Assembly: GCA_903847585.1 (NCBI GenBank)
Contig: CAINEC010000115.1
Location: 1 to 51,994, forward strand
Source of the DNA: an uncultured Bacteroidota bacterium
GTDB lineage: Bacteria > Bacteroidota > Bacteroidia > AKYH767-A > OLB10
Length of the DNA: 51,994 bases
Direction: 5' to 3'
Shown: positions 1 through 51,994 of the stretch, one piece after another
Layout of the letters: each line of letters starts with the position of its first letter
Numbering within the stretch: the first letter of the stretch is position 1
The notes under the pieces: generated by a model
The model's input: the letters and a program-made list of their open reading frames with translations, nothing else
What the model was told of the DNA's origin: nothing
The model's database searches: none
Position numbers and translations under genes: made by a program

Positions 1-107
1 CTAAATCAGATTTCTCATTTATCAATAAAGATTTAAAAAGAGTTACCGAAGAAGGTACAATAGAATTAATGTTGTCGGATTTTAAACATGCTATTTATGT
101 CAAATAA
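1..107 (+). CDS. C-terminus of a GH3-family beta-glucosidase (partial)
   Basis: An open frame enters from the left edge (first full codon at position 3) and ends in TAA at 105-107, giving 34 residues. They include DFSFINKDLKRVTEEGTIEL, which resembles the end of the fibronectin-III-like domain closing family 3 beta-glucosidases (pattern: F-x-x-x-D-L-K-R-V-x-E-x-G-x-F/I-E-L-M). The next gene starts inside this one, so the two are probably cotranscribed. A GH3 exo-glucosidase before a GH16 endo-glucanase is a common pairing in beta-glucan utilisation loci. Only the tail is visible, so the call rests on one motif and on context. Confidence 0.6.
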   Translation, partial: KSDFSFINKDLKRVTEEGTIELMLSDFKHAIYVK

Positions 108-930
108 AAAAAAGCTATTACTTCTTTGTTCAGCAATCCTACTTTCTATTTATGGATGTAAGCAGTCTGATCCACCAGAGCCCACCGAAAAGGGAGATTT
201 GTATTTCTCTGGTTACTATTGGAATTTTAAAAATAGCGGTACCAATAAGATGGGGCCTGGTCCGAATTATTTTGCTTCTGATACAGGAAATATCTATGTA
301 GATGGGAATGGAATGCTACACATGAAAATCACGAAAGATAATAACAAGTGGTACTGCTCTGAATTGATTTCGGTTAAAGAATTCGGCTATGGGACTTACA
401 TGTTTACAACACAAAGTGATTTAACGACATTAAATGAAAAAGCAGTATTAGGATTATTTACCTGGAACGATTATTCATTTCAATCACAAGCGAACAGTGA
501 AGTAGATGTTGAGTTCGCTCGTTGGGGAAATGCGAGCGATTCATTGCTTTTAACCTATAGTGTTCAACCTGTTTGGTTTAGTAATCCCGCTCCTTATGTG
601 GAGCGTACTCGTCGACCGTTAATTCCAGCAAGCAAATTAAAAACTACTTGTACGCATGTTTTTAAATGGACACCTGATACCATAACATGGAATTCTTACG
701 AAGGTGATTATTATCCTGGTTTAACGCCTATGGCAGAATGGAAATATGATAAGTCGAATACACCTCGTCTGAAAATGGAAGGTAATCAAGTATCAAATCC
801 TGTTGTTATTCCAGCTCCTGCCGACAGTACCAATGCTCGAATCAATCTTTGGTTGTTAAACGGACAAGCGCCAATCAATGGCTCTGAGACCGAAGTCGTG
901 ATAAAATCATTTAAATATTTTCCATTATAA
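97..930 (+). CDS. GH16 family glucanase, lipoprotein
   Basis: Probable endo-acting beta-glucanase anchored in the envelope. I place the start at ATG 97 rather than the in-frame ATG at 88, because it gives a compact lipoprotein leader (MSNKKKLLLL...) ending in the lipobox IYGC, with lipidated Cys21. The mature 256 residues form a concanavalin-like GH16 domain. The catalytic signature E135-V-D137-V-E139 matches the family ExDxE pattern of nucleophile, assisting Asp and acid/base, so the enzyme should be active. It overlaps the end of the GH3 gene by 11 bases, and the module-array genes follow after 40 bases, so all four may form one operon. The exact linkage (beta-1,3 or mixed beta-1,3/1,4) cannot be read from sequence alone. 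Confidence 0.85.
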   Translation: MSNKKKLLLLCSAILLSIYGCKQSDPPEPTEKGDLYFSGYYWNFKNSGTNKMGPGPNYFASDTGNIYVDGNGMLHMKITKDNNKWYCSELISVKEFGYGTYMFTTQSDLTTLNEKAVLGLFTWNDYSFQSQANSEVDVEFARWGNASDSLLLTYSVQPVWFSNPAPYVERTRRPLIPASKLKTTCTHVFKWTPDTITWNSYEGDYYPGLTPMAEWKYDKSNTPRLKMEGNQVSNPVVIPAPADSTNARINLWLLNGQAPINGSETEVVIKSFKYFPL

Positions 931-970
931 AAATTGTTATTGTTAAATTAACCCAATCAAAATAGAGCGT

Positions 971-2260
971 ATGAAGAAACTGCTACTGTTATTATTTATT
1001 TTATCGTTTGGAGCGAATGTGAATGCCCAAACTAACCTTGTTACCTTCCAGGTGCATAATCCTGATTCAACTCCTGTATTTGTTTTTGGAAGTTGGAGTG
1101 GATGGAGTAATTGGCCTGGAGACCCAATGGCGAATGTTGGTAATGGATACTACTCTGTTACATTAAACATTCCTAATAACACTACGCATGAATTTTTATT
1201 TGTGAATGGTGTTGGTCCAACGAAAGAAGCTTTAGATCCAGCATGGCCTTGTACAAATGGTAACGGGCAATACACAAATCGTGTGTTTACATTAGGCACG
1301 AATGATACAACAGTTTGCGCCGATTGGCAATCATGTAATACATGTGCTGTGCCTACAGGAACTGTGGCTGTAACATATCAAGTTCATAATCCTGATTCAA
1401 CTCCGGTTTATGTTTTTGGTAGCTGGAGTGGATGGGGTAACTGGCCTGGTGATTTGATGTTGCCTGTTGGAAATGGTTATTATGCTAAGACTTTATTTTT
1501 GCCCTCATCAACTAGTTATGAATATTTATTCGTGAATGGTGTTGGCCCTTCAAAAGAAATATTAGATCCAGCTTGGACATGCACAAATGGTAACGGGCAG
1601 TATACAAATCGTGTATTGAATCTTGCTGCTACAGATACTACAGTTTGCAACGATTGGCAGTCTTGTAATACTTGTTTTGTTTCTTCAAATATTCGTAATG
1701 CAACAATTCGTGTAGAGAGTCCTGATTCATTACCTGTTTATGTATTTGGTAACTGGAATAACTGGAGCAATTGGCCAGGATTACAAATGACAAGCATAGG
1801 AAATAATGTGTATGAAGCAACGATTCAGTTGAATTCAAACGGAGCGTATGAGTATTTATTTGTTAACGGTGTAGGACCTACGAAAGAAGGATTGAATCCA
1901 GCTTGGCCTTGTACAAATGGTAATGGACAATACACAAATCGTACTTTGTCAATGGGTGCTAATGATACAACTGTTTGTGCAATTTGGGCTACGTGTAATC
2001 ATTGCACTACTTCATCATTAAATACTATTTCTGAAAAGCAAATTCGTTATGTAATTAATCAAAATGGAATTCAGTTTTTAGGAAATGATTATGTAGTAAA
2101 CAGAATCGAGATGTATGATATCGTAGGAAGAAGTATTTATAAGCAAGAGCAATCTGGTTCAAATAAATTTAATGTTGATTTGAAATTAAATCAAACCTAT
2201 TTCATCCGAATAGATATCGATGGAGTTACATCAACAATAAAAGCAATCATTACAGAATAA
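971..2260 (+). CDS. Secreted triple carbohydrate-binding-module protein with T9SS tail
   Basis: A 429-residue exported protein without a catalytic domain. The leader MKKLLLLLFILSFGANVNAQ is a standard signal peptide. Three modules begin near residues 24, 134 and 244, each exactly 110 codons from the next. Each opens with a PDSxPVxVFGxWxxW motif, contains YEYLFVNG, and ends with four cysteines (a CTNG segment, then C-x-x-W-x-x-C-x-x-C). This is the layout of E-set (CBM48/AMPK-like) glycan-binding folds, with likely disulfides. The last ~80 residues look like a type A T9SS sorting domain, though the usual PNPxxG motif is not evident. Next to GH3 and GH16 genes, a role in holding beta-glucan at or outside the surface is likely but inferred. 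Confidence 0.75.
   Translation: MKKLLLLLFILSFGANVNAQTNLVTFQVHNPDSTPVFVFGSWSGWSNWPGDPMANVGNGYYSVTLNIPNNTTHEFLFVNGVGPTKEALDPAWPCTNGNGQYTNRVFTLGTNDTTVCADWQSCNTCAVPTGTVAVTYQVHNPDSTPVYVFGSWSGWGNWPGDLMLPVGNGYYAKTLFLPSSTSYEYLFVNGVGPSKEILDPAWTCTNGNGQYTNRVLNLAATDTTVCNDWQSCNTCFVSSNIRNATIRVESPDSLPVYVFGNWNNWSNWPGLQMTSIGNNVYEATIQLNSNGAYEYLFVNGVGPTKEGLNPAWPCTNGNGQYTNRTLSMGANDTTVCAIWATCNHCTTSSLNTISEKQIRYVINQNGIQFLGNDYVVNRIEMYDIVGRSIYKQEQSGSNKFNVDLKLNQTYFIRIDIDGVTSTIKAIITE
1040..2029 (+). repeat. Three tandem 330-bp coding repeats
   Basis: Equivalent codons of the repeat (VTFQV, VTYQV, ATIRV) start at 1040, 1370 and 1700, an exact 330-base period. Long stretches such as the CTNGNGQYTNR codons are nearly identical between copies, which points to recent duplication and makes the tract prone to recombination. 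Confidence 0.9.
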
Positions 2261-2283
2261 ACTAATCTAAATAAAATAACCAA

Positions 2284-4761
2284 ATGAAAAAACACCTACT
2301 ATTAACATTACTTAGTGTTTGTATTTCATTATTTGCATTTTCGCAAACGCAGGTTGACTTGCCTGTTACTTTCGATGATGTAAATACGAACTACAACTTA
2401 GTTGATTTCGGAGGAAATGTCAGCGCTATTGTTGCAGACCCTGTGAATGCAGCAAATTCTGTTTGTCAAGCAGAAAAAACAAACACAGCTCAATTATGGG
2501 CTGGAACTACTATTGGTGGATCTGGACTTGCTAATCCAATTCCATTTGCAACTAACGCAAATAAAATTTCTGTGCGCGTATATTCGCCGGATGCAGGAAT
2601 CATTGTAAAATTAAAAGCAGAAGATCCTAACGATCCTACTAAGAGCGTTGAAGCAAATCTAACAACAACAACATCGAATGCATGGGAAACGTTAGAATTT
2701 GATTTTACTAATCAAGCACCAGGAACAGCAGCTATCAATTATTCATATAATTATCAAAAGCTTTCTATCTTCTTTAACTTCGGAATAGACGGAGCAACGG
2801 CAGGATCAAAAACATACTACTGTGATGATATTACATTTATGCCTGCAACTGTTCCGACTATCGCACCAATAACTTTCCAGGTACAGAGCCCTGACTCAAC
2901 ACCAGTATGGGTGTTTGGTAGCTGGAGTGGATTTAGTAACTATCCAGGAGATGCAATGACACCAATTGGAAATAACACTTGGGAGATTACATTAAACTTA
3001 GCTGTTAATTCAAACTTTGAATATTTATTCGTGAATGGAACAACGCCAACGAAAGAAATATTAAACCCTGCTGATGCTTGTACTAACGGTAACGCGCAAT
3101 ACACAAACAGAACATTAGCTGTTGGAACTACAGCTGCTACTTACTGTGCTCAGTGGGCATCATGTAATCCATGTAATACAACACCAACAACTGCAGCAAT
3201 TACTTTCCAGGTACAAAATCCTGATTCAACACCAGTATGGGTATTTGGAAGCTGGAGTGGATTTGGCAATTACCCAGGAGATGCAATGACGCCAATTGGA
3301 AACAACATTTGGGAAATAACATTAAACTTACCTGTTAATTCCAACTTCGAATATTTATACGTGAATGGAACAACACCAATTAAGGAAGCATTAAATCCTG
3401 CAGACCCTTGTACTAATGGTAATGCACAATACACAAATAGAACTTTAGCAGTAGGAACAACAGCAGCTTCTTATTGCGCTCAATGGGCAACATGTAATCC
3501 TTGTTCATCTGTTCCTTCTCAAGTAAATGTAACATTCCAAGTGCAAAATCCTGATTCAACTCCTGTGTTTGTTTTCGGAAGCTGGAGTGGTTTTAGTAAT
3601 TATCCAGGTGATTTAATGACACCAATTGGTAATGGCGTATATTCGGTAACGTTACCATTGAATGCAAATTCCAATTATGAATATCTATTTGTGAATGGAG
3701 CAACTCCAATTAAAGAAGCGTTAGATCCAGCATGGCCATGTACAAATGGAAATAGCCAGTATACGAACAGAACTTTAGCTGTTGGTGGCGCTGATTTAAC
3801 AGTATGTGCTCAATGGCAAACATGTAATTCTTGTACTTCAGTTCCTGCCTTAGCTAATGTAACGTTCCAGGTTGAAAATCCTGACTCAGTTCCTGTTTAT
3901 GTATTTGGTAACTGGAATGGATTTAGTAATTATCCTGGTACTCCAATGACTTCAATTGGTAATGGCATTTATGAAGTAACTATTCAATTAGGTACCAATG
4001 CAAACTATGAATATTTATTCGTTAACGGAGCAACTCCAGTGAAAGAAGTGTTAAATCCAGCTTGGCCATGTACAAATGGAAATGGACAGTATACAAACAG
4101 AACATTATCATTAGGTGCAACAGATACATCAGTTTGTTCAATCTGGGCCACATGTGCTGCATGTGGAACTGTTGCCCCAGTTTATATTAACGCAACATTC
4201 CAGGTTCAAAACCCAGATTCAACTCCGGTTTATTTATTCGGTAGCTGGTCAGGTTGGTCAAATTATCCAGGAACTCCTATGACGGCAATTGGTAATAATA
4301 CCTATGAAGCTTCAATTCAATTATTAGAAAATACTAACTACGAGTATTTATTCGTGAATGGTGGCACTCCAATTAAAGAAGTATTAGATCCAGCTTGGTT
4401 ATGTACGAATGGTAATGCGCAATACACTAACCGTGTTATTGTAACTCCAGGAGTTGATGTTACTACATGTTCTAAATGGGCTTCTTGTGATCCTTGTTCA
4501 CCAACTTCAGTGAACGAAATCACAGCCGCTGATCTACAATTGATCTATTCAAATCAAGGTTTATTGATTTCATCTTCAAAAGTGAAAATGGTTGATCAGG
4601 TAGTAATCTTTGATTTAATGGGTAAACAAGTATTTTCATCTAAATCAAATGTAAATACCAACTCATTAATGCCAGTTCAGTTTAATTCAACTGGAGTTTA
4701 TTTAGTTAAATTAACAATCGATAATCAGGTAATGACTTTCAAAGTTTTTGCTGGTAACTAA
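2284..4761 (+). CDS. Secreted five-module carbohydrate-binding protein with T9SS tail
   Basis: An 825-residue relative of the preceding gene, 23 bases downstream. After the signal peptide (MKKHLLLTLLSVCISLFAFSQ) comes an extra N-terminal jelly-roll-like domain, about residues 24-190, with the look of CBM4/CBM9-type domains seen in laminarin- and glucan-active proteins (it ends KTYYCDDITF). Five 110-residue modules follow, starting near residues 196, 306, 416, 526 and 637, each with the PDSxPVxVFGxWxG opening and the four-cysteine ending. The C-terminus from about residue 743 is a T9SS type A-like sorting domain. No catalytic domain is visible. It is probably a surface or extracellular glycan-binding scaffold for the upstream hydrolases, and the last gene of the operon, since a terminator follows 20 bases after the stop. 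Confidence 0.75.
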   Translation: MKKHLLLTLLSVCISLFAFSQTQVDLPVTFDDVNTNYNLVDFGGNVSAIVADPVNAANSVCQAEKTNTAQLWAGTTIGGSGLANPIPFATNANKISVRVYSPDAGIIVKLKAEDPNDPTKSVEANLTTTTSNAWETLEFDFTNQAPGTAAINYSYNYQKLSIFFNFGIDGATAGSKTYYCDDITFMPATVPTIAPITFQVQSPDSTPVWVFGSWSGFSNYPGDAMTPIGNNTWEITLNLAVNSNFEYLFVNGTTPTKEILNPADACTNGNAQYTNRTLAVGTTAATYCAQWASCNPCNTTPTTAAITFQVQNPDSTPVWVFGSWSGFGNYPGDAMTPIGNNIWEITLNLPVNSNFEYLYVNGTTPIKEALNPADPCTNGNAQYTNRTLAVGTTAASYCAQWATCNPCSSVPSQVNVTFQVQNPDSTPVFVFGSWSGFSNYPGDLMTPIGNGVYSVTLPLNANSNYEYLFVNGATPIKEALDPAWPCTNGNSQYTNRTLAVGGADLTVCAQWQTCNSCTSVPALANVTFQVENPDSVPVYVFGNWNGFSNYPGTPMTSIGNGIYEVTIQLGTNANYEYLFVNGATPVKEVLNPAWPCTNGNGQYTNRTLSLGATDTSVCSIWATCAACGTVAPVYINATFQVQNPDSTPVYLFGSWSGWSNYPGTPMTAIGNNTYEASIQLLENTNYEYLFVNGGTPIKEVLDPAWLCTNGNAQYTNRVIVTPGVDVTTCSKWASCDPCSPTSVNEITAADLQLIYSNQGLLISSSKVKMVDQVVIFDLMGKQVFSSKSNVNTNSLMPVQFNSTGVYLVKLTIDNQVMTFKVFAGN
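2869..4518 (+). repeat. Five tandem ~330-bp coding repeats
   Basis: Equivalent codons of each module start at 2869, 3199, 3529, 3859 and 4192 (periods 330, 330, 330, 333). The first two copies are the most alike in DNA, including matching GGAGATGCAATGAC stretches, suggesting the latest duplication lies there. Confidence 0.9.
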
Positions 4762-4781
4762 TCAATTGTTGTAATATACTA

Positions 4782-4816
4782 AGCAAGGGTCCTATTTTAG
4801 GGCCCTTTGCTTTTTT
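4782..4816 (+). terminator. Intrinsic terminator after the glycan operon
   Basis: AGCAAGGGTCC pairs with GGGCCCTTTGCT (one bulged T and a T-G pair) around a short AT loop, followed by six T. It lies 20 bases after the stop of the five-module protein. Confidence 0.8.
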
Positions 4817-4867
4817 CGGGCATTCCTTTAATTCTTGGACTTGCTGTATTATTTGTTTTTATTCGAG

Positions 4868-4875
4868 TATCTTTG
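4868..4875 (+). promoter_or_regulatory. Candidate -7 promoter element for uvrA
   Basis: TATCTTTG matches the Bacteroidota TAnnTTTG consensus, 24 bases before the uvrA ATG. A TTG at 4841-4843 is a possible -33 element, with a 24-base gap that is slightly long. Confidence 0.5.
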
Positions 4876-4899
4876 TGCCCGATTTTATAACATATAGCA

Positions 4900-7812
4900 A
4901 TGCCTGATTTTAACTCGCTCGACTCAAAACATTTTATTCTGATTAAAGGAGCAGGTATGCATAATCTTAAAAAGATTGATGTTGCAATCCCTCGAAATAA
5001 TTTTGTTGTTATTACCGGCTTAAGTGGTTCAGGAAAAAGTTCGCTTGCTTTTGATACACTTTACGCTGAAGGACAACGACGCTATGTAGAGAGCTTATCT
5101 TCTTACGCTCGTCAGTTTATCGGACGAATGGATAAACCTGATGTGGAATACATTCATGGAATTGCACCAGCAATCGCAATTCAACAAAAAGTGAATTCTC
5201 GTAATCCACGTTCAACAGTTGGAACTTCTACGGAGATTTATGATTATCTGAAATTGTTATTCGCAAGAATTGGTAAAACGATTTCACCAACATCCGGTAA
5301 TGAAGTAAAAAAAGATAATGTAAAAGACATCGTTGATTTTATTGTAAGCAATAAGAATAAACGAATTATCATCACATCACCTATCTATCAGTATTCAGGT
5401 CGTACAGTTGCTGATGAATTATCATCCTTGCAGCAAAAAGGTTTCGATCGATTGTTTGTGAATGATTCGCAAAAAGATATTGATGAAGTTTTACAAGAGT
5501 TAAATTCCGAAGTAAAGCCAAAAGCAAAAAAGACTGCTGCCAAAAAGACTGTTACTAAAGCAACGGATTCAATTGTTGAATCCATTCCTGTTTTAATCCC
5601 AGGTTTTAATTTGTTAATCGATCGTGTTGTTGTTGGAGAGGAAGTAGATGATGATTTATTAGCTCGCCTTTCTGATTCTGCACAAATTGCTTTTAATGAG
5701 GGTCGTGGTGTTTGTCGTTTGTATATTTTGGAAGAAGATAAAGTTGTTGCGAAAGAGTTCTCTAATCGATTTGAAGCAGATGGAATTATTTTCGAAGAGC
5801 CTTCCGTTCATTTGTTCAGTTTTAATAATCCGTTTGGAGCTTGTAAAACTTGTGAAGGTTTTGGAAGTGTAATTGGCGTTGATGAGGATTTAGTAATTCC
5901 TGATAAGAGTCTTTCGATTTATGACGGAGCGATTTTGTGTTGGAGAGGAGAAAAATTAAAAGACTGGAATGACAAACTAGTGATGAATGCACATAAGTTT
6001 GATTTTCCTATTCACAAACCTTATTATGAATTAGCTGAAAGCGATAAAAAAATATTGTGGACAGGTAACAAATATTTCAACGGACTAAATCAGTTTTTCG
6101 AGCATCTTGAATCGCAGATGTATAAAATTCAGTATCGTGTAATGCTTGCTCGCTACAGAGGTAAAAAAGCTTGTCCTGATTGCAGAGGAACTCGCTTGCG
6201 CAAGGATGCGAATTATGTGAAAGTAGGAGGTAAGTCCATCAGTGATATTGTACTCATGCCAGTTGATGAAGCTTTTACATTTTTTAATAGTTTGAAATTT
6301 GAAAAGCACGATGAACAAATTGGGAATCGTTTGCTTACTGAAATTAATAGTCGTTTGCAGTTTTTGTTTGATGTTGGATTAGGCTACTTAACATTAAATC
6401 GTTTATCGAATTCCCTTTCAGGAGGTGAGTCGCAACGAATAAATCTGGCAACATCTTTAGGAAGTACGTTAGTAGGTTCTATGTATATTTTAGATGAGCC
6501 TAGCATCGGACTTCATTCACGTGATACAGAACGCTTGATCGGTGTTTTGAAATCGTTAAAGCAGATAGGCAATACCGTTATAGTGGTTGAACATGATGAA
6601 GAGATTATGCGTGCTGCTGATCAACTAATTGATATTGGTCCGATGGCCGGTGTACATGGGGGTCAGTTAGTTTTTCAAGGTGATGCTGCTGCGCTGATGA
6701 AAGAGGAGAATAGTTTAACAGCTAAATATCTTACAGGTAAAGAGGTGATTCCTGTTCCTCTTCAAAGAAGAAAGTGGAAGAAGTATGTTGAGATAAAAGG
6801 CGCTCGTGAAAACAATCTGAAGAATGTGCATGTGAAGTTTCCGATGGGAGTGTTGACAGCCGTAACTGGAGTGAGTGGTTCCGGAAAAACTTCATTGGTA
6901 AAGAAAATATTATTCCCTGCCATTAAAAAAATCATCGGTGGTTTCTCTGAAGCGACAGGTAACTTCGATCGTATGGATGGTAACTATCAGGATTTCAAAG
7001 ATGCAGAAATGGTCGATCAGAATCCGATAGGTAAATCATCAAGATCGAATCCTGTTACTTATGTGAAGGCCTTTGATGAAATCAGAAGTTTGTATGCGGA
7101 CTTACCGTTATCGCGTCAGCGTGGATTAAAACCATCTCATTTCTCATTTAATGTTGAGGGTGGGAGATGTGAGTTTTGCCATGGTGACGGAATTATTACG
7201 GTAGAGATGCAGTTCATGGCAGATATTCATCTGAAATGTGATCATTGCAATGGACAACGATTTAAAGATGAAATCTTAGCAGTAGAATATAGAGGTAAGA
7301 ATATTTTTAACATCCTTGAAATGACTGTTGATGAAGCGCTCGAATTCTTTGTTGAAACACAAGGACCTGAAAAGTATCGAGGATTGCATCAGAAAATTAC
7401 GAATAAAATTCAGCCACTGGCAGATGTAGGTTTAGGTTATATCGGATTAGGACAAGCATCAAGTACCTTAAGTGGTGGAGAGGCACAACGTATTAAATTA
7501 GCGTCTTATTTGAGTAAAGGAAATCAGGCAACGAATACTCTTTTTGTATTTGATGAACCAACTACAGGATTGCATTTTCACGATATACGTAAATTGTTAG
7601 ATGCATTTAATGCGCTCGTTCGAAATGGTAATACGCTCATTGTAATTGAACATAACATGGAGATAATTAAATCAGCCGATTGGATTATTGATCTTGGTCC
7701 TGAAGGCGGAAACGGTGGTGGAGAAGTAATTTTTGAAGGCGTTCCGGAAGATTTAATCAAAGAGAAAAAATCAGTTACTGGATTATATCTTAAATCAAAA
7801 TTTAACCCATAA
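4900..7812 (+). CDS. uvrA: Excinuclease ABC subunit A
   Basis: Damage-recognition ATPase of nucleotide-excision repair; it loads UvrB onto lesions. The 970 residues contain two ABC halves: Walker [10 protein letters not shown] at 40-48 and GVSGSGKTS at 657-665, and signature LSGGE at 506-510 and 857-861. The C-terminal zinc module is complete (C757, C760, C780, C783). C425/C428 form another CxxC. The first zinc module keeps only its second pair (C315, C318); where the first CxxC is expected the protein has A293 and I296. A lysine/alanine-rich stretch ([15 protein letters not shown], about 206-220) interrupts the UvrB-binding region. It has its own candidate promoter, and the M48 protease gene starts 3 bases after its stop. 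Confidence 0.97.
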
Positions 7813-7815
7813 GTT

Positions 7816-9042
7816 ATGAATACACTATTTCTTTCGATGGTTTTAATAATTACCATCTCGTTTGTATTGGAGCAAGTGATGCAATACTTGAATGGTAAAT
7901 CGTGGACAGGAAATGTGCCTGATAAATTGAAAGACCTTTATAACGGAGAGGAATATACGAAAGCACAGAATTATGATTTTGAAAAGAAGAAATTAAGTCG
8001 ATTAGGTTCAATTATAGGATTTGTAATTACTATGATTATTTTATTTGCCGGTGGATTCGGTTGGTTATATGAATTCACTGGACGTTATACCAATGATTTA
8101 ATCTTGCATACCTTGTTGTTCTTTGCAGCCTATGGTGTAGTGATGGATATCATCAATACACCGCTTTCATTGTATTCCATTTTTGTGATTGAAGAGAAGT
8201 ATGGTTTTAATAGAACAACTGTTAAGACTTTTATTATGGATAAGCTTAAAGGGTATTTGCTTGGTGGATTGATAGGTGGTAGCTTGCTGAGCATGTTCGT
8301 GATGTTTTATCAGGTAGCAGGAACCAATTTTTGGTGGATAGCCTGGCTATCAATTAGCGGGTTTACATTATTGTTGAGTATGTTTTATGCTTCAGTGATT
8401 TTACCTTTGTTCAATAAACTAACTCCACTTCCCGAAGGAGAATTAAGAACTGCTTTAGTTGATTATTGTAATAAAGTAAAATTCCCTGTTTCTGATTTAT
8501 TTGTAATGGATGGTAGTAAACGATCTGCGAAGGCAAATGCGTTTTTCTCAGGCTTAGGTCCGAAGAAGAAAATTGTTTTGTTTGATACGTTGATTGAAAA
8601 ACATACCGTAGATGAATTAGTAGCTGTAATGGCGCATGAGGTCGGACATTATAAGCGCAAGCATACGTATAAGATGACAATCATTTCTATTCTACAAACC
8701 GGATTAATGATGTTCTTATTGGGGCAGTTTATTAATACTCCTGCTTTATCTAATGCCTTAGGCGCACCTGCTGCAGTACTTGCATTAGGTATGATTGGAT
8801 TTTTTATGTTGTATAGTCCTGTTTCAATTTTATTAAGCATCGTAACAAATTCTATGTCGCGCAAACATGAATACGAGGCAGATGCTTATGCGAAAGAAAC
8901 ATTTGGTGCTACACCGCTAATGGAAGCATTGAAAAAGTTATCGAAGGATAACTTAACGAACTTAACGCCGCATCCAGCTTACGTGTTTTTGTATTATTCG
9001 CATCCAACTTTACTTCAACGAATCAATAGCCTGGAAAAGTAA
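7816..9042 (+). CDS. M48 family zinc metalloprotease (Ste24/CAAX-protease-like)
   Basis: An integral inner-membrane zinc protease of 408 residues, the usual size for bacterial Ste24-type M48 enzymes. Several hydrophobic segments precede the catalytic site H274-E275-V-G-H278, and the third ligand is the Glu of the later HEYEAD motif (E352). The Ste24-like N-terminal region is present. Such proteins degrade or trim membrane proteins; the substrate here is unknown, since bacteria lack the eukaryotic prenylated targets. It begins 3 bases after uvrA and is probably cotranscribed with it. Its last 20 bases overlap the convergent oxidoreductase gene. Confidence 0.92.
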   Translation: MNTLFLSMVLIITISFVLEQVMQYLNGKSWTGNVPDKLKDLYNGEEYTKAQNYDFEKKKLSRLGSIIGFVITMIILFAGGFGWLYEFTGRYTNDLILHTLLFFAAYGVVMDIINTPLSLYSIFVIEEKYGFNRTTVKTFIMDKLKGYLLGGLIGGSLLSMFVMFYQVAGTNFWWIAWLSISGFTLLLSMFYASVILPLFNKLTPLPEGELRTALVDYCNKVKFPVSDLFVMDGSKRSAKANAFFSGLGPKKKIVLFDTLIEKHTVDELVAVMAHEVGHYKRKHTYKMTIISILQTGLMMFLLGQFINTPALSNALGAPAAVLALGMIGFFMLYSPVSILLSIVTNSMSRKHEYEADAYAKETFGATPLMEALKKLSKDNLTNLTPHPAYVFLYYSHPTLLQRINSLEK

Positions 9043-10096
9043 ATCGTTCCAACGAATATTCAGGATTGATTTTTTTTTCGTTTAAAAGTAAGTCGTGCAT
9101 TTCTTTGGCAAGGGTAGGAGCTGCACTAACTCCTTTTGAACCTAATCCATTGAACAGAAAATGATTTTTTTCGATGGGATGTTCCCCCATTAACGGACGA
9201 CGGTCTTTGGTAGAAGGACGAATGCCCGCTCGTTGTCCGGATACTTCAAAAGAAGCATCTAACAGTGATGCCAAGCCGTTAATTAACTTTTCACGGGCTT
9301 CTGATGTTATTTCATAGCTTGTGTCATTCCATGCGTAAGTAGCGCCAAAGCGATATTCATTATTTTCTATCGGAATAATTTTAAAAGTATTATGGTAAAT
9401 AAATTCCTTCCATAAATCAGCATCCGAAGTAAAAACGATTTCTTCTCCTTTCGCGGGATTAAAAGGCAGATAGCTCCACGATTTACTTTGAGCACTGTAA
9501 TATCCTCTACAATCAATTAATTTGTAAAAAGTAATAGCATCATGTGTAAAGACATCATTTCTTTTTTCTAATGAATGATAATCGATAGTTGATTCATGAA
9601 ATGCATTCTGCTTAATCAACCATTTTTTCATTTCACTCTTAAACGTCGTAGCGTTTAACCAGCCGGTCATTTTTAACTCAAGTGCTCCAAGTGGTGCTTT
9701 TAATGATTGCGGTAATTCGTCAGCGTGAAAGTCTTTTCCAATAAATTCGCCAATACCACTGGCTACACTTCTATTCATCCAGTCGTTACGATTACCATGA
9801 TCATGATAAATTTCAAGAATAGGAGTGTCGTAAAAAAAACGAGTGTTTAATTCTTTTTCTATTTCGCGATATAACTTTACTGCATTCGGAATAAATTCAT
9901 CTGCTCTCCATGACTTTACAATTCGCCTACCTGTAACGGGATGCATTAACCCAGAGGCAACAGACGTAGCACTTGGCAGTGATGAATCTTCAACTACTAA
10001 TACTTTACGATTAGACCTGATAAGGTACCAAGCTAAAATACTACCGGCTAGGCCTTGTCCTGCAATAACAAATTCAAAATGTCTTTTATTGTCCAC
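9023..10096 (-). CDS. FAD-dependent oxidoreductase (DAO family)
   Basis: A 357-residue flavoprotein of the glycine/D-amino-acid oxidase type. The N-terminus has a Rossmann strand with the dinucleotide motif G13-Q-G15-L-A-G18 (FVIAGQGLAGSILAWYL), followed by an acidic strand end (VLVVED). The C-terminal region has RAGIRPSTKDRRPLMGEHP and FNGLGSKGVSAAP, typical of the second FAD-contact region of DAO/MnmC-C-like enzymes. No signal peptide is seen, so it is probably cytoplasmic. The substrate is not determinable; ThiO-like and MnmC-like activities are alternatives. It follows the TolB-like gene after 8 bases, suggesting cotranscription. Confidence 0.8.
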   Translation of the reverse strand: MDNKRHFEFVIAGQGLAGSILAWYLIRSNRKVLVVEDSSLPSATSVASGLMHPVTGRRIVKSWRADEFIPNAVKLYREIEKELNTRFFYDTPILEIYHDHGNRNDWMNRSVASGIGEFIGKDFHADELPQSLKAPLGALELKMTGWLNATTFKSEMKKWLIKQNAFHESTIDYHSLEKRNDVFTHDAITFYKLIDCRGYYSAQSKSWSYLPFNPAKGEEIVFTSDADLWKEFIYHNTFKIIPIENNEYRFGATYAWNDTSYEITSEAREKLINGLASLLDASFEVSGQRAGIRPSTKDRRPLMGEHPIEKNHFLFNGLGSKGVSAAPTLAKEMHDLLLNEKKINPEYSLERFTFPGY

Positions 10097-10104
10097 TAAT
10101 CGAA

Positions 10105-11001
10105 TTATGGTCGTTCACCTTTATATGAAACAACTGCTATTTTATCACCTTTAGGACTAATAGCCATTCTGTAAAAATTGCCAATCGATTTTGAAAAATC
10201 TGCGACTTCTGCCCATTGGCCTGTCTCTGATTTAACATCATAGTAAAATAATTTTCCTTTATTACCAATGTAGATTTTTCCATCGGGAGCCCAAGCATAA
10301 TCTTCAACGCCTTCAGGCATTTCAATTATGATAGTTCTTGTTTGATCAACAAAATCAAATTTCATTACGCTTGCTTTTTTATCAGCATCAAACTTTACAT
10401 AACTTAAATTATCGGAGCCAGGAATTTTAGCAAGACATCTTCCAAAACCACCGTTAGGCATAATTAAAATGGATTGTTGTGGAATTAAATCATATTGATG
10501 CAAAGCGCCTCCAACTCCGTTGAGAATATACATTCCTAATGTGGTATCATTCATCCAACAGTAATAGGCAATAGAATCTTCATTGGGCAATAAAGTTGCA
10601 GGCTCTGATCCGTCCATTTCTATTTGATAAAAACGTTGTGCTCCATCTGCATCAACACGAACAATTGAAAGTTTATCTTTATAAAAAGGAATCGGGAATG
10701 GTTGGTATTCGCTTTCTGGTGTATTCGTAACTTGTTTCGTTTCTTTTAACTTTAAGTTGTAACTAAATAAATCACTTTGAGTGGTATCAGGCATGCTTGC
10801 ATACCAAATCATACTTCCATCTTTAGAAAAGCATGGTTGATTGTCGTAATAATCATTGTTAGTTACTTTCAATTCGTTTTTAGCAGATACTTTTCCATCA
10901 GATTGCATTAAATCAATTAACCATATTTCAGTGGTCTTGATTTGTCCGAAGGTTAGGTTGCTCACGAAAATAAATCCGATAAAGGCAATAACTTTTTTCA
11001 T
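10105..11001 (-). CDS. Exported TolB-like beta-propeller protein
   Basis: A 298-residue protein with a signal peptide (MKKVIAFIGFIFVSNLTFGQ). The mature part has repeated PD40/WD40-like blades: PCFSKDGSMIWYAS, YAWAPDGKIYIG and MAISPKGDKIAVVS fit the TolB/WD40-like repeat pattern. It is probably a periplasmic protein-interaction propeller with no visible catalytic motif. It sits after uvrB and a membrane protein on the same strand, with 43 bases between, and 8 bases before the oxidoreductase gene. The role is unknown. Confidence 0.7.
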   Translation of the reverse strand: MKKVIAFIGFIFVSNLTFGQIKTTEIWLIDLMQSDGKVSAKNELKVTNNDYYDNQPCFSKDGSMIWYASMPDTTQSDLFSYNLKLKETKQVTNTPESEYQPFPIPFYKDKLSIVRVDADGAQRFYQIEMDGSEPATLLPNEDSIAYYCWMNDTTLGMYILNGVGGALHQYDLIPQQSILIMPNGGFGRCLAKIPGSDNLSYVKFDADKKASVMKFDFVDQTRTIIIEMPEGVEDYAWAPDGKIYIGNKGKLFYYDVKSETGQWAEVADFSKSIGNFYRMAISPKGDKIAVVSYKGERP

Positions 11002-11044
11002 TGTTTTAATTTTAATGCAAGTTAATAAATATAACTATTGAATG

Positions 11045-11692
11045 CTACTTGTTTTTTAGTACCCGCACATCTCCTTTTTTGAATATGCCTGGTTTTTTAA
11101 ATAAGGTAGTATCTCTTTTATTAAAGAATCCTTTGATGATTAATGTATCATCAGTGAATTTTATTAGATTAATACTGTCTACTTGTCCTCCGAAATCAAT
11201 ATCTCGTAATATCGTTTTTTTGTAGACTCCGTTTTTCTTGTAAATTTTATAGGTTGTAAAATCGTTGCTTAATCCAAGCATCGATTGTTGTTCTGCCAAA
11301 TAATAATTTTCTTTTAAATTAATTGTTTGTGGAGATTTCACCTTGTTATAATTACCTGTAATAAAATACGCAAGCAACGAGGGTGAATAAATGAAGAAAA
11401 GTATGAGCGTAAGAAATAATCCAAAATAAATTTTAAGTAATAGGTGGTAGTTTTTTCTGATGATTATTCCAGAAAGCAAAATGCCACTACAAAAGAAAAT
11501 AAGATTAAATTTTTCTATAGTATCATTAAGTATAAAGAAAATCATTACTAATACTCCAAACAAAAAGTGAATGATAATTCCTGGTCGAAGTAGTTTTTCT
11601 TCCATTTTTTTGGCCGACAATGTAAGAATCAAACAACCAACACTACTCGTGATGAAAAATATGATTGCACTTAATATCAGTATTGGCGTCAT
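11045..11692 (-). CDS. Hypothetical membrane protein
   Basis: I do not recognise a family. The 215 residues hold about four transmembrane helices (near 3-25, 38-56, 63-81 and 86-108), then a ~100-residue soluble C-terminal region rich in beta-like segments (TLIIKGFFNKRDTTLF). The start codon lies 4 bases after the uvrB stop, so it is probably translated from the uvrB message. There is nothing to tie it functionally to DNA repair. Confidence 0.65.
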   Translation of the reverse strand: MTPILILSAIIFFITSSVGCLILTLSAKKMEEKLLRPGIIIHFLFGVLVMIFFILNDTIEKFNLIFFCSGILLSGIIIRKNYHLLLKIYFGLFLTLILFFIYSPSLLAYFITGNYNKVKSPQTINLKENYYLAEQQSMLGLSNDFTTYKIYKKNGVYKKTILRDIDFGGQVDSINLIKFTDDTLIIKGFFNKRDTTLFKKPGIFKKGDVRVLKNK

Positions 11693-11696
11693 TGTA

Positions 11697-13721
11697 TTAA
11701 TTGAACTTTTCTTTTTTTACTTGATCTAATGCAAATAGCTCATCACGATATTTCGCAGCTTCTATAAAGTTTAATTCTTTCGCAGCTACATCCATTTTCT
11801 TCTTCGTTTCTGAAATCGTTTTATCAAGTTGTTCTTTCGTCATGTATTGTATTACAGGGTCAGAAGCTATGTTCATCGAATCATTCTCATAATAGGCTTT
11901 GATATTATTATTCCTTGATTCCTGAGCAGTATAATTAAACGAAGATTCAATCGATTTATTTAATGCTTGAGGAGTGATGCCATTATCCTCATTGTATTTC
12001 ATTTGTTTTTCCCTTCTTCGATTTGTTTCGTCGATGGTTAATCGCATGCTTTCTGTAATTTTATTCGCATACATAATTACTCGACCATTTAAATTCCTCG
12101 CAGCTCTTCCTGCTGTTTGAGTAAGTGATCTATTTGAACGTAAGAAGCCTTCTTTGTCTGCATCTAAAATGGCAACTAAAGAAACTTCTGGCAAATCTAG
12201 ACCTTCTCTCAACAAGTTGATTCCGATTAAAACATCAATGATACCTGCTCTTAATTCTTGCAAGATTTCAATTCTTTCTAATGTTTCAACTTCTGAATGA
12301 ATATAACGGCAGCGGATATCCAGCTTAGTTAAATATTTCGTTAATTCTTCCGCCATTCGTTTAGTAAGTGTAGTAACCAATACACGTTCTTTCTTCTGAA
12401 TAGTCTTTTCGATTTCTTCTAATAAATCATCCACTTGATTGGTGACAGGCCTTACTTCAATAGGAGGGTCTAATAATCCAGTCGGACGAATAACCTGTTC
12501 TACAATTACGCCTTCACATTTTTCAAGTTCGTAGTTGGCAGGTGTCGCACTTACAAATATTACTTGATTGATTAGACTTTCAAACTCTTCAAATTTTAGC
12601 GGACGATTATCCATTGCAGAAGGAAGTCGAAAACCGTATTCTACCAGATTAACTTTTCTTGAGCGGTCACCTCCATACATAGCTCGTATCTGCGGTACCG
12701 TTACATGACTTTCATCAACAACTAGTAAAAAATCCTTCGGAAAATAATCAATCAAACAGAATGGTCTGGCACCTTGACCTCTGCCATCAAAATAACGTGA
12801 GTAGTTTTCAATTCCTGAACAATAGCCTAACTCACGAATCATTTCTAAATCAAAAACAACTCTGTCTTCCAATCGCTTCGCTTCGAGGTGTTTTCCAATC
12901 TCATGGAAATAATCAATTTGTTTTACCAAATCCGCTTGAATAGAATGGATAGCGCCTTGTTGTCGCGCTTGACTGGTCACAAAGATGTTCGCAGGAAAAA
13001 TAGCCAGATGATCATGCTTCTCGTATTTCTTTCCTGTACTTGGTTCTATCGTTGCCAACTCCTCAATTTCATCTCCGAAGAAAGTTACTCTAACTGCTAG
13101 ATCACTATAAGCAGGAAATACATCTACAGTATCGCCTTGCACTCTGAAATTACCTCTTTTAAATTCTGCTGTTGTTCGAGAATAAAGTGATGTTACGAGA
13201 TGATGTAAAAAAGCATTTCTGCTAATGCGCTGACCTTTTTGAATACGAACAATATTCTCTGCGAAATCAGCAGGATTACCCATACCATAGATACATGATA
13301 CAGATGAAACAACAATAATATCTCGTCTTCCCGATAACAAAGAAGTGGTAGTGCTTAAACGAAGCTTTTCAATTTCTTCATTAATGGACAAATCCTTTTC
13401 GATATAGGTATTTGTTGTTGGAATATAGGCTTCTGGCTGGTAATAGTCGTAGTAAGAAACAAAGTACTCTACTGCATTATTCGGGAAAAATTGCTTGAAC
13501 TCAGAATAAAGTTGAGCTGCCAGCGTTTTATTATGGCTTAAAATCAGTGTCGGACGTTGAATGTTCTGAATAACATTCGCAACTGTAAATGTTTTACCTG
13601 ACCCTGTGACACCTAATAGGGTCTGTGCAAAGTCGTTGTTTCCTATGCCTTTCGACAGTTGAGCAATCGCTTGCGGCTGGTCACCTGTAGGTTGAAATTG
13701 TGAGGTTAATTGAAAGGGCAT
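11697..13721 (-). CDS. uvrB: Excinuclease ABC subunit B
   Basis: DNA-dependent helicase-like subunit that verifies damage and recruits UvrC. The 674 residues start with the conserved [19 protein letters not shown]. Walker A GVTGSGKT is at 37-44, the beta-hairpin region [12 protein letters not shown] near 92-103, the motif II segment VVDESH near 340, motif VI-like QTAGRAARN near 540, and a C-terminal UVR domain ([23 protein letters not shown]) binds UvrC. The length is normal. A TAnnTTTG promoter box on this strand lies only 7 bases before the start codon, so the message may have almost no leader. Confidence 0.97.
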
Positions 13722-13728
13722 AAGAGTG

Positions 13729-13736
13729 CAAATATA
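13729..13736 (-). promoter_or_regulatory. Candidate -7 element immediately before uvrB
   Basis: On the minus strand this reads TATATTTG, a full TAnnTTTG match. Only 7 bases separate it from the uvrB ATG, so transcription would begin at or very near the start codon. Confidence 0.5.
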
Positions 13737-13827
13737 TACTTGTTCGGACTATTAATTCAGGAAAATAACATTCAAAATAAAATTAAGTTAATTTTAATAG
13801 AGGATTATTACTCAAACGACAATTTCC

Positions 13828-13835
13828 TATATTTG
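13828..13835 (+). promoter_or_regulatory. Candidate -7 element for the FKBP gene
   Basis: TATATTTG matches TAnnTTTG 18 bases before the ATG at 13854. It supports that start over upstream in-frame alternatives. I see no clear -33 TTG. Confidence 0.5.
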
Positions 13836-13853
13836 CCATCAAATAAAATCGAT

Positions 13854-14570
13854 ATGACACTTAAAAAATTAATGCTACCTGCTTTCGTAATAGCAATGGT
13901 AGTTTCTTCTTGCAATGCTCAGGAAAAATCAAACACAAATATGAAAACAGAAAAGGATTCGATTAGCTACAGTTTGGGAGTGCTAATCGCCAATGATTTT
14001 AAATCGAATAATTTAAGCGATATTAATGTTGATGCATTTTATCAGGGTATGAAGGATTTTATAGCAAACAAGCCGGGAATGACTTTGCAGCAATGTCAGC
14101 AGACTTATCAAGCTTATGCTCAAAAAATGCAACAAAAAATGCAAGAGGAAGAAATTAAAAAGTTGGAGCCTCTTAAAAAAGAAAACGAAGCTAAAGGAAA
14201 AGCTTTCTTAGAAGAAAATAAGAAGAAAGAAGGTGTTATAACTACAGCTAGCGGACTTCAATACAAAGTGGTTAAAATGGGGACTGGTCCAAAGCCAACT
14301 TTAAACGATAAAATCACAGCTCATTACCATGGTACTTTAATTGATGGAACTGTATTCGATAGTTCTGTTGAGCGTGGAGAGCCTATTTCGTTTCCAGTAA
14401 CAGGTGTAATTCCAGGGTGGACAGAAGCTTTACAATTAATGCCTGTTGGTTCTAAGTGGATGCTTTATTTACCTTCTAACTTAGCTTATGGCGAAAGAGG
14501 TGCAGGTGGAAAAATTGGTCCTAATACAGCTTTAATTTTCGAAGTTGAATTAATCAGCATTGATAAATAA
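13854..14570 (+). CDS. FKBP-type peptidyl-prolyl isomerase, lipoprotein
   Basis: An envelope folding catalyst that isomerises Xaa-Pro bonds. I use ATG 13854: it directly precedes a lipoprotein leader ([20 protein letters not shown], lipidated C20) and follows a -7 box, whereas the longer frame back to 13710 lacks such support. The N-terminal helical dimerisation region (about 30-125, FkpA/FklB-like, with the Gln/Lys-rich helix [19 protein letters not shown]) leads into the FKBP domain (about 135-238), which carries [14 protein letters not shown], the VIPGW motif and [10 protein letters not shown]. These are the usual active-site segments. Length 238 residues, normal for the family. A strong terminator follows, so it is probably monocistronic. 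Confidence 0.93.
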
Positions 14571-14587
14571 AAATAGTTGAATAATGT

Positions 14588-14619
14588 GAAAGGTCGTCAT
14601 TTGGCGACCTTTCTTTTTT
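14588..14619 (+). terminator. Intrinsic terminator after the FKBP gene
   Basis: A perfect 9-bp stem, GAAAGGTCG (14588-14596) with CGACCTTTC (14605-14613), followed by six T. Confidence 0.9.
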
Positions 14620-14630
14620 AAATTAAGTTA

Positions 14631-15149
14631 ATGAAATTGAGAGGTTGTATATTGCTTGTTTTGATTCTGTTTTATCAATCTACGATGGCGCAGGATAAGG
14701 TAAAGTCCAATGAGCTTTACAATAGGGCTATGACGCAATTTCGTTTGAGTCACCCTCAGGAAGCAATTAAATTACTCGATGAAGCGTTATCATTCGATAC
14801 GCTCAATTATAACGCATATATCAAGAGAGGATTTGTAAAGGGAAGTGTTGGAAATTATGAAGGGGAGTTAGCGGATTATAATATAGTATTGAATTATGAT
14901 AGTACCCACGTTCAAGCCTATTTGTCGAGAGGAAGTGCTTATTCTAAATTGAAAAAATACGACCTCGCAATGAATGATTTTAATAAAGTTATTAAGTTTG
15001 ATGCAAGTAATTATGAGGCTTACAATAATCGTGGGTTTGTAAAGAAAGCGCAAGGCGATTTTGAAGGGGCTTGTAAGGATTGGGGTTATTCAAAAAAAAT
15101 GGGGAATCAAGAAGCGATAATCATTCTAAAAAATAATCATTGTAAGTAG
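14631..15149 (+). CDS. Exported tetratricopeptide-repeat protein
   Basis: A 172-residue protein with a signal peptide (MKLRGCILLVLILFYQSTMAQ) followed by about four TPR units, for example LYNRAMTQFRLSHPQEAIKLLDEAL, AYLSRGSAYSKLKKYDLAMNDFNKVI and AYNNRGFVKKAQGDFEGACKDW. TPR arrays are protein-interaction scaffolds; no partner is evident. The start is 12 bases after the terminator of the FKBP gene. Its TAG stop overlaps the GTG start of the next gene by one base, indicating translational coupling. Confidence 0.75.
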   Translation: MKLRGCILLVLILFYQSTMAQDKVKSNELYNRAMTQFRLSHPQEAIKLLDEALSFDTLNYNAYIKRGFVKGSVGNYEGELADYNIVLNYDSTHVQAYLSRGSAYSKLKKYDLAMNDFNKVIKFDASNYEAYNNRGFVKKAQGDFEGACKDWGYSKKMGNQEAIIILKNNHCK

Positions 15150-15529
15150 TGAAGAAATTTTTGTTTTTAGTAGTTGTATTTATTGTTGGATTTTTTTCCT
15201 CGGCTTTTTTAGAGGAAGACGACCTCGCAAAATATATCGTAAAGTATAAGTCGGAGTGGGGGAAGTCCTGTTTGCAATGTATTGAAGCCAAAGGGACCTA
15301 CCGTGTATACTTAAAAAATACCTACACCGAAAAATTGGATATAAAGGTTGGAGTGCAGGAGAAGGATAAACGATGGAGAATTTTTCAGCGTCTTAGTTTT
15401 TCACCGAATGACACTATCGTAGGGTATGCTTGTAAAGGAACAGGAAAGTATATGGTATGGACGAAATTATCCAGCGATAGCTCTACCGAATTGCCTTCCG
15501 ATGGAGAAATTAATGCGCAATACAAATAG
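15149..15529 (+). CDS. Hypothetical exported protein, GTG start
   Basis: I do not recognise a family. The 126-residue product starts with GTG at 15149, overlapping the TAG of the TPR gene by one base; no ATG nearby gives a signal peptide, while GTG gives MKKFLFLVVVFIVGFFSSAF. The mature part is a small, probably beta-rich domain with three cysteines (CLQC plus one in VGYACKG). Coupling to the TPR gene suggests a shared function. It ends exactly where the convergent TIGR02757 gene ends, with no gap. Confidence 0.6.
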   Translation: MKKFLFLVVVFIVGFFSSAFLEEDDLAKYIVKYKSEWGKSCLQCIEAKGTYRVYLKNTYTEKLDIKVGVQEKDKRWRIFQRLSFSPNDTIVGYACKGTGKYMVWTKLSSDSSTELPSDGEINAQYK

Positions 15530-16300
15530 TTAGAACTGAAGTTCGCCTTCCACGCCAGTTCCAAATAAAGCAAAGTCATACTTGATCGGATCCTTTGCAT
15601 CCATTTTTCGCAATGCTTGCGTTAATTCATCTACCGACTTCCAATCATTCTGAGGCCTGTTTAGCAAGCCTAGCATGCGCGAAACATTTCCTGTATGAAC
15701 ATCGAGCGGAATGTAAAGTTCAGATGGCTTAAAATGCTTCCAAATGCCGAAGTCAACACCACGTTTATCGTTTCTTACCATCCAACGAAAAAACATTAAA
15801 AGTCGCTTTGCTGTGGAGTTTTCTAATGGATTTCCAAAATGTTTTTTGCAATGATGTTCCTGATTGCTTTTAAGTAGCTCGTTTTTCCAATTTGCCAATG
15901 TGGTGGGCAATTGTTTTGGTTGATGATATTGAAGAAAACTGTTTTCAAGGCTCCCGTGCTTTTGATAGATAATCTGAAGTTGCTTGATTAAAAAAATGGC
16001 ATCATCACCATTAAATGTTCGATGTACAAACTTTTGAAAGGGTTTTAAGTCGCTCGACTTTGCATGAATAATAAATTGAAAAGGATCATTATCCATCATT
16101 GACAAAAACAGCTTCGTTTTATTGATGATCGTAATGCGTTGTCCCCAGGCAAAAGTTGCAGCAAAGAATCCGCTGATTTCAATGTCTTCTTTTCTTGTGA
16201 AAGCATGCGGAATTAAAATAGGGTCGTTCTCAATAAAATCAATCCGATTGTATTTGTTATGTTGTTGTTCTAGGTACGACTTGATTTCTTCCAGCTTCAT
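15530..16300 (-). CDS. TIGR02757/DUF2400 family protein
   Basis: A conserved Bacteroidota protein of unknown function, 256 residues from the ATG at 16298-16300. An in-frame extension to 16375 is possible but would read through a perfect inverted repeat and add no recognisable sequence, so I reject it. Family features include the N-terminal HNKYNRIDFIENDPILIPH, FAWGQR, the RWMVRND-KRGVDFGIWK block and PLDVHTGNVSRMLGLL, which recalls a helix-hairpin-helix/glycosylase-like segment. A nucleic-acid role is possible but is only inference. A candidate promoter and a leader hairpin lie upstream. Confidence 0.8.
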   Translation of the reverse strand: MKLEEIKSYLEQQHNKYNRIDFIENDPILIPHAFTRKEDIEISGFFAATFAWGQRITIINKTKLFLSMMDNDPFQFIIHAKSSDLKPFQKFVHRTFNGDDAIFLIKQLQIIYQKHGSLENSFLQYHQPKQLPTTLANWKNELLKSNQEHHCKKHFGNPLENSTAKRLLMFFRWMVRNDKRGVDFGIWKHFKPSELYIPLDVHTGNVSRMLGLLNRPQNDWKSVDELTQALRKMDAKDPIKYDFALFGTGVEGELQF

Positions 16301-16333
16301 TTGGTAAAAATAGGATTTACTTAAAAACACAAA

Positions 16334-16354
16334 GGTCTCGTTTAGAACGAGACC
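16334..16354 (-). promoter_or_regulatory. Leader hairpin upstream of the TIGR02757 gene
   Basis: Perfect 9-bp inverted repeat GGTCTCGTT / AACGAGACC with a 3-base centre, 33 bases before the minus-strand start at 16300. On the minus strand it is followed by TTTGTGTTTTT, so it could act as an attenuator or as a weak terminator. Confidence 0.45.
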
Positions 16355-16413
16355 TGAGCGACACAGAAAAGCCAAAACAATTTTACTTTGTTAAACAAAG
16401 CCCTTTACAAGAA

Positions 16414-16421
16414 CAAATGTA
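16414..16421 (-). promoter_or_regulatory. Candidate -7 element for the TIGR02757 gene
   Basis: Reads TACATTTG on the minus strand, a TAnnTTTG match, 113 bases before the start codon. It lies between the arms of the TTGTTAAAC/GTTTAACAA dyad, an arrangement expected of an operator. No -33 element at the usual distance. Confidence 0.4.
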
Positions 16422-16618
16422 TAACAGTGTTTAACAAGAAAAAGGGACATTATTTGAAATATGATACACTTGAAAAAACAAGTAAAAGTGTATTTTTAAT
16501 GATTGATTTATTGTAACTAATTGATTTGTAAATTATACTGATATTTTAAAAATAGTCAATTATGTACAGTAAAATGATATTTTATAATTGAATTTAATCG
16601 TAATTTTGCGAAGTGTAA

Positions 16619-16646
16619 ATAAAAAAGGCATCTCGAGAGATGCCTT
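16619..16646 (-). terminator. Terminator of the 78-residue gene
   Basis: Perfect 10-bp stem AAGGCATCTC / GAGATGCCTT with a 2-base centre, 5 bases after the minus-strand stop, followed on that strand by TTTTTTATTT. Confidence 0.8.
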
Positions 16647-16651
16647 CTAAA

Positions 16652-16888
16652 TTATCTTCTAATTAAAACGTAAGAGCCGTCTTTATTCTTATGCAAGATA
16701 TAGTGAATAGTAGTTGGAGCCCCTTCATAATTTCCAACGCCGCCAGTGCTACCAATTCCTCCATAGGTGTAAGATTGACCAGTTTGTTCGTCCGTCACAA
16801 TTACAATTGTATTCGTATCGCTCTCGAGGGCATCGCTATTAAAAGCAAATCCCAGATTCATTAAAAGTGCAATAATTAACTCTATCAT
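16652..16888 (-). CDS. Small exported or membrane protein, unknown
   Basis: I do not recognise a family. I take the ATG at 16886-16888, giving 78 residues with a hydrophobic N-terminus (MIELIIALLMNLGFAF) and a short glycine-rich mature part (TYGGIGSTGGVG) ending IHYILHKNKDGSYVLIRR. A longer frame running to 17062 would overlap the divergent 508-residue gene and has no leader, so I reject it. A strong terminator directly after the stop supports it as a real transcript end. It is divergent from the next gene with 53 bases between starts. Confidence 0.55.
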   Translation of the reverse strand: MIELIIALLMNLGFAFNSDALESDTNTIVIVTDEQTGQSYTYGGIGSTGGVGNYEGAPTTIHYILHKNKDGSYVLIRR

Positions 16889-16941
16889 AAAAATTGTTTG
16901 TCTTACAAAAGAAAGTAAAATTTCTGAATTATAAAAACAAT

Positions 16942-18468
16942 ATGAATGAAATTTTAAAAAATACACAAAGTTTTTTTTCGCGTCTGAGAAGTCATGAGCG
17001 AAAAACATTTCGTCGCTTTTTAGAGCTACATGAAGACGGAAGCTTAACTCAGTCGAAATCATTAAAGTTGTTTGATGTTTTGAATTCGGAAAAGGAATAT
17101 ACAGAGAGTGAAATCCAAGTAAAACTTTATGGAAAAGTTAAAGTGGATAAATCAACATTTAACAAATTGGTTGAACGCTTTCGCGAAAAAATGTACGAGT
17201 CAAATTACCTCGATGTAAACCTCTATCGCGAAGATGTAAACTCCCCCTATTTTATGGGATTGATGGAAGCGAAAAAACTTGTTGGACTTTCTTATAATAT
17301 TGCTGCTCGTGGGGTAGGGAATAAAGAGATGATCCGAATATTGAAACGAGGTATTTCATTATCGGAGAAGTTTGAATTGTATGATGAGTGGATCTGTTTT
17401 TTGAATCTGAAATTCCTTTTAAATGCTTCTCTTTTTCCAGATCATGACCCATTGACAATTATCAATGAAATGAAGGAAATTCAGACTAAAAAAAACACAT
17501 TGAATGAGGCTCAGTATTTTGTTTATAAACTAATTCGTTCGGTGCAAGATAAGTCAACCTTGCAATCACATATTAAGAATGAATTAGAAGTTGCGATTGA
17601 AAATTTAGAGAGCGAGAATAAAGAATCGTTTAGTTGGAATGTCTATTATAATCTTTCATTATTGAAACTGCAATATTTTCATATGAAGGAGCAATTTGAT
17701 GATGCTGAAAATTTGTTGATGGAATTGATTAATCATCTAAAAGAACAGCCTTCATTAAAACAGTTTACTCGTATAGCCGAAGCATATACCAATCTTGCCG
17801 CAACACAAATGTTTAATTATAAATATGATGATGCAGTTAAGAGTAATGAAGAAGCTTTGCGATTTCCTGGCTTGCGTCCAACAGATAAAAATTATTACAA
17901 AGAGTCATTAGCTTTCTTGAATATTTACCTCGGGAATTATGCTAAAAGCAATAAAGCATTAAAAGAAATTATTTCTGAAGATCTGATAGGTAATTCAGAA
18001 GAGGAATTGTCAAGAAGAAAATACTTGCTTGCTACGACTTTGTTTTTACAAGGAGAATATAAAAAGTCAAATATTCAATTACAAGACACCAAAGAAATTG
18101 AGAATGAAAAGGAGGGGTGGAATATTGGAATTCGTTTATTGCAAATTTTCCTTACGCTGGAAACTGAAAAAATTGATTTGGCCGATCAACGTATTGAAAG
18201 TTTAAGAAAGCATATCGAGCGAACTTCAAAAATGAAATCTATTCGTAAACGCGATGTCGTTATATTCCGAATTCTTCGTCACCTTGCCATGAATGGTTTC
18301 GATTTTAAAGATACATGGATCGATAAGAAGAAAGATTTTCTCTTACTTCAGTCTGATAATGCCGATTATAAATGGATTCCGAGAAGTCACGAACTGATTA
18401 TCTTTCACCAATGGTTTGAATCCAAAGTGCGCCTTAAAAAATACCAACCTGATTTTACTAGAAAGTAA
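16942..18468 (+). CDS. Large helical protein, unknown function
   Basis: 508 residues from ATG 16942 (MNEILKNTQSFFSRLRSHERK). An in-frame ATG at 16894 would add 16 unconvincing residues across the divergent promoter region. No signal peptide, so probably cytoplasmic. The N-terminal ~110 residues (KTFRRFLELHEDGSL, VKVDKSTFNKLVERFREKM) resemble a compact helical domain. From about 190 to 470 the pattern is TPR-like helical pairs (for example FTRIAEAYTNLAATQMFNYKYDDAVKSNEEAL). Bacteroidota have many such long helical proteins without a defined role. No catalytic motif seen. Confidence 0.7.
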   Translation: MNEILKNTQSFFSRLRSHERKTFRRFLELHEDGSLTQSKSLKLFDVLNSEKEYTESEIQVKLYGKVKVDKSTFNKLVERFREKMYESNYLDVNLYREDVNSPYFMGLMEAKKLVGLSYNIAARGVGNKEMIRILKRGISLSEKFELYDEWICFLNLKFLLNASLFPDHDPLTIINEMKEIQTKKNTLNEAQYFVYKLIRSVQDKSTLQSHIKNELEVAIENLESENKESFSWNVYYNLSLLKLQYFHMKEQFDDAENLLMELINHLKEQPSLKQFTRIAEAYTNLAATQMFNYKYDDAVKSNEEALRFPGLRPTDKNYYKESLAFLNIYLGNYAKSNKALKEIISEDLIGNSEEELSRRKYLLATTLFLQGEYKKSNIQLQDTKEIENEKEGWNIGIRLLQIFLTLETEKIDLADQRIESLRKHIERTSKMKSIRKRDVVIFRILRHLAMNGFDFKDTWIDKKKDFLLLQSDNADYKWIPRSHELIIFHQWFESKVRLKKYQPDFTRK

Positions 18469-18471
18469 ATA

Positions 18472-18999
18472 CTAGTTCGTTTTTTCGCCTTTAAAGTAAT
18501 CGTCAGTTTCTTTGAAGAGTGCGTTGAATGTCGTTAATGATCCGTAAATACGTGTCAGGTATTGTTGCAAATTGATTTTATCTTCTTCCGTTAATTTATC
18601 ATGCGCATTGATGCGTTGCTCCATCACACGTAAGCGATCACGCACCATAATAATCTTATTAAAAAATACGTCAATCGGAATTTCTTTTCCTTGCAAACCA
18701 GGATTGCCCGGCTGTAAAATCATTTTGCCACCTGTCCACTTTGCACCCATCGGAACCGTCTCTTGAATATCACTGTAGCGCTTGATAATATTGGTTAAGC
18801 TGCGTTCAACATCAAACAAACTTACAAGGTCAGAATCGGGTTCAACTGCCTCGATTGTCTCGAGTGATATGTATGTTTTAGCCACTTCAATCTGTCCTTT
18901 ATCAATAAAAACAATCAAGTAAGTACGAGCCTTCACATTGATAATTACTCCTGCTCCAAATTCTGGATGTCTAACACGTGAACCAATTCCTAATTCCAT
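18472..18999 (-). CDS. Conserved protein with N-terminal Tudor-like domain
   Basis: 175 residues. The start MELGIGSRVRHPEFGAGVIINVKARTYLIVFIDKGQIEVA resembles the small beta-barrel (Tudor/KOW-like, as at the C-terminus of UvrD/PcrA helicases) that binds nucleic acid or polymerase. The remaining ~130 residues are mostly helical (EEDKINLQQYLTRIYGSLTTFNALFKETDDYF). No enzyme motif is visible. Its stop is 3 bases from the stop of the convergent helical-protein gene. A role near transcription or DNA is only a suggestion from the N-terminal fold. Confidence 0.6.
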   Translation of the reverse strand: MELGIGSRVRHPEFGAGVIINVKARTYLIVFIDKGQIEVAKTYISLETIEAVEPDSDLVSLFDVERSLTNIIKRYSDIQETVPMGAKWTGGKMILQPGNPGLQGKEIPIDVFFNKIIMVRDRLRVMEQRINAHDKLTEEDKINLQQYLTRIYGSLTTFNALFKETDDYFKGEKTN

Positions 19000-19032
19000 T
19001 TTCTTTTTTTTGCTAAAGTAATTTTATCCAAT

Positions 19033-19062
19033 AAAAAAGACCTCCGAAATTCGAAGGTCTTG
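19033..19062 (-). terminator. Terminator of the YceI gene
   Basis: AAGACCT / AGGTCTT stem (19037-19043 with 19055-19061), partly extended by CGAA/TTCG, followed on the minus strand by TTTTTTAT. It lies between the YceI stop and the next minus-strand gene. Confidence 0.75.
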
Positions 19063-19090
19063 GAAAAACTAATTCAGATGCTATTGTTAA

Positions 19091-19675
19091 TTATTTTGCT
19101 TTGGCTAATTCAATGTTAAACATGATTGCAACTTCATCACCTACAACCATTCCGCCTGCTTCTGTTAACGCGCTCCATGTTAAACCATAATCCATGCGCT
19201 TGATACTTCCTTTTGCTTTAAAGCCTGCTTTAATATTACCATATGGATCTTTTACTGTTCCACCATAAGTCACATCAAATGTTACCTTTTTAGTTACTCC
19301 TTTAATAGTTAAGTTTCCTTCTAATTGGTAGTTGTTACCAGTTGTTTTCTTAAAAGAAGTGCTTTTGAAATTCATTGTTGGGTATTTAGTCACATCAAAA
19401 AAGTCAGCACTCTTTAAATGTCCATCACGTTGTTCACTGTTCGTATTTACAGTTCCAACATTTACACTAAAATTAATTGTTGAATTGTTGAAGTCAGCTC
19501 CTGGAGCATCAAGTGTTCCTTCATATCCAGAGAAAGATCCTTCTACTTCTGAAATCACCATGTGTGAAACAGAAAATTTAACGTTCGAATGTGATGCGTC
19601 TACATTCCATTTGCTTTGTGCTGATACCGTATTTCCAATAACGGCAATCGCTAATGTTAAGATTATTTTTTTCAT
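19091..19675 (-). CDS. YceI-family periplasmic protein
   Basis: A 194-residue exported protein. I use the ATG at 19673-19675, which starts a clean signal peptide (MKKIILTLAIAVIGNTVSAQ); an in-frame ATG six codons upstream is less likely because it almost abuts the promoter box. The mature part shows the YceI pattern: WNVDASHSNVKFSVSHMVISEVEGSFSGYEG, then GHLKSADFFDVTKYPTMNFKSTSF, then LTIKGVTKKVTFDV. YceI proteins are lipocalin-like barrels that bind isoprenoid-type lipids such as polyprenyl chains. It has its own promoter box and terminator, so is monocistronic. Confidence 0.93.
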   Translation of the reverse strand: MKKIILTLAIAVIGNTVSAQSKWNVDASHSNVKFSVSHMVISEVEGSFSGYEGTLDAPGADFNNSTINFSVNVGTVNTNSEQRDGHLKSADFFDVTKYPTMNFKSTSFKKTTGNNYQLEGNLTIKGVTKKVTFDVTYGGTVKDPYGNIKAGFKAKGSIKRMDYGLTWSALTEAGGMVVGDEVAIMFNIELAKAK

Positions 19676-19694
19676 AGTGTTATTTATTTTCATG

Positions 19695-19702
19695 CAAATA
19701 TA
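19695..19702 (-). promoter_or_regulatory. Candidate -7 element for the YceI gene
   Basis: Reads TATATTTG on the minus strand, a TAnnTTTG match, 19 bases before the chosen start codon. Confidence 0.5.
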
Positions 19703-19774
19703 TGTATATACAACAATCGTAATGACATATTAATGTAAAATTTTATTCAAATGCTTGAAAATCAAGTTTTAAAT

Positions 19775-20761
19775 TTATTGAATGTCGATTTGGATACTTG
19801 TTCCGCAGTTGAAATGTCCTTTAGGGCAGGACTTATAACCATGTAAACCGCAAGGCTTGCAAGCTAATTCTAGTTGGCTTTCAACTATGGTTGATTGGTC
19901 AGATAAAGGACCAAATCCGAATGCTGGTGTAGTGGAACAAAAGAAAGCGGTTACAGGTGCATTCATGGCCGAACAAATATGCAATGGGCCAGAATCATTG
20001 ACATAGTTCATTCGTGCATCTTTCATTAAGGCTGCACTTTGCATAAAATTTAATTGTCCACAGAGATTGTTTAGTTTAGCACAATTAACAGCATGAATTA
20101 ATTTATCTCCTAACGCTGCATCCGCTTTACCTCCTAAAATGTATATGGCATGCGAAGGAAATTTTAAATGGTATTGCTGAATTAATTCAACCCATTTTTC
20201 AAAAGGCAATTGCTTGGTAAACCAAATACTGGCTGGTGCAAGGCAGATATACTCCGCCGACTTATATTTTTCTACTCGTTTAAAATCTTCTTCCGAAGGA
20301 AATAAAACAGGACGATGAATAATTCCTTCACAAAGGTCCGCAACTACAGAAAAGTTTCTGCTTGTCTCATGAACTGGATTCGCCGGATCAATTTGATGCG
20401 TATATTTTTTTGAAAAGAAGATCGATAGAGGATTTTTACTGAACCCCCTTGTTTCTTTTGCTCCTCCTAAGGCGGTCATAATTCCAGACGAAGCAAATCG
20501 CTGTAAATTGATAATTAAATCGTATTTCTCTCTTCTGATTTTTTTGACCATCTGAAGAATGCTACTGATCTTATGCTGTGATTTATCCCAAACATGGATG
20601 TTTTCTATTGCAGGATTATTTTGAAGCAATGATTCGTTTCCTTTCCTAACTAAGACATCAATTACAAAAGATGGATTGCTGGCCTTTAATGAAGCGATCA
20701 ATGATGTACTTAAAATGACATCTCCAATAAAGGCTGTTTGTATGATGAGGACTTTCTTCAC
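19775..20761 (-). CDS. GT9-family glycosyltransferase (heptosyltransferase-like)
   Basis: 328 residues of the ADP-heptose:LPS heptosyltransferase family (GT9, GT-B fold), which adds sugars to the LPS core at the inner face of the inner membrane. The N-terminus MKKVLIIQTAFIGDVILSTSLIASLK is the characteristic GDxxxxTP-like loop region of the family. Other family segments are YDLIINLQRFASSGIMTALGGAKETRGF and NYVNDSGPLHICSAMNAPVTAFF, the latter being the nucleotide-sugar site with the D-S-G-P-L-H motif. The acceptor and donor cannot be specified. It follows the upstream gene after 5 bases, so the pair is probably cotranscribed. Confidence 0.88.
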   Translation of the reverse strand: MKKVLIIQTAFIGDVILSTSLIASLKASNPSFVIDVLVRKGNESLLQNNPAIENIHVWDKSQHKISSILQMVKKIRREKYDLIINLQRFASSGIMTALGGAKETRGFSKNPLSIFFSKKYTHQIDPANPVHETSRNFSVVADLCEGIIHRPVLFPSEEDFKRVEKYKSAEYICLAPASIWFTKQLPFEKWVELIQQYHLKFPSHAIYILGGKADAALGDKLIHAVNCAKLNNLCGQLNFMQSAALMKDARMNYVNDSGPLHICSAMNAPVTAFFCSTTPAFGFGPLSDQSTIVESQLELACKPCGLHGYKSCPKGHFNCGTSIQIDIQ

Positions 20762-20766
20762 GTCGG

Positions 20767-21285
20767 TTATTCAGTCTTCAAAGATAACACAGTTTTTAAT
20801 CGCAATTGAAAGGCGCATTTATCTTTCATCGGATTTCGTTCTGCCATGTGTTCGATTTCTGCTTTTAATTCTGGAAATATTCTGATAAAGGGAATCAACG
20901 CAATCATAAAATTGGCATAAACAGCAACGTCGTGAAAATCTTCGTTCAAGATTTTAAAACTTAAATTGATTACGTCCTCGCTGAGCTTTTTATCAAAGGG
21001 GATATCAGCCATTATCCCTGATAAATTTCGTAATACTGCTTGATTGTTTACTTTGCTTAAAAGTTGTATTACCTTCTTCTGATTTTTTAAATCGATTGAT
21101 TTTAATTTCTGAAAATAACATCGGATAATCCATGCGGCCTTGTCTGCATCTTCGTATCCTTTTTCTGAAGTTAGTTTGTAATATTCAGAAAGTAGCTTTT
21201 GATTCGAATGAATTTCATTGGCTAATTCAGAGATTTGTAATTTTGACCGGCAATTAGCTAATTTAACTTTTATTTCAAGTGACAT
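20767..21285 (-). CDS. Hypothetical helical-repeat protein
   Basis: I do not recognise a named family. 172 residues, no signal peptide, almost entirely helical, with HEAT-like units (ADKAAWIIRCYFQKLKSID, NQAVLRNLSGIMADIPFDKKLSEDVINLSFKIL, DVAVYANFMIALIPFIRIFPELKAEIEHM). It reads like the small HEAT-repeat proteins Bacteroidota carry beside housekeeping genes. Cotranscribed with the GT9 gene downstream (5-base gap) and divergent from phoH. Confidence 0.6.
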   Translation of the reverse strand: MSLEIKVKLANCRSKLQISELANEIHSNQKLLSEYYKLTSEKGYEDADKAAWIIRCYFQKLKSIDLKNQKKVIQLLSKVNNQAVLRNLSGIMADIPFDKKLSEDVINLSFKILNEDFHDVAVYANFMIALIPFIRIFPELKAEIEHMAERNPMKDKCAFQLRLKTVLSLKTE

Positions 21286-21311
21286 TTATTTTATCTGAAA
21301 TATTAATTTCC

Positions 21312-21319
21312 TATTTTTG
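21312..21319 (+). promoter_or_regulatory. Candidate -7 element for phoH/purC
   Basis: TATTTTTG matches TAnnTTTG, 54 bases before the TTG start of the PhoH gene. Confidence 0.45.
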
Positions 21320-21373
21320 AAAGGTCGAACAGACAAATCATCAGGTGAAATTAATAATTTAAATATTTTTTGA

Positions 21374-22441
21374 TTGAAAGAGGTAATAATTCCAATTGAG
21401 TTTGCAAATGCAGTTGATTTTTATGGAGTAAATGATGGAAACATCGATGTGCTGCGAAGAAAATTTCCCGCTTTAAAAATTGTAGCCAGAGGTAATGAAA
21501 TTAAGTTAATAGGAGAGGCGAATCAAATAACGCTTCTCGAAACCAAGCTGCAACAACTAATCGATTATTTTAAGGAACATTCAATTCTAACTCCAACAGA
21601 GGTAGAGTTTATATTGTCTGGTAGAATTTCAACTGAAAAAGATCAGGATGCATCTGCTCGTCCAACGCAACCACAAAGCGGGGAGCATAAAGATGTTTTA
21701 GTATTTGCACCAGGAGGATTAATCGTTAAAGCGCGAACTCCTAATCAGCGTAAGCTCGTAAATGCATCAGAGAAAAACGATATTGTTTTCGCAATAGGTC
21801 CTGCAGGTACAGGTAAAACATATACGGCCGTAGCATTAGCGGTACGAGCCTTAAAGAATAAAGAAATTCGAAGAATAATTTTAACGCGTCCTGCGGTTGA
21901 AGCAGGGGAGAACCTCGGTTTTTTACCTGGCGACTTAAAAGAAAAGATTGATCCTTATTTACGTCCGCTGTACGATGCCTTGTTCGATATGGTTCCTGGC
22001 GAAAAATTAAAAACGTTTTTAGAGAACGGAGTAATTGAAGTAGCGCCGTTAGCATTTATGCGTGGAAGAACACTCGATAATGCCTTTGTAATTTTAGATG
22101 AGGCACAAAATGCAACCGAGAGTCAGTTGAAGATGTTTTTAACGCGTATGGGACCTTCTGCCAAGTTTATTGTTACGGGAGATACTACACAAGTCGATTT
22201 GCCAAAATATCAGCCATCAGGATTAATTCAAGCTACGCGATTACTGAAAAATATTGATGGAATTGAATTCGTAACCTTAGATGCGACCGATGTTGTTCGT
22301 CATCGATTAGTGCGCGACATTATCCATGCTTACGATAAAGAACCTGCAAAGGAAAAAGATACTAATCGTGATTATAAAGGTCGAAGACCATCGAAGCGAA
22401 ATGAGCAAGAATCATCAGAAAAAGAATCAGATCAAGAATAA
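21374..22441 (+). CDS. PhoH family ATPase (PhoL-like), TTG start
   Basis: A cytoplasmic ATPase related to the helicase superfamily and linked in other bacteria to RNA metabolism and ribosome maturation. I accept the TTG at 21374: it directly precedes the conserved N-terminus ([27 protein letters not shown]) and no ATG fits. 355 residues contain a KH-like N-terminal part, Walker A G142-PAGTGKT-149, [26 protein letters not shown], Walker B with D242-E-A-Q-N, and the C-terminal sensor [13 protein letters not shown]. The last ~35 residues are highly charged ([19 protein letters not shown]). purC follows after 14 bases. Confidence 0.93.
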
Positions 22442-22455
22442 AAAATAATAAAGTC

Positions 22456-23424
22456 ATGTTGCAAAGCGAAATGCAAAACTGTTTACATCATACCGATTTT
22501 AAATTTGAAAGAACCACATCCATCTATCACGGAAAAGTGCGTGATGTATATGTGATTGATAATACCTGGATGCTAATGGTCGTGAGTGATCGTATATCAG
22601 CATTCGATTTTGTTATGCCAAGACCAATTCCTTATAAAGGTCAAGTGTTAAACCAACTAGCCGCTCATTTTTTGGAGGCAACAAAAGATATTTGTCCTAA
22701 TTGGGTGCTTTCAGTTCCTGATCCGAATGTTACCATAGGACGTTTATGTCAACCATTCAAAGTGGAAATGGTGATTAGAGGTTATTTAACCGGACACGCA
22801 TGGCGTGAATACAGCGCAGGTAAGCGAATTATTTGCGGAGTTGCAATGCCTGACGGGTTGAAAGAAAACCAAGCATTCCCAGAGCCTATTATTACCCCTA
22901 CAACTAAAAGTGATCATGGCCACGATTTAGATATTTCAAGAGAGGAAATTTTGAACCAAGGAATCGTGAGTGAAGCAGATTATTTAGTACTTGAAAAATA
23001 TACGCGTGCTTTGTATCAGCGAGGAAGTGAAATGGCTGCTGAAAAGGGACTCATTTTAGTCGACACTAAATATGAATTTGGTAAATCAGACGATACAATT
23101 TATTTAATTGATGAGATTCATACACCTGATTCATCTCGCTATTTTTATGCTGACGGCTATGCACAACGTTTAGAGAACAATGAGCCTCAGCGTCAGTTAT
23201 CGAAAGAATTCTTACGTCAGTGGTTAATAGCAAACGATTTTCAAGGAAAAGATGGACAAGTGATTCCAGCATTCTCTGATGAGTTTATCAATGAAATCAG
23301 CGAACGATATATTGAATTGTACGAGAAGGTGAGTGGAAATAAATTCGTGAAGGGAAATGATGAAAATGTAGAAGCGCGTGTGTTGAATAATTGCAACGAA
23401 GCAATTAAAAACCTAGTTAAATAA
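22456..23424 (+). CDS. purC: SAICAR synthase
   Basis: Phosphoribosylaminoimidazole-succinocarboxamide synthase: ligates aspartate to CAIR with ATP in purine synthesis. 322 residues, the longer form typical of Bacteroidota and yeast-like enzymes. Recognisable segments are [31 protein letters not shown], the substrate segment [41 protein letters not shown] and [16 protein letters not shown]. It is probably translated from the phoH message. Its last 8 bases overlap the convergent acyltransferase gene. Confidence 0.96.
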
Positions 23425-23965
23425 TCGAACCTACATTACGGTGTTTTCCGGTTTTGTCTTTAAAAAAATCAGCCATTATTAAACTGTCTTTTGTTAAATC
23501 GCCTGTTGGATGAAAGGGTGGGGCAAAGGTGACTTCTTTTCTTTTGTAGTCTAAGCCAACCATTACAATCGCTACTTTAGCCTGACAAGCAATCTGATAA
23601 AATCCTGTTTTGAATTTAGGAACTGCCTTTCGTGTTCCTTCGGGAGCGAGTGCTAATGAAAAGTTTTTATCCGCTTTAAATTTTTGACTAATCTCAGTGA
23701 CTAAATCATGTTTGTTGGATCGGTCAACAGGAATACCTCCAATCGATTTTAAAAAGAGATTAAACGGAAAGAAGAATAATTCTTTCTTAGCAAAAAAGTG
23801 AGGATGAATCCCAAGTATATTTTTGACAGCAAGTCCAACAAAAAAATCCCAGTTACTTGAATGTGGCGCAGCTATCAAAACATATTGAAATGAGTTAAGC
23901 GGTGGAGCATCAACAATTCTCCATTTGAATAATTTGAACAAAAACTGATAGATGGCTTTCTTCAT
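23417..23965 (-). CDS. Lysophospholipid acyltransferase (PlsC-like)
   Basis: 182-residue member of the glycerolipid acyltransferase family. The catalytic HX4D is H35-SSNW-D40 ([12 protein letters not shown]), and the substrate-phosphate motif EGTR appears in [22 protein letters not shown]. It is short for a true PlsC (about 240) and resembles the compact family members that act in membrane lipid or lipid A acylation, so the exact acceptor is uncertain. A membrane-associated inner-leaflet enzyme is expected. It ends within purC (8-base overlap). Confidence 0.85.
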
Positions 23966-23976
23966 AATTTCCTCTA

Positions 23977-24010
23977 AAATAAAAAAGGCATCCGATTAAA
24001 GATGCCTTTT
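23977..24010 (-). terminator. Terminator after the coiled-coil lipoprotein gene
   Basis: Perfect 10-bp stem AAAAGGCATC (23983-23992) / GATGCCTTTT (24001-24010), followed by a T-rich tract on the minus strand. It separates the lipoprotein gene from the downstream acyltransferase gene. Confidence 0.85.
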
Positions 24011-24028
24011 CTGAATTATTTTATTTGA

Positions 24029-24895
24029 TTACTCAGCAACTACTACTAAATACTTCGATGCTTTCCAGAAGTTTTCAGGATCTGTAATTTCAATAGAAGT
24101 TACTTTTTCGTTTTCTTTCTGAATTTTATAAGTTCCACTTGGGTGTGTACTAACAAGTTTTGCATCTTTCTTATTAATGGAGATTGTTTTAGTTGATGTA
24201 TAGTCGATTTGAGTAAATGCATTCTGGTTGAAATCAGGAACTACTGATTTAGCTTTTCCTATTCCTAAGAACCCACCTTGCTTCGATAATACTTTCTTAT
24301 CTCTTAGTTCTTTGTAAGATCCAACAGTATAAAACGCAGTATGAAGCTTAGTTGTTTTGTCAGAAATCTCCGCTGCTTTTTGCTGATTTTCAGCTTTCAC
24401 ATTATCAATTTCGCCTTGCATGTTTGTGATTGTACCATTCAATGCAACTACCTTTTCATTCAATGAATTGATACTTGAATCACGTAAAGCTAATTGATCG
24501 TTTAGTCCAGAAATGATTTTCTCCATCTCTGTAATCTTCACGTTTGAGCGACGAATTTTAGCTTGAAGGTCAGCTAATTTATTCTTGTTCTCTTCAATTA
24601 ATTGCTTAATAGACTCAACATTATTAAGAATGTTTTGCTTTGCTGTAGTCGATGCTTCAGGATTGTTCATGTCACTCTTGTTGATCATGGCTTCCTGCTG
24701 AGTAAGATTTTCAATGCTAGCCTGAATCTCTGCGATATCCTGCATATATCCATTAATCATCGAATCCTTTGCATCGTATTGCGACATCAAGCTGTCACGC
24801 TCTTTCATCATGCGCTCAACTTCTGTCTTGTAATCTGGTCCGCCACATCCGTAGATAATAGTGGCAATTGAAATAATGCCTAGTAGTTTTTTCAT
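24029..24895 (-). CDS. Coiled-coil lipoprotein
   Basis: 288 residues from the ATG at 24893-24895; an in-frame ATG ten codons upstream would place charged and aromatic residues before the leader. The leader MKKLLGIISIATIIYGC ends in a lipobox with C17. Residues ~25-185 are a long coiled coil (ERMMKERDSLM..., NKNKLADLQAKIRRSNVKITEMEKIISGL, INSLNEKVVALNGTITNMQGEIDNVKAENQQ). A small globular C-terminal part follows, with LSKQGGFLGIGKAKSVVPDFN. This arrangement is common in Bacteroidota envelope proteins of unknown role. It is flanked by a terminator downstream and spaced 83 bases from the decarboxylase gene upstream. Confidence 0.75.
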   Translation of the reverse strand: MKKLLGIISIATIIYGCGGPDYKTEVERMMKERDSLMSQYDAKDSMINGYMQDIAEIQASIENLTQQEAMINKSDMNNPEASTTAKQNILNNVESIKQLIEENKNKLADLQAKIRRSNVKITEMEKIISGLNDQLALRDSSINSLNEKVVALNGTITNMQGEIDNVKAENQQKAAEISDKTTKLHTAFYTVGSYKELRDKKVLSKQGGFLGIGKAKSVVPDFNQNAFTQIDYTSTKTISINKKDAKLVSTHPSGTYKIQKENEKVTSIEITDPENFWKASKYLVVVAE

Positions 24896-24978
24896 GGTTT
24901 TAAAAATTTTATCAAAGATAATCAAACTTTCACCAATAAAAACGACACTTTCGCCTAAATATTATGAACAAATTGTTA

Positions 24979-26370
24979 TTAATAACCCAGGATTTTCATC
25001 ATGTTCTTAGCGCTTTGTTCTTTTGCGAACAAGCGTGTAGTATATTCACCATCCTCATCACGGTCAATTAAGACATGTTTTGGTGCTGGAATAAGGCAAT
25101 GTTGAATTCCGCCATAGCCACCTAAACTCTCCTGGTATGCCCCTGTATGGAAGAATCCTAAATATTGCGTTTCACCTTCGGCACTCTTTGGCAAGAATAC
25201 ACGGTTACGAATAGATTCCATAATATAGTAATCATCACTGTCGCAGGTAATACCACCAAGGTTAACGCGCTGGTAATCATGTTCCCAGTTATTAATTGCA
25301 AGTAATATGAACTTCTGTTTTAATCCCCAGGTATCTGGAAGGGTAGTAATAAATGAAGAGTCAATCATGCTCCACAACTCGTTATCGTTCTGTTGTTTTT
25401 GTCCAACAATGCTGAATAAAATAGCTCCGCTCTCACCAACCGTAAATGATCCGAATTCGGTTACAATTGTAGGTTCTTCAACCTCTTTTGAATCGCAAGC
25501 GGCCTTTATCTGACGGATGATCTCATCAGCCATGTATTGGTAGTCGTAGCTAAAGTCGAGTTTTGTTCGGATAGGGAAGCCTCCGCCAATGTCCAACAAC
25601 TCTAATTCAGGGCAAACCTTGCGTAAGTCGCAATAAAGGTTAATGTTCTTTTGTAATTCCGACCAGTAATAAGCCGTGTCTTTGATTCCTGTATTGATAA
25701 AGAAGTGAAGTAGTTTTAATTCTACTCGTGGATTATTTAAAATATGTGATTTATAAAAATCAATAATCTCATTATAACGAATTCCTAAACGTGAAGTGTA
25801 AAATTCTGCATTCGGCTCTTCTTCCGCCGCAATGCGAATCCCGATTTTAATCTTTCCTTCGTAGTTGTTTAAATAATAATCTAACTCTTCTTTATTGTCG
25901 AGAATAGGGATTATATTCGTAAATCCTTCGTTCATCAATTCAATAATGCCATCGGTATAGTTCTCTTTTTTGAACCCGTTACAAAGGACATAGCGCTCCT
26001 TGTCGATTTTGTTGTTCTCGTGTAGGTTCTTAATAATTGAAATATCGAAGGCTGAAGAGGTCTCTAAATGGATATCGTTCTTTAATGCTTCATTCAATAC
26101 AAATTCAAAGTGTGAACTTTTTGTACAATAACAATACATATAGTTACCTTTGTACCCGGCTTTGGCCATCGCAACGTTAAAAAGTCGCGTCGACTTTTGA
26201 ATTTGCTCGCTGATTTTAGGCAGGTAGGTGATTTTAAGCGGAGTTCCGTACTGCTCGATGATATCCATCAAAGGAACACCATTAAAATGTAAGGATGCAT
26301 CCTTAACCTCAAATCCTTCCTGTGGAAAATCAAAGGTTTGTTCAATTAGGTCAGTGTAGCGATTTTTCAT
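24979..26370 (-). CDS. speA: Arginine decarboxylase (short, fold III PLP enzyme)
   Basis: Converts arginine to agmatine, the first step of the agmatine route to putrescine. 463 residues, much shorter than enterobacterial SpeA (about 650) but the usual size for the Bacteroidota form. The PLP lysine is K84 in the YCYCTKSSH segment. LLDIGGGFP contributes to phosphate binding, and GITCDSDDYY supplies the catalytic Cys-Asp pair. It is divergent from an arginase/agmatinase-family gene across 170 bases containing several dyads, consistent with joint control of arginine use. Carboxynorspermidine or diaminopimelate decarboxylases share the fold but not this overall sequence. Confidence 0.9.
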   Translation of the reverse strand: MKNRYTDLIEQTFDFPQEGFEVKDASLHFNGVPLMDIIEQYGTPLKITYLPKISEQIQKSTRLFNVAMAKAGYKGNYMYCYCTKSSHFEFVLNEALKNDIHLETSSAFDISIIKNLHENNKIDKERYVLCNGFKKENYTDGIIELMNEGFTNIIPILDNKEELDYYLNNYEGKIKIGIRIAAEEEPNAEFYTSRLGIRYNEIIDFYKSHILNNPRVELKLLHFFINTGIKDTAYYWSELQKNINLYCDLRKVCPELELLDIGGGFPIRTKLDFSYDYQYMADEIIRQIKAACDSKEVEEPTIVTEFGSFTVGESGAILFSIVGQKQQNDNELWSMIDSSFITTLPDTWGLKQKFILLAINNWEHDYQRVNLGGITCDSDDYYIMESIRNRVFLPKSAEGETQYLGFFHTGAYQESLGGYGGIQHCLIPAPKHVLIDRDEDGEYTTRLFAKEQSAKNMMKILGY

Positions 26371-26401
26371 AATCCGAGTGAGTTACTTTGTGATTGTTTT
26401 G

Positions 26402-26409
26402 CAAATGTA
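26402..26409 (-). promoter_or_regulatory. Candidate -7 element for the arginine decarboxylase gene
   Basis: Reads TACATTTG on the minus strand (TAnnTTTG), 31 bases before the start codon. The palindrome GTAAGT-A-ACTTAC at 26407-26419 overlaps it. Confidence 0.5.
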
Positions 26410-26419
26410 AGTAACTTAC
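26407..26419. promoter_or_regulatory. Palindrome overlapping the speA promoter
   Basis: GTAAGT, one central A, then ACTTAC: a perfect 6-bp dyad covering the edge of the -7 box. The position suits a repressor site. Confidence 0.4.
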
Positions 26420-26463
26420 TTTCTTTATGAAAGTGAATTTTGCGATTCGTAATAAAATTTAAT

Positions 26464-26509
26464 ATTACGTTATTTTAATTATTTCTTTGATTTAATTGTT
26501 TAACGTAAT
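26464..26509. promoter_or_regulatory. Dyad in the speA/ureohydrolase divergent region
   Basis: ATTACGTTA (26464-26472) and its exact reverse complement TAACGTAAT (26501-26509), separated by 28 AT-rich bases. The second arm ends 31 bases before the ureohydrolase ATG. Confidence 0.4.
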
Positions 26510-26540
26510 TAATTAGTAAATAAGACAATATAAAAATTAT

Positions 26541-27485
26541 ATGCATAAGAAAATTAGGTTAATTGAAGTGAAATCGGAACTTGGAGCTGGTACTCGAGGT
26601 GCTAGTTTAGGTCCGGATGCGATAAAAATAGCCGCGTTCGATTATGGTTCTAACTTGTTTAATAAGTTACCTTCTGTATCGATTCCAATCGATAATAAGA
26701 TGCTGTTTCAGCCGCTAGGTAGTCCCTATGCAAAGCGTTTAAGTGGTATCCTTAATATCTACGAGAACCTAGGGAAAGCAGTGTCGGATACGATGAAAGC
26801 GAAAGAGTTTCCTATCGTACTAGCAGGAGATCATAGCACAGCTGGTGGTACCATTGCAGGAATTAAAATGGCGAATCCGAAAGCACGAATTGGTGTAATC
26901 TGGATTGATGCACATGCCGACTTGCATTCTCCTTACACGACTCCAACAGGTAATGTTCACGGAATGCCGTTGGCCGCTTCATTAGGAGAAGACAATATTG
27001 CGAACAAGTTAAATAAGCCAGATAAAGAGACCATCGACCTTTGGAATAAACTGAAGAAAGTGGGTGGCATGTCGCCTAAAGTTCAGTATTCCGACTTAGT
27101 TTATATCTCTGTTCGTGACGTAGAGCCGGAAGAGACTTTCTTGATGAAGAAGCATAAAATCAAAACATTTACGACTAGCGATGTGAAAAGACATGGCGTT
27201 GAGAAGATTGCTCGTGATGCCTTGGCTTACTTAAATAACTGTCAATTGATCTATGTTTCGTTTGATGTAGATAGTATGGATAGCTCAATTTCTAAAGGAA
27301 CCGGAACTCCTGTTCGTAACGGAATTACTGAAAAGGAAGCTGGTTCATTATGCGTACGTTTAATTCAAAATGAAAAGGTGTGTTGCTTTGAAATTGCAGA
27401 AGTAAATCCAACCTTGGATAAAGAAAATCTGATGGCTGAAAACACTTTTGAGATTCTTCAAAGGGTAGTGGCGCAGATTGCCTAA
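26541..27485 (+). CDS. Arginase/agmatinase-family ureohydrolase
   Basis: 314-residue binuclear manganese hydrolase that releases urea from a guanidino compound. Metal ligands are all present: H98 in AGDHS, D123/H125/D127 in WIDAHADLHSP, and D242/D244 in SFDVDSMD. The usual Pro after the last motif is Ser (DSSISKGTGTP). Bacteroidota relatives are often annotated as arginase. The divergent arginine decarboxylase makes agmatine, so agmatinase activity (to putrescine) is equally plausible; sequence alone does not decide. Substrate specificity is the main uncertainty. Confidence 0.88.
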   Translation: MHKKIRLIEVKSELGAGTRGASLGPDAIKIAAFDYGSNLFNKLPSVSIPIDNKMLFQPLGSPYAKRLSGILNIYENLGKAVSDTMKAKEFPIVLAGDHSTAGGTIAGIKMANPKARIGVIWIDAHADLHSPYTTPTGNVHGMPLAASLGEDNIANKLNKPDKETIDLWNKLKKVGGMSPKVQYSDLVYISVRDVEPEETFLMKKHKIKTFTTSDVKRHGVEKIARDALAYLNNCQLIYVSFDVDSMDSSISKGTGTPVRNGITEKEAGSLCVRLIQNEKVCCFEIAEVNPTLDKENLMAENTFEILQRVVAQIA

Positions 27486-27574
27486 TCTAAATTCTAAACT
27501 AAAATCATTTGATTGCTGATGGCTAATCCCTTCAGGAATCTCCATTTATCGACTTTTAAAGTCAATTCTAAAAT

Positions 27575-29368
27575 ATGTTATTCGAAGATTCATTAAAGTC
27601 CGCCGTTGCTGAAGCCTTACATAAATTGTATGGGCATACGATTGCTCCTTCTGAAGTGTCTATTAATTTAACACGTAAGGATTTCGAGGGCGACTTAACA
27701 GTGGTGGTTTTTAATCTCGCAAAAGCAGTTCGTATGAATCCCGATGCTTTAGCGAATGAATTAGGGGCTGAACTGGTACAATCATTTGATAAGGTGAATG
27801 CCTTTAATGTGGTAAAAGGATTTTTGAATCTTTCCTTCAAGAATGAAAACTGGCTTTCTGAATTAAATGCTTTTGTGTCCAACAATTATCCGTCTCAGGT
27901 TGCTAATACGAATCAGAAGTTAGTAGTGGAGTATAGTTCACCGAACACGAATAAGCCTTTACACCTGGGACATCTTCGTAATAACTTTTTAGGTTACAGC
28001 GTGGCTGAAATCTTAAAGGCCTGTGGTTATTCAGTAGCTAAAGTTAACCTGGTTAACGACCGTGGTATTCATATTTGCAAGTCGATGTATGCCTGGCAAC
28101 AACTAGGTAACGGAGAGACACCTGCATCAACAGGAATGAAAGGCGATCATTTAGTGGGTAAGTATTATGTGGAGTTCGATAAGTTATATAAGTCGCAAAT
28201 TAATGCTTTGGTTGAGCAAGGTCAATCCGAAGAGGACGCAAAGAAAAATGCACCAGCAATTTTAGCTGCACAAGAGATGCTTCGCGCTTGGGAAGCAGGT
28301 GATGAGTCCATCGTTTCGCTTTGGAAAATGATGAACGGTTGGGTGTATGATGGATTTGAAAAGACCTATCAAACCATGGGCGTCGACTTTGATAAATTCT
28401 ATTATGAATCCGAGACGTATTTACTCGGGAAAAATATTGTGCAAGAAGGATTAGCAAAGGGAGTTTTTTATCAAAAAGAAGATGGTTCTGTTTGGGTTGA
28501 TTTAACCAGCGATGGACTTGATCATAAATTATTATTGCGTGGCGATGGAACCAGCGTTTATCTAACGCAAGATTTAGGAACTGCGCAGTTACGATATAAC
28601 GAATATCAATTTGATAAGCTTATCTACGTAGTAGGGAATGAGCAGGATTATCATTTCAAAGTATTGAAGCTCGTGATGCAGAAGATGGGTTACGACTGGT
28701 GGAATAATTTACATCACCTTTCTTATAATATGGTGGATCTTCCTTCGGGGAAAATGAAATCACGTGAAGGGACAGTAGTGGATGCAGACGATTTAATGCA
28801 GGAGATGATGGATGAAGCAGAGAAGATTACGCGTGAGTTAGGTAAGATAGAAGATTTCGATTCGGATGAAGCCGCGAATTTGTATAGTGCGATAGGAATG
28901 GGTGCTTTGAAATATTACATCCTTAAGGTAGATCCTGAAAAACGCATGTTGTTTAATCCAGCTGAATCCATCGACTTTAATGGAAACACTGGTCCGTTCA
29001 TACAATACACTTACGCACGTATTCAATCCGTAGTTAAAAAGGGGAATACGATTGAAGAGTTGAAAGGAAAAGCATTTGATGTAGCGACTTACGCATTAAT
29101 GAATGATAAAGAGAAGATGGTGGTTAAATCGATTTTAGATTATCCTTTTGCTTTACAAACTGCTGCCGAAAAATATGCGCCTTCTATTATTGCTAATTAC
29201 GTTTATGAATTAGCTAAAAATTATAATCACTTTTATCATGAAAATCCGATTGTCGATAAGTCGCAATTAGAAACAACAGCTTTCCGCATTTATCTTTCGA
29301 AGGTTACGGGTGATATTATCAAAAAGTCACTTTTATTATTAGGTATTCAGGTTCCAGAGCGAATGTAG
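27575..29368 (+). CDS. argS: Arginyl-tRNA synthetase
   Basis: Class I synthetase charging tRNA-Arg, 597 residues. The N-terminal Add1-like domain (MLFEDSLKSAVAEALHKLYG) recognises the tRNA. HIGH motif is H130-L-G-H133 in NTNKPLHLGHLRNN. The second signature is a variant KMKSR (K393-M-K-S) in SGKMKSREGTVVDADDL. The C-terminal anticodon-binding domain is complete (IIANYVYELAKNYNHFYHENPI, ending VPERM). It begins 89 bases after the ureohydrolase and leads a tight run of small genes, the next starting 1 base after its stop. Confidence 0.97.
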   Translation: MLFEDSLKSAVAEALHKLYGHTIAPSEVSINLTRKDFEGDLTVVVFNLAKAVRMNPDALANELGAELVQSFDKVNAFNVVKGFLNLSFKNENWLSELNAFVSNNYPSQVANTNQKLVVEYSSPNTNKPLHLGHLRNNFLGYSVAEILKACGYSVAKVNLVNDRGIHICKSMYAWQQLGNGETPASTGMKGDHLVGKYYVEFDKLYKSQINALVEQGQSEEDAKKNAPAILAAQEMLRAWEAGDESIVSLWKMMNGWVYDGFEKTYQTMGVDFDKFYYESETYLLGKNIVQEGLAKGVFYQKEDGSVWVDLTSDGLDHKLLLRGDGTSVYLTQDLGTAQLRYNEYQFDKLIYVVGNEQDYHFKVLKLVMQKMGYDWWNNLHHLSYNMVDLPSGKMKSREGTVVDADDLMQEMMDEAEKITRELGKIEDFDSDEAANLYSAIGMGALKYYILKVDPEKRMLFNPAESIDFNGNTGPFIQYTYARIQSVVKKGNTIEELKGKAFDVATYALMNDKEKMVVKSILDYPFALQTAAEKYAPSIIANYVYELAKNYNHFYHENPIVDKSQLETTAFRIYLSKVTGDIIKKSLLLLGIQVPERM

Positions 29369-29369
29369 T

Positions 29370-29981
29370 ATGAAAGGCTTTAAGTGGATTCTATTGCTTA
29401 CTATCGTAGCGAATGCAGCTATCATCCTCCGACTTATTTCTATAAGTCAGGTAGCGGATTCTAGTATTGTAAACATGAATTCAATTCAGGATGGCGACAT
29501 TGTATTACGTGATAGTAAAAGCTTAATAGGCTCCCAGTTTAAAAAGATGTCGCAACACGACAAAAAGTTTTCTCATGCAGGAATTATCCGCAAGGAAAAT
29601 GGAACTGCCTTCGTGTATCACATGGCGAACGAAAATGGTCAATCAGGATTACTTAAATCCAAGTTAAATGATTTTGTGAATACACAAGTTTGTCGTTCTT
29701 ACGAAATCGTTCGATATCCACTGAAAGATAATATGCGCACTCAATTACTAAATCAAGTTGATTTGCTTTTGACTGATAAAATTCATTTCGATGATGAATT
29801 TGTTTTAAATAATCAGTCCTATTATTGCAGTGAATTAATCGCAGATTTAATAAATACGTACAGCAGCATTCGTATTCCTTATTCTCAGATTGGCGATTAT
29901 AAATATTACGCAATCGATAACCTTTATTACCAATTACCAATTCAAATAATTCACAATAGCAATGAAGTTAAAATTAATTAG
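29370..29981 (+). CDS. YiiX/NlpC-P60-like permuted papain-fold hydrolase
   Basis: 203 residues with an N-terminal membrane anchor or signal (FKWILLLTIVANAAIILRL). The core has the circularly permuted NlpC/P60 order: DGDIVLR, then the catalytic His H69 in KKFSHAGII, then the nucleophile C153 in SYYCSELIADL. YiiX/YebB-like members are thought to be lipid- or amide-bond thiol hydrolases at the envelope, with no established substrate. It starts one base after argS and overlaps the next lipoprotein gene by 20 bases, indicating a compact operon. Confidence 0.82.
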   Translation: MKGFKWILLLTIVANAAIILRLISISQVADSSIVNMNSIQDGDIVLRDSKSLIGSQFKKMSQHDKKFSHAGIIRKENGTAFVYHMANENGQSGLLKSKLNDFVNTQVCRSYEIVRYPLKDNMRTQLLNQVDLLLTDKIHFDDEFVLNNQSYYCSELIADLINTYSSIRIPYSQIGDYKYYAIDNLYYQLPIQIIHNSNEVKIN

Positions 29982-30411
29982 TTTTTTATTCTTACTAGGA
30001 AGTGTTTTTAATTCATGTACTTCTGAAACGGAGACACCTAAAAAAGTAGCATCTCAGTTTTTAGAGGCTATGGAAAAAAGAAATTATGAAGAAGCAATGT
30101 CCTATTCAACACGATCGACACAAAAGCTTTTAACACAATTAAAGCGACTAGAGGATTTGACAGGCGAAAACGATGCAGTTAATCCTAATAAGGTAACCAT
30201 TGTATCTGAGGATATATCAGGCGATAAAGCCATTGTTTATTTTAAGGAAGAAGGCAATGAATTACAACAAAGAATTTCTCTTAAGCGAGTGGTGGAGGAA
30301 AATAAAAAAGTTTGGAAAGTAGATTTACTAAAAGAAGAATTACAATTAAATCGCGATGCAGGTTTAGAGTCGTTGCCTGAATCAAGTGATAACAATAAAA
30401 TGCCAGTTTAA
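29962..30411 (+). CDS. DUF4878-type lipoprotein
   Basis: 149 residues. The leader MKLKLISFLFLLGSVFNSC carries a lipobox with C19. The rest fits the DUF4878 (NTF2-like) pattern: PKKVASQFLEAMEKRNYEEAMSYSTRSTQKLLTQL, then DKAIVYFKEEGNELQQRISLKRV and KKVWKVDLLKEEL. Members are small envelope proteins of unknown role. The start lies within the end of the YiiX-like gene, suggesting coupled translation, and the next gene starts 1 base after its stop. Confidence 0.75.
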   Translation: MKLKLISFLFLLGSVFNSCTSETETPKKVASQFLEAMEKRNYEEAMSYSTRSTQKLLTQLKRLEDLTGENDAVNPNKVTIVSEDISGDKAIVYFKEEGNELQQRISLKRVVEENKKVWKVDLLKEELQLNRDAGLESLPESSDNNKMPV

Positions 30412-30412
30412 T

Positions 30413-30901
30413 ATGTTAGTCGAATTTAATCAATTACCCGCGAATGCTCGCTTCTGGATGTTTACGTCCAATCGTTTGTTAACGCAAGAAGAGATTGCCT
30501 CATTAAATAATGAGTTGTCGTTGTTTGTACAAAAATGGACAGCCCATAAACAAAATTTGAATGCTTCTTATAGTTTAATTGATGATGCTATTCTTGTTGT
30601 TGGTGTTGATGAATCGCAAACGGGTGCCAGTGGTTGCTCTATCGATTCAATGACAAAGGAAATTACCCGACTTGCTCAACAAATGAATATCGATTGGTTG
30701 AATCGTTTTTCGATTGTCGTAAAATCATCCGAAGGAAATATGGCTGCTAATGCCAATGAATTAAAGTCGCTGTTTTCAGAGGGCAAAATTAACGAGCAAA
30801 CACTTGTTTCTAATTCGCTGCTTACTAGTTTTGACGAATTACAAACGAGCTTGTATTTGCCAATTAAAGATACCTGGATGAATCGTTATTTAGCTGTATA
30901 A
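30413..30901 (+). CDS. Conserved Bacteroidota protein, often mislabelled as ABC transporter ATPase
   Basis: 162 residues from ATG 30413; an in-frame ATG at 30386 would run into the previous gene. The pattern ARFWMFTSNRLLTQEEIASLNNELSLFVQKWTAHKQNLNASY ... VVGVDESQTGASGCSIDSMTKEI belongs to a small conserved Bacteroidota family. In databases it is frequently called an ABC transporter ATPase, but there is no Walker A, signature or Walker B motif here. The GASGCSID block is the most conserved part and may be functional. No signal peptide; probably cytoplasmic. Part of the argS-led gene run. Confidence 0.7.
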   Translation: MLVEFNQLPANARFWMFTSNRLLTQEEIASLNNELSLFVQKWTAHKQNLNASYSLIDDAILVVGVDESQTGASGCSIDSMTKEITRLAQQMNIDWLNRFSIVVKSSEGNMAANANELKSLFSEGKINEQTLVSNSLLTSFDELQTSLYLPIKDTWMNRYLAV

Positions 30902-30902
30902 A

Positions 30903-31025
30903 ATGAGAAAGTCGATTTTGAAAGTAATACAAATCCTAATCGTACTTATTGTAATAATTATGATTGCGATATTTTTAATTCACAAACTCGAAAAGCACTT
31001 CGAGATGCAAATTATTCCGTCTTAA
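30903..31025 (+). CDS. Small single-pass membrane peptide (40 residues)
   Basis: ATG at 30903 begins 1 base after the previous stop and reads 40 codons to TAA at 31023-31025. The product is MRKSILKVIQ, then a strongly hydrophobic helix (ILIVLIVIIMIAIFLI), then a charged tail HKLEKHFEMQIIPS. The basic N-terminus, single transmembrane helix and tight spacing all look like a real membrane microprotein continuing the argS run. It stops 3 bases before the convergent TerC stop. Function unknown. Confidence 0.55.
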   Translation: MRKSILKVIQILIVLIVIIMIAIFLIHKLEKHFEMQIIPS

Positions 31026-31028
31026 TAA

Positions 31029-31751
31029 CTAAGAATTGCTTTTCTTTCTCATTCGGATATTCAACAGTTCAACTGTTAAAGAGAACGCCATCGCAAAGTA
31101 GATATATCCTTTTTCCACTTCGTGATGAAAGGCTTCTATGATTAACATAAATCCAATCAACATCAGAAATGATAATGCAAGCATTTTAATGCTAGGGTGA
31201 CGGTTGACGAAATCAGAAACAGGGCCTGCAGCGGCTAGCATAATCAACATGGAAATGATTACTGCTAATACCATGATTAAAATATGATTCACTAATCCTA
31301 CAGCCGTTAAAATTGAATCAAATGAAAATACAATGTCTAAACCAATGATTTGAATAATAGCAGTGTTGAGCGTTATTTTCTTAAGGTCTGGATTTTTATG
31401 ATCTTCCTCACCTTGAACTTTACCATGTATTTCTGTTGTGCTTTTTGCAAGTAGGAATAATCCTCCAGCAAGTAAAATAATATCCTTACCACTAAACTCT
31501 AAACCAAATGGAAGTGGTAATGTTTCTTTTAATCCAATAATCCAACTTAACGAAAACAAAAGCATGATGCGAATAATCAATGCCATGGATAATCCTATTC
31601 TGCGCGCCTTCTTTTGTAAATTCTTCGGAAGTTTATCCGCTAGAATAGAAATGAAAATGATGTTGTCAATACCTAACACAATCTCCATTACAATTAGCGT
31701 AAATAGACTAATCATTCCTGCTGCACTAAATAAATAAGCTGTTTCTGTCAT
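31029..31751 (-). CDS. TerC family integral membrane protein
   Basis: 240 residues with seven or so transmembrane helices. The family hallmarks are EIVLGIDNIIFISILADKLP near the start and LDIVFSFDSILTAVGLV in the middle; the paired acidic residues within helices are thought to bind metal. Members are proposed to export manganese or calcium, or to metallate exported proteins. The family name derives from tellurite resistance, which is not implied here. It has its own transcription unit, divergent from the TonB receptor gene with 126 bases between. Confidence 0.9.
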   Translation of the reverse strand: MTETAYLFSAAGMISLFTLIVMEIVLGIDNIIFISILADKLPKNLQKKARRIGLSMALIIRIMLLFSLSWIIGLKETLPLPFGLEFSGKDIILLAGGLFLLAKSTTEIHGKVQGEEDHKNPDLKKITLNTAIIQIIGLDIVFSFDSILTAVGLVNHILIMVLAVIISMLIMLAAAGPVSDFVNRHPSIKMLALSFLMLIGFMLIIEAFHHEVEKGYIYFAMAFSLTVELLNIRMRKKSNS

Positions 31752-31877
31752 TTTCTAAGAATTACTCTACAAATTTAAATTAAAAAACAATATTTCATTT
31801 TAGATGTTTCAACTCCAACCGATGTTAATATTAACAATTGCCGAATTTATTCAATCATTTCCGCTTAATTTCGCACT

Positions 31878-34316
31878 ATGAAAAAATTGATTGCCCTTTT
31901 TGTATTACACTTCCTACTATTTAATCAAATTGTCCTGGCTCAAGCGCCAACTCCATCAAAAGTTACTGTCAGCGGTTATATTTCAGATGCATCAACAGGC
32001 GAGCGTATGATTGGTGCTGCTGTTTATTTCAAAGAAATTGAGAAGGCCGTAAGTTGTAATGCTTACGGATTTTATTCAATGTCGGTAGCTCCAGGAACTT
32101 ACACCATTGTTTTTTCTTACGTAGGTTTTGTGACCAATGAAGCTAAATATACGCTCACAAAAAGTCAGTCTATCAATATTGAATTGAAGCCTCGCGTTAT
32201 CGAAACGCAAGAAGTAATTGTTAGTGCACAGAAACAAGAAAGAAATATTCAATCGACAGAGATGAGTAAGATTGAAGTAGGCATTGATCAGATAAAAGCA
32301 TTGCCTGCTTTGATGGGCGAAGTTGATGTACTTAAAGCCATTCAATTGTTACCAGGTGTGAAATCTGCTGGAGAGGGTAATTCCGGATTTTATGTTCGTG
32401 GCGGAGGACCGGATCAGAATTTAATTTTGTTGGATGAAGCAGTGGTTTATAATGCTTCGCATCTATTCGGATTTTTTTCTGTGTTTAATTCAGATGCCAT
32501 TAAAAATGTTTCATTGACAAAAGGAGGAATGCCTGCGCAATATGGCGGACGATTATCTTCTGTATTGGATATCTCCATGAAAGACGGAAATAACAAAGAA
32601 GTGCATGGAGAAGGTGGGATAGGTTATATTGCTTCGCGCTTTACGCTCGAAGGTCCAATTGTAAAAGATAAAGCTTCGTTTATTGTATCGGGACGCAGGA
32701 CATTTATCGATTTGTTTTTGCGTGAGCCATTTGTGCCCGCTAATTCTCGCATTGCTGGTAATAGCTATTATTTTTACGATTTAAATGGTAAAATAAATTA
32801 TACAATTTCTAATAAAGATCGCTTGTATTTATCTTGTTATCTTGGAAAGGATGTTTTTAATTTTAGAAGTCCAGAAACAGGATTCAAAGTAAAAATACCT
32901 TGGGGAAATGCAACCGCTGCTTTCCGTTGGAATCACTTGTTCAACGAAAAATTGTTCGTGAACAATTCCCTCATTTTTACAAATTATAATTTTGAGTTCG
33001 GCGCGGCGCAACAACAATTCGATTTTAAAATCTTCTCAGGTATTCGTGATTATTCTTTGAAGTCGGATTTTAACTGGTATCCCACTGTATTGCACAATGT
33101 GAAATTCGGAATGAACTATATCTACCATCGTTTCACTCCTACAAATGTTTCTGCTCGCTCAGGTGATGTGCAATTTGACCTCGGAGAAGTGAAGCGTTAT
33201 TATGCACATGACCTTGCAGTTTATGTTAATGATGACTGGGAAATTGATGATCAGTGGAAGGTGAGTGGAGGATTACGCTTTTCGATGTTTGAGCATGTAG
33301 GTCCGTTTACGCGTTATATTCAGGATCCTTTAAACACAAATAATATTATCGATTCTGTAAGTTATAAAACAGGTGATAAAGTAAAGATGTATGCGAAAGT
33401 TGAACCACGTTTCAATGTGCGTTATCAGATTAATAATCGCTCATCTATCAAAGCATCGTTTACACAGAATTACCAGTATATCCATCTTGCATCCTTCGGA
33501 TCGGTTAGCTTACCTACCGATGTGTGGGTGCCATCGACCGATAAAGTAAAGCCACAATTTTCAACGCAGTATGCATTAGGGTATTTCAAAAATTTGAAGA
33601 AGAATACTTTCGAAACATCCGTTGAAGTGTATTACAAAACGATGGAAAATTTAATTGAGTATCGTGAAGGCGTAACTCCCGATCAGGATGTTAAGAATAA
33701 TGCAGATAATAATTTCGTTTTCGGTAAGGGGGATAGTTATGGAGCTGAGTTTTTTATTAAGAAAAATCAAGGTAAGTTAACGGGTTGGGTTGGTTATACA
33801 TTATCCTATACGAATCGTCAGTTTGCCGAAATCAACTACGGAAAAGAATTCCCTGCTAAATACGATCGTCGCCATGATTGTTCAATTGTGTTGAATTATC
33901 AGAAAAGTAAAAAGTGGACATTCGGTGCGGTATGGGTATATTCTACCGGGGATGCATTAACCCTTCCTTCGCAAAAGTACTTTGCATCCACAACACCACC
34001 AGTTTCAGTTGGTGCTAATGGCGAAATCAATTTGAATAACAACTTCAATGTATTAAGTTTATACCAAGCTCGAAATAGTTTCCGTCAGAAAGCATATCAT
34101 CGTCTTGATATTTCAGCAACCTACCACGGTAAAAAGCATAAACACTACGAAGGAAGTTGGGTGTTCTCCATCTATAATGTGTATAGTCGTAAAAATCCTT
34201 ATTTCATTTATTTCAATGTGGATGGTAACTCCGTAGATGGTAACTTATCGGTACAAGCCAAGCAAGTTTCTTTATTCGGATTGATTCCTTCTGTAACGTA
34301 CAATTTTAAATTCTAA
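31878..34316 (+). CDS. TonB-dependent outer-membrane receptor
   Basis: 812 residues. After the signal peptide (MKKLIALFVLHFLLFNQIVLAQ) comes a carboxypeptidase-regulatory-like domain (VSGYISDASTGERMIGAAVYFKE to about 115), then the plug (LPALMGEVDVLKAIQLLPGVKSAGEGNSGFYVRGGGPDQNLILLDEAVVYN) and a 22-stranded barrel ending in an aromatic residue (VTYNFKF). The partner gene downstream, 3 bases away, encodes a DUF4249 lipoprotein, a frequent companion of this receptor subtype. It energises uptake of an unidentified ligand via TonB. The pair is a separate unit from the SusCD locus at 38229. Confidence 0.92.
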   Translation: MKKLIALFVLHFLLFNQIVLAQAPTPSKVTVSGYISDASTGERMIGAAVYFKEIEKAVSCNAYGFYSMSVAPGTYTIVFSYVGFVTNEAKYTLTKSQSINIELKPRVIETQEVIVSAQKQERNIQSTEMSKIEVGIDQIKALPALMGEVDVLKAIQLLPGVKSAGEGNSGFYVRGGGPDQNLILLDEAVVYNASHLFGFFSVFNSDAIKNVSLTKGGMPAQYGGRLSSVLDISMKDGNNKEVHGEGGIGYIASRFTLEGPIVKDKASFIVSGRRTFIDLFLREPFVPANSRIAGNSYYFYDLNGKINYTISNKDRLYLSCYLGKDVFNFRSPETGFKVKIPWGNATAAFRWNHLFNEKLFVNNSLIFTNYNFEFGAAQQQFDFKIFSGIRDYSLKSDFNWYPTVLHNVKFGMNYIYHRFTPTNVSARSGDVQFDLGEVKRYYAHDLAVYVNDDWEIDDQWKVSGGLRFSMFEHVGPFTRYIQDPLNTNNIIDSVSYKTGDKVKMYAKVEPRFNVRYQINNRSSIKASFTQNYQYIHLASFGSVSLPTDVWVPSTDKVKPQFSTQYALGYFKNLKKNTFETSVEVYYKTMENLIEYREGVTPDQDVKNNADNNFVFGKGDSYGAEFFIKKNQGKLTGWVGYTLSYTNRQFAEINYGKEFPAKYDRRHDCSIVLNYQKSKKWTFGAVWVYSTGDALTLPSQKYFASTTPPVSVGANGEINLNNNFNVLSLYQARNSFRQKAYHRLDISATYHGKKHKHYEGSWVFSIYNVYSRKNPYFIYFNVDGNSVDGNLSVQAKQVSLFGLIPSVTYNFKF

Positions 34317-34319
34317 GTC

Positions 34320-35210
34320 ATGAAACAGTTTTTATATTTAATTATCATAGCATTTGTTTTCGCTTCATGCGAAGAAAATATTTCATTGGATTTACCTCGT
34401 GAAGATCCGCGAGTAGTAGTTGATGGATATGTAGAGACAGGTCTGCCACCTTATGTTATTTTAAGTCGTTCATCTTCTTATTTTGATCCGATAAATCCAG
34501 GTGCATTAAATTCATTTGCAGAGAGTGGAGCGTTCGTTACAATTTATGATGGAGTTAAAACTGTTCAGTTAATCGAATTAGACACTGTTGTGAATGGAGT
34601 TAGTCTGAAAGGGTTTTATGCTGCGTTGGATTCTGTTACAAAGTTGCCTACCATGTTTGGAGAAGAGGGAAGAACTTATCAGTTAACGATTATTACAAAG
34701 GACAATCAGCAATTATCATCAACTGCGAAATTGCAACCGCATATTGCACTAGATAGTACATGGTTTAAGGTGCAAGAGAATTTAGATTCACTTGGATTAG
34801 CGTGGGCTAATTTGACAGATCCTGATTCCATAGGTAATTGTTACCGTTGGATGGCCAAACGAATTACAAAAGATGATTTGTTTTTAGCGCCGTTGGGTTC
34901 TGCTTTCGAGGATAAATTCATCAATGGGCAATCGTTTGTTTTTAATGCTTTTCGTGGACAAATACCTAATTCGACAAAGCCGGATGATATCAAAGAAGAA
35001 GCAGGGTTGTTTAAAAAAGGAGATACCATTATTGTGAAGTTTTGTGCGGTCGATAGAGGAACGTTTGAATTCTGGCGTGATGCTGAAACACAAATATCGA
35101 ATAATGGAAGTCCGTTTGCGGTACCTTCTAATATCAAATCAAATATTACCGGCGGACTAGGAGTTTTTGCAACGTATAGTCCTGCTTACGATACCATCAT
35201 TGCTCAATAA
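34320..35210 (+). CDS. DUF4249 lipoprotein
   Basis: 296 residues with the lipoprotein leader MKQFLYLIIIAFVFASC (C17), then EENISLDLPREDPRVVVDGYVETGLPPYVILSRSSSYFD, the conserved N-terminus of DUF4249. The acidic residues right after Cys resemble the Bacteroidota surface-export signal, so it may face outward. As the partner of the upstream TonB receptor it probably captures or gates the ligand, by analogy with SusD. It is shorter than many members (often 350-400), and ends without an obvious truncation. Confidence 0.85.
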   Translation: MKQFLYLIIIAFVFASCEENISLDLPREDPRVVVDGYVETGLPPYVILSRSSSYFDPINPGALNSFAESGAFVTIYDGVKTVQLIELDTVVNGVSLKGFYAALDSVTKLPTMFGEEGRTYQLTIITKDNQQLSSTAKLQPHIALDSTWFKVQENLDSLGLAWANLTDPDSIGNCYRWMAKRITKDDLFLAPLGSAFEDKFINGQSFVFNAFRGQIPNSTKPDDIKEEAGLFKKGDTIIVKFCAVDRGTFEFWRDAETQISNNGSPFAVPSNIKSNITGGLGVFATYSPAYDTIIAQ

Positions 35211-35233
35211 TTTTCTTTCTTAACTTAGATGCC

Positions 35234-35857
35234 GTGAAGCGCATTGAACAATTGATAGTGCAGGGCGAAGGGCCAATGTTGGATTTCAAAAAAGAAATCT
35301 CATCGGTGCATCGTATTGCTAAATCAATGGTAGCCTTCGCTAATCATCATGGTGGTACCTTACTCGTTGGTGTGAATGATAACGGAAGCATCAACGGAGT
35401 GACAGCAGAGGAGGAGAAGTTTATGTTAGAAGAAGCGGCTAGGCATTACTGTTATCCTGAAATTGAATTGCAAATTCACGAGTGGAATGTGAAAGGTAAA
35501 ACAGTTTTAGAGGTATTCGTACCCGATGGAAAAGATAAGCCTTATTATGCCATTGATGAGAAAGGAAAGAAGTGGGTATATGTTCGTCAGGCAGACCAAT
35601 GTTTATTAGCGAGTAAAGTGGTGGTAGAAGTTTTAAAACGCCAACATGGCTCACGACAAACAATCATTAATTATTCTGATAAAGAAAAAGCATTGTTGAA
35701 TTACCTGAGTAATCATCCTCGTATTACCTTAAAAGAATTTTGCAAGCTGGTAAATATTAGTCGCTGGCGCGCCATGAAAATCTTAGTGGACTTAGTCAGC
35801 GTTGGAGTAATACGAGTTTATCAAATAGAAAATCCAGAATACTATACCCTTGCTTAA
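35234..35857 (+). CDS. AlbA_2-domain protein with C-terminal winged helix, GTG start
   Basis: 207 residues. GTG 35234 is the start; the ATG at 35229 is in another frame and stops at once. The AlbA_2 (Schlafen-associated) domain spans ~10-125: EGPMLDFKKEISSVHRIAKSMVAFANHHGGTLLVGVNDNGSINGV is the family signature. A helix-turn-helix region follows (~145-205, HPRITLKEFCKLVNISRWRAMKILVDLVSVGVIRVY). It is a probable DNA-binding regulator. Alone it is not a defence gene; AlbA_2/wHTH proteins are common in Bacteroidota. Its end overlaps the SRAP gene by 4 bases. Confidence 0.82.
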   Translation: MKRIEQLIVQGEGPMLDFKKEISSVHRIAKSMVAFANHHGGTLLVGVNDNGSINGVTAEEEKFMLEEAARHYCYPEIELQIHEWNVKGKTVLEVFVPDGKDKPYYAIDEKGKKWVYVRQADQCLLASKVVVEVLKRQHGSRQTIINYSDKEKALLNYLSNHPRITLKEFCKLVNISRWRAMKILVDLVSVGVIRVYQIENPEYYTLA

Positions 35858-36594
35858 TCAAACGCGTCGAGCAATTGTAATTCGGGGTACGTAAACTCTT
35901 GAATTAAAGACTCATCATTCACATAATTTTTCCGATCGGTTATTTTTCTAGAAATCGTATGTGCCTGCATCAAATCATTATCGTAAGGAGTAATCATCAA
36001 CAAAACATCTTCGCGCTGTAAATCGGGTTGAAGCCAATGTATTAAATTGTTTTCTGGTAATATAAGCGGCATTCGTTTTTTGGTATTATGAATCTTTGCT
36101 AAAAGCGGATTAGCCTCGCAGGTAATTATCGAAAATGTTTTTAGTAAATCGTTGTTTTCAGGATTGGTCCATTCATCATAGATTCCACCTATAAAGAAAA
36201 ACTCATCATTTTTCGGAAATATATAATACGGATATTTAACGCCATTTTCTGTTCTCCACTCATAAAATCCTGAGACAGGAATAACACAACGATTTGTGCT
36301 AATCGGTTTACGAAACGAAGGTTTTTCAAATGCTTCTTCACCGATACAATTTCCGGTCATGGTAGAAATCTTCAACGCAGCATCCCAATCCTTGGTAAAA
36401 GAAGGTATCAATCCCCAGCGATAAAAATCAATCTGCCATTCTTGCGGATGCAACAACACAGGCCAATAAGGGTGTGTAAATGCAGATGCATGAAACAGGG
36501 GCGGATGAAAGATAGGTCCGTGAATAGTCCCCGCATTAAACCGCTTAGCCAGCGTTTCTAATTTCTTTTCGATGAAGGCAATGTTGTAGCACAT
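35854..36594 (-). CDS. SRAP-family protein (YedK/HMCES-like)
   Basis: Forms a stable crosslink with abasic sites in single-stranded DNA, protecting them. 246 residues beginning M-C2: after Met removal Cys2 is the crosslinking residue. Other family blocks are FYRWGLIPSF, KPSFRKPISTNRCVIPVSGFYEW (with the catalytic Glu in GFYEW), EANPLLAKIHNTKKRMPLIL (with the active-site His) and the C-terminal ISRKITDRKNYV. The usual N-A-R-x-E motif reads N-C-I-G-E here, so the Arg is missing. It joins uvrA and uvrB as a third DNA-damage gene in this window. Confidence 0.92.
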   Translation of the reverse strand: MCYNIAFIEKKLETLAKRFNAGTIHGPIFHPPLFHASAFTHPYWPVLLHPQEWQIDFYRWGLIPSFTKDWDAALKISTMTGNCIGEEAFEKPSFRKPISTNRCVIPVSGFYEWRTENGVKYPYYIFPKNDEFFFIGGIYDEWTNPENNDLLKTFSIITCEANPLLAKIHNTKKRMPLILPENNLIHWLQPDLQREDVLLMITPYDNDLMQAHTISRKITDRKNYVNDESLIQEFTYPELQLLDAFD

Positions 36595-36656
36595 GGGTTA
36601 AATATCGAATTATTTTTTAATTTAGTATACAATGTTGTACTTTATTAATTCAAATT

Positions 36657-37097
36657 ATGATAAGAAATTATGGAACACTGTTACTCATATTATTAGTTTT
36701 TGCTTTTGGAGAATCTAAAAGCCAAACTAATGGGAAGTCGAATACAAATTTGCAAGAAGATAAAGTTTATACCTTCATCCCAGTAATGCCTCAGTTTCCA
36801 GGAGGTGAGGTTGCGATGTATGAGTTTATAATAAGTAATATTAAGTATCCTGTATTGGCAGTAGATAGCAATATTACTGGTAAGGTATTCGTCAACTTTG
36901 TAATTGACAAAGAAGGTAATGTTACCGATCCAAGGATTTTACGCGGGATTGGAGGTGGCTGCGACGAAGAGGTATTGCGTTTAGTGGCGTCCATGCCAAG
37001 GTGGACACCTGGAGAATTAGAAAGTGGAGAAAAAGTGAAGGTGTCATTCAATTTGCCAATCTCTTTTACTTTGAATGACCCGAAGCAAAACAAATAG
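36657..37097 (+). CDS. Small TonB C-terminal-domain protein
   Basis: 146 residues: a signal or anchor (MIRNYGTLLLILLVFAFGESKSQ), a short linker, then a TonB C-terminal domain at ~50-140 (PGGEVAMYEFIISNIKYPVLAVDSNITGKVFVNFVIDKEGNVTDPRILRGIGGGCDEEVLRLVASMPRWTPGELESGEKVKVSFNLPISF). It lacks the long proline-rich spacer of a full TonB and could be a soluble periplasmic variant. It lies before the thioredoxin/SusCD genes on the same strand with 59 bases and a weak hairpin between, so it may or may not share their promoter. Confidence 0.82.
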   Translation: MIRNYGTLLLILLVFAFGESKSQTNGKSNTNLQEDKVYTFIPVMPQFPGGEVAMYEFIISNIKYPVLAVDSNITGKVFVNFVIDKEGNVTDPRILRGIGGGCDEEVLRLVASMPRWTPGELESGEKVKVSFNLPISFTLNDPKQNK

Positions 37098-37120
37098 AAA
37101 TCCTGTTGTAGGATTATTTT
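37098..37120 (+). terminator. Weak hairpin after the TonB-domain gene
   Basis: AATCCT (37099-37104) and AGGATT (37110-37115) form a 6-bp stem followed by ATTTTCC. It may partly separate this gene from the thioredoxin/SusCD operon. Confidence 0.4.
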
Positions 37121-37156
37121 CCTATTTTTATTCTCTTCAAATCATTTAATTCAACT

Positions 37157-38242
37157 ATGAAATTGCGATATCTTTCTTCGTTTGTTTTAGTATTTCTTTT
37201 GCTTGCTAATTCACTTACGCTATATGCTCAAAATGATGAGGGCAGCAAAGTAAAGTGGATGACACTGCAAGAGGCCATGCAAAAAATGCAAACCCAGCAG
37301 CGTCCTGTTATTCTCGATTTCTATACCGATTGGTGTGGCTGGTGTAAGCAGATGATGAAAACTACCTATGCTAATGAAGGCCTCGCGGGGTATATTAACC
37401 AGAATTTTTATCCCGTAAGTTTTGACGCGGAGAGTAAGGATACCATCGAGTTCCTTGGAGAGATTTATAAGCCTACAGGAACTGAGAAGAGAGCAACGCA
37501 TGAGCTAGCGATTAAATTACTCAACGGAAGTTTGATGTATCCAACTACCATTTTTATGAATGGCTATGAAAAGGATAAAAATAAATTCAATCTGAATTTA
37601 ATAGTGCCCGGTTATTTGGATATTCCTAAAATAGAACCTATCCTCATTTTTACCCTCGAGAATGTTTACAAATCATGCAGCTATAACGATTTTGAAAAGT
37701 TGTACGAGAAAGCCATGAAGGATTCAACGATAATCGATCAAATAAAATTAACCAATTGGAAATCGGCAACCAATTACCTCGATGGACAACATTCGAATAA
37801 TAAAAAAACAATTATTTTACTCGAGGCTGATTTTTGTAATAGCTGTAAAATTATGAAGTCGACTAGCTTTACTGATTCGTTAAACTTAGAGTATTTACGA
37901 GAGAAATTTAATTGTGTAAACTTTAATGTGGTAGGTAATGATACCGTTAACTTTAAAGGACAAATAATAGCACCAGGAGCACAGTCAGGTTCTTTGCATC
38001 CATTTACGCAAGCAATCACGCGTGGCAATATTGGTTTTCCTGAGGTGGTGATTCTTGATGAGAAACTCGACATCCTCGATGTGATTCCTGTTTATTTAAA
38101 TCCAGAGGTGATGAATAACATTATACGTTTTTACGGAGAGAATATTCATCAGAAAAAATCGTGGACGGATTATATCAACGATTTGCAAGCTAAGAAAAAT
38201 CAGTCAGTAAAACCAGAACAAAAATCCAATGAAAAGAAATAA
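37157..38242 (+). CDS. Exported protein with two thioredoxin-like domains
   Basis: 361 residues with a signal peptide (MKLRYLSSFVLVFLLLANSLTLYAQ). The first thioredoxin-fold domain carries C60-G-W-C63 (DFYTDWCGWCKQMMKTT), a redox-active DsbD-gamma/thioredoxin_7-like site, followed by MYPTTIFMNGYE with the cis-Pro segment. The second has C227-N-S-C230 (LEADFCNSCKIMKSTSF) and its own GFPEVVILDE segment. The tail is Lys/Gln-rich. It overlaps the SusC gene by 14 bases, so it is translated with the SusCD operon. It would act in the periplasm as a disulfide reductase or isomerase, possibly for the Cys-containing T9SS cargo encoded downstream. Confidence 0.85.
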   Translation: MKLRYLSSFVLVFLLLANSLTLYAQNDEGSKVKWMTLQEAMQKMQTQQRPVILDFYTDWCGWCKQMMKTTYANEGLAGYINQNFYPVSFDAESKDTIEFLGEIYKPTGTEKRATHELAIKLLNGSLMYPTTIFMNGYEKDKNKFNLNLIVPGYLDIPKIEPILIFTLENVYKSCSYNDFEKLYEKAMKDSTIIDQIKLTNWKSATNYLDGQHSNNKKTIILLEADFCNSCKIMKSTSFTDSLNLEYLREKFNCVNFNVVGNDTVNFKGQIIAPGAQSGSLHPFTQAITRGNIGFPEVVILDEKLDILDVIPVYLNPEVMNNIIRFYGENIHQKKSWTDYINDLQAKKNQSVKPEQKSNEKK

Positions 38243-41200
38243 ATCCTTATTGGTTAAATTACTTTTCATTCTAATACCATTATTTTCTTGCATCCAGCTA
38301 AACGCACAATCGTTAAAGGTTAGCGGTGTAGTTTTATCTATAGATGATAAACAACCGTTGCCTTTCACAGTCGTCAATGTAAAAGGCACATCCATTTCTA
38401 CTGCTGCGAATGAAGATGGCAAATTTGAAATCACTATTCCGCATGCTAACGATACATTAATTTTTGTGATGGTTTCTATGCTGCGTGAACTTGTTCCTGT
38501 CAACGGTAAAACCAATCTTGTTGTTTATCTGAAAAAAGATAAAACAGAATTGAAGGAAGTGGTTGTTACCGCGCTTGGAATCAAAAAAGAAAAAAAGGCA
38601 CTCGGTTATGCAGTTCAGGAAGTAAAAGGAGAAGATTTACAAACTGCCAAAGATGCAAGTGTGATTAATCAGTTAGCTGGGAAGGTAGCGGGATTAAATA
38701 TTACATCTACTACGGGCGGACCAGGCTCTTCGAGTCGTATTGTGTTGCGTGGTGTGACTTCTCTATCGGGTTCTAATCAGGCATTGATTGTTGTTGATGG
38801 AGTACCAATTGAAAATAATACCAGCAATAACACTACTCAATGGGGTGGACGTGACTATGGGAATGGTATCAGTGATATTAATCCCGATGATATTGAATCG
38901 GTGAATGTGTTAAAAGGTCCCAATGCAGCAGCACTCTATGGTTCATTAGCTGCAAATGGTGTAATAGTGATTACTACCAAGAAAGGAGCGAAGGCTAACG
39001 GGATTGGAGTAACGTTTAATAGTTCTACCTCAGTGGAGCTTCCTAATATTCAAATTAAGTTTCAAGATGTGTATGGCGCTGGACGTAATGGGAAATTTGA
39101 AGGGCCTTGGGTTTTACAAGATGGAATTTACACTTATAACACAGTAAGTGCCTCTGCTTTTGGTAGCTGGGGACCAAAAATGTTAGGACAAACAATTAAA
39201 GATTGGGATGGACAAGTACGAAGTTTTTCTCCGCAGGCGGATAACTACAGTTCCTTTTTTCAAACAGGAATAACAGCAGTAAATAATGTTTCGTTAAGTG
39301 GTGGATCAGATAAGATGACTTATCGTTTATCGGCAGGAAATTTTAACACAAAAGATATTGTTCCTGGAACTACATTAAACCGTACTAATCTAACGGCACG
39401 TACAGCCGCTATGATTAGTGATCGCATTAGTTTGGATGTGGGAATAACCTATAGCAATCAAGTGGCTAAAAATCGTTTAGGCTTAGCGAATAGCTTTAGT
39501 GCTCCTCGTAACTATGTGATGATGCCTCGAAATATCAGCGCTTCTTCGTTAGAGAATAATCAGATGAATGCTGCTGGACAAGAGCAAACATGGTTCACCA
39601 ATTGGAACTGGATGAACAATCCGTATTGGTCGGTTAATTACGATTTGAACGAAGATACCCGCGATCGATTATTAGGAATTGCCTCGGTGAATTATAAAAT
39701 TCAGGATAATTTTAGTTTGATGGTGCGCACCAATGCGGATATTAATTTATTTCAAAACAATGATCGAGAAGCTTATAACAGTATTTCCAATTCATTGGGT
39801 TCTTATTCAAAAGGCTGGTCGAATGAAAAGCAATATCAAAGTGATTTCTTATTGAGTTATTCAGATAGTATTAATTCTGATATCTCTTTTTCTGCCAATC
39901 TAGGAGGAAGTACTTTGCAAAAGGAAAGTAATTCGTTTTCTTCACGTACTGACGGAGGATTAGCAATACCGTATTTCTATTCGATAGAGAACAGTGTTAA
40001 TCGCCCAACGGTAACAAATTTCATTTCTAAACGCCGTACAAATGGGTTATATGCCTTCGGACAAATTGCGTACAAAGAATTTTTATACTTAGATATTACT
40101 GCACGTAATGATTGGAGTTCTACCTTACCAAAAGATGCGCGTTCGTATTTTTATCCATCAGTAAGTACTGGATTTGTTTTTTCTGAATTAATGAAAAATG
40201 ATAAATCGAAATTTACATTCGGGAAGCTTCGTTTGTCGTGGGCGCAAGTAGGACGTGATACCGATCCGTATCGTGCCACGTTCAGTTATCCAACTGCAGG
40301 TTCTTTCAATGGTGCAACGATGTATCAATTAGATCCAACATTGCCTTTGCTAAATTTGAAACCAGAAATCACTTCCAACATTGAAGCAGGAACAGAATTG
40401 TATTTCTTTAATCGCCGAATAGGAGTAGACTTTACTTACTATCGTTCGGATACAAAAAATCAGATACTACCGGCTAGCGTATCCGCTACATCGGGATTTG
40501 TAAATGCAATTATCAATAGTGGAGAAATTTTAAATAAAGGTATAGAGGTGCAACTAAAAACAATTCCAATTGAGAAAACAAATTTCAAATGGAATTTAGA
40601 TATCAATCTGGCGCATAATAAAAACAAAGTTGTTTCTTTAACAGAAGGATTAGAAGCTTATCAGTTATTTTATCAATGGAACTTAACTATTGAAGCACGT
40701 CCCGGACATGAATATGGAGATATAGTAGGATATGGTATTAAGCGCGATGCTAATGGTAATAAATTAGTCGATGAACATGGAATGTACATTCGCGATGACA
40801 AACCAAAAGTATTGGGAAATTACAATCCGAAAATGACAGGTGGTGTTTACAATAACTTTACCTATAAAAATTTCTCGTTAGGTGTGTTGGTTGATTATCG
40901 AATCGGTGGACAAATGTTCAGTGGGACGAATATGTATGCGAGTGGATACTCTGGTAATCTTGAAAGCACCTTAGAAGGTCGTGATGCCTGGTATGCAAGT
41001 GAAGCGGCGCGTATTGCTGCGGGAGTATCTCCTGAAAACTGGGTGGCTACTGGTGGTTATTTAGCAGATGGAGTTACAGCAGATGGAAATCAAAATACAG
41101 TATATGTAAATCCTGAATTATATTGGGGACAATTTTCTGACTGGACGAATGAAATACACGAGCAATTTATTTATGATGCAAGCTTTGTAAAATTACGCGA

Positions 41201-41420
41201 GTTTACTTTCAACTATCGATTTAATAAAACAGTTACTGATAAACTACACATGAAAGGATTAAGTATAGCTTTTACAGGTCGTAATTTATGGTTGATTTAT
41301 AGCGGTGCTCCGAACATAGATCCCGAATCATCCTATACTAACGGAAACGGACAAGGGTACGAGATTTATTCATGGCCTACACGAAGAAGTATTGGATTTA
41401 ACATTAAAGTGACCTTGTAA
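38229..41420 (+). CDS. SusC/RagA-type TonB-linked outer-membrane transporter
   Basis: 1063 residues, typical for SusC. Order: signal peptide (MKRNKSLLVKLLFILIPLFSCIQLNAQ), CarboxypepD_reg-like domain (VSGVVLSIDDKQPLPFTVVNVKGTSIST, to ~110), the plug with LKEVVVTALGIKKEKKALGYAVQEVKGEDL and LRGVTSLSGSNQALIVVDGVPIENN, then the barrel (DVTARNDWSS-like ITARNDWSSTLPKDARSYFYPS is the SusC signature). It forms the importing barrel for oligomeric ligands delivered by its SusD lid, encoded 1 base downstream. The ligand is unknown; gene context suggests glycoprotein glycans or glycopeptides. Confidence 0.95.
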   Translation: MKRNKSLLVKLLFILIPLFSCIQLNAQSLKVSGVVLSIDDKQPLPFTVVNVKGTSISTAANEDGKFEITIPHANDTLIFVMVSMLRELVPVNGKTNLVVYLKKDKTELKEVVVTALGIKKEKKALGYAVQEVKGEDLQTAKDASVINQLAGKVAGLNITSTTGGPGSSSRIVLRGVTSLSGSNQALIVVDGVPIENNTSNNTTQWGGRDYGNGISDINPDDIESVNVLKGPNAAALYGSLAANGVIVITTKKGAKANGIGVTFNSSTSVELPNIQIKFQDVYGAGRNGKFEGPWVLQDGIYTYNTVSASAFGSWGPKMLGQTIKDWDGQVRSFSPQADNYSSFFQTGITAVNNVSLSGGSDKMTYRLSAGNFNTKDIVPGTTLNRTNLTARTAAMISDRISLDVGITYSNQVAKNRLGLANSFSAPRNYVMMPRNISASSLENNQMNAAGQEQTWFTNWNWMNNPYWSVNYDLNEDTRDRLLGIASVNYKIQDNFSLMVRTNADINLFQNNDREAYNSISNSLGSYSKGWSNEKQYQSDFLLSYSDSINSDISFSANLGGSTLQKESNSFSSRTDGGLAIPYFYSIENSVNRPTVTNFISKRRTNGLYAFGQIAYKEFLYLDITARNDWSSTLPKDARSYFYPSVSTGFVFSELMKNDKSKFTFGKLRLSWAQVGRDTDPYRATFSYPTAGSFNGATMYQLDPTLPLLNLKPEITSNIEAGTELYFFNRRIGVDFTYYRSDTKNQILPASVSATSGFVNAIINSGEILNKGIEVQLKTIPIEKTNFKWNLDINLAHNKNKVVSLTEGLEAYQLFYQWNLTIEARPGHEYGDIVGYGIKRDANGNKLVDEHGMYIRDDKPKVLGNYNPKMTGGVYNNFTYKNFSLGVLVDYRIGGQMFSGTNMYASGYSGNLESTLEGRDAWYASEAARIAAGVSPENWVATGGYLADGVTADGNQNTVYVNPELYWGQFSDWTNEIHEQFIYDASFVKLREFTFNYRFNKTVTDKLHMKGLSIAFTGRNLWLIYSGAPNIDPESSYTNGNGQGYEIYSWPTRRSIGFNIKVTL

Positions 41421-41421
41421 T

Positions 41422-42909
41422 ATGAAGCAAATAACTACAAAACGAATTGCAACTTTATTCTTGTGTTTGGTATTGGTTATTCCATTTGCTTGCAAGGATT
41501 CAATGGACGATTTAAATGTTAATCCGAATGCACCAACAAATACAAATCCTGATTATTTATTTACGTATTCAGTGGTTAAAGGAATGGGCAGTTATATTAC
41601 AAATGCGAATTTCAATTATTGGACCATCATGAACTGGAATATGTACTTCGCAACGTTGGGTGGAGTAGATGCAGGAAGAGAATATGATAGTAATGATGGA
41701 AAAGATGCTTGGTGGAATGAAGTCTATGCCCAAGGTTTGATTAATGCGCGTGAAGTGCAGAACCTTACTAACGGGAATGCCTATCTGATTAATAAAAACG
41801 CAATCGCTAAAATTTGGGAGTGTTATTTATTCTCGCAGCTAACAGATGCATTCGGAGATATCCCTTATTCACAAGCATTGAATGGTAAGAGCTTGAATTT
41901 ATCTCCGTCTTACGATAAACAATCTACGATTTATCCAGCTTTGATTAATCAGTTAAAGAATGCATCAGCATTATTAGATGTTTCAAAACCTACATTCGGA
42001 GGGAATAGTGATCCCATTTTTAAAGGCTCAGTAATTAAATGGCAGCAGTTTGCGAATTCATTACAATTACGATTAGCGATGCGTATATCCAACGTGCAGC
42101 CACAACTAACGCAGCAGGTGTTAACAGAACTCGTAGGACAGCCACTCTTACTAACCAATGCAGATAACGCTTATTTCCCTTACAATGGTGAGATAAGAAA
42201 TCCATTGTTTGATTTAATCAACAGCGGACAAAGTGGTGGAAGAACTTATCCAAGTAAATTTCTAATTGACTATTTGAAACTTACAAGTGATCCGAGATTA
42301 AAAGTATTTGCGCAATACACAACAGAGTCAATGATAATCGGATTTCCTGATTATGAAGGAGTCCCTAATTTAGTTCCTTCGGGATCATCCATCTGGAATA
42401 ATTACAACAGCGATGCAAGTGATGTATCAAAGATTGGAACTTGGTTCTTAAGGCAGGATGCTCCGGGAGTATTAATGTCGGCAGCGGAGGTTAATTTCTT
42501 ATTGTCTGAAGCTGCGCTAAATGGCTGGTGGTCGTTAGGCAGTCCGCAGCAATACTATTTTGATGGAATTAATTTAAGTATGCAGTCGTATCCTAACAGT
42601 TCTATTACAAGTACGCAAATTGCAAATTACCTTAGCGTTTGTCAGCCTGTATCGCTAGAGGGAATCATTACGCAGAAGTATATTTCATATGCATTTCAAA
42701 ACGGATTAGAGAGCTATAGTGAATATCGTCGAACAGGATATCCTGTGTTAACAGACTATTCCAATAATTCAATCAATTTAACTAATTTTCCAAACCGTTT
42801 AACCTATCCTGCGAAAGAGGCGAGTTTAAATGGTGCCAATTATAACCAAGCAATTATTCAACAAGGACCTGATATACCAACTACCAAAGTATGGTGGGAT
42901 GTAAACTAA
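41422..42909 (+). CDS. SusD/RagB-family surface lipoprotein (SusD-like_2)
   Basis: 495 residues. Lipoprotein leader ending in lipobox PFAC (C24), then KDSMDDLNVNPNAPTNTNPDYLFTYSV, the start of the SusD-like_2 (PF12771) class. The typical EVNFLLSEAALNGWW segment and the C-terminal YPAKEASLNGANYNQAI match that class, whose members often go with peptide or glycopeptide ligands. It forms the hinged lid over the SusC barrel. It follows SusC by 1 base and precedes the LamG gene by 6 bases, so all are one message. Confidence 0.92.
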   Translation: MKQITTKRIATLFLCLVLVIPFACKDSMDDLNVNPNAPTNTNPDYLFTYSVVKGMGSYITNANFNYWTIMNWNMYFATLGGVDAGREYDSNDGKDAWWNEVYAQGLINAREVQNLTNGNAYLINKNAIAKIWECYLFSQLTDAFGDIPYSQALNGKSLNLSPSYDKQSTIYPALINQLKNASALLDVSKPTFGGNSDPIFKGSVIKWQQFANSLQLRLAMRISNVQPQLTQQVLTELVGQPLLLTNADNAYFPYNGEIRNPLFDLINSGQSGGRTYPSKFLIDYLKLTSDPRLKVFAQYTTESMIIGFPDYEGVPNLVPSGSSIWNNYNSDASDVSKIGTWFLRQDAPGVLMSAAEVNFLLSEAALNGWWSLGSPQQYYFDGINLSMQSYPNSSITSTQIANYLSVCQPVSLEGIITQKYISYAFQNGLESYSEYRRTGYPVLTDYSNNSINLTNFPNRLTYPAKEASLNGANYNQAIIQQGPDIPTTKVWWDVN

Positions 42910-42915
42910 CCAATT

Positions 42916-44403
42916 ATGAAATTAAAAAGATTGTTACTAACGGCTACGGCATTACTAACTACTACTTTCTTGCAAGCACAAACAACTGCGGGAAATAGTT
43001 TTTATATCGATTATCCATCTTGGAATGCAGGAAGCAAGCCTCCTGTTTATTTTAACTGCGGCACCAATAATGTTTTAAATACAGGAAATGAGTTAACCAT
43101 GGAAGTGTGGGTAAGAATGTATAATTCAACCTGGAACCAGAAGATTATGGGTAAGGTAACTCCTGCATTTGATAATGGTTATTTGATGGCTGTTCAATTA
43201 GGACAGAATTACTCGGAAATCTGGAATCCAGGTGTGAATACTATTCAAGCAGGTTCTTCTCCAATTGATTCAGCGTGGGTGCATTTTGCAACAACGTTTG
43301 GTTCTGGTGGGCAAATGCTATGTTACATCAATGGTGTGCAAGTTGGTGGATTACCACTAACAGGAAATGCAATTGCTTCGAGTTCGAATCCTTTTGTAAT
43401 TGGAATTGCTCCTTGGGATTTAGTCAACTTTCAAAGTTTCGGAAACATTGATGAAGTCCGTTTATGGAGTGTAGTTCGCACGCCTGATGAAATTAAATCG
43501 ACTATGCACAAACATTTGCAAGGAAATGAAATTGGTTTAGTAGGTTATTGGGATTTTAATCAAACTACTGGAACTACATTACCTGATTTAACAGGTAACG
43601 GTAGCGATGGTACGTTAAACGCATCGGCAGCTTATTATTCTTGGGCTCCTTCATATGCTGCAGTAGGTAATGAGGCAATGTATTTAATGAATGATGTGAA
43701 TGGGGTTTGGTTTGGTAAAGATCCTTCCTTATATAACTATAGCACTACAACAAATGGATTAAATATTATTGCATCAATAGGTTCAAAGAAATTTGATTAT
43801 GCTGTTTATGGACATAATGATTCATCCGGAGTTTCGACTAGTTATTTACCCGCTAATGCACCGCTTGATTTTAAAAGAACATCTCGTGAATGGTTATTCA
43901 ATAAGGGTGGTAACGTGAATGCTGATTTATATTTCAATTTAAGTTATGCCGCAAATGGTGGTGATTCATTAACTAAAAACCTCCCTGTTCAAAATTACAC
44001 CTTACTCGTTCGTGATTCGATGAATCAAAATTATTCGGTTGCTGGAACAGCAAGTTCGTTATTAGCGAATGGAACAATCGTAAAATTTACAGCAGTGAAT
44101 CTTCAAAATAAATATTACGCAATAGGAGTGGGAAGTTCTCCACTTACATCTATACAGCAATTGAATCCAGATAATAAAGATATTTTGTTATTGCCTAATC
44201 CAACTAACGGCAACTTTAATTTATACAATGTTGCTGATGCTTCAATCATGATTTTTGATGCGAATAGAAAGTTAGTGAAGTCATTATACTCGAATGATAT
44301 TGCGATAAATTTTTCTTCGGATGATTTCGCTAATGGACTTTATTTCGTTCAGATTATTCAATCAGGAAAAGTATCATCAAAAAAATTAATGATTAATCGA
44401 TAA
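42916..44403 (+). CDS. LamG-domain protein with T9SS sorting tail
   Basis: 495 residues: signal peptide (MKLKRLLLTATALLTTTFLQAQ), a LamG/concanavalin-like jelly roll at ~25-240 (ELTMEVWVRMYNSTWNQKIMGK ... NIDEVRLWSVVRTPDEIKSTM ... GLVGYWDFNQTTG), an uncharacterised middle region (~245-410), and a T9SS type A sorting domain (~412-495) with LPNPTNGNFNLY and GLYFVQI. LamG folds bind sugars or proteins and this one lacks an obvious active site. Its LamG part is clearly related to those of the next gene, suggesting that both proteins recognise the same target. Confidence 0.85.
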   Translation: MKLKRLLLTATALLTTTFLQAQTTAGNSFYIDYPSWNAGSKPPVYFNCGTNNVLNTGNELTMEVWVRMYNSTWNQKIMGKVTPAFDNGYLMAVQLGQNYSEIWNPGVNTIQAGSSPIDSAWVHFATTFGSGGQMLCYINGVQVGGLPLTGNAIASSSNPFVIGIAPWDLVNFQSFGNIDEVRLWSVVRTPDEIKSTMHKHLQGNEIGLVGYWDFNQTTGTTLPDLTGNGSDGTLNASAAYYSWAPSYAAVGNEAMYLMNDVNGVWFGKDPSLYNYSTTTNGLNIIASIGSKKFDYAVYGHNDSSGVSTSYLPANAPLDFKRTSREWLFNKGGNVNADLYFNLSYAANGGDSLTKNLPVQNYTLLVRDSMNQNYSVAGTASSLLANGTIVKFTAVNLQNKYYAIGVGSSPLTSIQQLNPDNKDILLLPNPTNGNFNLYNVADASIMIFDANRKLVKSLYSNDIAINFSSDDFANGLYFVQIIQSGKVSSKKLMINR

Positions 44404-44426
44404 GCTAAAAACACACCAACCATACA

Positions 44427-47400
44427 ATGAAAAAATTTTACACCTTACTATTTGTTTTTGTTGCTTTGTTGATAAGCACCAACACAAATGCACAGTATCA
44501 CTTAAATCTTGATGGAACTAACGATTATGTTCGTGTTCCAACTTATGCATCATTGCAAGGAGCATCAGGAGTAACTGTTGAAGCATGGATTAATGCTACT
44601 GCATGGAAAACTCCGATCTATAAAGGAAGCGTTGTTTGTACTGGAAATAATATCGGACAAAATAATGGTTTCGATTTACGTGCAGCAGAGAATGGCAAAG
44701 CAGAATTTAATTTGAGTATTGCTGGTAACTGGACAACGGCTACATCAGCGCCCATTATGCAAACAGGAACATGGTATCATGTTGCTGGTGTATATTCTGG
44801 TGATTCCATCATGATTTACATCAACGGCGTTTTACGTGGATTAACAATCGTGAGTGGTGGAATGGTTCCTTCAACAGGAAATCTATGTATTGGTGAATCT
44901 CCAGGTTGGTTAGGTCGTTCATTCAACGGAAGAATTGATGAAGTTCGTTTTTGGAATTACGGAAGAACACAATCACAAATCACTTCAACAATCTGTTCAT
45001 CATTAACAGGAACTGAGCCTGGTTTAGTTGGTTATTGGAAATTAGATGCAACTAATGGAACGACAACAGCTATTAACTCTGTGGCTGGTGGAAACAATGG
45101 AATTTTAATTAATACTACGCTTGCGTCTGTATGGCAAGGTGGTGACTATACATGTACGCTGAGTAGTCCTGATGTGGGTGTGAGTGCTATCGCAGGACCA
45201 GCATCCAATTTCAATTTAACGAATGCAGAGCAAATTAGTGTGGTGGTTAGTAATTACTCAACTAATCCATTAACAGGTTTTCCGGTTAGTTATAAAATTG
45301 GAAGTAATCCAACTGTAACAGAAACGATGAATGGAGTGGTCCCTCCGTTTGGAACATACACTTATACTTTCTCACAAACGGCGGATTTATCCGTTTATCA
45401 AAACTATAACGTAAAGGCCTATACGAGCTTGTCAGGAGACGTAGTAGCTACGAATGATACCATTAATAAAGTCATTAGTAATTTTGCGACAGGAACTAAC
45501 TTTGGTGTGAACTTCGATGGATTAGATGATAAGATTATCATTAACAATGCTCCTCAACTAAATCCAACTTCAGCAATTACGGTTGAAACTTGGATTAATG
45601 CTTCTGCATGGAAGAATAGTATTTCTGATGGATCTATCATTGCGAAAGATATTAATGCTCCTAACAGAGGTTATATTTTACGTTGTGGAAATAACGGAAG
45701 CGTTGAATTCATGATCTCTGATAATGGTACATGGAAGTCGGCTTCATCACCATCTATTTTGTTAACGAATCGCTGGTATCATATTGCTGGTGTGTATGAT
45801 GGTAGCAATGTAATGTTATACGTGAACGGAGAGAAAGTAGCTTATACTCCTGCATTTTCTTTTTCACCATCACCAACTAATTTGTTTATTGGAGAAAGTC
45901 CAACTTATAGCGGAAGAACTTTCGCTGGTTCGATTGATGAAGTGCGCATTTGGAATATTGCAAGATCAGCAACGGATATTCAATCAAACATGACCACGAA
46001 TTATGCTGGGAATGAGCCAGGACTTGTAGCTTATTATAAATTAGATGAGGGGCTAGGCAATGCCGTTATAAATGATCAAACTGCAAATGCTAATTCAGGG
46101 ACATTAACAAGCTTTGTTTTAGGAAATGCTTGGGTTAGTGGGTATGAACTTATTCAAAATGATGTTACTGTTTTAGGATTAGATGCGCCTAATAATTTAA
46201 CAGCATTCACAGGTGCATCGCGTGTAAAAGTAAAAGTGAAAAATACAGGGTTTAATTCAGTGTCAAATATTCCTGTTTCTTATCGTGTGAACAATGGAAC
46301 AGCGGTGAACGATACTATTTACACAACACTTCAACCGAATCAGGTATACACTGCCTTGTTTAATAAAGTAGAAGATTTATCCGCATTAACAACATCAACA
46401 ATATCTGCACGTGCATCATTAGGAAATGATAATGACTATCGAAATGATTCATCTTACATTTCATTAACTAAGCCAAGTACAAGCAATACTATTGTAGCAT
46501 TTAACAATCTTCAGCATGACTTTGCGGCGAATGGACAAACACGTTTTGCAGATGTGATTTTTCCTGAAGGACCAGAACAATGGAGTCAGATCATTATGCA
46601 TGTATCTGTTGCTTGTCCAACTACAGGTTGTGACCCTTGGGATCAGGCTGGTAAAATTTCAATTTTCAAAAATGGACAAGAATATGAATTAGGAAGATTT
46701 ATTACTCCTTACGGAATGGCATGCGGTCCATGGGATATCGATGTAACAGACTTTAAAACATTGTTGGTTGGAAAGCAAAAGTTGCAATCGTTCATACAAG
46801 TATGGGGTGCTTCAGGTTGGTTATTAAGAGTAACATTTGAATTTATTGGAGGAGCTAATCCTTATCCTTTCCAAAAAATCACTCCGCTTTGGAATACCGA
46901 TTATCATATTTACGGTGATCCAACTATTCCATATACATTACCAAACTTCAATATTCCATTCGAAGCAAAAACAAAAACTTCTAATTTAAGAATGACAATT
47001 ACAGGTCACGGCCAAGGTAATACAAGTAATGCTGCTGAATTTTATAATGCTACACATAGTGTGAAGGTAAATGGTTCAACTGCATTTAGTCATAATGTAT
47101 GGAAGAACAATTGCGGTCAAAATTCCTGTGCTAATCAAAGTGGAACATGGACGCTTTCGAGAGCTGGCTGGTGCCCTGGACAAGATGTAACACCAATTGA
47201 GAACAATCTAACGGGTAGCATTACCCCAGGAACAACCTCTTCTGTTGGATACGCTCTTCAAACATATACTAATAACTTAAATACTGGATATAATGGTGGT
47301 AGTCATACGGAGCCTTATTTTAGAATACATGCCTATGTAGTTGAAAGTAGTGACTCAGCTCAAAATTTCTCTGACTACATTAATGCAACGGCTTCGAGAA

Positions 47401-47969
47401 TTACTGCACCTTCATTCGCTCCTCAATTAACCGCAAATGAATTGGTGAAAGTGATGGTAAAAAATTCTGGGTCTATTGATTTAATTCAACCAACAGTAAG
47501 TTGTTTTGTGAATGGAAATTTAATCGTATCAGAAACTCTTAATACTACAATTCTTGCAGGAGATAGTTTGGAATATACTTTTAGTCAAACGGCAGACTTA
47601 TCGCTTGTAAATGATTATACCATTCATGCTTTAATAACAAAGAATGGCGATGCCAATGCATCTGACGATATTGCAACAAAGCGCATTTTTCAGATTACTG
47701 GTATTAATGATATTAACAAGTCGATTAATATTTCTGTCATTCCAAATCCGAATAATGGTTCATTTACCTTGAAAGTAGATGATGCAATTGGTAAAGTGAT
47801 TGTAACGGTGTTGGATATCCACGGTAAAGAAGTTTATTCGTCTTCTGAAACAAATACTTCTGCAGTATATCAAACTCAAATCAATTTGAACAATGTGGCT
47901 AAACAAATGTACTTTGTGAAAGTGAGAACAGATAAAGGAATTACTATTCAAAAAGTAAGTGTTCAATAA
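44427..47969 (+). CDS. LamG-LamG-PNGase F-like secreted enzyme with T9SS tail
   Basis: 1180 residues. Order: signal peptide; LamG 1 (~24-237); CARDB/Ig-like spacer (~249-350); LamG 2 (~360-565); second spacer (~573-688); PNGase F N- and C-terminal domains (~697-975); third CARDB-like spacer; T9SS sorting domain with IPNPNNGSF (~1099-1180). PNGase F cleaves the Asn-GlcNAc amide of N-glycoproteins. Compared with the Elizabethkingia enzyme from memory, Asp60 is kept (D739 in CDPWDQ) and Glu206 is kept (E871 in NAAEF), but Glu118 aligns with Q791 (FIQVW). RAGWCPGQDV and the preceding NQSGTW also match PNGase F. Encoded in the SusCD operon; secreted or cell-surface attached. Confidence 0.85.
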   Translation: MKKFYTLLFVFVALLISTNTNAQYHLNLDGTNDYVRVPTYASLQGASGVTVEAWINATAWKTPIYKGSVVCTGNNIGQNNGFDLRAAENGKAEFNLSIAGNWTTATSAPIMQTGTWYHVAGVYSGDSIMIYINGVLRGLTIVSGGMVPSTGNLCIGESPGWLGRSFNGRIDEVRFWNYGRTQSQITSTICSSLTGTEPGLVGYWKLDATNGTTTAINSVAGGNNGILINTTLASVWQGGDYTCTLSSPDVGVSAIAGPASNFNLTNAEQISVVVSNYSTNPLTGFPVSYKIGSNPTVTETMNGVVPPFGTYTYTFSQTADLSVYQNYNVKAYTSLSGDVVATNDTINKVISNFATGTNFGVNFDGLDDKIIINNAPQLNPTSAITVETWINASAWKNSISDGSIIAKDINAPNRGYILRCGNNGSVEFMISDNGTWKSASSPSILLTNRWYHIAGVYDGSNVMLYVNGEKVAYTPAFSFSPSPTNLFIGESPTYSGRTFAGSIDEVRIWNIARSATDIQSNMTTNYAGNEPGLVAYYKLDEGLGNAVINDQTANANSGTLTSFVLGNAWVSGYELIQNDVTVLGLDAPNNLTAFTGASRVKVKVKNTGFNSVSNIPVSYRVNNGTAVNDTIYTTLQPNQVYTALFNKVEDLSALTTSTISARASLGNDNDYRNDSSYISLTKPSTSNTIVAFNNLQHDFAANGQTRFADVIFPEGPEQWSQIIMHVSVACPTTGCDPWDQAGKISIFKNGQEYELGRFITPYGMACGPWDIDVTDFKTLLVGKQKLQSFIQVWGASGWLLRVTFEFIGGANPYPFQKITPLWNTDYHIYGDPTIPYTLPNFNIPFEAKTKTSNLRMTITGHGQGNTSNAAEFYNATHSVKVNGSTAFSHNVWKNNCGQNSCANQSGTWTLSRAGWCPGQDVTPIENNLTGSITPGTTSSVGYALQTYTNNLNTGYNGGSHTEPYFRIHAYVVESSDSAQNFSDYINATASRITAPSFAPQLTANELVKVMVKNSGSIDLIQPTVSCFVNGNLIVSETLNTTILAGDSLEYTFSQTADLSLVNDYTIHALITKNGDANASDDIATKRIFQITGINDINKSINISVIPNPNNGSFTLKVDDAIGKVIVTVLDIHGKEVYSSSETNTSAVYQTQINLNNVAKQMYFVKVRTDKGITIQKVSVQ

Positions 47970-48793
47970 TGACAGTAAGAGAAAGATTTCTTGAAGATGG
48001 ATATGTGATTCTTCCTGATTTTAATTCCGATGAAGCATGTGATGCATTAATGGCTCGCGCTGAGAAATTATCTCGCGAGTTTGATTATAAAGGACATGCT
48101 TCCATTTTTCAAACTTCTGAGCAAACAAAAACAAGTGATGAGTATTTTTTAAATTCAGGAGGAAATATTTCATTCTTCTTTGAAAAAGATGCCTTCGATG
48201 AAAATGGCGAATTGAGAAATGATGTATTTCACTCTTTGAATAAAATCGGTCATGCGATGCATGATTTGGATGTGGTCTTTAATGATTTTACGCGTTCACC
48301 TCAGATGAAAAAGTTGGCTGCTGATTTAGAAATGGAAGATTGGTTAGTTATTCAAAGCATGTATATCTTTAAGCATGCAAAAATAGGTGGGGTAGTTGAT
48401 GTGCATCAAGATGCGAGTTTCTTGTATACTGAGCCTGCATCTTGCATTGGATTTTGGTATGCGTTAGAAGATGTTACTATTGAAAATGGATGTATGTGGG
48501 CAATGCCCGGAGGACATAAAACATCGTTGCGATCTTGGTTCAAACGAAAGGAGGGAGGTGGTACTGAAATGGAAATGTTAGATGAATCACCAATGAGTTT
48601 GGAGGGCATGATTCCGTTAGAAGTGAAAAAGGGAACATGTATCGTTTTAGATGGATATTTACCTCATTACAGCAAGCCAAATACAAGTGGTAAGTCGAGA
48701 CATGCCTATGCAATACATACAATTGATAAAAAGGCATATTATCCTGAAAGTAATTGGTTGCAACGGGAAATGTCAAACGTAAAAGGCTTTTGA
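47969..48793 (+). CDS. Phytanoyl-CoA dioxygenase (PhyH) family protein
   Basis: 274-residue double-stranded beta-helix oxygenase, iron(II)/2-oxoglutarate type. Metal ligands are H146-Q-D148 (DVHQDASFLYTEP) and the distal H233 (GYLPHYSKPN); R of GKSRHAYAIH would hold 2-oxoglutarate. It resembles the PHYHD1 branch rather than the ectoine hydroxylases. The ATG overlaps the TAA of the PNGase-like gene by one base (TAATG), so the two are translationally coupled, an unusual partner for a secreted glycan amidase. No signal peptide, so it works in the cytoplasm. The substrate is unknown. Confidence 0.85.
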   Translation: MTVRERFLEDGYVILPDFNSDEACDALMARAEKLSREFDYKGHASIFQTSEQTKTSDEYFLNSGGNISFFFEKDAFDENGELRNDVFHSLNKIGHAMHDLDVVFNDFTRSPQMKKLAADLEMEDWLVIQSMYIFKHAKIGGVVDVHQDASFLYTEPASCIGFWYALEDVTIENGCMWAMPGGHKTSLRSWFKRKEGGGTEMEMLDESPMSLEGMIPLEVKKGTCIVLDGYLPHYSKPNTSGKSRHAYAIHTIDKKAYYPESNWLQREMSNVKGF

Positions 48794-48826
48794 ACTAAGT
48801 CTTAAGCATTGATATTTGAGATTTTA

Positions 48827-48834
48827 TATATTTG
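48827..48834 (+). promoter_or_regulatory. Candidate -7 element for the next lipoprotein gene
   Basis: TATATTTG matches TAnnTTTG, 22 bases before the ATG at 48857. A TTG at 48809-48811 is a possible -33 element, at a short 15-base gap. It marks the end of the SusCD operon as a separate unit. Confidence 0.5.
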
Positions 48835-48856
48835 CCCCTGTTATTGAATTGTACGC

Positions 48857-49807
48857 ATGTTAAAATTGTTCAAGTACTCGTTATTTTTTGTTTTTATTTC
48901 TTGCATTATGGTTTCTTGTCAGCAAGGTGGTAAAGCCAAGCAAAACAAGGATGTTAAGCAATCTAAAGCAGTTGTTGTTACAACCAAAGATGTAAAGCCA
49001 ATTGATAATAGTGCAACCACCGATTCAATTAAATACAGAAAGGATTTACTTGCTTTTTTAATGCATCCCAATGTGTTACCTGATTCATTAATTAAACCGA
49101 TAGATACAGCAGGAATACCAGGACTTGATCTTGAAAAGTACCAAGGGAAATCGAAAAGTAAAAAGAAAAAGTTGAAAGTGAATTTCAAAAATGGAATTTT
49201 CTTAATCGCGAAAACTGGTAAAGGACTAACATTTAAAAATGTGAAGGGTGCTCGTAAAAAGCCAGGTAAACAATTTAAGTTTTGTGCTTACGATAATTTA
49301 TACAACACCCTGTATATGGCTGAGATTCGTAAAGATTCTAATTTTACAGTTTTTGGAGTTTGCTTAAATACAGGCGATATATTCGATTTATGGGTAAATG
49401 ACACTCTTAATGCGAACGAAAAACAATATGCATATTCGTTTTCACCAAACTACAGATGGCTTTTAAAAACTGCAGTAAATGATGGTTTTTATAGTTGCTT
49501 GTTGTTGGATGTTTCGACAGGAAATGAAATGACATTTATTGAAAATAGTTTATCTAAATATACACATTTTACAACTCAACCAAACTGGGTTAGTAATACC
49601 GACTTTTCTTTTGTTGAGTTGAATTTAGAATATGAAGGTGTAATTTATGATAAAGATTACAGTGCCTATTTAGCGGCTTTGAAGAAGAAAAACTTTGAAT
49701 CATTCAAAATTAAAAATTTACCACTCAAGGGTACAAAATTCGAATATAGAATTAAGCCAGGCTATACTTCTACTGAACTTTTGAAAAAATCGCAGGTGTC
49801 GTTGTAA
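48857..49807 (+). CDS. Hypothetical lipoprotein
   Basis: I do not recognise a family. 316 residues with the leader MLKLFKYSLFFVFISCIMVSC (lipobox C21). A low-complexity Lys-rich stretch follows (KQNKDVKQSKAVVVTTKDVK, then KSKSKKKKLKVNFKNG). From ~120 on the sequence alternates beta strands with turns (FCAYDNLYNTLYMAEIR, YAYSFSPNYRWLLKTAVNDGFYSCLLLDVSTG), recalling a partial beta-propeller, but no repeat motif is strict. It has its own promoter box. Its role is unknown. Confidence 0.65.
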   Translation: MLKLFKYSLFFVFISCIMVSCQQGGKAKQNKDVKQSKAVVVTTKDVKPIDNSATTDSIKYRKDLLAFLMHPNVLPDSLIKPIDTAGIPGLDLEKYQGKSKSKKKKLKVNFKNGIFLIAKTGKGLTFKNVKGARKKPGKQFKFCAYDNLYNTLYMAEIRKDSNFTVFGVCLNTGDIFDLWVNDTLNANEKQYAYSFSPNYRWLLKTAVNDGFYSCLLLDVSTGNEMTFIENSLSKYTHFTTQPNWVSNTDFSFVELNLEYEGVIYDKDYSAYLAALKKKNFESFKIKNLPLKGTKFEYRIKPGYTSTELLKKSQVSL

Positions 49808-49858
49808 TTTACAATTGCTTGTTAGAAATTCCGCATACGAACGATACCTTTTTTTCTT

Positions 49859-49884
49859 TTTTGATGTAATTTTAAGCATCAAAA
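49859..49884 (+). promoter_or_regulatory. Hairpin directly before the FISUMP gene
   Basis: TTTTGATG (49859-49866) and CATCAAAA (49877-49884) are perfect complements with a 10-base loop; the second arm ends 7 bases before the ATG at 49892. Either a leader structure over the ribosome landing area or a weak terminator of the upstream gene. Confidence 0.4.
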
Positions 49885-49891
49885 ATATTTT

Positions 49892-50650
49892 ATGAGATTA
49901 AAGTTTCATTTAGCCTTGTCAACAGTATTTGCATTATGTTGTTTAGTGTATTCTGCAAAAGCTCAAATTTTGAATACAAATATATCCGAATCAGTTCCTG
50001 AAACTGTTAGCGATATTGATGGTAATACTTATCATACAGTTGTGATAGGTGAGCAAGTTTGGATGCAAGAAAATTTAAGGACTACTAAATATCGTAATGG
50101 TAAGTTAATCTCTAAAAATCTTTCTAATGAGCAATGGGGATTAAATAAAAGTGGTGCTTGCGCTGTGTACGATAATGATTCAATCAAAGAAAATGCATTT
50201 GGATTATTATACAATTGGTATGCAGTTGTGAATCCTGCTGGCTTATGTCCTATAGGTTGGCATGTTCCGAAAGATACAGAGTGGAATCAAATGGTTAAAT
50301 ATTTAGATGACTATGCTGATACAACTGAACTAAAGCGTGTGCAAAGTGAAGTTGCAGGCGGACAATTAAAAGAAATTGGAATCACGCATTGGGCTAGTCC
50401 AAATACTGGTGCAACTGGTACTGCAAATTTTTTAGCTTTTTCAGGAGGGAATAAAAGTGTTAACGGAAAATGTAATGATGTAGGTGCTTATGGATATTGG
50501 TGGACAGCTACAGCATCATCTAATGCCGAAGCATATGGTAGATTGTTAAGTTATTTTAATAGTAATATCGATCGATTTAAAACATCGAAGAATCTTGGTT
50601 TTTCTGTTCGATGTGTAAGGAATTTAAAATGTGTAAAAAAGAGGAATTGA
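49892..50650 (+). CDS. Exported FISUMP-domain protein
   Basis: 252 residues with a signal peptide (MRLKFHLALSTVFALCCLVYSAKAQ). It carries the Fibrobacter-succinogenes major paralogous domain (TIGR02145): DIDGNTYHTVVIGEQVWMQENLRTTKYRNG, FGLLYNWYAVVNPAGLCPIGWHVPKDTEWNQMVKYL, then GYWWTATASSNAEAYGRLLSYF and LGFSVRCVRN. This beta-rich fold is common in secreted Bacteroidota proteins and may bind ligands, but no activity is established. A terminator follows, and a leader hairpin precedes it. Confidence 0.85.
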   Translation: MRLKFHLALSTVFALCCLVYSAKAQILNTNISESVPETVSDIDGNTYHTVVIGEQVWMQENLRTTKYRNGKLISKNLSNEQWGLNKSGACAVYDNDSIKENAFGLLYNWYAVVNPAGLCPIGWHVPKDTEWNQMVKYLDDYADTTELKRVQSEVAGGQLKEIGITHWASPNTGATGTANFLAFSGGNKSVNGKCNDVGAYGYWWTATASSNAEAYGRLLSYFNSNIDRFKTSKNLGFSVRCVRNLKCVKKRN

Positions 50651-50672
50651 TACTTTTTAAATTATAAATAGA

Positions 50673-50697
50673 AGGGAGGTTTTAGCCTCCCTTTTTT
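50673..50697 (+). terminator. Terminator of the FISUMP gene
   Basis: AGGGAGG (50673-50679) and CCTCCCT (50686-50692) form a perfect stem around TTTTAG, followed by T residues. Confidence 0.88.
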
Positions 50698-50768
50698 ATT
50701 AAATTCAATATTAAACGACATTAAATATTTACAAACGTTTATTCTTCGATATTTGATAATTAGTATAT

Positions 50769-50776
50769 TAATTTTG
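50769..50776 (+). promoter_or_regulatory. Candidate -7 element for the ORF6N gene
   Basis: TAATTTTG matches TAnnTTTG, 55 bases before the ATG at 50832. Confidence 0.45.
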
Positions 50777-50831
50777 CGTTCGATTTTTAAAAAATGTTTT
50801 AAAGATTTAATAACTAAAAAATCAGAACAAA

Positions 50832-51710
50832 ATGCAACCTGTAAAAAAGACATTAGTAACTAAAATTCTAAATGTTCGTGGTTATCAAGTTATGCTTGAT
50901 ACAGATCTAGCTGCAATCTATAAGGTGGATGTTAAAATTTTTAATCAAGCTGTAAAAAGAAATAAAAAGAGATTCCCATCATCTTTTTGTTTTCAGCTCA
51001 CCAATAAAGAATGGGAAAACTTGAGGTCACAATTTGTGACCTCAAGTTTGAGTCACGGTGGTAGAAGGTATCTTCCTTATGTATTCACAGAGCAAGGCGT
51101 GGCTATGTTATCTGCCATACTAAAAAGTTCTGTAGCAATAACAGTAAGTATTCAAATTATGAATGCATTTGTTTTAATGCGTAAATCAATTTCTCAATAT
51201 GATGGAATAAATCAACGTTTAGAATCAATCGAATTAAAACAACTTCAATCCGAAAATAAAATATCTAAAATATTTAAGGCACTAGAAAAAAGTAATACAT
51301 TGAATCAAGGAATTTTCTTTGATGGACAATTATTCGATGCACATGTTTTCGTTAGTGACTTAATTCGTAAAGCAAAAAAATCAATTGTTGTGATAGATAA
51401 TTATGTTGATGAAACAACACTATTGTTGTTATCAAAGAGAAATAAAAAAGTTAGTTGTGAAATCCATACAAGGCTTACACTTAGTTTAAGAAGTGACTTG
51501 GGAAAGCACAATGTCCAATATCCAGAAATCATTTTATTCTCTAATAAATTAAGTCACGATCGCTTTTTAATAATAGATGATAAAATGGTATTTCATTTTG
51601 GCGCTTCATTAAAAGACCTAGGCAAGAAGTGTTTTGCATTTTCAAGGATGGATAGTTTTTTACTTGAATTGAAAAGCAAATTGTTGATTCATTCTAAAAC
51701 AAATTCTTAA
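50832..51710 (+). CDS. ORF6N-domain protein with PLD-like C-terminal region
   Basis: 292 residues. The N-terminal ORF6N domain (phage-derived DNA-binding family, ~8-110) has ILNVRGYQVMLDTDLAAIYKVDVKIFNQAVKRN, FCFQLTNKEW and GGRRYLPYVFTEQGVAMLSAIL. A linker coiled coil (RLESIELKQLQSENKISKIFKALEKS) joins to a C-terminal domain (~160-285) with IVVIDNYVDETTLLLLS and LSHDRFLIIDDKMVFHFGASLKDLGKKCFAFSRM, which resembles the phospholipase D-like fold attached to many ORF6N proteins. The N-terminal part of the gene contains a perfect 33-bp palindrome (51017-51049). Function is unknown; a transcription regulator or a remnant of a mobile element is plausible. Confidence 0.85.
   Translation: MQPVKKTLVTKILNVRGYQVMLDTDLAAIYKVDVKIFNQAVKRNKKRFPSSFCFQLTNKEWENLRSQFVTSSLSHGGRRYLPYVFTEQGVAMLSAILKSSVAITVSIQIMNAFVLMRKSISQYDGINQRLESIELKQLQSENKISKIFKALEKSNTLNQGIFFDGQLFDAHVFVSDLIRKAKKSIVVIDNYVDETTLLLLSKRNKKVSCEIHTRLTLSLRSDLGKHNVQYPEIILFSNKLSHDRFLIIDDKMVFHFGASLKDLGKKCFAFSRMDSFLLELKSKLLIHSKTNS
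51017..51049. repeat. Perfect 33-bp palindrome inside the ORF6N gene
   Basis: Sixteen bases (51017-51032) and their exact reverse complement TTGTGACCTCAAGTTT (51034-51049) flank a single central T. It codes for the ENLRSQFVTSSL part of the ORF6N domain. Confidence 0.9.
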
Positions 51711-51994
51711 ACTAAAGTTAATTTAAAAATAGAGCGCTCCTAATGCATAGATAAAAAGTATAGCTTGACTACACTGCACTCCGTCTTACCTAGCTATCCG
51801 AGTTGCGAATGAAATTAGAGTGCTTAAAATTGGGATTGACTTCACTGTCGCTCCGTCGGACCCAGCTATCCGAGTTGCGAATGAAATGAGAGTGCTTTAC
51901 ATGTTTTATCTTTTCATACTTGCGATTTCAAGCAAGGTTTAAAAAAATGGGCTTGACTTCGCTGCGCTCCGTCGGATCCTGAGTTACCTAACAG
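51711..51994. other. Gene-free end region with degenerate repeats
   Basis: No reading frame of note. From 51765 it consists of three related units joined by short AT-rich linkers; the part before them is AT-rich and includes the palindrome GAGCGCTC. Confidence 0.6.
51765..51994. repeat. Degenerate ~62-bp repeat array, window edge
   Basis: Unit 1 spans 51765-51825 and unit 2 51836-51897. Both run TTGACT..., CTCCGTC..., AGCTATCCGAGTTGCGAATG, AAA..AGAGTGCTT. Unit 3 starts at 51953 with TTGACTTCGCTGCGCTCCG and diverges before the window ends. The units are richer in GC than their surroundings, suggesting a dispersed intergenic repeat family. Confidence 0.75.

What the first reader, a model, noticed from the sequence alone, without database searches (positions are those of the whole stretch)
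37157..48793. SusCD operon with a LamG/PNGase F-like T9SS enzyme, double thioredoxin and PhyH dioxygenase
Six genes run without meaningful gaps (overlaps of 14 and 1 bases; spacers 1, 6 and 23). A secreted N-glycan amidase-like enzyme with a lectin-like partner, a dedicated importer, a periplasmic two-domain thioredoxin and a cytoplasmic oxygenase is not a gene set I recognise as a described system. SusD-like_2 and PNGase F suggest glycoprotein processing: bind, deglycosylate, import, modify.
Basis: partly seen in the sequence, partly recalled or inferred. Interest (0 to 1): 0.68.

Follow-up and report, generated by a model that had tools for sequence, protein, structure and literature searches.

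The report
PNGase-type N-glycan harvesting operon
These six bacterial genes centre on a conserved four-gene unit that most likely cuts sugar chains off glycoproteins at the cell surface and imports them; two further genes (a thioredoxin and an oxygenase) were added only in this bacterium's close relatives.

Summary
The six ORFs and their spacings are exactly as described, but they are not one six-gene system. A four-gene core, SusC-SusD-LamG-PNGase, is shared with other Bacteroidota down to about 50% (SusC, PNGase) and 32-38% (LamG) identity. The two-domain thioredoxin is joined to it only in the window's genus, and the PhyH oxygenase only in five of seven genus members.

The PNGase domain is a genuine PNGase F relative (30-32% identity, model Z 33) with both essential acidic residues kept (D739, E871). 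It belongs to a well-supported Bacteroidota clade, mostly SusCD-linked, whose members have lost the paired R61/E118 of PNGase F (here Q740/Q791).

Some relatives carry GH92, GH38, beta-mannosidase-type GH2, GH20, ROK kinase, LacI or NagB/PIG-L genes alongside. The window's own genome holds a separate GH20-GH2-GH92-glycosylasparaginase-family cluster. This points to N-glycan harvesting, analogous to the Gpd complex of Capnocytophaga but with a T9SS-exported amidase in place of a lipoprotein endoglycosidase.

The claim that thioredoxin and oxygenase belong to the system is not supported. New variant of a known kind of locus; moderate interest.

The parts
38229..41420 (+). SusC: TonB-dependent outer-membrane importer (core gene 1)
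   Evidence: TIGR04056 E 2.8e-187; nearest solved structure BT_2264, E 4.8e-119, next best 1.5e-42
41422..42909 (+). SusD-like lipoprotein, lid of the importer (core gene 2)
   Evidence: PF12771 E 1.8e-79; N-terminus ...VIPFAC, lipobox-like
42916..44403 (+). LamG surface protein with conserved middle region and T9SS tail (core gene 3), proposed glycan/glycoprotein binder
   Evidence: PF13385 and PF18962; 12-member full-length family, 32-67% identity to the window protein; jelly-roll model matches a Bacteroides putative carbohydrate-binding protein 4dqa E 5e-11
44427..47969 (+). Multidomain T9SS-exported PNGase: two LamG domains, PNGase F domain at residues about 689-985, T9SS tail (core gene 4)
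   Evidence: PF13385 x2, PF09113 2.1e-19, PF09112, PF18962; PNGase F 3pms E 2.5e-34; model pLDDT 88, Z 33.2 to 3pms
46641..46643 (+). Codon of D739, equivalent of PNGase F catalytic D60
46644..46646 (+). Codon of Q740, equivalent of PNGase F R61 (substituted)
46797..46799 (+). Codon of Q791, equivalent of PNGase F E118 (substituted)
47037..47039 (+). Codon of E871, equivalent of PNGase F catalytic E206
37157..38242 (+). Exported two-domain thioredoxin-like protein overlapping SusC by 14 bases; genus-specific neighbour, not core
   Evidence: Pfam; CGWC 60 and CNSC 227; adjacent in 5 of 5 other genus members with flank, unlinked in G016 and G036
47969..48793 (+). PhyH-family Fe(II)/2-oxoglutarate oxygenase, PHYHD1-like; lineage-specific neighbour, not core
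   Evidence: PF05721 E 2e-43; PHYHD1 2opw E 2e-56, H146, D148, H233, R244 aligned; absent from G003, G005, G016, G036

Best explanation
The core (38229-47969) is an N-glycan harvesting unit. The 1180-residue PNGase crosses the outer membrane by the type IX system and hydrolyses the GlcNAc-Asn amide of glycoproteins or glycopeptides at the cell surface. Its own LamG domains and the separate LamG protein hold the glycoprotein. SusD closes over the released glycan (or short glycopeptide) and SusC imports it by TonB. In the periplasm, exoglycosidases encoded in a separate locus (GH92, GH2, GH20 and a glycosylasparaginase-family enzyme on contig C120) break it down. Shown by computation: genes, domains, fold, retained D60/E206 equivalents, T9SS tails and SprA, conserved core, glycosidase context. 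Inferred: catalytic activity, the glycan as the imported ligand, the binding role of the LamG protein, and co-regulation with C120. Thioredoxin may help keep the cysteine-bearing exported enzyme folded; PhyH is probably a passenger.
For: PNGase F homology and fold. D60 and E206 equivalents kept in 82 of 83 rows of the alignment; in zebrafish Ngly2, active despite distant homology, mutating either abolishes activity (PMC12753239). Four-gene core in the genus, in G036/L153 and in L100, L108, L109, L110, L113, L115, L118, L130, with near-contiguous spacing. Context in relatives: L118 LacI-MFS-ROK-GH2 beta-mannosidase-type-GH92; L109 MFS-ROK before and NagB/PIG-L after the core; L124 and L126 GH92 (L126 also GH20); L112 three GH92; L121 and L101 GH38; L108 and L115 LacI. 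Own genome: NagP-like MFS-GH20-GH2-GH92-Asparaginase_2 cluster and SprA.
Against: R61 and E118 of PNGase F are both Gln here. From memory, E118Q in PNGase F is nearly inactive (Kuhn 1995, not readable here). No glycosidase lies in the window beside the operon, and glycosidases flank only 6 of 38 clade loci against 1 of 42 controls (Fisher p 0.049, rows not independent). SusC is nearest to BT_2264, solved with a peptide. No NagB-family gene was found in nine genomes.
Confidence: 0.68

Rival explanations
1. The operon harvests peptide rather than glycan: the PNGase strips N-glycans so that proteins can be degraded, and SusCD imports oligopeptides.
For: SusC is far closer to BT_2264 (E 4.8e-119) than to levan or RagA importers, and a BT2263/64-peptide complex is reported (PMC7782687). 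The SusD matches do not point to one ligand. No NagB family member in nine genomes.
Against: Relatives pair the same core with sugar regulators, kinases and mannosidases, hardly with peptidases, although L094 has an M1 peptidase nearby. The peptide in BT2263/64 need not be its natural ligand.
Confidence: 0.2
2. The PNGase-like domain has changed function: with R61 and E118 replaced it acts on another amide-linked glycan, or only binds glycans.
For: The paired loss is shared by a supported clade (99/99) of 39 sequences: Q/Q in 31, Q/R in 3, V61 in 4. [quoted passage not shown] Gln fits neither class.
Against: D60, E206, W59, the His at 191, W/F at 120 and R248 are kept under divergence. PNGases with G or D at 118 are active (PMC9522356).
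Confidence: 0.15
3. All six genes form one functional system in which thioredoxin and PhyH act on the substrate or products.
For: Overlaps of 14 and 1 bases suggest cotranscription and translational coupling. Thioredoxin is adjacent in 5 of 5 other genus members with flank.
Against: None of the eight distant cores has a recognisable thioredoxin beside it. Thioredoxin homologues of 44-45% lie in unrelated contexts in G016 and G036. PhyH is absent from G003 and G005, which keep the other five genes, and 66-73% homologues in G031, G033, G038 and G040 lie on contigs other than those of their PNGase genes.
Confidence: 0.08

Closest known systems
Gpd complex (PUL5) of Capnocytophaga canimorsus (PMC3128124)
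   Same: SusC, SusD, a surface N-glycan-releasing enzyme and a ConA-like lectin/glucanase-superfamily protein in one operon; capture, release, import, periplasmic trimming by enzymes some of which are encoded elsewhere.
   Different: [quoted passage not shown] here the enzyme is a PNGase F-type amidase, and it and the LamG protein carry T9SS tails. No homology between the enzymes is claimed.
Bacteroides PNGase loci (PMC9522356)
   Same: PNGase genes beside susC/D (B. sartorii), or in loci with GH92, GH29, GH3, GH130 and SusC/D in several species.
   Different: Those PNGases are predicted periplasmic and have D or G at position 118; no LamG partner or T9SS tail is described for them in the passages read.
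PNGase F (E. meningoseptica), PNGaseL and PNGaseDo (PMC12381499)
   Same: Same fold and same two essential acids; PNGaseL and PNGaseDo have T9SS tails.
   Different: R61 and E118 of PNGase F are Gln here; most of the genes in that survey were reported as orphans, not SusCD-linked.
BT2263/BT2264 SusCD of B. thetaiotaomicron
   Same: Closest solved SusC by far.
   Different: Its known co-crystal ligand is a peptide, and no PNGase is mentioned for its locus in the passages read.

Membership tests
PNGase F superfamily | Two-jelly-roll PNGase fold over a full domain | tested here: met
   Model pLDDT 88; Z 33.2, rmsd 2.2 over 283 residues to 3pms; next unrelated rows about Z 9
PNGase F superfamily | Catalytic Asp60 and Glu206 equivalents | tested here: met
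   D739 and E871
PNGase F superfamily, active-site motif of the published survey (PMC12381499) | Aromatic-D-positive/aromatic motif (W59-D60-R61); described as broadly conserved, not as obligatory for the superfamily | tested here: not met
   W738-D739-Q740; Gln is neither positive nor aromatic. Superfamily membership is kept by fold, descent and catalytic acids; PNGase F-like specificity is not claimed.
PNGase F superfamily | Hydrolysis of the GlcNAc-Asn amide | not testable with these tools
   Needs an enzyme assay
SusCD glycan-utilisation locus (PUL) | Adjacent SusC and SusD homologues | tested here: met
   TIGR04056, PF12771
SusCD glycan-utilisation locus (PUL) | Carbohydrate-active degradative enzyme in the locus | tested here: inconclusive
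   PNGase-like amidase present, but no glycoside hydrolase in the window operon; glycosidases adjoin some relatives only
Gpd-type deglycosylation complex | Endo-beta-N-acetylglucosaminidase as the releasing enzyme | tested here: not met
   No such domain in the six proteins; works like Gpd, not a member
Type IX secretion substrate | C-terminal sorting domain, and a T9SS in the genome | tested here: met
   PF18962 in both proteins; SprA at G000:C67

The most novel reading that the evidence does not exclude
The SusCD-linked clade (39 sequences, Bacteroidota) is a distinct PNGase type in which the R61/E118 pair was replaced together, giving an enzyme with a new N-glycan core specificity or a different way of positioning the substrate, evolved together with a dedicated importer and a LamG partner; the four-gene operon is ancestral to the clade.
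Probability: 0.35. Interest if true: 0.6.

Novelty: new variant of a known kind. Interest (0 to 1): 0.45.

Why it matters
It links PNGase F-like enzymes of environmental Bacteroidota, most often described as orphan genes, to a dedicated outer-membrane importer and a conserved LamG partner. It also picks out a large untested PNGase clade with an altered active site, a source of candidates with unusual N-glycan specificity. The comparison separates the core from the two genes that only look like members.

Tried and rejected
Six-gene system: rejected by gene distribution. A thioredoxin in the genes upstream of SusC in distant cores: they are LacI, ROK and a metallophosphatase instead. TonB_C gene at 36657-37097 as a seventh member: no match near the core in relatives. 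Marinimicrobial LamG-PNGase pairs as orthologues of the window pair: those LamG proteins share only the LamG part and have a different C-terminal half that reads like dockerin repeats. Fold of the middle region of the LamG protein: the whole-protein model was dominated by the jelly roll, so nothing can be said about it. A search for papers on E118Q mutants found none.

Full report
Observation. Pfam and NCBIfam confirm each domain call: thioredoxin-type domains, SusC (TIGR04056), SusD-like_2 (PF12771), LamG plus T9SS tail, two LamG plus N-glycanase N and C domains plus T9SS tail, and PhyH. The thioredoxin protein has two CxxC motifs, at residues 60 and 227. The genome encodes SprA, so a type IX system is present.

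What is conserved. The window lies in a 3.0 Mb genome (G000). I fetched the neighbourhoods of PNGase relatives and compared gene order. Within the genus, the full six-gene order is seen in G002, G004 and G006 as in the window; G001 is cut by its contig end but keeps PNGase-PhyH; G003 and G005 have thioredoxin-SusC-SusD-LamG-PNGase without PhyH. G036, of the same order, has SusC-SusD-LamG-PNGase only. Eight further, distant loci (L100, L108, L109, L110, L113, L115, L118, L130; MAGs labelled Bacteroidetes, Bacteroidales or Salinivirgaceae) have the same four genes in the same order with gaps of -53 to +113 bases. There SusC is 48-54% and SusD 41-45% identical to the window, the LamG protein 32-38% over its length. 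In L107 the SusD and LamG genes also precede the PNGase, but the sequence has runs of N there.

The two extra genes. The thioredoxin protein has 44-45% relatives in G016 and G036, on stretches with no SusCD-PNGase genes nearby. PhyH is absent from the genomes of G003, G005, G016 and G036; relatives of 66-73% identity occur in G031, G033, G038 and G040 on contigs other than those of their PNGase genes. So both look like recent neighbours. Their overlaps with the core suggest cotranscription, not shared function. PhyH resembles human PHYHD1 (E 2e-56) and keeps the aligned H146, D148, H233 and R244, so it is probably an active oxygenase of unknown substrate.

The PNGase. The domain (residues about 689-985) matches PNGase F at E 2.5e-34. 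The AlphaFold2 model, made from 27 aligned sequences, has pLDDT 88 and pTM 0.88; its best solved matches are all PNGases, with PNGase F at Z 33.2, rmsd 2.2 over 283 residues, zebrafish Ngly2 at 28.4 and the plant-type PNGase 7zgn at 26.9, against about 9 for the first unrelated row. D60 and E206, the two residues whose mutation abolishes activity in Ngly2, are D739 and E871. R61 and E118 are Q740 and Q791.

An altered active-site clade. In an alignment of 83 rows, 43 rows have R61, 40 of them with D or E at 118; 31 rows are Q61/Q118, 3 are Q61/R118, and the V61 rows have F, V, D or a gap. A maximum-likelihood tree puts all Q61 rows and the V61 rows it includes in one group of 39 with 99/99 support, within Bacteroidota. 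By my count, 29 of these 39 (the window included) have SusC or SusD within three genes, against 2 of 42 other relatives; the Fisher value is 4e-11, but the rows are related, so it only describes a strong pattern. The window's group and the distant four-gene cores fall on the two sides of the first split inside the 39, so the four-gene order is probably ancestral, and Saprospiraceae, which have PNGase-SusC-SusD or SusC-SusD-PNGase with a different SusC type, changed it (inference). Another SusC-SusD-PNGase set with a PNGase of about 830 residues, outside this comparison, exists in L045, L046, L048, L049 and L050.

Context for substrate. L118: core, then LacI, MFS, ROK kinase, GH2 with mannosidase Ig domains, GH92. 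L109: MFS and ROK before the core and a glucosamine-6-phosphate isomerase/PIG-L protein after it. L124 and L126: PNGase-SusC-SusD-GH92, and GH20 in L126. L112: three GH92. L121 and L101: GH38. L108 and L115: LacI directly upstream of SusC. The frequency is modest, 6 of 38 clade loci against 1 of 42 controls, and many contigs are short. The window's own genome has, on contig C120, NagP-like MFS-GH20-GH2-GH92-Asparaginase_2-CutC; GH92 and GH20 genes occur in all nine genomes examined, and G036 has the same type of cluster with an alpha-L-fucosidase and a ROK kinase. Asparaginase_2 is the family of glycosylasparaginase (established knowledge), and a PNGase operon with an asparaginase, mannosidase and fucosidases is reported in Runella zeae (PMC12381499). 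This set fits stepwise N-glycan breakdown.

Mechanism and doubts. The closest working analogue is Gpd of Capnocytophaga canimorsus: SusC, SusD, an N-glycan-releasing enzyme and a ConA-like lectin-superfamily protein, all in one surface complex, with trimming enzymes encoded elsewhere (PMC3128124). The window core has the same logic with a T9SS-exported amidase. What is imported is open: SusC is closest to BT_2264, whose complex holds a peptide. Whether Q740/Q791 alters activity is open; PNGases with D or G at 118 are active, but the E118Q mutant of PNGase F is, from memory, nearly dead.

Verdict. A real, conserved N-glycan-type SusCD locus with a PNGase of an unstudied active-site clade; a new variant of a known kind, plus two neighbour genes that do not belong to the conserved unit.

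Noticed in passing
L176:4783-15646 (G000 contig C120): A separate N-glycan-type cluster in the window's genome: NagP-like MFS, GH20, GH2, GH92, Asparaginase_2, CutC; the same type of cluster in L177 with GH29 and ROK kinase.
   Followed up: partly
L051:4439-7918 (G000 contig C34): A second PNGase-like protein of 1159 aa, about 35% identical over part of the domain, not beside SusCD. Proteins of this size and of about 740 aa are widespread in the class; in my alignment their N-terminal half (D60 region) did not align, so their activity is unclear.
   Followed up: no
L129:428-2832, also L132, L133, L134, L136: In Marinimicrobia (Fidelibacterota) a LamG protein of about 480 aa, ending in what reads like dockerin repeats, sits directly before a PNGase-like protein of about 560 aa, without SusCD.
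   Followed up: partly
window:36657-37097: A secreted TonB_C-domain protein lies 59 bases upstream of the thioredoxin gene on the same strand, but it is not found near the core in relatives.
   Followed up: partly
window:48857-50650: Downstream of PhyH lie an unassigned 316-aa protein (also in L035) and a FISUMP-domain protein (present after PhyH in all five genus members that have PhyH).
   Followed up: partly
L109:8945-18811: The GWF2_38_335 locus carries two different PNGase-like genes (731 and 1151 aa), with a NagB/PIG-L fusion and a TPR-LytTR protein between them.
   Followed up: no
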